Below are positions 1 to 42,304 of a stretch of 42,304 nucleotides of DNA, piece after piece. The DNA is from Candidatus Baltobacteraceae bacterium (GTDB lineage Bacteria; Vulcanimicrobiota; Vulcanimicrobiia; Vulcanimicrobiales; Vulcanimicrobiaceae): NCBI GenBank assembly GCA_036559195.1, contig DATBTN010000041.1:1-42304 (forward strand). Direction: 5' to 3'. Each line of letters opens with the position of its first letter. Position 1 is the stretch's first letter. A program made the translations under genes and the position numbers. The notes under the pieces are model-generated. The model worked only from the letters and a program-made list of their open reading frames with translations. It was not told the origin of the DNA and did no database searches.

Positions 1-661
1 CGCCCTCGTCGCCGCGTTCGCGACGGGCTTCGAGTTCGATGTCGCGGCGTTCTAAAAGTTTGCGCAGTTGCGGCAAAAGGCGGCGCAGGAACGCCAATTC
101 GACCGTGAGACGCTGTTTTGTATCGTCGAGTTCGAGCAAGCGCTGCTTCATCGTATCGGCCACCTGGAGTGCGTCGCCGACGATGAACGACGTGCTTTGC
201 GGGTCGTCGGGAAGATCGACGTTGGCTTCTTGACCGCTGAACTCGATGATCAGTTCGATGTATTCTAAGAACGCGGCGCGCACTTGCGTGGTGAGCGGTT
301 CCAAGCCTTCGGCGCCGGCGGCCTCCTCGACGATCGCCTCGACTTCGACGGTGAGATACGGCTCGCGGCTCACGATCTCGGTAATGCGAAAGCGTTCGCG
401 GCCAATCGTGGAGATGTAGAAACGATCGAACGGCAATTGCGTGATTTCGAGAATCTCCGCAACCGAGCCGACCTGATGCGGCTCGACGCTCGGATCGCCC
501 GCCTCGCGGCCCTCGCGAATCAGCACCACGCCGAAACCGACGCCTTCACCCATGCACTCGTGAATCATCTGTTTGTAACGCGGCTCGAAGACGTGTAAAT
601 TGAGCACCGCGCCCGGAAAGAGGACGGCGTTGAGCGGGAACAACCGCAGGCGCATCGGCAT
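1..661 (-). CDS. LON substrate-binding domain protein (3' end outside window)
   Basis: The first 220 residues are visible and the gene runs off the left edge. The protein opens with MPMRLRLFPLNAVLFPG and continues LHVFEPRYKQMI, the signature of the N-terminal substrate-binding domain of Lon proteases (LON/PUA-like fold). It later carries QVADTMKQRLLELDDTKQRL, a helical segment typical of the domain's second half. Stand-alone LON-domain proteins lack the AAA and protease domains; whether this one does cannot be decided because the 3' end is missing, though bacterial stand-alone forms are about this size. The start chosen is the first ATG (659-661); a second in-frame ATG follows two codons later. 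No strong Shine-Dalgarno is visible. It diverges from the small membrane ORF at 750. Confidence 0.8.
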   Translation of the reverse strand, partial: MPMRLRLFPLNAVLFPGAVLNLHVFEPRYKQMIHECMGEGVGFGVVLIREGREAGDPSVEPHQVGSVAEILEITQLPFDRFYISTIGRERFRITEIVSREPYLTVEVEAIVEEAAGAEGLEPLTTQVRAAFLEYIELIIEFSGQEANVDLPDDPQSTSFIVGDALQVADTMKQRLLELDDTKQRLTVELAFLRRLLPQLRKLLERRDIELEARRERGDEG

Positions 662-749
662 AGTCGAGGTCGAGGGTTCGCCCCACGTGGGAAGCGGCGC
701 CTGCCGGGTTTAAGTCTAGAGGCGAGCCTTTACCAAGGAGGGACGCCGG

Positions 750-863
750 TTGCGTAATCCACTCGACTCGCCCTGGGGAACGTTTGTCTGCGGAGTGCTT
801 TTGACCGTCGCACTTTACGCCCTCGCCTGGCGCCTGGTTCCGTATTCCGTCGTGAGCGGGTAG
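750..863 (+). CDS. small single-span membrane protein (37 aa)
   Basis: This short ORF begins with TTG and has a strong ribosome-binding site, AAGGAGGG, at 735-742, seven bases upstream. The peptide has a polar start (MRNPLDSPWG), one hydrophobic span (FVCGVLLTVALYALAW) and a short tail, so it is probably an inner-membrane peptide. Its stop is one base before the GTG of the PuuD-like membrane protein, which suggests translational coupling and perhaps a role as a small subunit. No family was recognised. The good ribosome-binding site and tight spacing are the reasons for calling it real. Confidence 0.55.
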   Translation: MRNPLDSPWGTFVCGVLLTVALYALAWRLVPYSVVSG

Positions 864-864
864 C

Positions 865-1326
865 GTGGACTGGGTAGCGGCGCTTCTGCGCTGGTTCCAC
901 GACCTCGCCGGAATCGTATGGATCGGCTTGCACTACTACCTGGATTTCGTGCATCCGCGCGCGCGGGCGGCCGCCATGGGGATCGGCCGATCGGCGCTGA
1001 TCGACGAGTTGGTTTTGCCTCGCGTCGGTTTTTATCTACGCTGCAGCGCGATTATCGCGTGGCTGCTGGGATGCGCGATGCTCGTAACCCTCACGGTGCC
1101 CGGGCGTAACGGCTTTACCGACGCGTTCTTGCTGCGCGGTCTCTACGCGCCGATCGGCATCGGTGCGTGGCTCGGCACGATCATGCTGCTGGTCGCGCTC
1201 GTGCCGATGCGTTCGCAGGACGAACGTACGGCGTTCCTGTGGACGCGGGTCAATACGATGCTCTCGATTCCGATGATCTTCTTCATGGCGTTCGGATTCT
1301 CGCATCAAGGAATCGTCGGTTTGTAG
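865..1326 (+). CDS. PuuD-like (urate oxidase N-terminal family) membrane protein
   Basis: This 153-residue protein has four likely membrane spans. Its N-terminal motif FHDLAGIVWIGLHYYLDFV closely resembles the first segment of the PuuD/Urate_ox_N membrane family, in which bacterial urate hydroxylase has a multi-span membrane domain fused to a cytochrome c domain. Here only about half of the membrane part is present and there is no CxxCH haem motif, so urate oxidation should not be assumed. Histidines in the first span and near the C-terminus (SHQG) could bind haem, as proposed for the family. The start is GTG, one base after the small membrane ORF. It may be a small electron-transfer or haem membrane protein; function unknown. 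Confidence 0.6.
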   Translation: MDWVAALLRWFHDLAGIVWIGLHYYLDFVHPRARAAAMGIGRSALIDELVLPRVGFYLRCSAIIAWLLGCAMLVTLTVPGRNGFTDAFLLRGLYAPIGIGAWLGTIMLLVALVPMRSQDERTAFLWTRVNTMLSIPMIFFMAFGFSHQGIVGL

Positions 1327-1343
1327 CCCCAAGAGGCACGAGC

Positions 1344-1976
1344 ATGTACGCCGACGTTTACACCTATCTCGAGGCGACGCACGCCGAGCCGGATCCGCTG
1401 CTGCTCGAACTCGAACAGTATGGCCGCAAGGAAGAGATACCCGCCGTCTCGCGATCCCTCGGGCGGCTGCTCTCGGTCCTCGTTCACAGCATGCAGGCCA
1501 ACCGCATACTCGAGATCGGCACCGCGTACGGATATGCGACGCTGTGGATGGCGTTCGCGCTCCCGCCGGCCGGAAAGATCTGGACCTTCGATCCCAACAT
1601 CGAGCGTACCGACGTGGCGCGTTCGTATTTCGAGCGAGCCGGCGTTACCGAGCAAGTCGAACTGATCAACCAGCCTGCCCAAGAAATTCTGCCGACCTTT
1701 CCGCAACGCAACCTCGACATCGTCTTCATCAACGCGCAGAAGACCGAGTACGAAGAATATCTCGAGCACGTGGTGCCGATGCTCAAACTCTCGGGACTGG
1801 TCGTGGTGCACAACCTGATGCTCGGCGGGCGCGTTCTCGAAAAACCGGCTCGGGAGGATGACGACGATCTCGCGGCGATCCGGCGATTCAATAAGACCTT
1901 TCTCAATCACCCCGAGCTCGACGCCACGATCATTCCGCTCGCCGACGGCACCGGTATCGGCGCGCGCACGCGGTGA
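1344..1976 (+). CDS. class I SAM-dependent O-methyltransferase (COMT-like)
   Basis: This 210-residue protein has the fold and order of the O-methyltransferase family 3: an N-terminal helical region, SAM motif I at residues 55-64 (ILEIGTAYGY), an acidic residue at the end of strand 2 (TFDPN, D83), and motif IV at 125-136. In metal-dependent members motif IV reads IDADK and a later strand ends in DN. Here the equivalents are N130, Q132, H156 and N157, so the usual Mg/Ca ligands are mostly replaced. It could be metal-independent or use another ion. The substrate is unknown. ATG follows a short gap after the PuuD-like gene, and its stop overlaps the GTG of the flavin reductase by 4 nt, so these are co-translated. 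Confidence 0.8.
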   Translation: MYADVYTYLEATHAEPDPLLLELEQYGRKEEIPAVSRSLGRLLSVLVHSMQANRILEIGTAYGYATLWMAFALPPAGKIWTFDPNIERTDVARSYFERAGVTEQVELINQPAQEILPTFPQRNLDIVFINAQKTEYEEYLEHVVPMLKLSGLVVVHNLMLGGRVLEKPAREDDDDLAAIRRFNKTFLNHPELDATIIPLADGTGIGARTR

Positions 1977-2470
1977 ATCAGCGATCCGGCGCCGATGCCG
2001 ACGCATTCAAATCCGTCATGCGCCGCTATCCGACGGGCGTCTGCGTGGTGACGAGTCTACGCGACGGCGAGCCGCGCGGACTCACCGTAAACTCCTTCGC
2101 GAGCGTCTCGACTCAGCCGCCTCTCGTGCTCATCTGCATCAATCGGGAAGCACGCAGCTACCTCTACATCTCGACCTCGAAGATTTTCTGCGTCAACATC
2201 CTGGACGGCGCGCAGCGAGAGCTCGCGGAGCGATTCTCCGGCAAGCTGCGCGAGCGGCAATTCGAGGACGTGCCGTACGACGTCGACGCGACGGGCGCCG
2301 CCGTGCTTAGCGGCACGATCGCGCATCTGGATTGCGCCGTCGAAGAGGAGCATCACGCCGGCTCCCACAGCATTTTTATCGGACGCGTGCTCTCGAGCGC
2401 GTCGCGACCCGGTACGCCGCTGGGGTACTTCAACGGCACCTTCCACGACTTCGGCATGCGCGTCGAATGA
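1973..2470 (+). CDS. flavin reductase-like (FMN-binding) protein
   Basis: This 165-residue protein matches the flavin reductase-like/HpaC family from start to end. The N-terminal block FKSVMRRYPTGVCVVTS, followed by GLTVNSFASVSTQPPLVLICIN, is the flavin-binding core, and CVNIL and the C-terminal PLGYFNG segment are also typical. Such proteins supply reduced FMN/FAD to two-component monooxygenases or act as NAD(P)H:flavin oxidoreductases. GTG start in a 4-nt overlap with the methyltransferase; the stop overlaps the following MBL gene by 4 nt. No partner monooxygenase is in the window, so its client is unknown. Confidence 0.87.
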   Translation: MNQRSGADADAFKSVMRRYPTGVCVVTSLRDGEPRGLTVNSFASVSTQPPLVLICINREARSYLYISTSKIFCVNILDGAQRELAERFSGKLRERQFEDVPYDVDATGAAVLSGTIAHLDCAVEEEHHAGSHSIFIGRVLSSASRPGTPLGYFNGTFHDFGMRVE

Positions 2471-3105
2471 CGCACGTAGAGACCTTTGCCGCCGGTATGC
2501 TCGGCTGCAACTGCACGATCGTCGCCGACGACGTAACGAAAGAAGCGATCGTCGTCGACGGCGGCGACGGAGTCGACGAAGTGGTGCGTCGGCTAGCGGC
2601 GGGCGGATTCCGAGCGCGCTATCTCGCGCACACCCACGCGCACTTCGACCACATCGGCGACCTCGGCCGGCTGCGCGAACTCACGCACGGCTTGGGATTG
2701 CTGCATCCGGCGGATCTAGCGCTCTATCGCTCACCGGCGATGCAGGCGCGCTGGGCGGGGCTGCGCGAGATGCCGCGCGTGGTCGCGCTCGACGCCGACC
2801 TGCGCGACGGCGACGTTCTGAGCGTAGGCGAGGTTCGAATGAGCGTCCTGCACACCCCGGGACACACGCCGGGAAGCGTTTGCTTCGCCTTCGAGGGAAG
2901 CGCCGAAACAACGATCCTTTCCGGCGACACGCTCTTCGCCGGTTCGATTGGGCGCTGGGATTTGGGCGGCACGTCGATGGAAGATATCGTCGCATCGATT
3001 CATCGCAAGCTGCTGGATTTTCCCGACGCAACCTCCGTCATCCCCGGACACGGCCCCTTCACCACAATCGGCACCGAGCGCAATTCCAACCCATACCTGC
3101 AATAA
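2467..3105 (+). CDS. MBL-fold metallohydrolase (glyoxalase II-like)
   Basis: This 212-residue enzyme carries the HxHxDH zinc motif at residues 57-62 (HAHFDH preceded by HT), a second-metal Asp region (SGDTLFAGSIGR), and a C-terminal histidine (IPGHGP). The block LSGDTLFAGSIGRWD is characteristic of hydroxyacylglutathione hydrolase-like and YcbL-type members. It lacks the long C-terminal substrate domain of true glyoxalase II, so it is probably a small YcbL/GloB-type thioesterase; the substrate is unknown. The ATG overlaps the flavin reductase stop by 4 nt, which fixes the start. It is the last gene of a three-gene operon that runs into the repeat cluster. Confidence 0.87.
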   Translation: MTHVETFAAGMLGCNCTIVADDVTKEAIVVDGGDGVDEVVRRLAAGGFRARYLAHTHAHFDHIGDLGRLRELTHGLGLLHPADLALYRSPAMQARWAGLREMPRVVALDADLRDGDVLSVGEVRMSVLHTPGHTPGSVCFAFEGSAETTILSGDTLFAGSIGRWDLGGTSMEDIVASIHRKLLDFPDATSVIPGHGPFTTIGTERNSNPYLQ

Positions 3106-3119
3106 ATCATCCACCCTTC

Positions 3120-3390
3120 GATAAGCGTCGTCCTTCGAAGCATGAGCTTGTTCGAAGCAGCATGATTCGGTGCGGCGCGGTCGTCCTTCGACAGGGTCAG
3201 GATGACAAGGGGGTGACTTTTTTTGTCATGCTGAGCTTGTCGAAGCATGAGCCCGTCGAAGCATGAGCTTGTTCGAAGCAGCATGAGTCGGCGCGGCGCG
3301 TCGTCCTTCGACAGGCTCCGTCCTTCGACAGGCTCAGGATGACATGGCTTGTTGTCATGCTGAGTTTGTCGAAGCATGTGCTTGTTCGAT
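3120..3390. repeat. cluster of dispersed short repeats with inverted arrangement
   Basis: This non-coding stretch holds at least five copies or fragments of one repeat in both orientations. TCCTTCGACAGGCTCAGGAT and variants occur near 3184, 3304 (truncated) and 3320. The complementary orientation TGTCATGCTGAGCTTGTCGA occurs near 3225 and 3353, with further pieces of GAAGCATGAGCTTGTTCGAA. Opposed copies could fold into long hairpins. The same element occurs singly at 6662 and 30341. No transposase is present. It lies between the end of the MBL gene (plus) and the end of the IscU-like gene (minus), that is, in a convergent 3' gap. There is no gene in 3106-3424. Confidence 0.85.
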
Positions 3391-3424
3391 GCGGGGTTCG
3401 GCGGAGGGTGACGCGTGTTGCGGG

Positions 3425-3922
3425 CTAGTGGAGTTTGATGAGGACTTTGCCGTCGTCGGTCTGGGCGGCCGGCTGTTCGGCGGGGGCGGGAATGGGGGTT
3501 TCCGGTGCGCGCGCGGGCGCGGGCATCGCGCCGAAATCGGGTACGGCGCCCGATGCGACTTTGCTCTTGTAGTCGTCGATCGCGATTTTTAGCGCTTCGA
3601 GCGCGCGCTGCGGATAGTCTTTCTTCTTTTCCGGATAGCCATCGAGCTGCGTATCGATATCCGCCTCGGTGATCGCGAGCGCTTGATCGATCGTCTTACC
3701 TTTGGCGAGATCGACGACCAGGCTGCACGTTGCCGTACCGAAGCCGCATCCCGTCGTAAAATACGAGATGTCCTCGATCACCGCTCCCGGGCCGACCTTC
3801 AGAAAGAAATTGTAGAGGTCGCCGCACGAATCGCTGAAGTATTCGCCGCTCGCGGTCGCGTTCTCCATCGTCCGGAAACCGGCACGCTCTTCGACGAGTC
3901 GCTGAAATTTTGGAAAATTCAT
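3425..3922 (-). CDS. IscU/NifU-N-like Fe-S cluster assembly scaffold
   Basis: This 165-residue protein resembles the IscU/NifU N-terminal scaffold domain. It has SCGD (C33) and the TTGCGFG block (C59, plus C66), and then a helical segment EALKIAIDDYKSK that aligns with the C-terminal helix of IscU. In IscU a third cluster-ligating Cys sits just before that helix; here the position reads KDYPQRALEAL with no Cys. The C-terminal 40 residues are Pro/Ala-rich and probably disordered. It lies 29 bp downstream of sufR on the same strand, so the two are likely one operon regulated with the SUF genes. It may be a cluster carrier or a specialised scaffold distinct from SufU at 7995. Confidence 0.75.
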   Translation of the reverse strand: MNFPKFQRLVEERAGFRTMENATASGEYFSDSCGDLYNFFLKVGPGAVIEDISYFTTGCGFGTATCSLVVDLAKGKTIDQALAITEADIDTQLDGYPEKKKDYPQRALEALKIAIDDYKSKVASGAVPDFGAMPAPARAPETPIPAPAEQPAAQTDDGKVLIKLH

Positions 3923-3951
3923 TCTACAAGGCGCTCCGCTTCAAGCAGTCG

Positions 3952-4587
3952 TTACGGTGTGGGGACCTTCAACTCAAACCGGCATTCGCTGCCGCCGGTT
4001 GCGAGTGATTCTTTTTGAACGTGCTCGCCGCCGATCGTCGCGTCTAGGACGTGGTGAATGACGGAGCAGACCTCCGGATGATCTTTGACGACCTCGGAGT
4101 ACGGGCAGTTGTGTTCGTGCAGTTCGAAGCCGCCGTCGATCAAACTGTACTCGGCGACGACGCCGGCGTCGCGAAGCATCCCGGTGAGCTGGGCGACTTT
4201 GCCCTCGGCGTCGACGGCGGTAACCCGCTCCTTCGCACGATCGACCGTTCGCTTGGCGATGCCGTCGAAAACCGCGGCAACCGCCGATGCGCCGAATTGC
4301 TCTTTGACCTGATGCAAGACCGCGCCGAGCATCTTGTCGTACTGCTGCGGAAAAAGTTTGCCGGCCTCGGATGTGAGCGAGAACTCGTAGGTCGGCTTGG
4401 TCGGCCCCCGACGCACCGACCGCTCGAGAACCAGCCCGTCGCGCTCGAGCACGATGAGCTGTTGGCGGATCGCGTTGGGCGAGAGCCCGAACACGTGCGC
4501 CAAATCGACCGCCGATGCGGAGCGGCGCTGACGCAGCTCGGCGACGATCTTGCCTCGCGTAGTTTGGAAGAAGCGATCGGGTTGCAT
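3952..4587 (-). CDS. sufR: SufR-type Fe-S-sensing transcriptional repressor
   Basis: This 211-residue protein has an N-terminal winged helix-turn-helix (residues about 10-60: DLAHVFGLSPNAIRQQLIVL) and a C-terminal cysteine region spaced C-x12-C-x27-C (in NCPY, EVCS and SECR). That spacing is what is known for actinobacterial SufR, where three cysteines bind the sensing cluster; the cyanobacterial form has an extra Cys in the long gap. SufR normally represses the suf operon when Fe-S supply is adequate. Here it is divergent from sufC, with a 124-bp shared control region, which supports the same role. The ATG at 4585-4587 is the natural N-terminus. The IscU-like gene follows. Confidence 0.88.
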   Translation of the reverse strand: MQPDRFFQTTRGKIVAELRQRRSASAVDLAHVFGLSPNAIRQQLIVLERDGLVLERSVRRGPTKPTYEFSLTSEAGKLFPQQYDKMLGAVLHQVKEQFGASAVAAVFDGIAKRTVDRAKERVTAVDAEGKVAQLTGMLRDAGVVAEYSLIDGGFELHEHNCPYSEVVKDHPEVCSVIHHVLDATIGGEHVQKESLATGGSECRFELKVPTP

Positions 4588-4601
4588 ATTCTAGGGGGAT
4601 C

Positions 4602-4619
4602 CTAACACGAAATCCTTAG
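4602..4619. promoter_or_regulatory. candidate SufR operator (CTAA-N10-TTAG)
   Basis: In the sufR-sufC divergent region there is an inverted repeat with arms CTAA (4602-4605) and TTAG (4616-4619) separated by 10 bp. It lies between the sufR start and the candidate sufC promoter. Known SufR sites are short inverted repeats, but this is not the cyanobacterial CAAC-N6-GTTG form. The assignment rests on position and symmetry only. Confidence 0.3.
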
Positions 4620-4635
4620 ATAGTCCAGGTTTTCC

Positions 4636-4665
4636 TTGACTTTCTCTGCTGCCTTCCGCTACCAT
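4636..4665 (+). promoter_or_regulatory. candidate sigma70-type promoter for sufCDSU
   Basis: TTGACT at 4636-4641 and TACCAT at 4660-4665, separated by 18 bp, form a plausible -35/-10 pair. It would place the transcript start about 40 nt ahead of the sufC GTG. A good ribosome-binding site, GAAGGAG, follows at 4695-4701. The -35 is close to consensus and the -10 is weak. Confidence 0.45.
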
Positions 4666-4711
4666 AACGGGTGCACCCCCGGAGCAATCTTCTCGAAGGA
4701 GAGTCATCAGC

Positions 4712-5482
4712 GTGTCGGAGTCCGGCCTCGTCATCCACGATCTGCGCGCCAGCGTGGCAGATAACAGCATTCTTAAGGGCATCGACCTGACGGTCGAGCC
4801 GGGTAAAGTGCACGCGCTGATGGGGCCCAACGGGTCTGGAAAATCGACGCTCGCCTTCTCGCTGACCGGCCACCCAAACTATCGGGTCACCTCGGGCAGC
4901 GTGACGCTCGACGGCCAGAACGTGCTCGAGATGGCTTCGGACAAGCGAGCCAAGGCCGGACTCTTCCTCTCGTTTCAATATCCGGCCGCGATTCCGGGCG
5001 TGAAGGTCGCGAACTTTCTTTACGCGGCGCGCCAAGCCGTGAAACCGGGCGACCTTACGCCGGCAAAATTCCGCGCGATGCTCATGGAGAAGCTCGATAT
5101 CCTCGATATGGATCCCGGTTTTTTGGGCCGCTATCTCAACGACGGCTTCTCGGGCGGCGAAAAGAAGCGTCTCGAAATGCTCCAGATGGCCGTGCTCGGG
5201 CCAAAATACGCCGTGCTGGATGAGACCGATTCGGGTCTGGACGTCGACGCACTGCGCGCGGTCGGCAAATCGGTCAACGCGATGCGCGAGAGCGCCGAGG
5301 GCAAGGATACCGGCTTCCTGATCATCACCCACTATCCGCGCATTCTGCAATACATCGTCGCCGACGTCGTGCACGTGATGATGGACGGCCGCATCGTCAA
5401 GACCGGCGGCGCGGATTTAGCCAATCGCATCGAGCGCGAAGGGTACGATAAGATCCGCGAGGAGATCGAGACACTTGCCTAG
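4712..5482 (+). CDS. sufC: SufC, ATPase of the SUF Fe-S assembly complex
   Basis: This 256-residue ABC ATPase has Walker A at 38-46 (GPNGSGKST), the signature FSGGEKKRLE, and a Walker B region YAVLDETDSGLD, all diagnostic of SufC. It energises the SufB-SufC-SufD scaffold complex in the cytosol. GTG start with RBS GAAGGAG at 4695-4701. Its stop overlaps the TTG start of sufD by 8 nt. In most genomes sufB precedes sufC; here sufC is the first gene and the upstream neighbour is sufR, so sufB must be elsewhere or absent. Confidence 0.95.
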   Translation: MSESGLVIHDLRASVADNSILKGIDLTVEPGKVHALMGPNGSGKSTLAFSLTGHPNYRVTSGSVTLDGQNVLEMASDKRAKAGLFLSFQYPAAIPGVKVANFLYAARQAVKPGDLTPAKFRAMLMEKLDILDMDPGFLGRYLNDGFSGGEKKRLEMLQMAVLGPKYAVLDETDSGLDVDALRAVGKSVNAMRESAEGKDTGFLIITHYPRILQYIVADVVHVMMDGRIVKTGGADLANRIEREGYDKIREEIETLA

Positions 5483-6644
5483 CACGCTCGTCGCTCCCGC
5501 CGGCGACGCGGTGCTCTCGCAAGAGCTCCGCACCGAGGCGCTCGAGCGCTTCTCGCACCTTCCCGCCGGTCGCGAAAAGCCCGGACGGTATTGGAAGATC
5601 GATCTGGAGACGATCGATCTCGACGCGCTTGCGTTGGGCAGCGCGCCCGCAGCCGATCCCGCAATCGACGCGTTGCCGGGGCGCGGCGTGATCGTCTGCA
5701 GTCTGCGCGAAGCCGCGCAGCGCCACCGCGAGCTCTTCGATCGCGCCTTCGGTCAAACGGCCGACGCCCGCAATCGTAAGTTTGCAGCGCTCGCAACGGC
5801 GCTCACCAACACCGGTGCGTTCGTCTACGTTCCCGCCGACGTCGCGGTCGACGAGCCGATCGTGATTCGCTACACGGCCGCCCAAAGTGCGCTTTTCCCT
5901 TACACCCTCGTGCTGGCCGACCGCGGCGCCCGCGTAACGATCGTCGAGCGCGTCGAGGCGACGATTGCCGGTGCGTTCGTCTGCGGCATCGCCGAAGTGG
6001 TCACGGCGGAGAGCGCGCAGGTCGTCTATGCCTCGGCTCAAACGCTCCCCGAAGACGCTCGCGTCTATTTCACGCGGGCGGCGCGTCCGGGCAAGGACGC
6101 GCAAGTACAGTGGGCCGCGGCCGAACTCGGCGCGGCGCTTTCGGTCAGTTCCATCGACGTCGCGATCGATTCACCGGGCGTCGACGCGCAGATCACCGGT
6201 CTGTTTTTTCCGCGCGGAAATCAACACGTCGATATGATCTCAACCGTCGAGCACAACGTCGGTAACGCCCGCTCGGAGACGCTCGTGAAATCGGCCGCGA
6301 TCGGTCAGGGGCAGGCGCGCTACCTCGGAAACATTCGAATTCTCGCGCACGCTCAAGGCAGCGCGGCGTTCCTGCGCGACGATGCGCTGCTGCTCTCAAA
6401 GTCGTCGCATATCGACTCGATTCCGGCGCTCGAAATCGCCGCCAACGATGTCAAGGCGTACCACGGAGCGACCGTCGGCGCGCTCGACGAGGAGCAGTTG
6501 TTTTACATGACCAGCCGCGGCATCGAACGTCAGGCCGCGGAGAAAATGATCGCGCTTGGATTCTTCCAACCCGCGATCGATCGTTTTCCAACCGAAGCGC
6601 TGCGCGAGGAATTGCGCGGCTTGCTCGAGGCGAAGATCGGATAA
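5475..6644 (+). CDS. sufD: SufD-type SUF scaffold subunit
   Basis: This 389-residue protein has the SufBD beta-helix core. The C-terminal hallmark is EIAANDVKAYHGATVGALDEEQLFY (quoted here in two parts: EIAANDVKAYHGATVG and ALDEEQLFY), including the conserved functional His and the motif GATVG. The Cys found near that His in E. coli SufD is replaced, as in many Gram-positive SufD proteins. The N-terminal region (SHLPAGREKPGRYWK) is the SufD-type helical segment. Start TTG, overlapping sufC by 8 nt. Since no sufB is seen here, it could in principle pair with a distant SufB or act as a homodimer with SufC. Confidence 0.9.
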   Translation: MPSTLVAPAGDAVLSQELRTEALERFSHLPAGREKPGRYWKIDLETIDLDALALGSAPAADPAIDALPGRGVIVCSLREAAQRHRELFDRAFGQTADARNRKFAALATALTNTGAFVYVPADVAVDEPIVIRYTAAQSALFPYTLVLADRGARVTIVERVEATIAGAFVCGIAEVVTAESAQVVYASAQTLPEDARVYFTRAARPGKDAQVQWAAAELGAALSVSSIDVAIDSPGVDAQITGLFFPRGNQHVDMISTVEHNVGNARSETLVKSAAIGQGQARYLGNIRILAHAQGSAAFLRDDALLLSKSSHIDSIPALEIAANDVKAYHGATVGALDEEQLFYMTSRGIERQAAEKMIALGFFQPAIDRFPTEALREELRGLLEAKIG

Positions 6645-6654
6645 GGCTGGTTCG

Positions 6655-7962
6655 ATGAGTAGCGTCCTTCGACAAGCTCAGGATGACAAGGGTCAAGCTG
6701 GCGGTGACAAAGGTCAAACTCGCGGTGACGCGGCGAAGCTTGCGCGGATCGTGGAAGATTTTCCAATTTTGCGCGAGCGGACTTCGCGCGGGAAGCGGCT
6801 GGTTTTTCTCGACTCGGCGGCTACCTCACAGAAACCGCAGAGCGTGATCGACTCGCTCGTTGAGTACTACTCGAAATATAACGCCAACATCCATCGCGGC
6901 GTCTACGAAATTGCGGCGCGGGCGACCGATGCGTTCGAGGGCGCGCGCGCCAAAGTCGCCGCGTTCGTGAACGCGCAGAGCGAAGAGCTGATCTGGACGC
7001 GCAATACGACCGAGGCCATCAACCTCGTGGCGTACGCGTGGGGATTGACGAATCTCAAGGCCGGCGATGCGATCGTGACGACGCAGCTCGAGCATCACTC
7101 GAACCTCGTGCCGTGGCAACTGCTCGCCGAGAAGACGGGCGCCCAGCTGCGTTTCATCCCGGTCGACGATCGCGGACTGCACGTTCTGGACGATCTCGAC
7201 GACCTGCTCGCGGGCGCGAAGCTCGTCGCGCTCTCGCACGTGAGCAATACCCTGGGCACCATCGCGCCGCTCGATAGCATCGTTCCCCGCGCCCACGCCG
7301 CGGGTGCGGTGGTTTTGGTCGACGGAGCGCAAGCCGCGCCGAATATGCCCGTGGACGTTAAAGCGCTCGATGTGGACTTCTACGCGTTTAGCGCGCACAA
7401 GATGTGCGGGCCGACCGGCATCGGCGCCCTCTACGGCAAGCGCGCGCTACTCGAGTCGATGCCGCCGTTTTTGACCGGCGGCGACATGATTCGCAAAGTC
7501 GGCTACGAGCATTCGACCTTCAACGACTTGCCATGGAAATTCGAAGCCGGAACGAGCAACATCGCCGACGCGATCGCGTTCGGCGTCGCCGTCGATTATC
7601 TGGCGTCGATCGGTATGGAGTGGGTGCGCGAACACGAGCGCTCGTTGATGCACTATGCGTTCGAACGCCTGCGCGAACTCGAACCTCGCGGCCTGGTCAT
7701 CTACGGACCGCAGGATCCCGAGCTCGTCGCCGACGTGATCTCGTTCAACTTCGCCGATATTCACCCGCACGATCTCGCATCGATCCTGGATATCGAGGGC
7801 GTCTGCATTCGCGCCGGCCACCATTGCACGATGCCGCTAATGGAAAAGATGGGCTGGCCCGCCACCGCCCGCGCGTCGTTCTACATCTACAACACCAAAG
7901 CCGACGTAGACGCCCTCATCGAAGCCCTACAAAAAGCCGCCCAAGTCTTCAAACTCGCATGA
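6655..7962 (+). CDS. sufS: SufS, group II cysteine desulfurase
   Basis: This PLP enzyme transfers sulfur from cysteine to the SUF machinery. The PLP lysine lies in FSAHKMCGPTG, and the catalytic Cys in RAGHHCTMPLM, with the C-terminal RASFYIYNT block, is typical of SufS/CsdA. From ATG 6655 the protein is 435 residues, about 25-30 longer than usual. Residues 4-25 (starting VLRQAQDDKG) are encoded by a copy of the dispersed repeat seen at 3120-3390. The family's normal N-terminus begins near ARIVEDFPILRER, where a GTG at 6751 could also initiate. It lies 10 bp after sufD and before sufU. Confidence 0.93.
   Translation: MSSVLRQAQDDKGQAGGDKGQTRGDAAKLARIVEDFPILRERTSRGKRLVFLDSAATSQKPQSVIDSLVEYYSKYNANIHRGVYEIAARATDAFEGARAKVAAFVNAQSEELIWTRNTTEAINLVAYAWGLTNLKAGDAIVTTQLEHHSNLVPWQLLAEKTGAQLRFIPVDDRGLHVLDDLDDLLAGAKLVALSHVSNTLGTIAPLDSIVPRAHAAGAVVLVDGAQAAPNMPVDVKALDVDFYAFSAHKMCGPTGIGALYGKRALLESMPPFLTGGDMIRKVGYEHSTFNDLPWKFEAGTSNIADAIAFGVAVDYLASIGMEWVREHERSLMHYAFERLRELEPRGLVIYGPQDPELVADVISFNFADIHPHDLASILDIEGVCIRAGHHCTMPLMEKMGWPATARASFYIYNTKADVDALIEALQKAAQVFKLA
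6662..6690 (+). repeat. dispersed repeat copy inside the 5' end of sufS
   Basis: The bases GTCCTTCGACAAGCTCAGGA and the following TGACAAGG match the intergenic repeat at 3120-3390. They are followed by two imperfect GGTGACAAAGGTCAA-like units up to about 6730. In the sufS frame they encode a hydrophilic extension. Confidence 0.85.
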
Positions 7963-7994
7963 ACGCCCTACGCCCGGGACGGAGCGCCTTCTAA

Positions 7995-8387
7995 TTGGAC
8001 GACTTTTACCGCGACTATATTTTGGATCACTATCGGGCGCCGCATAATTTTGGACATCTTGAAAAACCCGATGCGGTTGCGGAGGATACCAATCCGCTCT
8101 GCGGCGATCAGATCCGCATGGAGCTTCTGGTCGGGACCGACGGAACGGTAGCCGACGTTCGTTTCTCGGGCAAAGGCTGCGCGATCAGTCAGGCGTCGGC
8201 GTCGATGCTGACCGATTCGGTGAAGGGGATGAAACTCGAAGCCGTCGCGACGCTCTCCAAAGAAACCGTGCTCGAAAACGTCGGCATCGGCATCAGTCCG
8301 ACGCGCATGAAATGCGCGATGCTCGGGCTAAAAGTGCTCAAGAGCGCCGCAGTCGGCGAACTCGCAACCTGGCCGGACGAAGACTAG
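7995..8387 (+). CDS. sufU: SufU-type Fe-S/sulfur-transfer protein
   Basis: This 130-residue member of the IscU/SufU superfamily has three conserved cysteines: C36 in NPLCGD with D38, C62 in GKGCAISQ, and C107 in RMKCAML. In SufU proteins these ligate zinc, and the protein accepts persulfide from SufS. The RxKCA form of the last motif is SufU-like. The protein is shorter than Bacillus SufU because the usual insertion before the last Cys is reduced. Start TTG at 7995, 32 bp after sufS. It ends the plus-strand sufCDSU operon. Confidence 0.9.
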   Translation: MDDFYRDYILDHYRAPHNFGHLEKPDAVAEDTNPLCGDQIRMELLVGTDGTVADVRFSGKGCAISQASASMLTDSVKGMKLEAVATLSKETVLENVGIGISPTRMKCAMLGLKVLKSAAVGELATWPDED

Positions 8388-8397
8388 TCCTCCAACG

Positions 8398-8739
8398 ATG
8401 AGCGAAGCGCTCCTCGAGCTCTTCGTGCGGCTGATCGCCGTCATGCTGTGCTGGGTCGCGGCCCTCGCGGTCTGGGATATCGGGCGCAATTCGCCGTTGC
8501 GTTTCGCGCGCGAACTGGCTCGTTCGCAGCAAGCGGCCGCGCATCTGCGTACCGGCATCCTTCGCTTCGCGGTGGGACTCATCGCGGCGTTCGTCGCATT
8601 GGTCGTTTTGGTCGAAACGCTGCCCTTCGGCACGAGCGACCTCTTCTCGGTCTACGCAATCGGCACGTTCTGCGCGGGGTTTGCAGTCGACTTGCTGGTC
8701 GGCGACGCCCTACGCGCGATCGTGCGCGGCAAGAGGTAA
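8398..8739 (+). CDS. small three-span membrane protein next to the acetate symporter genes
   Basis: This 113-residue protein has about three hydrophobic segments (LLELFVRLIAVMLCWVAALA; FAVGLIAAFVALVVLVE; and a C-terminal span) separated by an Arg-rich loop. No family was recognised. It begins 10 bp after sufU and ends one base before the DUF485 gene, so it could be read from either unit. The tight spacing to the DUF485-symporter pair suggests an accessory role in that module. Confidence 0.55.
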   Translation: MSEALLELFVRLIAVMLCWVAALAVWDIGRNSPLRFARELARSQQAAAHLRTGILRFAVGLIAAFVALVVLVETLPFGTSDLFSVYAIGTFCAGFAVDLLVGDALRAIVRGKR

Positions 8740-8740
8740 G

Positions 8741-9067
8741 ATGGAGCACCACCACCTGACACCCGAAGACTGGCAGAGCATCGAGGCCGATGCCGATTTT
8801 CGCACTCTCGTGGCGATGAAACGCCGCTTCGTCGTTCCCGCAACGCTGTTTTTCCTGCTCTATTATCTCGCGCTGCCCGTCCTCGTCGGCCTCGCGCCGG
8901 CCCTGATGTCGCGCCCGGTCTTCTGGCACCTCAACGTCGCGTATCTTTTCGCGCTCTCGCAGTTCGCGATGGCGTGGATTCTGCTCGCGATCTATTTGCA
9001 GCGCGCCCGGCGTTTCGATTTTCTCGAAGCGCAAATCGTTCGCCGCGTGCGTAGCGAGTTTCGATGA
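8741..9067 (+). CDS. DUF485 family small membrane protein
   Basis: This 108-residue protein resembles the DUF485/YjcH family: a soluble N-terminus containing FRTLVAMKRRFVVPATLFFL, then two membrane spans and a basic C-terminus. YjcH-type proteins are regularly encoded just before the cation-acetate symporter ActP, exactly as here. Start ATG at 8741, directly after the preceding gene. Its stop overlaps the actP-like ATG by 4 nt. It is probably an accessory or stability factor of the transporter. Confidence 0.8.
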   Translation: MEHHHLTPEDWQSIEADADFRTLVAMKRRFVVPATLFFLLYYLALPVLVGLAPALMSRPVFWHLNVAYLFALSQFAMAWILLAIYLQRARRFDFLEAQIVRRVRSEFR

Positions 9068-10734
9068 CGCCCACCGTCGTAATGTTCGTCGTCTTCGTGG
9101 CGATCACGCTCGTGATCACCTACGTTGCATCGGGGCGCAGTAAGACCAGCCGGGGCTTTTACAGCGCTCACCGTCGCGTGAGCGGCCTGCAGAATGGTTT
9201 TGCGATCGCCGGCGACTACATGTCGGCGGCCTCGTTTCTGGGCATCACCGGTCTGATCGCATTCTTCGGCTTCGACGGATTCATGTATTCGGTCGGCTGG
9301 CTCGTCGCTTATCTGACCGTGCTGCTGCTGGTTGCCGAGCCGCTGCGCAATACCGGGAAATACACGATCGCCGACGTCATCTCGTTTCGCAATCGCGGCC
9401 GCGGCGTGCGCGCGTTGGCGGCGATTTCGACGCTGATCATCACGCTTTTCTACATGATCGCACAGATGGTCGGCGCCGGGTCGCTCGTCAACGTTTTGAT
9501 TCCGGATTTCAGCTTCAACACGGCGATCGTGGTGGTCGGCGCGCTGATGCTGCTGTATGTTACGGTCGGCGGGATGCTCGCCACGACGTGGGTACAAGTG
9601 ATCAAGGCAAGTTTGTTGTTGGGTGCGAGCGCGCTGCTCTCGTGTCTCGTGCTCGCGCGCTACCATTTTTCGCTGGCCGCATTTTTCGCCGCGGCCGCGA
9701 ACGCGCACGGCGCGGTCGGCGTCGGCCTGCACGCGAGCCTCCTGCAACCCGGCCTCTTCTTCTCGGGGCGCTGGGGATCGCTCGATCTGATCTCGCTCGG
9801 GATCGCGCTCGTCCTAGGAACCGCCGGGCTTCCGCACATTCTGATGCGCTTTTACACCGTGCCATCGGCAAAGGCCGCACGAACGTCGGTCGCCTGGGCG
9901 ATGGTGCTGATCGGCGTCTTTTATTTGCTGACCACGTTTATGGGCTTTGGCGCGGCAACGTTGATCGGTCAATCCCGGATCGGTCCGCACGTCACGAGCG
10001 GGGAGGCGATACGCTATATCGCGCATCACCCCGCGCAGGCGCCGGCGCTCAACGCCGCCTTCGCACGCGACGGATACATCGTGCCGGTCAAGAACGACAA
10101 TCTGGCGGCGATCCTGCTCGCACAGGGTCTGGGCGGCGATCTCTTTCTGGCCTTCATCGCCGCGGTCGCATTCGCGACGATTCTCGCGGTAGTCGCCGGC
10201 TTGACTATCGCGGCCTCCTCTGCGTTCGCGCACGATATTTGGTGGAATCTCGTGCGAAACGGAGAAGGCAACGAGAGCGAACAGCTCCGCGTCGCGCGCA
10301 TCACCGCGGCTGTCGTTGCGATTCTTTCGATCGTCTTTGCGATCTGGCTGAAAAACTTGAACGTTGCGTTTCTGGTTGGGCTCGCGTTTGCGGTCGCCGC
10401 GAGTGCGAACGTTCCGGCGATCATTCTAACGCTTGCATGGAAGCGATTCAACCGGACGGGCACTATTTGCGGCATGGTCGCCGGTTTGGTTTCCTCGCTC
10501 GTTCTCATCGCGATCGGCCCCGCCGTGATGGGCGTCGATCCCGCCGGCGCGACGGTCCGGCATTTGATCGCCGGCACTCCGATCTTTCCGCTCTCCAATC
10601 CGGGGCTCGTCTCGGTGCCGCTCGGGTTCGCCGCCGCCATTCTCGGCACGCTCTGCTCGCGCGATCCCGAAGCCGAAGCGCTCTACGCGCAACTCGAAGT
10701 TCGAGCCAACACGGGTCTCGGCGCCGAACTCTAG
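9064..10734 (+). CDS. actP: ActP-like sodium:solute (acetate) symporter
   Basis: This 556-residue, about 13-span protein belongs to the sodium:solute symporter family. Early blocks RGFYSAHRRVSGLQNGFAIA, GDYMSAASFLGI and GKYTIADVISFR are typical of the ActP branch, as is the later GLPHILMRFYTVPSAKAAR. It would take up acetate or related short-chain carboxylates across the inner membrane with a cation. Coupling by a 4-nt overlap to DUF485 supports the ActP assignment. The stop shares the bases CTAG with the stop of the convergent gene at 10731. Confidence 0.88.
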   Translation: MTPTVVMFVVFVAITLVITYVASGRSKTSRGFYSAHRRVSGLQNGFAIAGDYMSAASFLGITGLIAFFGFDGFMYSVGWLVAYLTVLLLVAEPLRNTGKYTIADVISFRNRGRGVRALAAISTLIITLFYMIAQMVGAGSLVNVLIPDFSFNTAIVVVGALMLLYVTVGGMLATTWVQVIKASLLLGASALLSCLVLARYHFSLAAFFAAAANAHGAVGVGLHASLLQPGLFFSGRWGSLDLISLGIALVLGTAGLPHILMRFYTVPSAKAARTSVAWAMVLIGVFYLLTTFMGFGAATLIGQSRIGPHVTSGEAIRYIAHHPAQAPALNAAFARDGYIVPVKNDNLAAILLAQGLGGDLFLAFIAAVAFATILAVVAGLTIAASSAFAHDIWWNLVRNGEGNESEQLRVARITAAVVAILSIVFAIWLKNLNVAFLVGLAFAVAASANVPAIILTLAWKRFNRTGTICGMVAGLVSSLVLIAIGPAVMGVDPAGATVRHLIAGTPIFPLSNPGLVSVPLGFAAAILGTLCSRDPEAEALYAQLEVRANTGLGAEL

Positions 10735-11492
10735 GGTTTGATCGCCGTGTGATCGGTGATGCGGTTGTCGCTTAACGTAAACGAGATGAAATATTTGCCG
10801 CTGGCGGTCGCGAGATCGACGTCGACCTTGGCGGTGCCGTCGGCGTTGGACGAACTGCGCAGACCCGTTATCTGCGCGCTCGCATCGATAAACGAATCCT
10901 GATCGACCGTCCCGTTCGCAAGATATTGCTGCGCGCCGACGCGGTTGCCGTTCGCGAGCGCGTTGATGTACGCGCGCACGACGCCGGCCGGCGAGTCGGC
11001 GGGAACGGGCGGCGGCGGCTCGCTCACCGGTTTGCGCGCCACGGGCTGCGTGTGACGTTTGGGCGCCGTCGTAGCGGCCGGAGCGGGTGTTCGCAGCGGT
11101 TTGGGAACTGGCGTCGCCGTGGGTGCGGCGGTCGGCGCAGCGGTCGCAACGGGCGTACGTGATGCAACGGGCCGCGGCGTTGGAGACCCGGTCGGGACCG
11201 CCGTCGGCAGCGGCGTAGGCACCCGTATTGCCGGATGGCCCGCGATGGTGGTGCGTTCGGGGTGCGGTATCGGCGCGGGCGGCGTCGCAACGGCGACGGG
11301 CACGGGAGTCGGGCGCACGGTCTTTTGCGGCGCCGCGAGATCGCCGCGACGCAGGAAGTGCGCCAAGACGCCGCCGATGAACACGCCTAAAACAACGATC
11401 ACGATAAAGAGCGGCCATACCGGAAAGCTGCCGCCGCTGCGGCCGTCGGGCGTGTATCCGGAGGATCGCCGGCGGCGCGGCGGCTCGTTCAC
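10731..11492 (-). CDS. membrane-anchored Pro/Thr-rich protein with C-terminal globular domain
   Basis: This 253-residue protein has an Arg/Ser-rich cytoplasmic N-terminus, one membrane span at about residues 24-46 (FPVWPLFIVIVVLGVFIGGV) and then about 120 residues dominated by Pro, Thr and Ala, a stalk-like low-complexity segment. A globular C-terminus of about 85 residues follows (SPAGVVRAYINALANGNRVG onward), which looks like an NTF2/DUF4878-type domain by its opening helix. It is probably an exported, envelope-tethered protein. Its start overlaps the preceding gene's stop by 4 nt. Function unknown. Confidence 0.6.
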   Translation of the reverse strand: MNEPPRRRRSSGYTPDGRSGGSFPVWPLFIVIVVLGVFIGGVLAHFLRRGDLAAPQKTVRPTPVPVAVATPPAPIPHPERTTIAGHPAIRVPTPLPTAVPTGSPTPRPVASRTPVATAAPTAAPTATPVPKPLRTPAPAATTAPKRHTQPVARKPVSEPPPPVPADSPAGVVRAYINALANGNRVGAQQYLANGTVDQDSFIDASAQITGLRSSSNADGTAKVDVDLATASGKYFISFTLSDNRITDHTAIKP

Positions 11493-11884
11493 CGGGCGTG
11501 CAGTTTCATGGAGATCCCGTCGACGATCGCCGGCGCGAGTTGCCCCACGTAATCGGCGTGATGCTCCACAAATCGAGCGGTGGCTTCTTTGAGTAACCCC
11601 GGACTCGCTTGCGCGTAGCGCAGCAGCGCAGCGATCGACTCGCTCTCGCCGGCTTCGATACTCGAAAGCGGCACGCCGGCACCTTCGGCGGCGTCTTCCG
11701 ACGATTCGCCTCGCTCGCGAAACGCATCGAAGATCGACTCGACGAGCGCCGTGCGGCCGGCGGGGGTCATCGCGCGCTCGCTGCGCACGACGGCATCGGT
11801 TAGTTCGCGATCGTCCATTTTAGCGATGAATCTCTCCGCCGCATCAACGACCTCGCCCGCGGGGAAGTTCCCGAAAACGCTCAT
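11489..11884 (-). CDS. conserved helical protein of unknown function
   Basis: This 131-residue acidic, largely helical protein (MSVFGNFPAGEVVDAAERFI) shows no recognised motif and no membrane segment. It is followed, with a 4-nt overlap, by the membrane-anchored Pro/Thr-rich gene, so the two are translated together. The ATG at 11882-11884 gives a natural start. Its start abuts the TTG of the divergent ORF at 11884, which argues that the neighbour begins later. Confidence 0.5.
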   Translation of the reverse strand: MSVFGNFPAGEVVDAAERFIAKMDDRELTDAVVRSERAMTPAGRTALVESIFDAFRERGESSEDAAEGAGVPLSSIEAGESESIAALLRYAQASPGLLKEATARFVEHHADYVGQLAPAIVDGISMKLHAR

Positions 11885-12285
11885 TGCAGAAATCGTTACT
11901 CCCCGACGGCAGGCGGCTCCTCGAAGTTCGCCAAAAACTTCCGGCAGTGATCCGCATCAGAGTGCCGCTCGATCTCCATTCCGTCGCGTGCAGCGGCTCC
12001 GCCGCCTTCGCACTCGCTACACCTTTGCGAATCCGCGAGCTGGTCGCGCTCGCCGTTCGTGAGGCGATCGGCGCCCGCGCGCCCTACGATAAGTTCCAAC
12101 GCAACGTTCGGGCCACGCTCGCCGGTTTGGCCGACGGGCGTTTTACCGTCGACGTCGACGGCCGCACCTTTGCCGATGCAGACGAGGTCGTACTTTGCGG
12201 CGGCATCGCCAGCGTACGCTTTTACTTGCCGGCACGCGCCGCCGCCTCGGGACGCCGCTCTGAGCTGGCCACCCCCGAACGCTAA
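11884..12285 (+). CDS. hypothetical protein, start uncertain
   Basis: The open frame encodes up to 133 residues with a core resembling a ubiquitin-like or small alpha/beta domain (IRIRVPLDLHSVACSG, then a helix, then VDVDGRTFADADEVVLCGGI). No family was recognised. The first start codon is a TTG overlapping the start of the divergent gene, so GTG at 11947 or 11962 may be more realistic. It is followed, with overlap, by a membrane protein frame. Confidence 0.45.
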   Translation: MQKSLLPDGRRLLEVRQKLPAVIRIRVPLDLHSVACSGSAAFALATPLRIRELVALAVREAIGARAPYDKFQRNVRATLAGLADGRFTVDVDGRTFADADEVVLCGGIASVRFYLPARAAASGRRSELATPER

Positions 12286-13018
12286 GAATCCGCCGCCCGC
12301 CACACTTCCAACGCTTGCACGACTCGCGCTGCATGCGTGCGCCCGACGGTGGTGGCAATTTCTGCTCGCAGCACTGGCCGTCGCGGGGCTGGAACTCGGG
12401 ATCTCGGCGGCGGCCCATTTCGCCGCTCCCGTCGTTCTAGCGGCAAATCTCCTGGTCTCACCGGTACTGGCGACGATCGTAACGATCGCCGTTTTTGCCG
12501 ATCGCACCGGCGATCTGCCGACGGCACGCGAACGAGCGGGCCGCATCGTCGAGCGGCTCTGGGCGGTGATCGTCATCGAATTCGTGCAATGGTATCTCTA
12601 CGCGTTCGCGATGAGCGCGATCGCGACGTCGAGCGGGTCCGCACTGCTCCTCACGCTGGCCTTCGGAGCGTTTCTTTTCGTTCTCTCCGCGACCATCGTC
12701 TATGCCGATATCGTTGCGTGCCTCGCGCCCGTTTCATCGACCCTCACGCTCGTACCGTCGAGCTTCTATCAGAGCACGACGCTTGCGTGGCACAACTTCT
12801 CCCGAGCCCTCGCGCTTCTCTTCGTCCAGGTCGCCGTTGGAACGCTGCTCCAACTCGGCGCGCTCGGATTACACGCGCTGCACGTCCGCGGAGCCGACCT
12901 CTGGATCAACGACGTCGCCGCGACGCTGATCGCGGTACCCATCACGGCCTTCGCGACGCTCGTGTATTTGGATGTTATTTCGCAACGGCCATCGGAAGAC
13001 GGCCGCCGTCGCGTTTGA
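12260..13018 (+). CDS. six-span membrane protein, start uncertain
   Basis: About 250 residues with roughly six hydrophobic segments, beginning ALHACARRWWQFLLAALAVA. A middle block (FLFVLSATIVYADIVACLAP) and a C-terminal span are clear. No ATG, GTG or TTG lies close to the first span: the nearest in-frame ones are ATG 12176 and GTG 12059, deep in the preceding gene. CTG 12260 is the placeholder used here. The stop lies 44 bp inside the 3' end of the convergent GH125 gene. Function not recognised; the layout resembles integral membrane proteins of the DUF975/glycerophosphodiesterase type, but this is a weak impression. Confidence 0.5.
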   Translation: MSWPPPNAKNPPPATLPTLARLALHACARRWWQFLLAALAVAGLELGISAAAHFAAPVVLAANLLVSPVLATIVTIAVFADRTGDLPTARERAGRIVERLWAVIVIEFVQWYLYAFAMSAIATSSGSALLLTLAFGAFLFVLSATIVYADIVACLAPVSSTLTLVPSSFYQSTTLAWHNFSRALALLFVQVAVGTLLQLGALGLHALHVRGADLWINDVAATLIAVPITAFATLVYLDVISQRPSEDGRRRV

Positions 13019-14261
13019 GCATCAGTTGCGCGAACAGCGCGTTGGGCCAAGCGAAATCGGAGCGCGTGTATGCCTCGGGCCAATCCGCATTGAACGATTC
13101 GTGCAGTCGATGGTCGCCGACGTCCGAGACCGCAACGTAGCCCAGCACGCGTTCGATCTCGCTGGGGTCGGTGGCCGTGATCGCCTGCATCACGAGCGCG
13201 AGCGGCCAGATGTAGCCGTGGGGCGTGTGCGGACTGCCGACGCCCGCCGCGTACTTCCCAACGTAGTAGTATGGGTTTCGCGGCGAAAGCACGAAGGCGC
13301 GCGTCGCTTGATACGCAACGTCGTGCACGCCGACGTAACCAAAATACGGCATCGAGAGCAACGAGGGGACGTTCGCATCGTCCATCAGATTCGCGTGTCC
13401 GCGGCCGTCGACTTCGTACGCGTAGATGCGCCCGAACCCGGGCAGATTCACGAGCCCGTTGCGCTCGATCGCGCGTTGGATCTGAACGGACATGCCGTAC
13501 GCGTTATCGGCCATCCACCGGTCGTGATAGACCCGATGCTCGACGACCGTTAGATCCCGCAGCACCGCGACCCCGAACATGTTATCGGGAATGTTGTACT
13601 GGTAGCGCGCGGCGTCGTCCGACGGGCGAAAGCCGGTCCATACGAGCCCGGTGAACGCGATGGGGCTTCCCTTCCCGCGATCGGCGAGCTCGGGATGCGT
13701 GTAATGCGAGCGCGTGGCGTGATGCTGCTCGGTGCGCAGCGTCTGAATGACCCGGTGCATCGCGCGCTGGAAATCGGGCGTGAAGATCGAGCCGTCTCCC
13801 GTCGATCTCCAATAGAGATAGGCAAACCAAATCGGATAAAGCAGCGAGTCCATTTCGAACTTCCGCTCGGCTACCCGATAGTTCAAGGTAAAGGCGTTGG
13901 CGTAGGGATCGACCTCGATGTAGCGCACCTGGCGGGCGATCGCGCCGCGCAGCATCGAGCGCACGTACGGGTCGGTGTGGGAGACGCCGATGTACGGAAT
14001 CATCACCGCGCTCGAATCGCGCAACCATTCCTGGCCGATATCGCCGGTCGAGACGAACGTCGTCCCATCTTCCTGGATGATGGCGTGCCGGCTGTACGCC
14101 TCGTCGTAGGCCGTCTGATAGATGCGCTGCAGCTTGCGGGTCACCACGTCGCTGCGCTGCGTCGCCGTATCGGCGGTCGGAGCCGCACGGGCGCGCTCCG
14201 GCATTGCGGTCGCAACGACCGCGAGACCGATCGCTAGCGCAATAAGACGGGTAACGCTCAT
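12975..14261 (-). CDS. secreted GH125 exo-alpha-1,6-mannosidase
   Basis: From ATG 14261 the protein has 428 residues and starts with a signal peptide (MSVTRLIALAIGLAVVATAM, cleavage after ARA). The mature part matches glycoside hydrolase family 125 along its length: GDIGQEWLRDSSAVMIPYI, FEMDSLLYPIWF, GFRPSDDAARYQYNIPDNMF, YEVDGRGHANLMDDANVPSL, GSPHTPHGYIWPL and LHESF. The last provides the general-base Glu and the DD segment the acid region known for the family. GH125 enzymes release mannose from non-reducing ends of alpha-1,6-linked chains. An upstream in-frame start at 14345 would bury the signal peptide, so 14261 was chosen. Its 3' end overlaps the convergent membrane gene. Confidence 0.9.
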   Translation of the reverse strand: MSVTRLIALAIGLAVVATAMPERARAAPTADTATQRSDVVTRKLQRIYQTAYDEAYSRHAIIQEDGTTFVSTGDIGQEWLRDSSAVMIPYIGVSHTDPYVRSMLRGAIARQVRYIEVDPYANAFTLNYRVAERKFEMDSLLYPIWFAYLYWRSTGDGSIFTPDFQRAMHRVIQTLRTEQHHATRSHYTHPELADRGKGSPIAFTGLVWTGFRPSDDAARYQYNIPDNMFGVAVLRDLTVVEHRVYHDRWMADNAYGMSVQIQRAIERNGLVNLPGFGRIYAYEVDGRGHANLMDDANVPSLLSMPYFGYVGVHDVAYQATRAFVLSPRNPYYYVGKYAAGVGSPHTPHGYIWPLALVMQAITATDPSEIERVLGYVAVSDVGDHRLHESFNADWPEAYTRSDFAWPNALFAQLMLKRDGGRLPMAVAK

Positions 14262-14356
14262 AGGCCCGACATACCCGTCTGAGGTGAGGAAGTACTCATT
14301 GTTGGGGATATCGGCAAAAATTTGTCGCGTTCGATGTTTCGCCAACCCACTATACC

Positions 14357-14365
14357 TGGGATAAT
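14357..14365 (+). promoter_or_regulatory. candidate extended -10 promoter
   Basis: TGGGATAAT fits an extended -10 element (TGN plus GATAAT) about 45 bp before the proposed ATC start of the secreted protein. No convincing -35 is seen, as is common for extended -10 promoters. The rest of 14262-14410 is the divergent control region shared with the GH125 gene; nothing else was recognised in it. Confidence 0.4.
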
Positions 14366-14410
14366 GCTACTGTCGAACCTTCGGAACCGGCCTAGAAAGC
14401 GAGCACCACC

Positions 14411-15169
14411 ATCACGCGCTACCGCGCTTCCACCCTCGGTCTCTGCATCGCAGCGGCGCTGTCCCTCTATGCCCCCGCCCTCGCCGACCAGCATTACGTC
14501 GTTTCGGGGAACGATAGCTATCGGATGGGCCAATCCGATTTGCAGACGCAAATAAGCTACAGCGGCACGCAGCAGCTTACGGTCACGCGCCAAGGCAAGC
14601 AGACGCGCTTTGCCGCCAACGTGCAGTACGTTCGAGTCGATCAGGGTACTCGCGCGCAAGCCAAGGCGTCGTTCGTGCAGGTGATGCTGCCCGGCGGCGA
14701 GCTTACCGACCACGCGGATGCCGATCCCGACTACTTGACCGTTCTCAACCAGCCGTTCGCGATCGAACTCGATCCGCAAACGCTGCGCGACCTGGTGCAC
14801 CTGCACGGCAGCGTACCGTTCGACTTTCCGTCGCCGATCACGGGCGGATCGCTGCGGGGGTTGCTCCTGCGCGCTTCGATCGCTCGGGTTGCCGGGCGCA
14901 GCGCCGTCGGCGTCGGGTTCGATGCGACCGGACCGATGGTGGGGCCGCTGCCCGATCACCCCACCATCTCGATAGCCGGCAAAATGCGGATGCAAGGGAC
15001 CGCCTACTACGCGCTGCACGGCGCTTTGCTGCTCGCGCTCGAGGAGACGCTGACCATCCGCGGTACGCTCAAGGATCGCGGTAAAGCATCCACGCCCGTC
15101 ACCATCGTCTACCGACGATTGATCAAAGCCGACGGCGCGGAGCCGGCCACCACACAGGCGCAGTTTTAG
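14411..15169 (+). CDS. secreted protein of unknown function, probable ATC start
   Basis: The frame encodes about 252 residues, beginning with a typical signal peptide (ITRYRASTLGLCIAAALSLY, then APALA and cleavage before DQHY). The in-frame TAG at 14393-14395 leaves no ATG, GTG or TTG before the signal sequence. The first codon that keeps the basic n-region is ATC at 14411, preceded by the purine-rich GAAAGCGAG at 14395-14403. The first ATG, 14525, would remove the signal. The mature part is rich in beta segments and has a LLRASIARVAGRSAVGVGF core; no family was recognised. It ends in a strong hairpin that includes the stop. Confidence 0.55.
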   Translation: MTRYRASTLGLCIAAALSLYAPALADQHYVVSGNDSYRMGQSDLQTQISYSGTQQLTVTRQGKQTRFAANVQYVRVDQGTRAQAKASFVQVMLPGGELTDHADADPDYLTVLNQPFAIELDPQTLRDLVHLHGSVPFDFPSPITGGSLRGLLLRASIARVAGRSAVGVGFDATGPMVGPLPDHPTISIAGKMRMQGTAYYALHGALLLALEETLTIRGTLKDRGKASTPVTIVYRRLIKADGAEPATTQAQF

Positions 15170-15190
15170 GGGCCCGGTTTCCGGGCCCCT
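15168..15190. terminator. 10-bp GC hairpin between convergent genes
   Basis: AGGGGCCCGG, loop TTT, CCGGGCCCCT: a perfect stem that starts inside the stop codon of the plus-strand gene and ends 14 bp before the stop of the minus-strand gene. There is no U-tract on either side, so it is at best a bidirectional pause or RNA-protecting hairpin rather than a classic intrinsic terminator. Confidence 0.55.
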
Positions 15191-15204
15191 CGATCGGCGC
15201 TTCT

Positions 15205-15600
15205 TCAGACTCCTACCAGTTCCACGGCTAAGGGATGCGTGAACGGCATCTCGTGCATCTGCACGAGCGGTGTAAATGCGAGATGGCTCTGGTGATAGTC
15301 GATCAGCATTTCGATGCCGCGCTTGACGCAGCCGGTTTCCTCGACGTATTTTCGAAGCTTTTTCTGAAAGTACGTACGCGGATCGCGTAGGACTTTTGCA
15401 TAGTACGGATCGTCTGTCAGGCTCTGCGAGCCGACGCCGTGCTCGGGGACGAGCCAGACGAACCACGGGTCTTCGTTCTTGCGGTATCCGATGAGTACGA
15501 GCGGGACGGCTCGCGATGAATCGAGATTGGGGAGAAAACTACACATCGTGTACGCGTCGAAGGCGATCTGGTGCGGTTCGATGACGTTGTCTGTTGCCAT
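15205..15600 (-). CDS. hypothetical protein (131 aa)
   Basis: This soluble protein begins MATDNVIEPHQIAFDAYTMC and includes a strand-rich middle (VPLVLIGYRKNEDPWFVWLV) and a basic helix YFQKKLRKYVEETGCVKRG. No family or catalytic motif was recognised. The ATG is preceded by AGGGGGAA (complement of 15602-15609), a reasonable ribosome-binding site. It stands alone, divergent from the sigma factor gene and convergent with the secreted protein gene. Confidence 0.55.
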   Translation of the reverse strand: MATDNVIEPHQIAFDAYTMCSFLPNLDSSRAVPLVLIGYRKNEDPWFVWLVPEHGVGSQSLTDDPYYAKVLRDPRTYFQKKLRKYVEETGCVKRGIEMLIDYHQSHLAFTPLVQMHEMPFTHPLAVELVGV

Positions 15601-15745
15601 GTTCCCCCTTTTATCAGTCTGGCGAAGGATTGCGAAAAAAACAAAAAACCGCTCGGCGCGTAGCGTCCGAACGGCGGTAGGGTTTTCGCATGATCGCTGC
15701 GTGTGGCGTCATAGACCGCGCTTCTCGAAGTCGCGGCCCCGAACC

Positions 15746-15766
15746 TGCCCCCCGAAGCGGGGGGCA
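15746..15766. other. 9-bp GC hairpin in the sigma-factor leader
   Basis: TGCCCCCCG, loop AAG, CGGGGGGCA is a perfect inverted repeat in the 253-bp gap before the ECF sigma gene. It has no U-tract. It may lie in the 5' untranslated region of the sigma gene or just upstream of its promoter; a GAAACC box at 15780-15785 resembles an ECF -35 but is not backed by a clear -10. Nothing else was recognised in 15601-15853. Confidence 0.4.
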
Positions 15767-15853
15767 CGCGTGGCGATGTGAAACCTTTGCGCCATGAGAC
15801 GGTGTTTGGACGCGTGTATGAGCGCGCTTGCACCACTCCACAGGGAGTTGACC

Positions 15854-16483
15854 GTGCCACCACCGGCTTCGGCGAAGAAGGCGGCGACAAAAGCGCTTAC
15901 CGGCATTCCCAGCGTCGAACGCTTTGACGCCATCGTCGACGACTATCAGCGTCGGCTCTACGGATTCGCGCTGCGCATGACCGGCAACCGAGAGGACGCT
16001 GAAGAGATCGTCCAAGACGCTTTCGTGCGCGCCTACCGCGCGCTCGGGAAGATGTCGCTCGAACAGCGTTCCGAACTGCGTCTTCAGCCGTGGCTCTACA
16101 CGATCACGTTGAACGTTACGCGAAATCGCCTGCGAAGCAAGCGGCCTACCAACGTTGCGCTCGACGCGTTGGCCGATCCCGACGCGCTGCTGCGCGGCGC
16201 ATCGCACGACGGTCCGCTCCAGCCCGAAACCATCGTCGAGCAGAATGCCGACATGGTGCTGGTGGAGCGCGCCCTGCTGCAACTCCCGATGCATTTGCGC
16301 GCGGCGGCGACGTTGCGATTCATCGAAGGGCGCAGCCACCCGGAGATCGCCGAGATTCTCGATCAGCCGATCGGAACGGTCAAGTCGCACGTCCACCGCG
16401 CCGTGCGCATCCTGCGCCGCATCCTCGGCCCGCAGATCGGAAAAATCGTGCCTCAAGGAGCATCACTCCATGCGCTGTCGTGA
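15854..16483 (+). CDS. ECF-family RNA polymerase sigma factor
   Basis: This 209-residue protein (GTG start, RBS AGGGAG at 15842-15847) has sigma region 2 (FDAIVDDYQRRLYGFALRMT, then GNREDAEEIVQDAFVRAYRA) and region 4 (LLQLPMHLRAAATLRFIEG, then SHPEIAEILDQPIGTVKSHV with the helix-turn-helix). Region 1 and region 3 are absent, which defines group 4 (ECF). In-frame starts at 15794 and 15818 would add a non-conserved N-terminus and lack a ribosome-binding site. The 3' end overlaps the anti-sigma/MGMT gene by 14 nt, so the pair is translationally coupled, the usual sigma/anti-sigma arrangement. Confidence 0.9.
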   Translation: MPPPASAKKAATKALTGIPSVERFDAIVDDYQRRLYGFALRMTGNREDAEEIVQDAFVRAYRALGKMSLEQRSELRLQPWLYTITLNVTRNRLRSKRPTNVALDALADPDALLRGASHDGPLQPETIVEQNADMVLVERALLQLPMHLRAAATLRFIEGRSHPEIAEILDQPIGTVKSHVHRAVRILRRILGPQIGKIVPQGASLHALS

Positions 16484-17204
16484 CGTCGAAGCGCTGTGGG
16501 ACGACATTCGCGAGGGAATGCCCCCGCTTCGCGAAGCCGTCCTCAGCCATCTGAAGGCGTGCCCGCCGTGCCAGGAGTTGTACGAGCAGTACGAAGGCGT
16601 CGCCTATTGCTTGTCGTGCCTTCCGCAGCCGGAGCCGTCGTGCGATCTGGCCGCCAAGGTCGTCGAACACATCGCGCAGATCAAACACAAGTACCGTTCC
16701 ACACCCGTGACGCTCGCCGTCGTCGCAACGCCGATCGGGCGCCTCTACGTCGGATTTAAAGATGCGCGCATCACGTTCGTCGGAATCGATCGCGGCGAGC
16801 CGGCCGAGGCTATCCGCGAGCAAGTCGAGCGCCGCTTGCGCCGGAACGTTCAGACTGGTGAAGCGCCGTCGTGGCTAATCGGAATGCTCGACGAGTTCTT
16901 TACCACCTGGCACGTTGACGAAGGGCGCGTCGATATCAGCGACCTCACGCCCTTCGAGCAGGCCGCCCTCAAGGCGGCGGCCGCGATTCCGCCGGGTGAG
17001 GTACGGTCGTACTCGTGGGTCGCTCGCGAGATCGGCCGTCCGCGCGCCGCACGGGCCGTCGGTCAAGCGATGGCGCGTAATCCGTTGCCGTTGCTCTTCC
17101 CGTGCCACCGCGTCGTCGATTCGAACGGCGAACTTCACAACTACGGCTACGGCATCGAGATGAAGGCCCGTATCCTCAAGATGGAAGGCTACAAACCGAA
17201 CTAA
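16470..17204 (+). CDS. zinc anti-sigma domain fused to O6-alkylguanine-DNA methyltransferase
   Basis: This 244-residue protein has two parts. Residues 1-42 form a zinc-binding anti-sigma (ZAS) domain with C3-x23-H27-x3-C31-x2-C34. A linker with a further CxxC (C47, C50) and C58 follows. Residues about 79-244 are a complete MGMT/Ogt domain: RNase H-like N-terminal part (TPIGRLYVGF), then the helix-turn-helix IPPGEVRSYSWVAREIG, the Arg finger region RAARAVGQAMARNPLPLL and the active site PCHRVV with the alkyl-acceptor C212. The ATG has a good RBS, AAGGAG (16455-16460), inside the sigma gene. Suggested role: the ZAS part holds the sigma factor and alkylation of C212 or loss of zinc frees it. The domains are clear; the regulatory model is inference. 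Confidence 0.88.
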   Translation: MRCRDVEALWDDIREGMPPLREAVLSHLKACPPCQELYEQYEGVAYCLSCLPQPEPSCDLAAKVVEHIAQIKHKYRSTPVTLAVVATPIGRLYVGFKDARITFVGIDRGEPAEAIREQVERRLRRNVQTGEAPSWLIGMLDEFFTTWHVDEGRVDISDLTPFEQAALKAAAAIPPGEVRSYSWVAREIGRPRAARAVGQAMARNPLPLLFPCHRVVDSNGELHNYGYGIEMKARILKMEGYKPN

Positions 17205-17218
17205 CCGCGGCTAGCGCT

Positions 17219-18511
17219 TTAGAGACCGCCGAGCCCATGTGGGGTGCCTAGACCCGTATACGCGTCGAAGCCGGCGGGAGCGACGTCGTTGAACGCGCTG
17301 CGATGCGCATAGAGATACCAGGCGCTGTTGATGGCGCGCCCGTTACCCGCCAGTGCGTATGCGGCCGCGACCAACGGCGCGCCGACACTCGTACCACCGA
17401 CGACGATCCACCCGCCGGCTTGCCCGGAGTTCGTGAAATCATCGTAAACCGCAACGCCGGTCTGCGGGTCGGCAACCGCCGCGACATCGACCGTCGAACG
17501 CGCGTTATGACACGGACCCGGCGGCTGCCAATAGGGTCGCCATAAATAGTAGCTGCATCCGTGCCCGCCGCTCTGCCAGGCCGTTTCGGTCCACGAACCG
17601 CCCGCGCGCGTAAGGGTCGTGCCGCCAACCGACGTTACGTAACGCGATGCGGCCGGATACATCGGGACGCCGCGATCGCCCGAACTGACCGTGATTGGTA
17701 CGCCCGCGTGCCGGTAGTGCGACTCTTCCGCCGCTTCGCCCGACCATTCGAACGCGTCGTAGCTGTTGCTCACGACGTTCGCACCCATCGCGACGGCGCG
17801 ATCGACGCTCGCGCCGAGATCGTCGAGCGATGCCGAGTTCGCTTCCACGAGCAAAATGTGACAGTTCGGGCAGGTCGCCGAGAGCACGTCGAGATCCAGT
17901 GCGATCTCCGTGGCCCACTGCCGGTTCGGCGCCGGATATGGACCGAGAGAACCGGCTTGGTCGACGCGCCGGAAACAGCCGTTAGCCGTGCTACATTCCG
18001 GTAAGCCGAAGGCGGCGCGATAGATCGCTAAATCGGCTTCGGCCGCGGGATCGTCGTAGGCATCCACGATCGCCACGGTCTGGCCGGTGCCGGCCGCGGA
18101 CGTGGCGCCCGGCAGCTCATACGCGCCGGTCAGGTCGGCCGGTTGCAGTCCGTGAATCTCGAGCGGTGTGGCGTGCGGATCTGAGACGGGGGCGATGCCT
18201 GTATTTTGCAGCGCCAAACAGCGCGCGCTGCCGGCGGGGGCCTCGGGACAGAGCGAGACGATATTTCCCGGGAGTGTGGCCGGGGCATCGCCCGGCAGCG
18301 TGGCCGGGGCGTCGCCCGGCAAGGTCGCGGGCGCGTCGCCGGGCAGGCCTTGTGCGTCGCCCGGCAACGTTGCCGGCGCATCGGCGGGTGCCGCCGCGCT
18401 GGACGCGGCGCGCGAACCGGGCGGAACGGCGCGCATCCCCGCGCCCCCGCAACCGGCCAGAATCGTAATGAGGAACACCGCTAGAACTTTGCTACCGCAT
18501 CGAACGCTCAT
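17219..18511 (-). CDS. sedolisin-like (S53) serine-carboxyl peptidase lipoprotein
   Basis: This 430-residue protein begins with a lipoprotein signal (VFLITILAGC, acylated Cys 21). Residues 44-83 are five PGDAPATL-type repeats, then a catalytic domain. The S53 motifs are present: ExxxD in TEIALDLD, the oxyanion Asp in VSSGDRGVPMYPAAS, and Ser in GGTSVGAPL, plus the C-terminal calcium-site region DAYTGLGTPHG. S53 peptidases normally carry a propeptide of about 150-200 residues; here only some 40 residues lie between the repeats and the catalytic domain, so activation may differ. It lies 16 bp downstream of the LuxR/MalT-like regulator on the same strand, probably co-transcribed. Confidence 0.88.
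   Translation of the reverse strand: MSVRCGSKVLAVFLITILAGCGGAGMRAVPPGSRAASSAAAPADAPATLPGDAQGLPGDAPATLPGDAPATLPGDAPATLPGNIVSLCPEAPAGSARCLALQNTGIAPVSDPHATPLEIHGLQPADLTGAYELPGATSAAGTGQTVAIVDAYDDPAAEADLAIYRAAFGLPECSTANGCFRRVDQAGSLGPYPAPNRQWATEIALDLDVLSATCPNCHILLVEANSASLDDLGASVDRAVAMGANVVSNSYDAFEWSGEAAEESHYRHAGVPITVSSGDRGVPMYPAASRYVTSVGGTTLTRAGGSWTETAWQSGGHGCSYYLWRPYWQPPGPCHNARSTVDVAAVADPQTGVAVYDDFTNSGQAGGWIVVGGTSVGAPLVAAAYALAGNGRAINSAWYLYAHRSAFNDVAPAGFDAYTGLGTPHGLGGL
18263..18382 (-). repeat. in-frame tandem 24-bp repeats coding for PGDAPATL
   Basis: Five head-to-tail 8-residue units (DAPATLPG, with one variant DAQGLPG of seven residues) lie just after the lipidation site of the S53 protein. The units differ slightly in DNA and amount to a flexible Pro-rich tether. 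Copy number is likely to vary between strains by slippage. Confidence 0.85.
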
Positions 18512-18527
18512 TGCCGCCGCTTATACC

Positions 18528-21125
18528 CTAACTCGGGTCGGTCCACCCGGCGGCGACCGCTATAGCGACCGCTTCGCGCCGCCCGCTGCACTCGAGCTTG
18601 CGCGCAATCGAACGAATGTGAACGTCGACCGTCTTCGAGCTTCGGCCGAGATCGGCCGCAATCGCCTTGCTGCTCGCGCCGCGCGTCAGCATCCCGAGGA
18701 CGGTCCGCTCCGCCGGCGTCAGACGCGCGAGACCGGCGTCGTTTGAGGCCGGAAGCTCGATCCGCTCGAGCAGCATCGCAATACCACCGAGCTGTTCGGA
18801 GCGCAGCCGTTCGAGCGCGGCCGTAACCGCGGCGTCGCTGCCTTGGCCGATTTGCCGGGCGTACATCGAACGCAGGGCGCGCGCGAAAACGTGCAGACGC
18901 GCGAAGTGCGAGGAACCCCTCTCGACCTCGACGATCCGGCGATGGGCGAGACTCGCACGACCGCGCGCGAGTTCGGCGAGCGCCAAGAAAAGCCGCGCGC
19001 GCGTGCTGCGGCGATTCGATTTGACTCCCTCGGCGGCTAGGAGTTCGAGCGCCCGCGCGATCGCCGCATCGCCGGCATCGTACCGCCGCGCGGCCACCGC
19101 GTATACCGCAATTTCCGCGTAGCGCAGTGCCCTCCGTTCAGCTGAATCGGGTGCTTGGCCGGTCCCATCGAGAAGTGCGAACGCGCCGGCAAACTCGCCC
19201 TTCCAAGCCAGGCGCAGCGCCTGAGCCGGCAGCAGCGCTTGCAGTCGCGCGAGCGGATAGGCATGCGGATCTTCGTCGACTTGCGCGTCAAGCGCGTCGA
19301 GCGCCGCGGCGTTCCCCCGATCGGCTTCGAGATCGTACGTTCCGAGCAGCGCGAAGAGCCGCACTTGCCGGCTGGCCGTCTTTCTTCCGAGTTCGGCGAT
19401 GGATTCGAGCACGCGCAGGCGTTCGATCGGATCGCGGTCGACGTCGAGCAGCGACGTGTAGAGTACCGAAGACGCGCGCGCGGCCACCTCGAAGAGCGAG
19501 TGCGCGCGTGCCAACTCGATCGCCAGGTTTGCGTAACGATGCGCGAGTTCGTATTCGCCCGCTCCCACGTAGACGTACGCCACCTGCTGGTAGATACGCG
19601 CGCGTACGTCGCCGGCGAGGCCGGGCTCGAGAATCGCCAGAGCTTGCGCCGCCGCCGTTCGCGCGGGATCGAACCGCCCGACCCGCGCGTGCGCGGTTGC
19701 GAGAGTGGCCAGGATCGCCGCTCGCAAGGCGGCGCCGAGCGACTGCTGATGCGCGAGCGGTTCGAGCAACGCCGTCGCGTCACGATCGTTTCGCACCAGC
19801 TGTATCGCGTATCGATAGGTTAGCGAAGCGCAAAGCGCCGGGTCGTCCGCCGCTCGATCGATCGCCGTTGGGAAGAGCCGTTCGGCCACGTCGAAACGCC
19901 CGCGATTGCATTCGATCGCAGCGCGAACGCCGAGGATCGTCGCGTTATCGCGTTCGTCTTCATCGGAAAGCAGTCCGATCGCGCTCTCCACGATCTCGAC
20001 GCTGCCTCGATCGAGCAGAACGAAGCCCGTCCGTTCGATCAGTCCGGCGATTGGCCCGGCCGCGCGCGCGCGGCACAACAGCGCGAGGGCGTCCGCGTCG
20101 CGCCCCAAGCGCTCCAGAACTGCGGCGGCTTCGCACAGTACGGCCGCAAGGGCCTGCGGCGCGAGTTGCGATTCGAGAAATTCGCGAAAGAGATCGTGAT
20201 AACGGTATTCGGTTTCGGAGACCGGACTCACGAAGGCAACCCTGCGGCGCACGTCGTTGAACGTTACGGGCGATTCGGCATGGGCCTCGACGATCGCGGT
20301 ATCGACCGCCGTATAAACGCACGTAGCGAGCAAAAAGCGACGTTCCGCATCGCTTAGCCGCGCGAATACCTGCTCGGCGAGATAGGCGAAAATCATCTCG
20401 CGCGTGCTGGCGCGAGCCGCGCGCAGGTCGGAGACGCGGGTTGCGGTGCGCAAGGCGATCGAAAACGCGACGGGCCAGCCGCCGGTCAACCCGAGCAGCT
20501 CCTCGATCTCGCCCGCATCGTCGCTCGAATCGACGCCGTCGGCCGCCGCGAGTGCCTCGCCGAGGGTGAAGCACAGAACGGCCTCGGTGACGGGCATGTC
20601 CATTCGCTCGTAGCCGACCCAGGATGCGACGGGCAGCCCGGCATCGGAACGCGACGCGATGATCCAGCGAATCGGCCCGGCGGTTTGTTCTATCACCTGC
20701 CTCAAGAACGCCGTTACGTTCGGATCGATGGTCGCGTTGTGCGCGTCGTCGATGACGATCGTATGATTCAAAAACCGTACGTGTTCGTAAAACCAAGCCG
20801 CGAGTTCGCGCGCGGGGTCGGCAACGGCGACCGCTAGTTGCTGCGCGTTTGCAAACGACGCCGCGGCCGAGGGCGCGACCGGTGCGATCGTTTCGCTCAA
20901 TCCGCGAACGAACGCCAGCAGGGAGTTTTCGTCGGGGCGCACGTTGTGGCGCACGAATCGAACGCGGCCGTTTTCCAGAAAATCGGTCAGAGCGACACTC
21001 TTCCCAAAGCCCGCCGGCCCGAGAATCATCGCCACCGGATAGTTGCAAGCACGTTCGATCGCAGCGTTGACGCGCGCTCGAAAGAGCGGTCTTCGAATGA
21101 ATTTCATCGCGAATAGCCGCACCAT
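18528..21125 (-). CDS. large LuxR/MalT-like (LAL) ATP-dependent transcriptional regulator
   Basis: This 865-residue protein has the LAL layout. An N-terminal STAND-type NTPase has Walker A at 36-43 (GPAGFGKS) and Walker B IVIDDAHN near 120. A winged region and a long TPR-like helical middle (about 330-780, for example GEYELAHRYANLAIELARAH) follow. The C-terminal LuxR-type HTH is LTPAERTVLGMLTRGASSKA then IAADLGRSSKTVDVHIRSIA. Such proteins integrate a ligand and ATP binding to activate genes. The sedolisin gene lies directly downstream and is a natural co-expressed partner. The start used is ATG 21125; ATG 21107 is also possible. Confidence 0.88.
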   Translation of the reverse strand: MVRLFAMKFIRRPLFRARVNAAIERACNYPVAMILGPAGFGKSVALTDFLENGRVRFVRHNVRPDENSLLAFVRGLSETIAPVAPSAAASFANAQQLAVAVADPARELAAWFYEHVRFLNHTIVIDDAHNATIDPNVTAFLRQVIEQTAGPIRWIIASRSDAGLPVASWVGYERMDMPVTEAVLCFTLGEALAAADGVDSSDDAGEIEELLGLTGGWPVAFSIALRTATRVSDLRAARASTREMIFAYLAEQVFARLSDAERRFLLATCVYTAVDTAIVEAHAESPVTFNDVRRRVAFVSPVSETEYRYHDLFREFLESQLAPQALAAVLCEAAAVLERLGRDADALALLCRARAAGPIAGLIERTGFVLLDRGSVEIVESAIGLLSDEDERDNATILGVRAAIECNRGRFDVAERLFPTAIDRAADDPALCASLTYRYAIQLVRNDRDATALLEPLAHQQSLGAALRAAILATLATAHARVGRFDPARTAAAQALAILEPGLAGDVRARIYQQVAYVYVGAGEYELAHRYANLAIELARAHSLFEVAARASSVLYTSLLDVDRDPIERLRVLESIAELGRKTASRQVRLFALLGTYDLEADRGNAAALDALDAQVDEDPHAYPLARLQALLPAQALRLAWKGEFAGAFALLDGTGQAPDSAERRALRYAEIAVYAVAARRYDAGDAAIARALELLAAEGVKSNRRSTRARLFLALAELARGRASLAHRRIVEVERGSSHFARLHVFARALRSMYARQIGQGSDAAVTAALERLRSEQLGGIAMLLERIELPASNDAGLARLTPAERTVLGMLTRGASSKAIAADLGRSSKTVDVHIRSIARKLECSGRREAVAIAVAAGWTDPS

Positions 21126-21240
21126 GCGAACGGAGCGCAGGATTCTCCTTCACCCGCAAGAACGTCGATTTTTATGTGAAGTCCGCGGACCCCTCAGAGA
21201 GAGACGAACGAGGGCAAACGGCCGGACGAAGGAGGTGGTT

Positions 21241-21366
21241 ATCGTAAGTAGTGAGAGTTTACATTCTAAACAGAACGTTACGATGATCGGAGGTGCCGAC
21301 TCCTAACGGAGTGGCATCTCTCAACGAGACACCGTCGCCGGTCCCACGCGGACCGGCGATTTTTTT
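21241..21366 (+). ncRNA. unidentified structured RNA or riboswitch-like leader before pcp
   Basis: Four nested or serial helices are visible. P1 pairs ATCGTAA (21241-21247) with TTACGAT (21278-21284) and encloses P2 GTTTA/TAAAC (21257-21261/21267-21271). P3 pairs GGTGCC (21292-21297) and ACTCC (21299-21303) with GGAGT and GGCATC (21308-21318), with a TAAC loop and a bulged G. P4 is TCTC-AAC-GAGA (21319-21329). An intrinsic terminator ends the element. It sits in the divergent region 38 bp before pcp. This could be a riboswitch or attenuator controlling pcp, or a stand-alone small RNA. It was not matched to any riboswitch class known to me. Confidence 0.5.
21335..21366 (+). terminator. intrinsic terminator upstream of pcp
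   Basis: CGCCGGTCC (21336-21344), loop CACGC, GGACCGGCG (21350-21358), one extra T-A pair at the base, then seven T residues (21360-21366). This is the clearest Rho-independent terminator in the window, and it lies ahead of a gene rather than after one. Confidence 0.88.
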
Positions 21367-21403
21367 CGCTCTACAGGGGAACGTCGAAACGGCGCTAACC
21401 TTA

Positions 21404-22120
21404 ATGAAGGTGGCCAAGCACGTCCTCATCACCGGCTTCGAGCCCTTCGGAGGCGGAAACGTCAACCCGAGCGAGCTCGTCGCGCGCAGTCTCGAAGGAC
21501 GCCCCATTGCGGGGCGCCTTATTGTTACGTGCATTCTTCCGGTTGCGACCCGTAACGTGCGCGAGCGCTTGGAACGCGCGATGCTCGAGGAGCAGCCCGA
21601 TATCGTCATCGCACTAGGCCAGGCCGGCGGCCGCAGCGCCGTGGCCCTGGAGCGCGTCGCCGTGAACGTTCTCGATTTCGATCGCCCCGACAACGCCGGC
21701 GAGACCCGCGAAAACGAGCCGATTCAGCGGGGCGGCCCCGACGCGCGTCTCTCGGGCCTGCCGTTCGATGCCATCGTCGGCGCCTGGAAAGAGCACGACG
21801 TGCCGGGCTACGTCTCCAATTCGGCGGGCACGTATATCTGCAATCAGGTTCTCTACGAAGTCCTCGGCCTCGCAGAAGCGGCATCGCCGCCGATCGCAGC
21901 CGGCTTCGTGCACCTCCCGTACCTGCCGGCCCAGGCGATCGCCGCGGGTCCGGACTCCAGCCCATCAATGTCTTTCGATCTGATGAAGCGCGCGATGGAG
22001 ATATTGATCGAAACTGTCGTACCCTGGGTCGAGCATCGTACCTCCGAACGCAGCGGCGGCAGCCGCCCCGCCGGATCGAAGATGTGGATCCCACGCGGTG
22101 TAAAGGAAGTAGAACGCTGA
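21404..22120 (+). CDS. pcp: pyroglutamyl (pyrrolidone-carboxylate) peptidase
   Basis: This 238-residue member of peptidase family C15 removes N-terminal pyroglutamate. The opening VLITGFEPFGGGNVNPS is diagnostic. The catalytic triad is visible as Glu in ALERVAVN, Cys in SAGTYICNQVLY and His in GFVHLPYLP. The ATG at 21404 fits the family start; the frame is open upstream to 21293 but that would include the terminator hairpin. The gene lies just after the structured RNA element and overlaps the PHP gene by 4 nt (or more, depending on the PHP start). Confidence 0.92.
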   Translation: MKVAKHVLITGFEPFGGGNVNPSELVARSLEGRPIAGRLIVTCILPVATRNVRERLERAMLEEQPDIVIALGQAGGRSAVALERVAVNVLDFDRPDNAGETRENEPIQRGGPDARLSGLPFDAIVGAWKEHDVPGYVSNSAGTYICNQVLYEVLGLAEAASPPIAAGFVHLPYLPAQAIAAGPDSSPSMSFDLMKRAMEILIETVVPWVEHRTSERSGGSRPAGSKMWIPRGVKEVER

Positions 22121-23838
22121 GCGACCCACGTATCGCCGCCATCCCCGATATTCACGGTCACGCCAAGGGCGAACACAAGCCGTATGCCGAGGAGCGCCCG
22201 ATCGCTTACTCGCCCCGCATGCTCTTTTTGTGGTTCTTCCACGCATGCCGCCGCGGCTCGCCGCGCTTCCTAATGGTGACCGACCACATCAACTATTTGA
22301 CGTTCGAAGACCCCGGTGCCGTGAACACGGTCCGGCGCGCGCTCAAACTCGCCGAAGCCGGCGATTTGTACGGCGCTGCCGAGACCGCCGGCGTGGACGT
22401 CGCCCATGCGGCGACCGTCTCCGAGGGCTTGCGCAAAGGCATGCGCTTCTCGATCGGCGCGGAACTCGATAACGATCCGCGTGCCAGACCCGACGCGCAG
22501 AACATCGTCGATGCGATGCGCCCCGACGGCATGATTCGCTCGGTGCATTTTTTGACGATCGACCATCCGGAAAAGGGCGCCGACTTCGCGTGGCCGTTCG
22601 ACAACGCGGAGTTTCGCGAACTCTACGACGTCGTCGGCACGGAGAAGACGTGGGACCTCTACATGGCAAAGTTGATCGACGATATCGAGAAGCTGCCCGG
22701 CCACATCGTCGGGCATTTCTACGTACCCGCGAACTTCGGCCATTGGTCGAAGAACATCGAAGCGCACGAAGACCGGCTGCTCGATGCGTGCGCGGCGCGC
22801 GGCATGGCCGTTGAGGTCAACACTCGCTATCTCTATCGCGATAATCCCGACGATCTCAAAGGCCAGATGCGCGCCGCGTATCTTCGCCTGATGAGAAAAG
22901 CCAAAGAAAAAAATGTCGGCGTGGCGATCGGCTCGGACGCGCACAGCCCCAAAGATCAAGGTAATGGGTTCGACGAGGTCCTGCGCATGCTCGACCAGGC
23001 CGGAATCAACGAAATCGTTTTTCCGGTCGGCGGCCGGCTCGCGCGCGTTGCCCTGCGCGCCACCAAAGAACTGATCGAAAAAGCCAAACCCGTTGCGGAG
23101 ACGCCGTTACCGGGCAGCAGCATCAGCGGATTCGGCCGCGCGGAACTCGGCTTGCCCGAGCGCAACGAAGCCGAAGAGCGCGAAGCCGCCAAGACGGCAT
23201 CGGCGACCGCGCGCAAACGCGCGAGCGCGGCAACGCGCGAAGCGAAAAAACCGGCTCGCGACGCGGCTGCAAAGTTACTGAAACCGGCCAAGAAATCCAA
23301 AGTCAAGGAACCCGCCGCACTCGCAGCGAGCGCGCCGGCCGCAAAAGCGGTGAAATCCGCCAAGGAACCCGCCAAGGCCAAGCCGACCGTGAAGCCCGCG
23401 GCACCGATCAAAAAGCCGGCCGCCGTCAAAGCCGCGGCCGTCAAGAAGGCCGCGCCGGCGAAAAAAGCGCCGCCGAAAGCCGTGAAAAAAGCCGTGCCCG
23501 TCAAAAAGGCCGCGGTAGCCAAAAAAGCTGCGCCCGCCAAAAAGACGCCCGCGAAGAAAGCCGCACCGGTAAAAAAAGCGGCTCCGCTCAAAAAAGCCAG
23601 CCCCGCGAAAAAGGCGCCGCCCAAGAAATCCGCTCCCGCGAAAAAGGCGGTTGCGGTAAAGAAAGCGCCGCCCAAGAAGCCGGCCGCCAAACACGTTGCG
23701 GCCAAAAAATCCGCGCCGGCAAAAAAAGCCGCCCCCGCAAAAAAATCGCCCGCGAAGGCCGCCAAGTCCAAACCGGTTTCGAAACACGTGTCCACCAAAA
23801 AAGCGCCGGCCAAGAAAGCAGCGACGAAACGACGCTAG
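22117..23838 (+). CDS. PHP-domain metal hydrolase with histone H1-like Lys/Ala/Pro tail
   Basis: Residues about 1-345 form a PHP domain with metal ligands in DIHGHAKGEH, VTDHINYL, GAELDND, HFLTIDH, GHFYVP and GSDAHSPKD. PHP proteins hydrolyse phosphoesters, including histidinol phosphate and nucleotides. Residues about 350-573 are a strongly basic low-complexity tail of KKAAPAKKA-type repeats, like eukaryotic histone H1 tails and bacterial AlgP/HctB. The start used is CTG 22117, which overlaps the pcp stop as CTGA and has RBS AAAGGAAG (22102-22109) seven bases upstream. The canonical alternative is GTG 22084, without a clear ribosome-binding site. The tail suggests nucleic-acid or nucleoid binding; the substrate is unknown. 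Confidence 0.8.
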   Translation: MSDPRIAAIPDIHGHAKGEHKPYAEERPIAYSPRMLFLWFFHACRRGSPRFLMVTDHINYLTFEDPGAVNTVRRALKLAEAGDLYGAAETAGVDVAHAATVSEGLRKGMRFSIGAELDNDPRARPDAQNIVDAMRPDGMIRSVHFLTIDHPEKGADFAWPFDNAEFRELYDVVGTEKTWDLYMAKLIDDIEKLPGHIVGHFYVPANFGHWSKNIEAHEDRLLDACAARGMAVEVNTRYLYRDNPDDLKGQMRAAYLRLMRKAKEKNVGVAIGSDAHSPKDQGNGFDEVLRMLDQAGINEIVFPVGGRLARVALRATKELIEKAKPVAETPLPGSSISGFGRAELGLPERNEAEEREAAKTASATARKRASAATREAKKPARDAAAKLLKPAKKSKVKEPAALAASAPAAKAVKSAKEPAKAKPTVKPAAPIKKPAAVKAAAVKKAAPAKKAPPKAVKKAVPVKKAAVAKKAAPAKKTPAKKAAPVKKAAPLKKASPAKKAPPKKSAPAKKAVAVKKAPPKKPAAKHVAAKKSAPAKKAAPAKKSPAKAAKSKPVSKHVSTKKAPAKKAATKRR

Positions 23839-23864
23839 CATAAGCCCGCGCGAAGGAGCGTAGA

Positions 23865-25907
23865 ATGTCGGAAATCTCACGCGTCCGCAACGTTGCCGTC
23901 GTCGGCTCGCATCACGCGGGCAAGACGACACTCGTCGAGGCGATCCTCGCCCACTGCGGCGCCATCGGGCGCCGCGGGAGCGTGATCGAAGGCACGACCA
24001 CCACCGATCACGAGCCCGAAGACATCGCACACGCGCAGTCCACCACCGTTGGATTCGCGCACACCGCGTGCGACGATATCGACATCACGCTCGTCGACTG
24101 CCCGGGGTTCATCGACTTCTTCGAAGAGACCAAACACGCGCTCGCGGGCGTCGATGCGGTGATCGTGGTCGTGGAGGCCGATCCCAACCGCGTCCCACTC
24201 ACCCAAATGCTCGTCGGGTATATCGAGACTCGCCGGATTCCGCATCTCTTCGTCATCAACAAACTCGATCGTCCCGGTTCAGATTTTGCCGGAACGCTGG
24301 CCGCGTTGCGATCCGCTTACGGTCCGCACGTCGTCGCCGAGCAGTGGCCGATCGGCGCCGCCGAAACGTTCAGGGGATACGTCGACCTCGCCGGACGCGC
24401 GAGCTTTCTCTACGAGGCCGATCGCGAAAACGCGTCTGCGACGCCGGCGGAGATGCAAGCCGAGATCGAAAGCGCGCGCGGCCTGTTGCTCGAGGCCATG
24501 GCCGACTTCGACGATCATTTGATGGAAGAGCTGCTCGAGGGCGTCGAGCCCCCGATCGAAGAGGTCGAAAAAGATCTCTGCGTGGAGTGTTCGCACGATC
24601 AGATCGTTCCGGTGGTGATCGCCGCCGGACTGCCCGGCTACGGCGTCGCGGCGCTCGTGCGCGCGATTGCGAAGTGGCTGCCCTCGCCGGCCGACGCACC
24701 GATGATCGACGCGGAAGGTCGCCCGATCGAACCGCGCGCAGACGGACCCGCAATCGCGACCGTCATCAAGACGATCATCCATCCGCAATCCGGTAAACTC
24801 TCCGTCGTACGCGTGCTATCCGGCACGATCAAAGCCGACGCAACGCTCACCGATATGACCAAAAGCGGCGAAAAAGTCCGTTCGGGCGGTCTCTATCGGC
24901 TGCAGGGCAAGAAGCAAGAACCGATTCCGGCCGCCGGTCCCGGCAGCATCGCCGCGATCGCGCGGCTCGAAACGGTCGCAACCGGCGATACCCTCACGAG
25001 CGACGGGTTCAAGGTGCTGTTGCCGCGCGTGAGCGTTGCCGAACCGGTCTTTGCCGTTGCGATCAAACCGAAGGATCGCATGGACGAAGCCAAGATTTCG
25101 CAGATGCTGGCCCGCATCGTCGACGAGGATCCGTCGCTGCGCCTCGAGCGCGCCGCCATCACGAGCGAACTCGAACTGCTCGGCTGCGGCGAGCAGCACG
25201 TGTCGATCGCCGTCGAGCGCCTGGGACGCAAATATAAAGTCGAGGTGCTCACCGCGCCGCCCACGATTCCGTATCAGGAAACGATTACGGCGGGGACCGA
25301 GATTCATTCGCGTTACAAACATCAAACGGGCGGTCACGGGCAGTTCGGCGACGTATGGCTGCGCTTCGAACCGCGCGACCGCGGCAACGGCGTAACCTTC
25401 GAAGACAAGATCGTGGGCGGCGTCGTGCCGCGGCAGTTTATTCCGGCCGTCGAGAAAGGCGTGCGCGAAGCGCTCGCCCACGGCAGCGTTGGAAGCTACC
25501 CGGTGACCGACGTGCACGTCGTGCTCTACGACGGCGCCTACCACGACGTCGACTCGAGCGAACAGTCGTTCAAGACCGCCGCAAGCATGGGCGTGCGCGA
25601 CGCGTTGCCGAAGTGCGGTCCGGTCGTACTCGAACCGATCGTACGGGTTCGCGTCACCGTGCCGACCTCGCACGCTGCGGCCGTCATCACGCAACTCACC
25701 GGCAAGCGCGGGCAGATCCTTGGCATGAGCCCGGAAGGCGACAAGCCGGGACACGACGTGGTCGAAGCCGACGTGCCGCAAGTCGAACTCTCGCGCTATA
25801 TCACGGAGCTGCGGACGGCAACGCAGGGGCTCGGTACCTACTCGTGGACGCACGAACGCTTCGATCCCGTTCCCGGCAAATGGACCGGACCAAAGGCCGC
25901 CGTCTAA
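23865..25907 (+). CDS. elongation factor G-like GTPase (EF-G2 type paralogue)
   Basis: This 680-residue translational GTPase has G1 GSHHAGKT (14-21), G3 DCPGF, G4 NKLD, then EF-G domains II-V, with the domain IV start HKHQTGGHGQFG-like segment YKHQTGGHGQFGDVWLRFEP and the domain V block GKRGQILGMSPEG. The switch I motif RGITI of canonical EF-G is replaced by an AQSTTVGF segment, as in the EF-G-like subgroup that often lacks normal translocase activity. RBS GAAGGAG precedes ATG 23865. It is 26 bp after the PHP gene and no ribosomal-protein genes are near, so it is a paralogue, not the housekeeping fusA. Confidence 0.87.
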   Translation: MSEISRVRNVAVVGSHHAGKTTLVEAILAHCGAIGRRGSVIEGTTTTDHEPEDIAHAQSTTVGFAHTACDDIDITLVDCPGFIDFFEETKHALAGVDAVIVVVEADPNRVPLTQMLVGYIETRRIPHLFVINKLDRPGSDFAGTLAALRSAYGPHVVAEQWPIGAAETFRGYVDLAGRASFLYEADRENASATPAEMQAEIESARGLLLEAMADFDDHLMEELLEGVEPPIEEVEKDLCVECSHDQIVPVVIAAGLPGYGVAALVRAIAKWLPSPADAPMIDAEGRPIEPRADGPAIATVIKTIIHPQSGKLSVVRVLSGTIKADATLTDMTKSGEKVRSGGLYRLQGKKQEPIPAAGPGSIAAIARLETVATGDTLTSDGFKVLLPRVSVAEPVFAVAIKPKDRMDEAKISQMLARIVDEDPSLRLERAAITSELELLGCGEQHVSIAVERLGRKYKVEVLTAPPTIPYQETITAGTEIHSRYKHQTGGHGQFGDVWLRFEPRDRGNGVTFEDKIVGGVVPRQFIPAVEKGVREALAHGSVGSYPVTDVHVVLYDGAYHDVDSSEQSFKTAASMGVRDALPKCGPVVLEPIVRVRVTVPTSHAAAVITQLTGKRGQILGMSPEGDKPGHDVVEADVPQVELSRYITELRTATQGLGTYSWTHERFDPVPGKWTGPKAAV

Positions 25908-25974
25908 GACGGGCCGAAGTCTGCGCGGTCTTCTTCTGCACCTTGCGCCCCGATGGGCCGGAGGAATCAGCTAC

Positions 25975-27606
25975 TTGAAACGACTCGTCGCACTCGTCGC
26001 GCTCGGCGCCGTCATGGCCGGCTGCACGCAAACACAGACCAACGGGACCGGTGGCGGCCCGAACGCCGGAACCGTGCCTGGAGTGTTACGCGTCGCCATC
26101 CAATCCGACGTCAAGAACCTCAACCCGCTGCTTGCGTCCAACACGACCGACGGCATGATCGCGCGCCTGATGTTCGTGCCGCTGATCACTTCCAACGACA
26201 AGGGCGAGCCGGTGCCGATGCTGGCTTCCGACGTACCGTCGATGGCGAACGGCGGCATTAGCAAAGACGGGCTCACGATCACCTATCACCTGCGCAAAAA
26301 TGCGAAGTGGTCCGACGGCGTTGCCGTATCGAGCGCCGACGTCAAGTGGTCGTGGCAAGCGGTGATGAATTCGAGCAACAACGTCATCTCGCGCAACGGA
26401 TACGACGACATCAGCTCGATCGACGTTCCCGATCCCTACACGGTCGTGGTGCATCTCAAGCGCAAATTCTCTCCGTTCGTCAACACGTTCTTCGCCGATA
26501 GCGACTCGCCGCTCTCGGTCGCACCGGCTCACGTGCTCTCGAAATATCCCGACATCAACCAGATTCCGTTCAACAGCACGCCCAACGTGACCGACGGGCC
26601 GTTCAAATTCGTGCGATGGGTGCACGGCGATCACATCTCGCTTGCGGCGAATCCGAACTTCTTCATGGGAGTCCCCGGGCTCAAGGAGATCAACGTTCGC
26701 ATCATTCCCGATGAAAACACCATCGTTAACCTCGTGAAAACGCACGAGATCGATTGGATGTTCGAAGCGTCGATCAACAACTATCCGGCCGTGAAAGACA
26801 TTCCGGGCACGGTCATCAAATTCGTCGACGTCAACGGTTACGAAGACGTGCAGCTCAACGTGCAGCGGCCCTACCTTCAAGACGTGCGGGTGCGGCAAGC
26901 CATCGCGTATGCGATGGACAAGCAGCAGCTCATCGACAATCTCACCTACGGCCAAGAGCACATCGCAACCGAAGACCAGCCGCCGTTCATGTGGGCCTAC
27001 GATCCGAACATCAAGCCGTATCCGCACGACGTGCAAAAGGCGCGCCAGCTCCTCCAAGCGGCGGGCTGGACTCCCGGCAGCGACGGGATCATGACGAAAA
27101 ACGGCCAGCGTCTCACGCTTGTGCTAGTGAGCAATTCAAGCAACGTGACGCGCCGCAAGGCCGCGCTCGAAATCCAGAACATGATGAAACAAGCCGGTAT
27201 CGAGATCGAGGTCAAGCCCTATCAAGCCGACGTGCTCTTCGCGCCGGTCGGCGAGGGCGGCATCCTGCAGGGCGGAAAATTCGATCTCAGTCTCGCGGGC
27301 TGGTACTCCGGCGTCGATCCCGACGATTCGTCGCAGCTCGTCTGCGCGCAGGTCGCGCCGAAGGGCTACAACTACTCACGCTACTGTACGCCCGCCATGG
27401 AAGCGGCGCAAAAGATGGCGCTCGAGAATTACGATCGTCCGACGCGCACCAAGGCCTACTTCAAGATTCAGGAATTGCTCGCGAAAGACGTTCCCGAAAT
27501 CTACGACTATTACGAGCGGCAGATGCACCCGATCAACTCGGATTTCAAGGGTTTCGATCCCAATCCGGTCGTCGAATCCTGGAATGCGTGGCAATGGAGT
27601 ATCTAG
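25975..27606 (+). CDS. peptide/oligopeptide ABC transporter substrate-binding lipoprotein
   Basis: This 543-residue family 5 solute-binding protein has a lipoprotein signal (MKRLVALVALGAVMAGC, Cys 17) and the family signatures LRVAIQSDVKNLNPLLASN and GKWSDG-like NAKWSDGVAVSSADVKWSW, then VRQAIAYAMDKQQLI. It would bind peptides or other small ligands at the cell surface and deliver them to an ABC permease. No permease or ATPase genes are adjacent. The TTG start has RBS GGAGGA at 25960-25965. Its 3' end overlaps pyrE by 13 nt. Confidence 0.9.
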   Translation: MKRLVALVALGAVMAGCTQTQTNGTGGGPNAGTVPGVLRVAIQSDVKNLNPLLASNTTDGMIARLMFVPLITSNDKGEPVPMLASDVPSMANGGISKDGLTITYHLRKNAKWSDGVAVSSADVKWSWQAVMNSSNNVISRNGYDDISSIDVPDPYTVVVHLKRKFSPFVNTFFADSDSPLSVAPAHVLSKYPDINQIPFNSTPNVTDGPFKFVRWVHGDHISLAANPNFFMGVPGLKEINVRIIPDENTIVNLVKTHEIDWMFEASINNYPAVKDIPGTVIKFVDVNGYEDVQLNVQRPYLQDVRVRQAIAYAMDKQQLIDNLTYGQEHIATEDQPPFMWAYDPNIKPYPHDVQKARQLLQAAGWTPGSDGIMTKNGQRLTLVLVSNSSNVTRRKAALEIQNMMKQAGIEIEVKPYQADVLFAPVGEGGILQGGKFDLSLAGWYSGVDPDDSSQLVCAQVAPKGYNYSRYCTPAMEAAQKMALENYDRPTRTKAYFKIQELLAKDVPEIYDYYERQMHPINSDFKGFDPNPVVESWNAWQWSI

Positions 27607-28145
27607 GGTCGCCCGAACCGCTCGGCCGGATTCCCGAACTGAACTGGCTTCGCAAGATCGTCGTCGAACGCACGCTGACCCAAGGGGATTACGTCCTCTC
27701 GGGCGGCGCCCGTAGCGACTACTACATCGACAAATTCCGGCTCTTCTCCGACCCGCACGTGCTGCGGCGCATCGCGCGCATGTTCGTTCCGGTGATCGCC
27801 GAGACGAACCCCGAGATCATCGGCGGCACCGAACTCGGCGGCGTGATCATCGCGACGGCGGTCTCGCAAATGACCGGATTGCCGATGCTGGCCGTGCGTA
27901 AGATGCCCAAAGGCTACGGCGCGTTTCCCGGCGAGTACGTCGAGGGTGCGTACGAACCCGGCCAGCGCGTACTCTTACTCGAAGACGTGGTCAGCAATGG
28001 CCGCGAACTGCTCGCCGCCAAGGCTCGGCTCGAGGAACTGCAGCTGCGCGTCACGGCCTGCGCCGTGGTGAGCCGCGGCCTCGCGCCCGTCCGCTCGCTC
28101 ATTCAATTCTCTCTCCCGCGCGGCAGCCGCTCGCACGACAACTAA
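27594..28145 (+). CDS. pyrE: orotate phosphoribosyltransferase
   Basis: This 183-residue type I phosphoribosyltransferase has the PRPP loop VLLLEDVVSNGRELLAAKA and the orotate/PRPP blocks SGGARSDYYIDKFRLFSDP and RKMPKGYGAFPGEYVEGAY. The N-terminal half FRLFSDPHVLRRIARMF and GGTELGGVIIATAV are typical of PyrE. It forms OMP from orotate and PRPP in pyrimidine synthesis. Start ATG 27594 lies within the last codons of the solute-binding gene. The stop TAA shares bases with the stop of the convergent gene at 28142. No other pyr genes are nearby. Confidence 0.85.
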   Translation: MEYLGSPEPLGRIPELNWLRKIVVERTLTQGDYVLSGGARSDYYIDKFRLFSDPHVLRRIARMFVPVIAETNPEIIGGTELGGVIIATAVSQMTGLPMLAVRKMPKGYGAFPGEYVEGAYEPGQRVLLLEDVVSNGRELLAAKARLEELQLRVTACAVVSRGLAPVRSLIQFSLPRGSRSHDN

Positions 28146-28546
28146 TCGCTCTTCGTATCCCCGGCGCTCTCGGTAAGCTTGCCGTAAAGATCGATGGCGG
28201 CGGGCATGATCGACGTCTTCGCATCGGCTTGATGGACCTCGATCACGAATTCTTCGGTCATCAATTGCTCGACGAATCGTAGGGCCCGTTCGTACGACAC
28301 GAGAGCGAAATTCGCGTCGAGCATGAAGCTGCCATCGGCGTCATAGAGCGCGATCGAAATCTGCCGCGCGTCTTCGCCCGAGCGACGCCCGGGGGTTCCG
28401 TAGAGCGTCACGATGAGCAGCAGCCCGTTGATCGGACTCAGGCCTTTCATCTGCGAGATGAATCCGGCACGATCCGCGATCTCGCAAAACCACGCGACCG
28501 GTTCGCCGTAAAGAGCGCGCTCGAACGCGACGAGCCGGTCGCTCAT
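28142..28546 (-). CDS. hypothetical protein (134 aa)
   Basis: From ATG 28546 the protein begins MSDRLVAFERALYGEPVAWF and has a beta-rich middle (GLLLIVTLYGTPG; ARQISIALYDADGSFML) and an amphipathic C-terminus. No family was recognised. Its ATG shares one base with the stop of the MBL gene (TGATG), so it is translationally coupled and probably functions with it. Upstream in-frame starts lie inside the MBL gene and are unlikely. Confidence 0.5.
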   Translation of the reverse strand: MSDRLVAFERALYGEPVAWFCEIADRAGFISQMKGLSPINGLLLIVTLYGTPGRRSGEDARQISIALYDADGSFMLDANFALVSYERALRFVEQLMTEEFVIEVHQADAKTSIMPAAIDLYGKLTESAGDTKSD

Positions 28547-29379
28547 CAGACCGAAAACTCCAGCCCGTCGTCCGCGATCGTTACGCGGCCTCGAAAGACC
28601 GCCCGCGCCGCGGCGCGCATCCCGGCGGGATCGCATTCGCTCCCGTAGTGGGTCAACACCAGATGCTCCACGCCCGCGTCGCGTGCCATCGATCCGGCTT
28701 CTTCGGCGGTTGCATGCAATTGCCGTTCGCCGTCATCCGGTTGCGAACCAAGCGTGGCTTCGCAGAGAAAGAGGTCGGCGCCGCGCGCGAGTTCGACGAT
28801 CGCGCTGCACGGCGCCGTGTCGGCCGAATACGCGAGCGTCCGCCCCGCGCCTTCCACGCGCATGGCGTAGGTTTCGAGCGTGTGGCGCGCGCGCGCGAAA
28901 CGGATCGTTAGGCCGCCAAACGAAAGCGTTCCGTTTGGATCGTATGGATGCAGTTCCACGACCGGCTCGTAGAACGCCACCGGTTCGCTCGTCGCGATCG
29001 TCGCGGCCAGACCGCGCAGTACGCCCTCGCCGCCCGGCGGCAGATAGACTCGCAGGCCGGTCGCTCGACGGGTCGGCCCGTAGGCCAGCGCGTAGCGCAG
29101 CGGAACGAGGTCGAGAAAATGGTCGGCATGCATGTGCGAAACGATCACGGCATCGAGGGCCGCATAGTCGAGCACCTTGCGCAACGACGAAAACGCTCCC
29201 GAACCGAAGTCGAGCGCGATCGTCACCGCTCCGTCGGAGACGAGGTAACAGCTGCTCGCGCGCCCCGGTCGCGGGGTCGAGGAACTCGACCCCACGATCC
29301 GCAGCGAGAGTCCGCCGGAGGTTATGCGAGCGCGGCCAGCACCTCGTCGGCATGGCCCTCCACTTGAACTTTCGGCCAC
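28546..29379 (-). CDS. MBL-fold hydrolase of the RNase Z-like group, start uncertain
   Basis: The conserved part begins SLRIVGSSSSTPRPGRASSC, the usual opening of RNase Z/ElaC-like MBL proteins. It contains the zinc motif SHMHADHFLDL, a distal AYSADTAP segment and a C-terminal LTHYGSE His. The flexible exosite arm of tRNA-processing RNase Z is not obvious, so it is more likely a small ribonuclease Z-like or phosphodiesterase-type hydrolase. The only standard start before the conserved region is GTG 29379, 58 nt inside the peroxiredoxin gene; a later non-standard start is possible. Confidence 0.8.
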   Translation of the reverse strand: MAESSSGGPCRRGAGRARITSGGLSLRIVGSSSSTPRPGRASSCYLVSDGAVTIALDFGSGAFSSLRKVLDYAALDAVIVSHMHADHFLDLVPLRYALAYGPTRRATGLRVYLPPGGEGVLRGLAATIATSEPVAFYEPVVELHPYDPNGTLSFGGLTIRFARARHTLETYAMRVEGAGRTLAYSADTAPCSAIVELARGADLFLCEATLGSQPDDGERQLHATAEEAGSMARDAGVEHLVLTHYGSECDPAGMRAAARAVFRGRVTIADDGLEFSV

Positions 29380-29741
29380 ACCCGAACGATCGTTCCTCGC
29401 GCGTCGATGAGGAACGTCGAGCGTGCGACGCCCTCACCCATCGCGTCGTAGAGCACCGAATCGACATCGGCGAGCAGCGCGAACGGGATATCGTATTTCG
29501 CCTTAAACGTTTGATGCGACGCGACCGAATCGCGGCTCACGCCCACGATACGCGCGCCCTTACGTTCGAACGCGGACAGTGCGTCGCGAAACTGCGACGC
29601 TTCGTTCGTTCAACCGGGTGTGTCGTCTTTGGGATAAAACCACAGCACGAGCGGTTTGCCGAGCAGGCCGGCGGTATCGACGGACGCGCCGGTATCGTCG
29701 AGTACGGTTACGTTTGGCAGTTGGTCGCCTTGCGATAGCAT
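29322..29741 (-). CDS. peroxiredoxin (BCP/PrxQ type) with in-frame UGA at the peroxidatic position
   Basis: Read through one TGA, the gene gives 139 residues that match BCP/PrxQ along the whole length: MLSQGDQLPNVTVLDDTG, then WFYPKDDTPG-U-TNEASQFRD, GARIVGVSRDSVASHQTF and the C-terminal ARSTFLIDARGTIVRVWPKV. In BCP the residue after DTPG is the peroxidatic Cys (Cys45 in E. coli). Here codon 44, at 29610-29612, is TGA. The resolving Cys five residues on is Ser49. Both halves are in one frame without other damage, and a SECIS-like hairpin follows, so selenocysteine is the preferred reading; a nonsense mutation is the alternative. It would reduce peroxides using thioredoxin or another thiol. 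Confidence 0.8.
29581..29612 (-). promoter_or_regulatory. candidate bacterial SECIS element and UGA(Sec) codon
   Basis: On the minus strand the UGA (29612-29610) is followed after nine bases by GCGTCGC (29600-29594), loop AGTTTC (29593-29588) and GCGACGC (29587-29581), a perfect 7-bp stem. The apical loop begins 16 nt after the UGA and has G as its second base. Known bacterial SECIS elements need a loop about 16-37 nt from the UGA with a G among the first loop bases, so the geometry fits, at the short end of the range. Confidence 0.65.
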
Positions 29742-29797
29742 GAGTACGAAAATCGCGGGACGGGGTGGCGTTCCCTGCCGCGGGGAAGCATTTGCGA

Positions 29798-30364
29798 ATG
29801 GCTCAAGGTCCGCACCCACTCGCCCTCGCCCTCATCGATCGGCTGCCTGCGCGGCCGCACGCGCCGGTTCTCGAGATCGGCGCCGGCAGCGGCCGCAACA
29901 CCGCCGCCCTCCGGGCGGCCGGCTTCGTGGTAACGGCGATCGGCGCGGAAGAGATCGCGCGGGCCGCGCGAGGCTATGTGGGAGCGCTCAGTACGCACGC
30001 GCTCCTGCACGGATCGCCCGACAGCATCGCATCGCTGCTCGACCAGATCGCGCAACGGCTCGAGAAGGCGGCGCCGCTGTATGCGACCTTCGCATCGATT
30101 CACGACGCACGCTACGGCGCCGGCGTGCGGCTAGGCGACCATACCTTCGCGCCCGAAGCGGGTGAGGAGCGCGGCGTCCCCCACACGTACTTCAACGAAA
30201 AGCGGCTGCGCACGCTGCTCGCAAAGCACTTCGAGCTCGAAGCGATCGAAGAAATCGACGCAAGCGCCATCGTTGGCCGCTGGGCCCACGCCCAACTACC
30301 CGCAGGCACCGTCCACTGGTTCGTCCACGCCACTTTTTGTCATGCTGAGCCTCTCGAAGCATGA
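29798..30364 (+). CDS. SAM-dependent methyltransferase
   Basis: This 188-residue protein has motif I VLEIGAGSGRNTAALRAAGF and a Rossmann-like order typical of class I methyltransferases of the TehB/ubiE-like type, with a final sheet region ELEAIEEIDASAIVGRW. ATG 29798 gives the best N-terminus; ATG 29765 is an alternative. The last residues (HATFCHAEPLEA) and the stop codon are encoded by a copy of the dispersed repeat, so the native C-terminus seems to have been replaced or extended by it. Divergent from the peroxiredoxin; the substrate is unknown. Confidence 0.75.
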   Translation: MAQGPHPLALALIDRLPARPHAPVLEIGAGSGRNTAALRAAGFVVTAIGAEEIARAARGYVGALSTHALLHGSPDSIASLLDQIAQRLEKAAPLYATFASIHDARYGAGVRLGDHTFAPEAGEERGVPHTYFNEKRLRTLLAKHFELEAIEEIDASAIVGRWAHAQLPAGTVHWFVHATFCHAEPLEA

Positions 30365-30376
30365 GCTTGTCGATGT
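30341..30376. repeat. dispersed repeat copy at the 3' end of the methyltransferase gene
   Basis: TTTGTCATGCTGAGCCTCTC followed by GAAGCATGAGCTTGTCGATG is another copy of the element clustered at 3120-3390, in the orientation of the 3225 copy. It supplies the methyltransferase stop codon and separates it from the convergent rhodanese gene. Confidence 0.85.
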
Positions 30377-30377
30377 T

Positions 30378-30698
30378 CTAGCGGTATGTTGGGATGGATG
30401 GGTCGATTCGGGTTGCGTATTCGTTGATTCCGCCGTCGACGTTGTAGACGTTAGCGAAGCCGTGCTGAGTTAAAAATCGCGCGACCTGCGCGCTGCGGCC
30501 GCCGTGATGGCAGAGCACGGCAATCTCCGCGTCCTTATCGAGTTCGTTCAAGCGCGCGGGTAGGTCGCGCATCGGGACGTGCGTCGCACCGTCGAGACTC
30601 GCGAGCGTCAGTTCGTGCGGTTCGCGCACGTCGAGCAGCACGAATGCTTTCTGTTCGGAGCGCCAGCGCGCCAACTCATCAACCGATATCTCTTGCAT
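30378..30698 (-). CDS. single-domain rhodanese sulfurtransferase
   Basis: This 106-residue protein is one rhodanese domain: LLDVREPHEL, then the active-site loop CHHGGRS with persulfide-forming C63, and the GFANVYNVDGGINEY ending typical of GlpE/PspE-type proteins. Its ATG shares one base with the thiG stop (TGATG), so it is translated with the thiazole genes. As the last gene of ETF-QO-thiO-thiS-thiG, it may deliver sulfur for ThiS thiocarboxylate formation in place of a ThiI rhodanese domain. That role is inferred from context. Confidence 0.88.
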   Translation of the reverse strand: MQEISVDELARWRSEQKAFVLLDVREPHELTLASLDGATHVPMRDLPARLNELDKDAEIAVLCHHGGRSAQVARFLTQHGFANVYNVDGGINEYATRIDPSIPTYR

Positions 30699-31483
30699 CA
30701 CACTTTGGGACCGGCGATGAGGTTTTGCATCGGGCTCGATGCGTTTGCATAGAGCCGCCGTTCCATGCGTCCGGAGAGAAACGCCAGTCGGCCGGCAATC
30801 ACACCGTGGCGCATCGCGTCGGCCATCTGCACGGGATCGTTCGACGCGGCGATGCCGGTATTCATCAAGAGCGCGTCGACGCCCAGCTCCATTGCGATGG
30901 CCGCATCGCTCGCCGTACCGACACCGGCATCCACGATCACGGGTACGCCCGCGCGTTCTTTGATGATGCGAATCGAATACGGATTGCAGACGCCCAGTCC
31001 GCTGCCGATCGGCGCCGCGAGCGGCATCACGGCCGCACAGCCAACCTCTTCGAGATGTTTGCACGCGGTCGGATCGTCGGCGATGTAGGGCAGCACGGTA
31101 AACCCGTCCTTGACGAGTTCTTCGGCGGCGATCAACGTTTCGCGCGTATCGGGGTAGAGCGTCTGCGCGTCGCCGATAACCTCGAGTTTGATCAAGTCGG
31201 TCTCAAGTAATTCGCGCGCCAGCTGTGCGGTTAAAACCGCTTCCTTCGCCGTATAGCATCCGGCCGTGTTCGGCAAGATCGTAAAGCGGGAGCGATCGAT
31301 GAAATCGAGCATCGTCTTTCCGCTGCGATCGTCCAGATTGATGCGTCGAATCGCGACGGTGATCATTTGCGCCCCGCTTGCGGTATGGGCAGCTTGCATG
31401 ATCTCCATCGAAGGATATTTTCCCGTACCGACGATAAGCCGCGACGTGAATTCGTAGGTTCCGATTTTGAGCGTGTCTTGCAT
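30698..31483 (-). CDS. thiG: thiazole synthase
   Basis: This 261-residue TIM-barrel enzyme forms the thiamine thiazole phosphate from deoxyxylulose phosphate, dehydroglycine and ThiS thiocarboxylate. Motifs include [44 protein letters not shown] with the Schiff-base Lys, and [20 protein letters not shown]. Length and start are normal. It is 15 bp downstream of thiS and overlaps the rhodanese gene by one base. Confidence 0.95.
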
Positions 31484-31498
31484 GTGATTCCCCGCCGG

Positions 31499-31714
31499 TT
31501 AACCGCCGGCGACGGCTTTGATGATCTCGACGCGATCGCCGTCTTCGAGCGGCTCGACCGCAAAGGTGGATCGGCGCACGACGCGATCGTTCTTGGCAAC
31601 GGCGACGCCGGACGACGGCGTTTGCAAGTCGGCAAGCAATTGACCGAGCGTCGTGCCCTTCGCGAATTCGCGCGATTCGCCGTTGACGATCGCGATGATG
31701 GTCTGCGCACTCAT
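31499..31714 (-). CDS. thiS: ThiS sulfur carrier protein
   Basis: This 71-residue ubiquitin-like protein ends in the required Gly-Gly (KAVAGG) that is adenylated and thiocarboxylated to deliver sulfur to thiazole. The opening IIAIVNGESREFAKGTTLG and the EDGDRVEIIKAVAGG ending are typical. Its ATG overlaps the thiO stop by 4 nt. The activating enzyme ThiF is not in the window. Confidence 0.93.
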   Translation of the reverse strand: MSAQTIIAIVNGESREFAKGTTLGQLLADLQTPSSGVAVAKNDRVVRRSTFAVEPLEDGDRVEIIKAVAGG

Positions 31715-32868
31715 GCTTTAAGAATATCTCTTTCGACGCGGTCGGGCCTCTCCATACGAGCTAACCCGAAGGCGGCATCCGTTTCGTCCGAACGCCCTTC
31801 CACGATATCCGCCAGCCGGGCGGCGGTCGCGGGAGCGAGGAGGATCCCGTTGCGATAGTGCCCGACGGCGAGAAAATATCCCGCAAGCGCGGTGGGGCCG
31901 ATAAATGGGCGGCCGTCGGGCGAGCCCGGACGCAGCCCCGCCCACATTTCGCTCACGGCGAAGTCGCCAAGCGCTGGAGCGGCGGCCACCGCCGCATGCA
32001 GCAAGTCGTGGATCGCCTGCGCGGTCACGCGGGTATCGAAGCCGCGTTCCTCAACGGTCGCCCCGACCAGCAGACGGCCGTCTTCGCGCGGCACCAGATA
32101 CCCGCCCGGTACCCAAATCGCGCGGCCAACGAGACCGCGCGGAATCGCGAGCGCGAGCATCTGCCCCTTCACGGGGCGAACCGGCGGCGTGCAAGCTGCC
32201 GGCACTCCCGTAATCTGCGAAGCCCAGGCACCGGCAGCATTGATGACGGCGCCGGCGGGCGCAAATCCCTCGTCGCTGCGCACGCCCAAGACCCGCCGCC
32301 CGTCGGCCTCAACGGCGACGCTCTGCAGGCCGGTTCGCACGATCGCGCCGCCCGCCGTGCAGGCGGCCGCCAAGGCGCGCCCCAGACGCCGGTTGTCGAT
32401 CTCGCCCTCGCCCCGGACCAGCAGCGAGCCGCGAACGTGTTTGCCGAGAATCGGCTCCAGCGCGAGCGTCCCCTCGCGATCGTAGATTTCGCAGTCGCGC
32501 CCGGCGGCGCGCAACTCGAGCGCGCGCTCCTCGAGACCGCGCAGATCCGCGCTCGAAAAAGCGGCGCTCGCGATGCCCTCCAAGCGCAAATGCGGATCCA
32601 CACCGCTCGCGGCGCGCACGCGCTCCACGAACTCCGGATAGCGCCCGAGGGATTCCTCGCAGAGCGCCTGCAGCGGCGCATCGGCGATCGCCTCGGTCCA
32701 CGGCGCGAGCATGCCCGCCCCAGCCCAGGAGGCCGCCTTGGCCGGCTCGCGCGTATCGTAGACGCGAACGGCGGCGCCGCGTTGCGTCAATTCGAAAGCG
32801 ATCGACAATCCGATCAAGCCCGCGCCGATAATGGCGACATCGCCCGCAAGCTTCGAAGCGGCGTTCAC
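31711..32868 (-). CDS. thiO: glycine oxidase ThiO
   Basis: This 385-residue FAD-dependent oxidase makes dehydroglycine (iminoacetate) for thiazole formation. It has the N-terminal dinucleotide-binding motif VAIIGAGLIGLSIAFELTQRG, ASWAGAGMLAP, and the C-terminal substrate/FAD region MWAGLRPGSPDGRPFIGPT typical of ThiO/DAO enzymes. ThiO implies aerobic thiazole synthesis rather than ThiH. It starts one base after the ETF-QO stop, suggesting one transcript, and overlaps thiS by 4 nt. Confidence 0.92.
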   Translation of the reverse strand: MNAASKLAGDVAIIGAGLIGLSIAFELTQRGAAVRVYDTREPAKAASWAGAGMLAPWTEAIADAPLQALCEESLGRYPEFVERVRAASGVDPHLRLEGIASAAFSSADLRGLEERALELRAAGRDCEIYDREGTLALEPILGKHVRGSLLVRGEGEIDNRRLGRALAAACTAGGAIVRTGLQSVAVEADGRRVLGVRSDEGFAPAGAVINAAGAWASQITGVPAACTPPVRPVKGQMLALAIPRGLVGRAIWVPGGYLVPREDGRLLVGATVEERGFDTRVTAQAIHDLLHAAVAAAPALGDFAVSEMWAGLRPGSPDGRPFIGPTALAGYFLAVGHYRNGILLAPATAARLADIVEGRSDETDAAFGLARMERPDRVERDILKA

Positions 32869-32869
32869 G

Positions 32870-34525
32870 CTACATCCCGGTGTAGACCGGGCCCTCCCCG
32901 CCCTGCGGCGGTACCCACGTGATGATCTGATACGGATCGACGATATCGCACGTCTTGCAATGCACGCAATTCGTGAAGTTGATCTGCAGGCGTCCTTCGA
33001 CCGCGCCGCCGGCGGTCTGCGTAAACTCGGGCTCGTAGACTTTCGCCGGGCAGAAATACTGACACGGATTTCCGTACTCCACCGTGCAGCGATCGCGGCA
33101 GATGTTGGTATCGGCGACGTGCAGATGCGAGGGCTGGTTTTCCTCGTGCATCGCGCCGCTGTTAAAGACGTCGGTGAGCTTGTCGAACGTCAGCACGCCA
33201 TCGATCGGCGCGCGCGGCGTTTCGAGCGGTTTGTATCCGCGCTTCTCCATCACCGCGTAGCCCGGCTCGCCTTTCATGCGATCGATGAAACCGAATCCCG
33301 CGCCGCCCGTCACCATGCTGAGGCCCGCGTTGAGCATGCCCGAGACCAACCCGCCCTTGAACCCTTGATGAAAGTTCCGCGCCGTGCGCAACTCCGCGTA
33401 CGCCCACGAATCTTTGAATCGCGTGTCGTATGACGCGAGTTGGGCGGCGTCGTATTTCTCCGCCGCCAGCGCCTCGAACGCCGCTTCGGCCGCGAGCATG
33501 CCGGATTTCATCGCTAGGTGAATCCCCTTGAGGCGCATGCCGTTTAAAAATCCAGCGGAATCGCCGACGAGCATGAGCCCGTCCGCGTACAACTGCGGCA
33601 TGGCGAAGAGACCGCCCTCGGGAATCGCTTTGGCGCCGTACCGCAGCAATTTCGCGCTGTCGAGCCACTTCCGGATGACCGGATGCATCTTAAGGCGCTG
33701 CAGTTCGTTTTGCGGATCGGTCGTCGGATTCTTATAGTCGAGTCCGGTCACCATTCCGATATCGAGAATGTCGTTTGCCATGCCGTAGATGAAGCCGCCG
33801 CCGAAGGTTTCGAAGGGTAGCGGATAGCCGAGCGTGTGGATGACGTGCCCGGCCGGATACGTGCCGGGCTTGAGCTGCCACAACTCCTTAACGCCGGCGG
33901 CGTAGACTTGCGGCTCGCGCCCGGCATCGAGGTTCAGGCGCGGGATCGCCTGCTTTGTGAGCGTTCCGCGCGGGCCTTCGCCCAGGACCACGATCTTCGC
34001 GAGCAGGTCGGCACCGGGCTCGTAGTTGGGCTTCGGCTGACCGTTGCGATCGACGCCTTTATCGCCGGTGCGTACGCCGATCACGCGATCGCCGTCCCAC
34101 AGCACTTCCTGACCTGGAAATGCGGGAAAGACTTGCGCGCCGAGCGCTTCGGCCTGCTCGCCGAGCCACTTCGCGATCTTCTGCAGCGAGGCGACGTACT
34201 TGCCGTGGTTGTTCATCGGCGGCGGCGTGATCGGCGCTTTGATCTTACCGTTCTCGGTGAGATACCACAGCTCGTCGCCGGTAATCTCCGATTCGACCGG
34301 CGCGCTCGTCCGCCAGTCGGGCAGCAATTCGTCGAGCGCCCGCGGATCCAGGACCGCACCGGAGATGCCGTGAGCCCCGATGTCGCTGCCCTTCTCGATG
34401 ACCAGAACCTCGAGTTCGCGTCCGGCCGCTTTGGCAAGCTGCATCAAGCGGATCGCGCCGGCCAGACTCGCCGGCCCCGCTCCGACAAAGAGCACATCTA
34501 CTTCAAGGGTATCGCGTTGCGCCAT
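32870..34525 (-). CDS. electron transfer flavoprotein-ubiquinone oxidoreductase
   Basis: This 551-residue protein has an N-terminal FAD motif (VDVLFVGAGPASLAGAIRLM), the ETF-QO middle region (GHVIHTLGYPLPFETFGGGF; NPTTDPQNELQRLKMHP) and a C-terminal ferredoxin-like 4Fe-4S part with CQYFCPAKVYEP and NCVHCKTCDIVDP. It passes electrons from reduced ETF to membrane quinone in fatty- and amino-acid oxidation. ATG 34525 has RBS AAGAGG. Its neighbours are thiamine genes and no etfAB is present, so the linkage may be only positional. Confidence 0.93.
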   Translation of the reverse strand: MAQRDTLEVDVLFVGAGPASLAGAIRLMQLAKAAGRELEVLVIEKGSDIGAHGISGAVLDPRALDELLPDWRTSAPVESEITGDELWYLTENGKIKAPITPPPMNNHGKYVASLQKIAKWLGEQAEALGAQVFPAFPGQEVLWDGDRVIGVRTGDKGVDRNGQPKPNYEPGADLLAKIVVLGEGPRGTLTKQAIPRLNLDAGREPQVYAAGVKELWQLKPGTYPAGHVIHTLGYPLPFETFGGGFIYGMANDILDIGMVTGLDYKNPTTDPQNELQRLKMHPVIRKWLDSAKLLRYGAKAIPEGGLFAMPQLYADGLMLVGDSAGFLNGMRLKGIHLAMKSGMLAAEAAFEALAAEKYDAAQLASYDTRFKDSWAYAELRTARNFHQGFKGGLVSGMLNAGLSMVTGGAGFGFIDRMKGEPGYAVMEKRGYKPLETPRAPIDGVLTFDKLTDVFNSGAMHEENQPSHLHVADTNICRDRCTVEYGNPCQYFCPAKVYEPEFTQTAGGAVEGRLQINFTNCVHCKTCDIVDPYQIITWVPPQGGEGPVYTGM

Positions 34526-34638
34526 GCCTCTTGTCTTCTCCGAGGGCCGGTTCTGTCATGCCGAAAAGCGCAGGTGCGCATAGTTGCAGAGCGCGGTGGG
34601 CCAACGGAGAGGGCCAAAATCAATAGGGAGATTCAGGC

Positions 34639-35100
34639 TCAGCCTCGCGATGATAACGCACTGTCAACGGCAGCCAGAATTTCTTTTGTCTCGCAAGCAA
34701 TGTTTAGGCCGCAGCCATCGGAAAGATATCTAACAGCCCCGCTCCACTCGAGAAGCGAACGCAGATATTCGGGTACGGAGACGCCAAAATTCGCGCGATC
34801 CGACGTAAATTGTTCAGACCAGCGAAATGGATCTGCCAGTCGCCATTTGTCATCGGTAAAAAAGTATACCTCGTCGAAGCCCGAAAACAGTGCAGGCGCG
34901 CAGCCGAGCAAATCCCTCCCTGCGAGTACGATGAATCGCCCGAAGTCGTCGTGCGCCAGCCCCTGAATCTGGTCGCGCACATCGTCCCTTACATCCATCG
35001 AGCTGTCGACACAGGTTACACGACAATCCATCCCTTCCGCAAATTCCGGAAACCTGGCTAGTAGTCCGGCGATATCCGTATCAAAAAATTCGAACAGCAA
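34639..35100 (-). CDS. putative immunity protein of the displaced RHS toxin
   Basis: This 153-residue acidic, Trp/Phe-containing soluble protein starts with TTG 35100 (RBS GGAGG seven bases upstream). It has no membrane span, and middle blocks FIVLAGRDLLGCAPALFSG and EVYFFTDDKWRLADPFRWSE look like a SMI1/KNR4 or related immunity fold. It lies 36 bp after the RHS toxin fragment on the same strand, the position expected for a cognate immunity gene. The family is not firmly identified. Confidence 0.6.
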   Translation of the reverse strand: MLFEFFDTDIAGLLARFPEFAEGMDCRVTCVDSSMDVRDDVRDQIQGLAHDDFGRFIVLAGRDLLGCAPALFSGFDEVYFFTDDKWRLADPFRWSEQFTSDRANFGVSVPEYLRSLLEWSGAVRYLSDGCGLNIACETKEILAAVDSALSSRG

Positions 35101-35136
35101 ACTGCTGCCTCCAATTACGCTCAGTAAAGTGCCCGG

Positions 35137-35610
35137 CTATGATCCGCTGGAATCTTTCTCGTGTTCACCTTTCTCCTTCGGTGTTAGAGGGCGCCCTTTT
35201 TGCCTCACCGGATTGCCATCTAAATCTGGCTTCCAGTCGTGGGCACGCGGGTCCCCTGCACCGTGATCGTGACCGTAGTCGATGTCCTTAACCGCGCCGC
35301 CGGAGGGGCCGTACTCTCGCACCTGCTTACCATCAGGTCGAGTGACCGTCGTCCCCGGCATTCCAAAGCGCGGAAGACTGTTGCCAATAGCGCGCCGGAT
35401 TGCGCTTACGCCGTCGCGAAGCGTACGAGTAATTCGATCACGCTTCGCATATGCCCAACCGGGCAGTCCGCTCAAGCCCACAGCGCCCGCACCCCATCCA
35501 AGAGCCGAGAGGCCGCCTACCGCGGCGGCACCTCCTTCTACGATGCAGGCGTCCTCAACGCAGTACCCGCTCGGGTCAGAATAGGCGATTGGATTGTTCC
35601 GATTCCACAT
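35137..35610 (-). CDS. RHS C-terminal toxin cassette (displaced, GHDHG-type)
   Basis: The frame begins with the RHS core end MWNRNNPIAYSDPSGY and then a polymorphic toxin tip of about 140 residues. The tip includes a hydrophobic Gly-rich segment (AAAVGGLSALGWGAGAVGLS) and a C-terminal motif DYGHDHGAGDPRAHDW, followed by QKGRPLTPKEKGEH. Such His-rich endings occur in nuclease-like RHS toxins (Ntox24-like is my best guess). The frame is open upstream to 35766 and there carries more RHS core (YKFADLSFQGVRAFDSQLQQ), but it is out of frame with the RHS fragment at 35697-36641. An immunity-like gene follows. Confidence 0.6.
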   Translation of the reverse strand: MWNRNNPIAYSDPSGYCVEDACIVEGGAAAVGGLSALGWGAGAVGLSGLPGWAYAKRDRITRTLRDGVSAIRRAIGNSLPRFGMPGTTVTRPDGKQVREYGPSGGAVKDIDYGHDHGAGDPRAHDWKPDLDGNPVRQKGRPLTPKEKGEHEKDSSGS

Positions 35611-35696
35611 ATAAGGTCGTTGGCTCTCGGGGTCGTGTATGTCGCCCGAATAGGCGTCTGGGCTCGTCCACTGCTGCAGCTGCGAGTCAAACGCTC

Positions 35697-36641
35697 TTAC
35701 GCCTTGGAACGATAAGTCGGCAAACTTGTATCCTCCCGAAACAAAGACACGGCCGTGGCGGGAGTTTTAAAGCTTGAATTCGCATTGTATCCAGGATACA
35801 CGCCATCGACCAGAGTGGATTTCTCAGGATTCCCAGAACGAAAGGCGCCCGAGGCGGCGGTCCATACGTCGGTGGCTCCCACCTGATGGGCAGAGATTTC
35901 GACGCCGGAAAAATCGCGGTCGAGCACCGTAAGCCCGCTTTGCGCTGCGTAAACGGCCAATTTTTCAATGTTAAGCTGCTGCAGATTTCCTGCTTGATCG
36001 GAAACGTAGAGCAAATCGTCACCATCCCAGTGCAGTGTGGCACTTGGGGAATTAGGGTTGTTCGAAACAATGCCGGCCAAGTGACCATCTGCTTCCTATT
36101 TGTACGTGGCCTGAACGAAGTTACAAATACCGTTAAAACCCGTGCAGTTATCCGATATCGTGCGATTGTCGGCATCGTATCCTCGAGTTTGAACCAGCAC
36201 CTGGCCGCTACATCCGGATGTCGCACTCCACGCAATGGTTTGCGAAATCCCTCGTCCGGCGCGATCGTATGCCATCGAATCATATCCGGTTGTGCATGGG
36301 CTCGATTTTTGGGGGCTTCCCAAAAATGCTCCCGTCGCCGGGTCAACGCCCGACTGGCAGTACGGATAATTTGTCGAAAGGCTAAGTGCACACGCGTAGC
36401 CGTAAACGTCGGCAATGCGCGACAGCGTCTGCGGCGTGGTGGTCGCAGGACTCAAACCGGTCTCGCCCGTGAGTTCATCTCGGATATTGTATGCTTTAAA
36501 ATCGTGACTAATCTGATTTCCTGCGCCGTTGTTTGGTGGGCGTATGAGGTTTGGCATGCCTAGATCGTAACCGGTAACGTTGCCTTCTGCGTCGTGCTGA
36601 ACGTTGCTGACCCTTCTCGCTAAGCCGAAAGTGTCCACCAA
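35697..36641 (-). pseudogene. RHS core fragment with nonsense mutation and downstream frameshift
   Basis: One reading frame from 36641 to 35697 encodes RHS-like sequence (VQHDAEGNVTGYDLGMPNLI; GYDSMAYDRAGRG; TLHWDGDDLLYVSDQAGNLQ), interrupted by TAG at 36096-36098 (reading QATYK-stop-EADGHLAG). Near 35700-35766 the RHS signal moves to another frame, which continues into the toxin cassette. It lacks an N-terminal signal and most YD repeats. It is a paralogue of the 3' core of the RHS gene at 36798, not a recent copy, because the sequences differ. It looks like a displaced rhs tip left by recombination. Confidence 0.75.
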
Positions 36642-36797
36642 ACCGGGCCAGCTTCAAAAGGATGGAGGGTAGCTATCAGCAGTGGGCCACTTTGGTTCTC
36701 CGGCGGACTCTGAAGAACGAATGCGTTAGCGTCGTGGAGCCGATTAGGAATTCGCATATGACTCGCTGAGGGATCGGTGAGTGCCCGACGCCATAAT
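36642..36797. other. 156-bp gap after the large RHS gene
   Basis: No ORF, repeat or terminator was recognised. This is where an immunity gene for the large RHS toxin would be expected; none is present. Confidence 0.6.
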
Positions 36798-39700
36798 TTA
36801 AAAACAATACTGACCGTAAGCTAACGATCCGCGCGTCCCGACGAGCGAATAAATCAGGCGGTGTCGGCGTCCATTTTTGAATTCGTACATAAAGACGTTT
36901 GGCGCGTTGGATATCCCAAACCTATAGATAAATATCCCCGGCTGATCGTCCAGCTGAAGATAGAGGCGCCCCGTGTGAACTGGATTGACGTGAGGCGTGC
37001 CCGCTGGGAAAAAACCGTCAATGTGTAATACAATGAGCAGCGAGCCATTATGTCGTTCCGCTTTCGCGAGATATATCAACGGGGCATCGGTGAGAAAATC
37101 ATTGAATCGCTTGCAAGGAGAAAGCATTGCCCTCTCGATGTCGTTGTCGAAGCGATGTATTATGGCGGTCTGCGCGTTGGCAATCATGTTTCTTTTACTC
37201 TGAAGGACCCAAGGCGTCGTATTGGGATGATATTGTGCATTGAATGACGCCCAGTCCATAACGTGATTCTGTCCAAGCGGACCCCAATCTGGCCCAACCC
37301 AATTTCTTGCATTTCCAAGCTCCAAGTCAACCCTATGCTCAATAGAATACGCGTTTACTTCCTCTTGTGTCGCGGGCTCGTCACGAAATGCATTAGCGGG
37401 TACACCTGTTCTGACATCAACGTTGAACCTGGCCCGGTCGATCGAATCAAACGCATGCCCAAACTCGTGAGCAGCCGTATCCATTGTCCCGCCGTGGGAT
37501 TGCCGCGTACCAATCCCGATGGACCCTCCCTTTCCCTCGTTTGCGCGAAAGACACCGTCCTGGGTATTAGTTAGCGGTGTCACAACAAAGGTGCCTGCTT
37601 TTTTCCCCTGAAGCTCTTTCAACATTTTGGCGAAAACCTTGCTGCGTGACGCCATATCCTGAATGACGTGCTTTAGGTGTTTGTCACCGATGACTACGGT
37701 ATACCCGGATGGATCCTCGTAGGAGATGGGGTTCCCTCTGTTCCACACATACTGCCTTTGCGACGCGGGGTCGTTAACCTCGCCAGCATATGCATCAGGC
37801 GTTGCCCAGGAATTGGAATCGCTGTTAAACATGCGAACACCTTGAATGGTATTTACGCCATCCCAGATACCATCCGGGCCTGCATAAACGGGCACCTGTC
37901 CGCCTGCGCTTCCACAACACGTCGTGAACAGATAAGTGCAAGTTGGCACGTTGGTTCCAATACAATTGTTCGTTGAGCGATAACTGCTCTGCCCTAGAGT
38001 GCCGACAACTGCAGCCGCGTTGTAGCAGACACCGATGCTTCCACTTGGCATGCGCTCATAAAAGGTCGCACCGGTGTAGCCGGTGTCCGCGAACGTGACG
38101 TCCCCTAACGTCCCGATCTTTAGGTCAACGATTCGGCCGGTCGGATCGGTAACAAACAGCAATCTACCGCCGTCCCAGTGAAGAGTTTCATAGTATGGTC
38201 CTCCGCTCCCTACGGTAAACCCCGAAAATCCAATTTGATCAGGGTGGCCGTTAGGCCCCCAAACATACGAATCTTCTCGATTTCTAGATAACCCTCCGCT
38301 AAGATCGCTGGTGTTTATTTTCGTGTCGGTCATGTGATTTTCTGCATCGTACACATTTGTGGTAGTCGTATCAGTTTCGTCAATTTGCTTTGTATCATCT
38401 AGCTTGTACGTAGCCGCCAACGTCGAGGTCAGACGGCCTGTCCCGTCATAGGTGTAGTTCTCCGATGCGCAAGAAGTTCCAGAGTAGTCTTTCGCGCATG
38501 GCGACCTGCCGTTGAATGTTGCGGGGGGAACGTTATATTGGCTCGTGAGTGCACCCATGCGCGCGTCAAGAGTCGCGTTTGTATATCCGCTGTTCGGGTT
38601 CGTTGCTAACGCTATTGGAATACCATTGGCGACGACTGCCTGCGATTGGATTGCGGCGCCGATCTTCGTCGACACCAATTCGCCTCGCCGGCTGTAATTC
38701 AGCGCAACAGACGTCGCTGCCCCCGTGCTGGTGTACCCGGTTAGCCCTCCTTCGGCATCACGACTATAATTCGACATGCCGACGGTCGGTCCGAGCGAGA
38801 CCGAACTCTCCATGCCATACGCATCATATGTGAAGGAGGGGGCCGCTATGGGCCGCCCCGCGCCGGAATAGGTCAGGTTCGCGGTACGTCCGGCGGCGGT
38901 GTACCCAAAGCCAACGGTCGTGCTTCCCTGCGGAAGTGAGTCCGTCTCAACAGCTTGCTGTTCAACTTTTCCATCGGGTCGATACGAATAGCGAAACACC
39001 TGATTTTGGTTGAACGCAGTGGACTGCACATCCAAGCTGGCTGGACTGTCATCGGCATAATAATGATACGCGAGCGTCGCATGCGCTGGCAGGCCAGCGG
39101 GTTCGACTGATGATGCCATGTTACCGTCGGCATTGTACGTATAGGTCTGAGCACCAAACTGGCCGGATTGCGCACTCGCAACGCGCCCATCGGAATCATA
39201 GGTATAGGCGAGGTTGGGAGTGTTCGGGTCATTGTACACGATCGACGAAGTGCTACCATCTGGGTCGTACTCGTAGCTCTTGCATGGAACTGAGCCGGTA
39301 CAGTCGCGACTCAACTTTCCTATTGAAGTTCCGGTTGCGTCGTATGTGAGCGTCTCGGTATAGAGGCTCTGCCCCGAATAAGAATACTTGCTGCTTAGGC
39401 GATCTAGTGCGTCGAATGCCTGTGCTTTTGTGTCGGTAAACGAGCAGCTTGAAAAACTCCCAGGGATGGTCACGCTTGGTGTCGCCAGGCACTCCTGTGT
39501 TTTCACGAGGTTCCCGTATCCGGTCAGACTTTGGCCCGCCACGCTTGGGCGCGGCCCGGCGCTCCCGTTCTCCGAGAGGTCGTAAATATAGCGCGTTTTC
39601 CACGAGAATTGGTAGGCGTCGTTGGGATCCTGAGGCTCTTCAATCTCGATAAGCCGATCGCCACCGTCATACCACTTATTCGTCGTGGCCGCGATATTTC

Positions 39701-42194
39701 CAAAATGGTGCGTTTCGGAGATTTCGTTGCCGTTCGCATCGTAGCCGTAGGAAACACTGTGAGCGCCGCATGGGGCATTCCCGTCCAATGCGTATTGGGT
39801 GGCCGTTTGCGTTGCTTGAATTTGGCCGTTCGGGTAGTAGCACGTTCGGGTCGTGACGTTATCCGGGTCAGTCGCTGAGGTCAGTCGGTTAAGCGTGTCG
39901 TAGGTCAGCGACCAAGCACCGTTGCCCTTGTTATAGGCTTGCAAGTTTCCGTGCCCGTCGTAAGAGAATGTCTGCGTTGGTTGCCGATTTGATCCATCCA
40001 GCTGCGTGAAAGAGTCACCCGTCGTGGAGGTCGGCAAGCCGAAATCCGTGCCGCCTTGCGCCCCCGGGTTGTAGGCGATCGTGCGGTGATAGCCGAGGGC
40101 TGTTGTCGTTTGCGTAAGTTCGCCAAATGGCTCGTAGGCGGGAGCGGTCCAGACGTATTGCGTCGTGCCCGATTGAGATGGGCATAGCGAGTCTGAAGAC
40201 GGCGGTGGTCCCGTGACATTCCAGTCGTACCCGGCATTGTGATCAAATTGGGGGTCGCAATACGCGATGACGTTATTGTGCGAGTCGTACGAGTAGCGCG
40301 AGGTCGGCCGGAACGTGCCCGCCGAAGTAGTTACACTTGGAAGGGCGACCTCGACCGTGTTCCCATTCGCGTCCGAGACGTAATCGGTCTCGTTTCCGCG
40401 CGCATCGAAACTTGACGCAAGGTCATCGAGACTGTCGTACCATTGGGTCGTGGTGAGGAACGTTCCGTCGGCCTTGTAGTAATGAAAACCAGTTACATGA
40501 TCGTGATCGTTTTGCCAGTCGTATCCGCGCTCATGCCCGTCCGAGTCGGTTACGGTCGTGTTCCCGCCCGTTGTGTAGCTTATCCACGTGCTACGATACC
40601 CTTGGACGCCGGTCGGCATGCCCGGCTGCAGGAGCGTGTTTGTCCCGTCCGCGAGCGTAGGATTGACGACTCCGTGGAAATAGTACGAGCTAAGCTGATT
40701 GTTTGGTTGGTATGTGTATTCCACAAAGCCGCCGGCGTTCGGATTTGGGGTGTTGAGTGGTGTCATGACCCACGATAACAGGTGGGTAGCGCCGGACCAG
40801 CCGTAGGCCTGCTTTAATGCGGCACCCGCATTATTTCCCGGTTTCGTTACCGATGCGAGATTCGCGAAACTATCGTAGTCGTAAGTAACGGCGTTTCCAT
40901 CGGGCCACCGCAAACTCGAGAGTAGACGGTAGGTTCCAAAATTGGCGAACTGCAACGTCGCTGTTTCGCCATCTTCAGCACTTACAACGAGCTGATTAAG
41001 GTTTGCCGATGTAGAGGCATCACCGTTATCGAAAGTGTAGGTGAACGTCAGAGTGTTATTATTGTTCCTTGCGTAAATTCGAAGGAGTCGACCAGCGTAG
41101 GCTGCGGTGTTTGCCGGCTGCGTTGGTCCATAAAAGTAGTAGATGGCGCCGTTCTTTTTGGTCCAAAAGAATCCATTACCACCATCTGATGTCAAGGTGG
41201 CGTGGAGTCCATCGCGCCACTGGGGATCATAGCCCCCGCTACTATTTTGAAAGTAGTCGTACCGCGCTCCATCGATATCAAAGACGCTGATTCCGGGTCC
41301 GTTGTTATTGGCAATATGCGCATCGAACGTATTGGTCCACCCATTGCCATAGTTTGATGGCGTGCTCCCGTCGCTACCGGCGTAGTCATGTTGGCTAAAG
41401 CTATTATACGTGCGGCGAAACGCGAGTTCGATCCCGCGATGCGGAACCGCCATATCGTCGCCTTGCAAAACCAAGTTTCCGGTCTTGACGTTCCACATCA
41501 TCGTCCCAACGCCGTGTATGGCTTCCTCTTCGAAGGTCCACCAGCGATTGATGCCCGCATTCTCTGGAGCGTTGGTGTCAACCGGCAGGCTTCCGAAGCC
41601 ACCCGATGATGCCGCTCTACGTGCTGGACCGAACGAGGCGCTTCGCGATTGAGCGTGTTGCGGTATGGGCGTGCTCACTGGGGTCAGGATGCCTGGCCTT
41701 TGCACCGTCAAAAACGGCGTTTCGCTACTGGCTGGCAATCTCTGGGGCATTGCCATCGGAAACTTCTGACGAGAATCCAGAAGCGCTTTTCGCAGATAGA
41801 GCGCCGCAGCGCGGGGATTTGTAAGCATACGAGGTGTTGAGAGCGGCAGCATCCCACGTGGTGGGAGCACGCGAGCCACGACTGGTACGGGCGTAGGGCG
41901 ATTCTTGCTAGGCGGTGTATGAGGCGCTGCGGTGAACTTCGACCGCGTCATCAGGAATGGTGAGATCGTGGCAACGATCAGCGACTGAAGCCACCCAAAA
42001 TCGCTCCGAACCGCGCCCAGCTCGACGGGCAAGAGGCCGCCACGTATTCGGCTCGCGGCAGTTGCCGGCTGCACCCCCCCGCCACGAGCCTCGGCCGTCA
42101 GCGGTGGCGCCGACGCCCGGCTCGAGCCGGCAATCACCAGCGACGGTTGCCCAACGAATACCAAACATAACGCTAGTGCAATAATGCGGCGCAT
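36798..42194 (-). CDS. secreted RHS/YD-repeat polymorphic toxin with HEFGH metallopeptidase-like tip
   Basis: From ATG 42194 (RBS GAGGAG, complement of 42204-42209) the protein has 1798 residues. A Sec signal peptide (MRRIIALALCLVFVGQPSLV) is followed by a Pro-rich region to about residue 200, and then the RHS shell with many YD repeats (YDANGNEISETHHF, YDPDGSTSSIVYND, YNADGNMASS). The conserved core end YVWNRGNPISYEDPSGY lies near residue 1490. The C-terminal tip has AAHEFGHAFDS (HExxH at 1576-1580), a zinc-peptidase-like motif, and about 170 more residues. RHS proteins package a tip toxin inside a shell for contact or secretion delivery. Low GC and codon use differ from the neighbouring genes, suggesting transfer. 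Confidence 0.87.
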   Translation of the reverse strand: MRRIIALALCLVFVGQPSLVIAGSSRASAPPLTAEARGGGVQPATAASRIRGGLLPVELGAVRSDFGWLQSLIVATISPFLMTRSKFTAAPHTPPSKNRPTPVPVVARVLPPRGMLPLSTPRMLTNPRAAALYLRKALLDSRQKFPMAMPQRLPASSETPFLTVQRPGILTPVSTPIPQHAQSRSASFGPARRAASSGGFGSLPVDTNAPENAGINRWWTFEEEAIHGVGTMMWNVKTGNLVLQGDDMAVPHRGIELAFRRTYNSFSQHDYAGSDGSTPSNYGNGWTNTFDAHIANNNGPGISVFDIDGARYDYFQNSSGGYDPQWRDGLHATLTSDGGNGFFWTKKNGAIYYFYGPTQPANTAAYAGRLLRIYARNNNNTLTFTYTFDNGDASTSANLNQLVVSAEDGETATLQFANFGTYRLLSSLRWPDGNAVTYDYDSFANLASVTKPGNNAGAALKQAYGWSGATHLLSWVMTPLNTPNPNAGGFVEYTYQPNNQLSSYYFHGVVNPTLADGTNTLLQPGMPTGVQGYRSTWISYTTGGNTTVTDSDGHERGYDWQNDHDHVTGFHYYKADGTFLTTTQWYDSLDDLASSFDARGNETDYVSDANGNTVEVALPSVTTSAGTFRPTSRYSYDSHNNVIAYCDPQFDHNAGYDWNVTGPPPSSDSLCPSQSGTTQYVWTAPAYEPFGELTQTTTALGYHRTIAYNPGAQGGTDFGLPTSTTGDSFTQLDGSNRQPTQTFSYDGHGNLQAYNKGNGAWSLTYDTLNRLTSATDPDNVTTRTCYYPNGQIQATQTATQYALDGNAPCGAHSVSYGYDANGNEISETHHFGNIAATTNKWYDGGDRLIEIEEPQDPNDAYQFSWKTRYIYDLSENGSAGPRPSVAGQSLTGYGNLVKTQECLATPSVTIPGSFSSCSFTDTKAQAFDALDRLSSKYSYSGQSLYTETLTYDATGTSIGKLSRDCTGSVPCKSYEYDPDGSTSSIVYNDPNTPNLAYTYDSDGRVASAQSGQFGAQTYTYNADGNMASSVEPAGLPAHATLAYHYYADDSPASLDVQSTAFNQNQVFRYSYRPDGKVEQQAVETDSLPQGSTTVGFGYTAAGRTANLTYSGAGRPIAAPSFTYDAYGMESSVSLGPTVGMSNYSRDAEGGLTGYTSTGAATSVALNYSRRGELVSTKIGAAIQSQAVVANGIPIALATNPNSGYTNATLDARMGALTSQYNVPPATFNGRSPCAKDYSGTSCASENYTYDGTGRLTSTLAATYKLDDTKQIDETDTTTTNVYDAENHMTDTKINTSDLSGGLSRNREDSYVWGPNGHPDQIGFSGFTVGSGGPYYETLHWDGGRLLFVTDPTGRIVDLKIGTLGDVTFADTGYTGATFYERMPSGSIGVCYNAAAVVGTLGQSSYRSTNNCIGTNVPTCTYLFTTCCGSAGGQVPVYAGPDGIWDGVNTIQGVRMFNSDSNSWATPDAYAGEVNDPASQRQYVWNRGNPISYEDPSGYTVVIGDKHLKHVIQDMASRSKVFAKMLKELQGKKAGTFVVTPLTNTQDGVFRANEGKGGSIGIGTRQSHGGTMDTAAHEFGHAFDSIDRARFNVDVRTGVPANAFRDEPATQEEVNAYSIEHRVDLELGNARNWVGPDWGPLGQNHVMDWASFNAQYHPNTTPWVLQSKRNMIANAQTAIIHRFDNDIERAMLSPCKRFNDFLTDAPLIYLAKAERHNGSLLIVLHIDGFFPAGTPHVNPVHTGRLYLQLDDQPGIFIYRFGISNAPNVFMYEFKNGRRHRLIYSLVGTRGSLAYGQYCF

Positions 42195-42284
42195 TTCAAC
42201 GTACTCCTCACACCCCAAGCGGAGGCGGCGCATATTCTTCCGCACCACCGAACCACCCGGTATCGATGTGACAAAAGTAACACA

Positions 42285-42300
42285 GCAAGCGTTCGCTTGC
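42285..42300. promoter_or_regulatory. inverted repeat upstream of the RHS gene
   Basis: GCAAGCG-TT-CGCTTGC, a 7-bp-arm inverted repeat about 90 bp ahead of the RHS start, at the window edge. It may be an operator or the end of an upstream gene's terminator. A TTGTCA-like -35 lies near it on the minus strand but has no convincing -10. Confidence 0.3.
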
Positions 42301-42304
42301 AAGT

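Follow-up and report, generated by a model that had tools for sequence, protein, structure and literature searches.

Suicide repair enzymes have to be replaced molecule for molecule, and an enzyme that reports its own consumption would, if it is truly at work, be a simple solution to this need. Whether such a device exists is the question raised by a gene pair in the window analysed here (the whole stretch of 42,304 nucleotides, contig C41 of a 2.48 Mb metagenome-assembled genome, MAG), in which the gene of an ECF sigma factor runs into a gene that joins a zinc anti-sigma (ZAS) domain to an O6-alkylguanine DNA alkyltransferase (MGMT) domain. The host belongs to a poorly known soil phylum, Eremiobacterota/Vulcanimicrobiota. 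A cultured member of this phylum, Vulcanimicrobium alpinus, is available (PMC9758169). The preliminary description of the window proposed that alkylation alters the grip of the fusion protein on the sigma factor, giving an Ada-like response built from unrelated parts.

The gene pair and its distribution

The features of the locus are as follows.

15779..15806, + strand: ECF-type promoter element TGAAACC-N15-GGTGTT (-35 at 15779-15785, -10 at 15801-15806), recognisable before most ortholog sigma genes
15818..16483, + strand: ECF sigma factor gene (Sigma70_r2 and Sigma70_r4_2), whose orthologs immediately precede the fusion throughout the order
16470..17204, + strand: anti-sigma/MGMT fusion gene, 244 aa, from ATG 16470 to the stop at 17204, with full-length orthologs across the order
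16470..16694, + strand: probable extent of the zinc anti-sigma domain, residues 1-75 (RsiW/RslA profile matches, four modelled helices, invariant ligands)
16707..17192, + strand: MGMT domain, residues 80-241 (PF01035, Foldseek match, invariant catalytic set)
17103-17105, + strand: codon of the catalytic Cys212, within the MGMT domain

The sigma protein matches the Pfam families Sigma70_r2 (58.3 bits) and Sigma70_r4_2 (47.4 bits), both above the cut-off. The stop of its gene (16483) and the start of the fusion gene (16470) overlap by 14 nt, as described beforehand and as seen in the open reading frames of the window, and mostly the same overlap is present in the orthologs. The start of the sigma gene had been placed at GTG 15854, which is preceded by a Shine-Dalgarno-like GGGAG; ATG 15818 is the more likely start, to judge from its position 11 nt behind the conserved promoter element, and this short distance suggests a leaderless message. 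A conserved MSALAPL-like N-terminal stretch of the sigma factor lies between the promoter and the GTG (15818-15853). Downstream of the pair, a gene on the - strand (17219-18511) carries ATLPGDAP repeats near the N-terminus of its product.

When 103 genomes of the order were searched, almost all of them yielded the fusion at full length, including every genome that is at least 90% complete; the genomes that gave no full-length match are of lower completeness. The fusion spans 39 genera of the order, the named relatives being labelled Candidatus Eremiobacterota or Vulcanimicrobiota, and within the phylum but outside the order the matches were limited to MGMT domains. In the fetched loci the fusion is immediately preceded by a sigma ortholog of 74-90% identity. 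A distance test run by script found this order in 72 of the 79 loci of the named collection. Five further matches sit no more than 65 nt from the beginning of the available sequence, too close to its edge for the upstream gene to be included, and the remaining two loci (L221 and L222) have a sigma gene but are of the sister type described below. Because the fusion is conserved throughout the order, over 39 genera, it is attributable neither to chance nor to misassembly, and a sequencing or assembly error at its junction is thereby ruled out.

Domains of the fusion protein

The N-terminal part of the fusion protein holds the motif C3-H27-C31-C34, that is, the HxxxCxxC and upstream cysteine that serve as zinc ligands in ZAS factors, and all four residues are invariant among 59 non-redundant orthologs. 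Scored alone, the window sequence reaches 15.2 bits for zf-HC2 in Pfam, below the cut-off of 22.2 bits. A profile of 48 N-termini searched against 177,635 PDB sequences had two anti-sigma factors as its top matches, RsiW (E=3.3e-4, query positions 19-72) and RslA (E=0.018). AlphaFold2 predicts four helices in residues 1-80 of the isolated domain, and these are also present in the full-length model (mean pLDDT 87). The isolated N-terminal model had no Foldseek or VIA match, a modelling outcome that is taken to speak neither for nor against an anti-sigma fold. The motif, the invariant ligands and the RsiW/RslA profile thus agree with the zinc anti-sigma domain reported in the preliminary description, but its extent, given there as the first 42 residues, needs correction, since with four helices the domain probably continues to about residue 75.

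The remainder of the protein had been described as an apparently intact MGMT domain, and this is borne out by a PF01035 match of 102.9 bits over residues 161-240 of the fusion, by the motif PCHRVV with C212, and by the conservation of the catalytic residues: C212, H213, R214, N204, Y181 and E239 are invariant and R195 is found in 58 of the 59 orthologs. With PF01035, PCHRV and the catalytic residue set, the domain has the features by which O6-alkylguanine DNA alkyltransferases (MGMT/Ogt) are recognized, and it is apparently catalytic. The full-length model matches MGMTs in Foldseek, best among them the OGT of M. tuberculosis (E=3e-12). Pfam searches of the window protein detected neither the Ada zinc domain PF02805 nor an AraC-type helix-turn-helix. 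Elsewhere in the same genome (contig C47, L132, 1742-2575), an AraC-type helix-turn-helix is fused to an MGMT domain, again lacking the Ada zinc domain; the product is a predicted Ada-like protein missing the usual sensor of Ada.

Relatives of the pair and a shared promoter element

Eight genomes of the order also carry a second pair, with an ECF sigma gene followed by a gene for an MGMT protein that bears a C-terminal Ada-type zinc domain (MGMT-AdaZn). These sister proteins of the order have no N-terminal zinc ligands, and PF02805 was confirmed on the one tested. The same arrangement is found in records from Streptomyces, Rubrobacter, Nonomuraea, Frankiales and Chloroflexi. In an Acidobacteria MAG (L220), the sigma gene accompanies a single protein in which zf-HC2, MGMT and Ada_Zn_binding each exceed their cut-off, and which shares 35% identity with the window protein across residues 1-240. 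On a plasmid of Streptomyces sp. NBC_00212 (L282, 2134-3480), a 448-aa chain combines sigma region 4, MGMT and Ada_Zn_binding; sigma region 2 gave no match in this chain at E 0.01. Sister sigmas from the order and from Chloroflexi are 39-46% identical to the window sigma factor (E down to 3e-40), closer than any ECF sigma factor taken from the same genome (at best 34%, E 5e-25). Another sigma paralog, noticed at G025:C85:16407-16940, shares 55% identity with that of the window. In the MGMT tree, the domains of the ZAS group and those of the MGMT-AdaZn group were not grouped together with support, and for a single sigma group holding both types the test gave neither support nor rejection (AU p=0.38, in a tree that includes the misframed L222 row); a sigma tree rebuilt without this row did not settle the branching either. 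On sequence grounds, the window pair is considered part of a broader sigma/MGMT set with varying zinc modules.

Genes of DNA repair adjoin several of the sister pairs: Oxygenase-NA (PF09859), which acts on damaged DNA according to its Pfam description, at L113, L116 and L118, and 3-methyladenine glycosylase (PF03352) at L114. No alkylation-repair genes were found next to the window pair, where the conserved synteny consists of housekeeping genes, and the promoter element was looked for upstream of the Oxygenase-NA gene of the same genome and not found.

Elements corresponding to that of the window ([TC]GAAACC-like -35, GT[TC] -10, at a fixed distance) can be recognised before the sigma gene in about 46 of the 57 ortholog loci. 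A matching element is present before 6 of 14 sister sigma genes, other phyla included, where 0.09 would be expected, and a relaxed form before 11 of 16 operons, one Oxygenase-NA gene among them; the two patterns, the relaxed one especially, were shaped by prior inspection of these loci, some of which are closely related to one another, and the computed p-value therefore exaggerates the enrichment. Three Streptomyces plasmid loci were fetched after these patterns had been set. At L281, AGCAACC-N14-GGTGTT was found by eye just upstream of the sigma gene, its first base being excluded by the scripted pattern; at L282, no promoter element was found; and L284 almost duplicates L133, so that it does not stand as an independent case. 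When the window's own and related genomes were scanned, the sigma gene was the one place where the element clearly recurred, a pattern that points to autoregulation and, for the window version, to a small regulon; the other matches occurred near the control rate, some of them resembling coding sequence, the genes behind them were annotated unsystematically, and weaker promoters would escape the pattern.

A candidate alkylation switch and its alternatives

On balance, we lean towards the view that the pair forms an alkylation-responsive sigma/anti-sigma switch, in which a repair enzyme consumed by its own reaction would be the sensor. In the resting state, the N-terminal zinc domain would hold the ECF sigma factor, as suggested by the homology to RsiW and RslA and by the gene pairing. 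Once Cys212 accepts an alkyl group from DNA, the MGMT domain would be irreversibly spent, and the alkylated fusion may then change its shape or be degraded, as alkylated MGMTs are elsewhere, letting go of the sigma factor. To judge from the conservation of TGAAACC-N15-GGTGTT, the free sigma factor would transcribe its own operon from this element, and the newly made sigma and repair/anti-sigma proteins would reset the switch. As such a self-transcribed operon would renew both the sigma factor and the enzyme, what the window version would chiefly deliver is fresh enzyme to match the amount consumed.

This mechanism is favored by the order-wide placement of the fusion just after the sigma gene, the invariant zinc and catalytic residues, the anti-sigma profile matches, the four modelled N-terminal helices and the MGMT fold, as well as by the sister MGMT-AdaZn pairs, the L220 protein, the L282 chain, the repair neighbours of some sister pairs, the conserved promoter element of the sigma operon and the related elements before sister operons. 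Against it count the window pair's lack of repair neighbours, the Oxygenase-NA gene of the same genome without the element, the zf-HC2 score below the cut-off, the N-terminal model without a Foldseek match, the MGMT tree, which does not place the ZAS and MGMT-AdaZn groups together, and the absence from the window version of the Ada zinc domain of its sisters. Both the architecture and the suggestion, as originally put forward, that an Ada-like response acts on an ECF sigma factor are supported by the order-wide intact residues, by these relatives with their repair neighbours and by the shared promoter element; the phrase "built from unrelated parts" has to be amended, since relatives do use the Ada zinc domain. 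We would give even chances to the wider proposition that several phyla share a class of alkylation response where the inhibitor of an ECF sigma factor is itself a consumable repair enzyme, whose consumption drives its own replacement, with interchangeable zinc anti-sigma, MGMT and Ada zinc modules.

The zinc anti-sigma domain could instead be the sensor, a possible but rather unlikely explanation according to which oxidants or electrophiles hit the zinc thiolates or C47 and C50, as in RsrA and RshA, and free the sigma factor, the MGMT domain being a repair output on the same chain. Zinc anti-sigma domains usually answer thiol stress (PMC8999054), and of the 59 orthologs, 51 retain C47 and 49 retain C50. 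These frequencies also mildly favor the earlier suggestion that C47, C50 and C58 make up a second metal or redox site as far as the first two are concerned; C58, kept in 37 of 59, lends it no support. The absence of C47 and C50 from some orthologs argues against thiol sensing, as do the sister proteins, which keep MGMT beside the sigma factor without the zinc ligands and add the Ada zinc domain, and the repair genes adjoining the sister pairs, which point to alkylation.

It is more doubtful still that the MGMT domain senses damage binding or DNA occupancy, so that engagement of lesion DNA, and not transfer to C212, dislodges the sigma factor. The altered active-site loop would fit such a role: H223 and Y227, each found in 58 of the 59 orthologs, form an unusual loop that is absent from the sister proteins, and occupy what we take to be the positions of Gly156 and Gly160 of human MGMT. 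Alkyltransferase-like proteins, which have the MGMT fold without the cysteine, bind lesions without repairing them, and this also counts for occupancy sensing. However, neither C212 nor the residues around it vary within the order, whereas an MGMT-family paralog in the same genome (contig C57, L003, 1489-1959, - strand) has PAHR instead of PCHR and is, by this substitution, probably an alkyltransferase-like protein without transfer activity. Finally, it is very improbable that the N-terminal domain is some other zinc module, such as a DNA-binding aid, with a merely co-transcribed sigma gene: a window sequence below the zf-HC2 cut-off and an N-terminal model without a Foldseek match would agree with it, but the profile matched best to two anti-sigma factors that bind sigma, the Acidobacteria homolog exceeds the zf-HC2 cut-off and an ECF sigma gene is adjacent throughout.

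The proposed alkylation switch shares features with two known systems. As in ChrR of Rhodobacter sphaeroides (ZAS plus cupin), an N-terminal ZAS domain is followed by a second domain and the gene is paired with that of an ECF sigma factor; unlike in ChrR, the second domain is a DNA alkyltransferase and not a cupin, and the expected signal would be alkylation and not singlet oxygen. As with Ada of Escherichia coli, a methyltransferase protein is proposed to switch on transcription, that of its own gene included; unlike Ada, the window protein has no AraC-type helix-turn-helix and its output would be a released ECF sigma factor, while the zinc domain of Ada (PF02805) is carried by its relatives and absent from the window protein itself. 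If true, this would mean that an Ada-type adaptive response can be reached in a second way, with sigma release replacing the AraC-type activator. No characterized sigma/MGMT switch was found in the largely open-access literature searched, the defining ECF classification paper lying outside its scope; Ada and ChrR provide two halves of the principle, the combination of which appears to be undescribed in that literature.

As summarized in PMC8999054 (citing Casas-Pastor et al. 2021), ECF122 sigma factors adjoin 6-O-methylguanine DNA methyltransferases, with no anti-sigma factor listed and the mechanism given as unknown. Compared by gene neighbourhood alone, the window pair is like ECF122 in the conserved presence of an MGMT gene alongside that of an ECF sigma factor; unlike ECF122 as listed in that summary, its MGMT carries an anti-sigma domain. 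The switch would offer a candidate mechanism for ECF122-type sigma/MGMT pairs, and it is testable in the relatives of the pair in Rubrobacter and Streptomyces. On the Streptomyces plasmids L133, L281 and L284, a separate MGMT gene follows the sigma/MGMT-AdaZn pair, which lies near the methionine-cycle gene metF and in L281 also near metH; a separate MGMT gene likewise follows the sigma-MGMT-Ada gene of L282.
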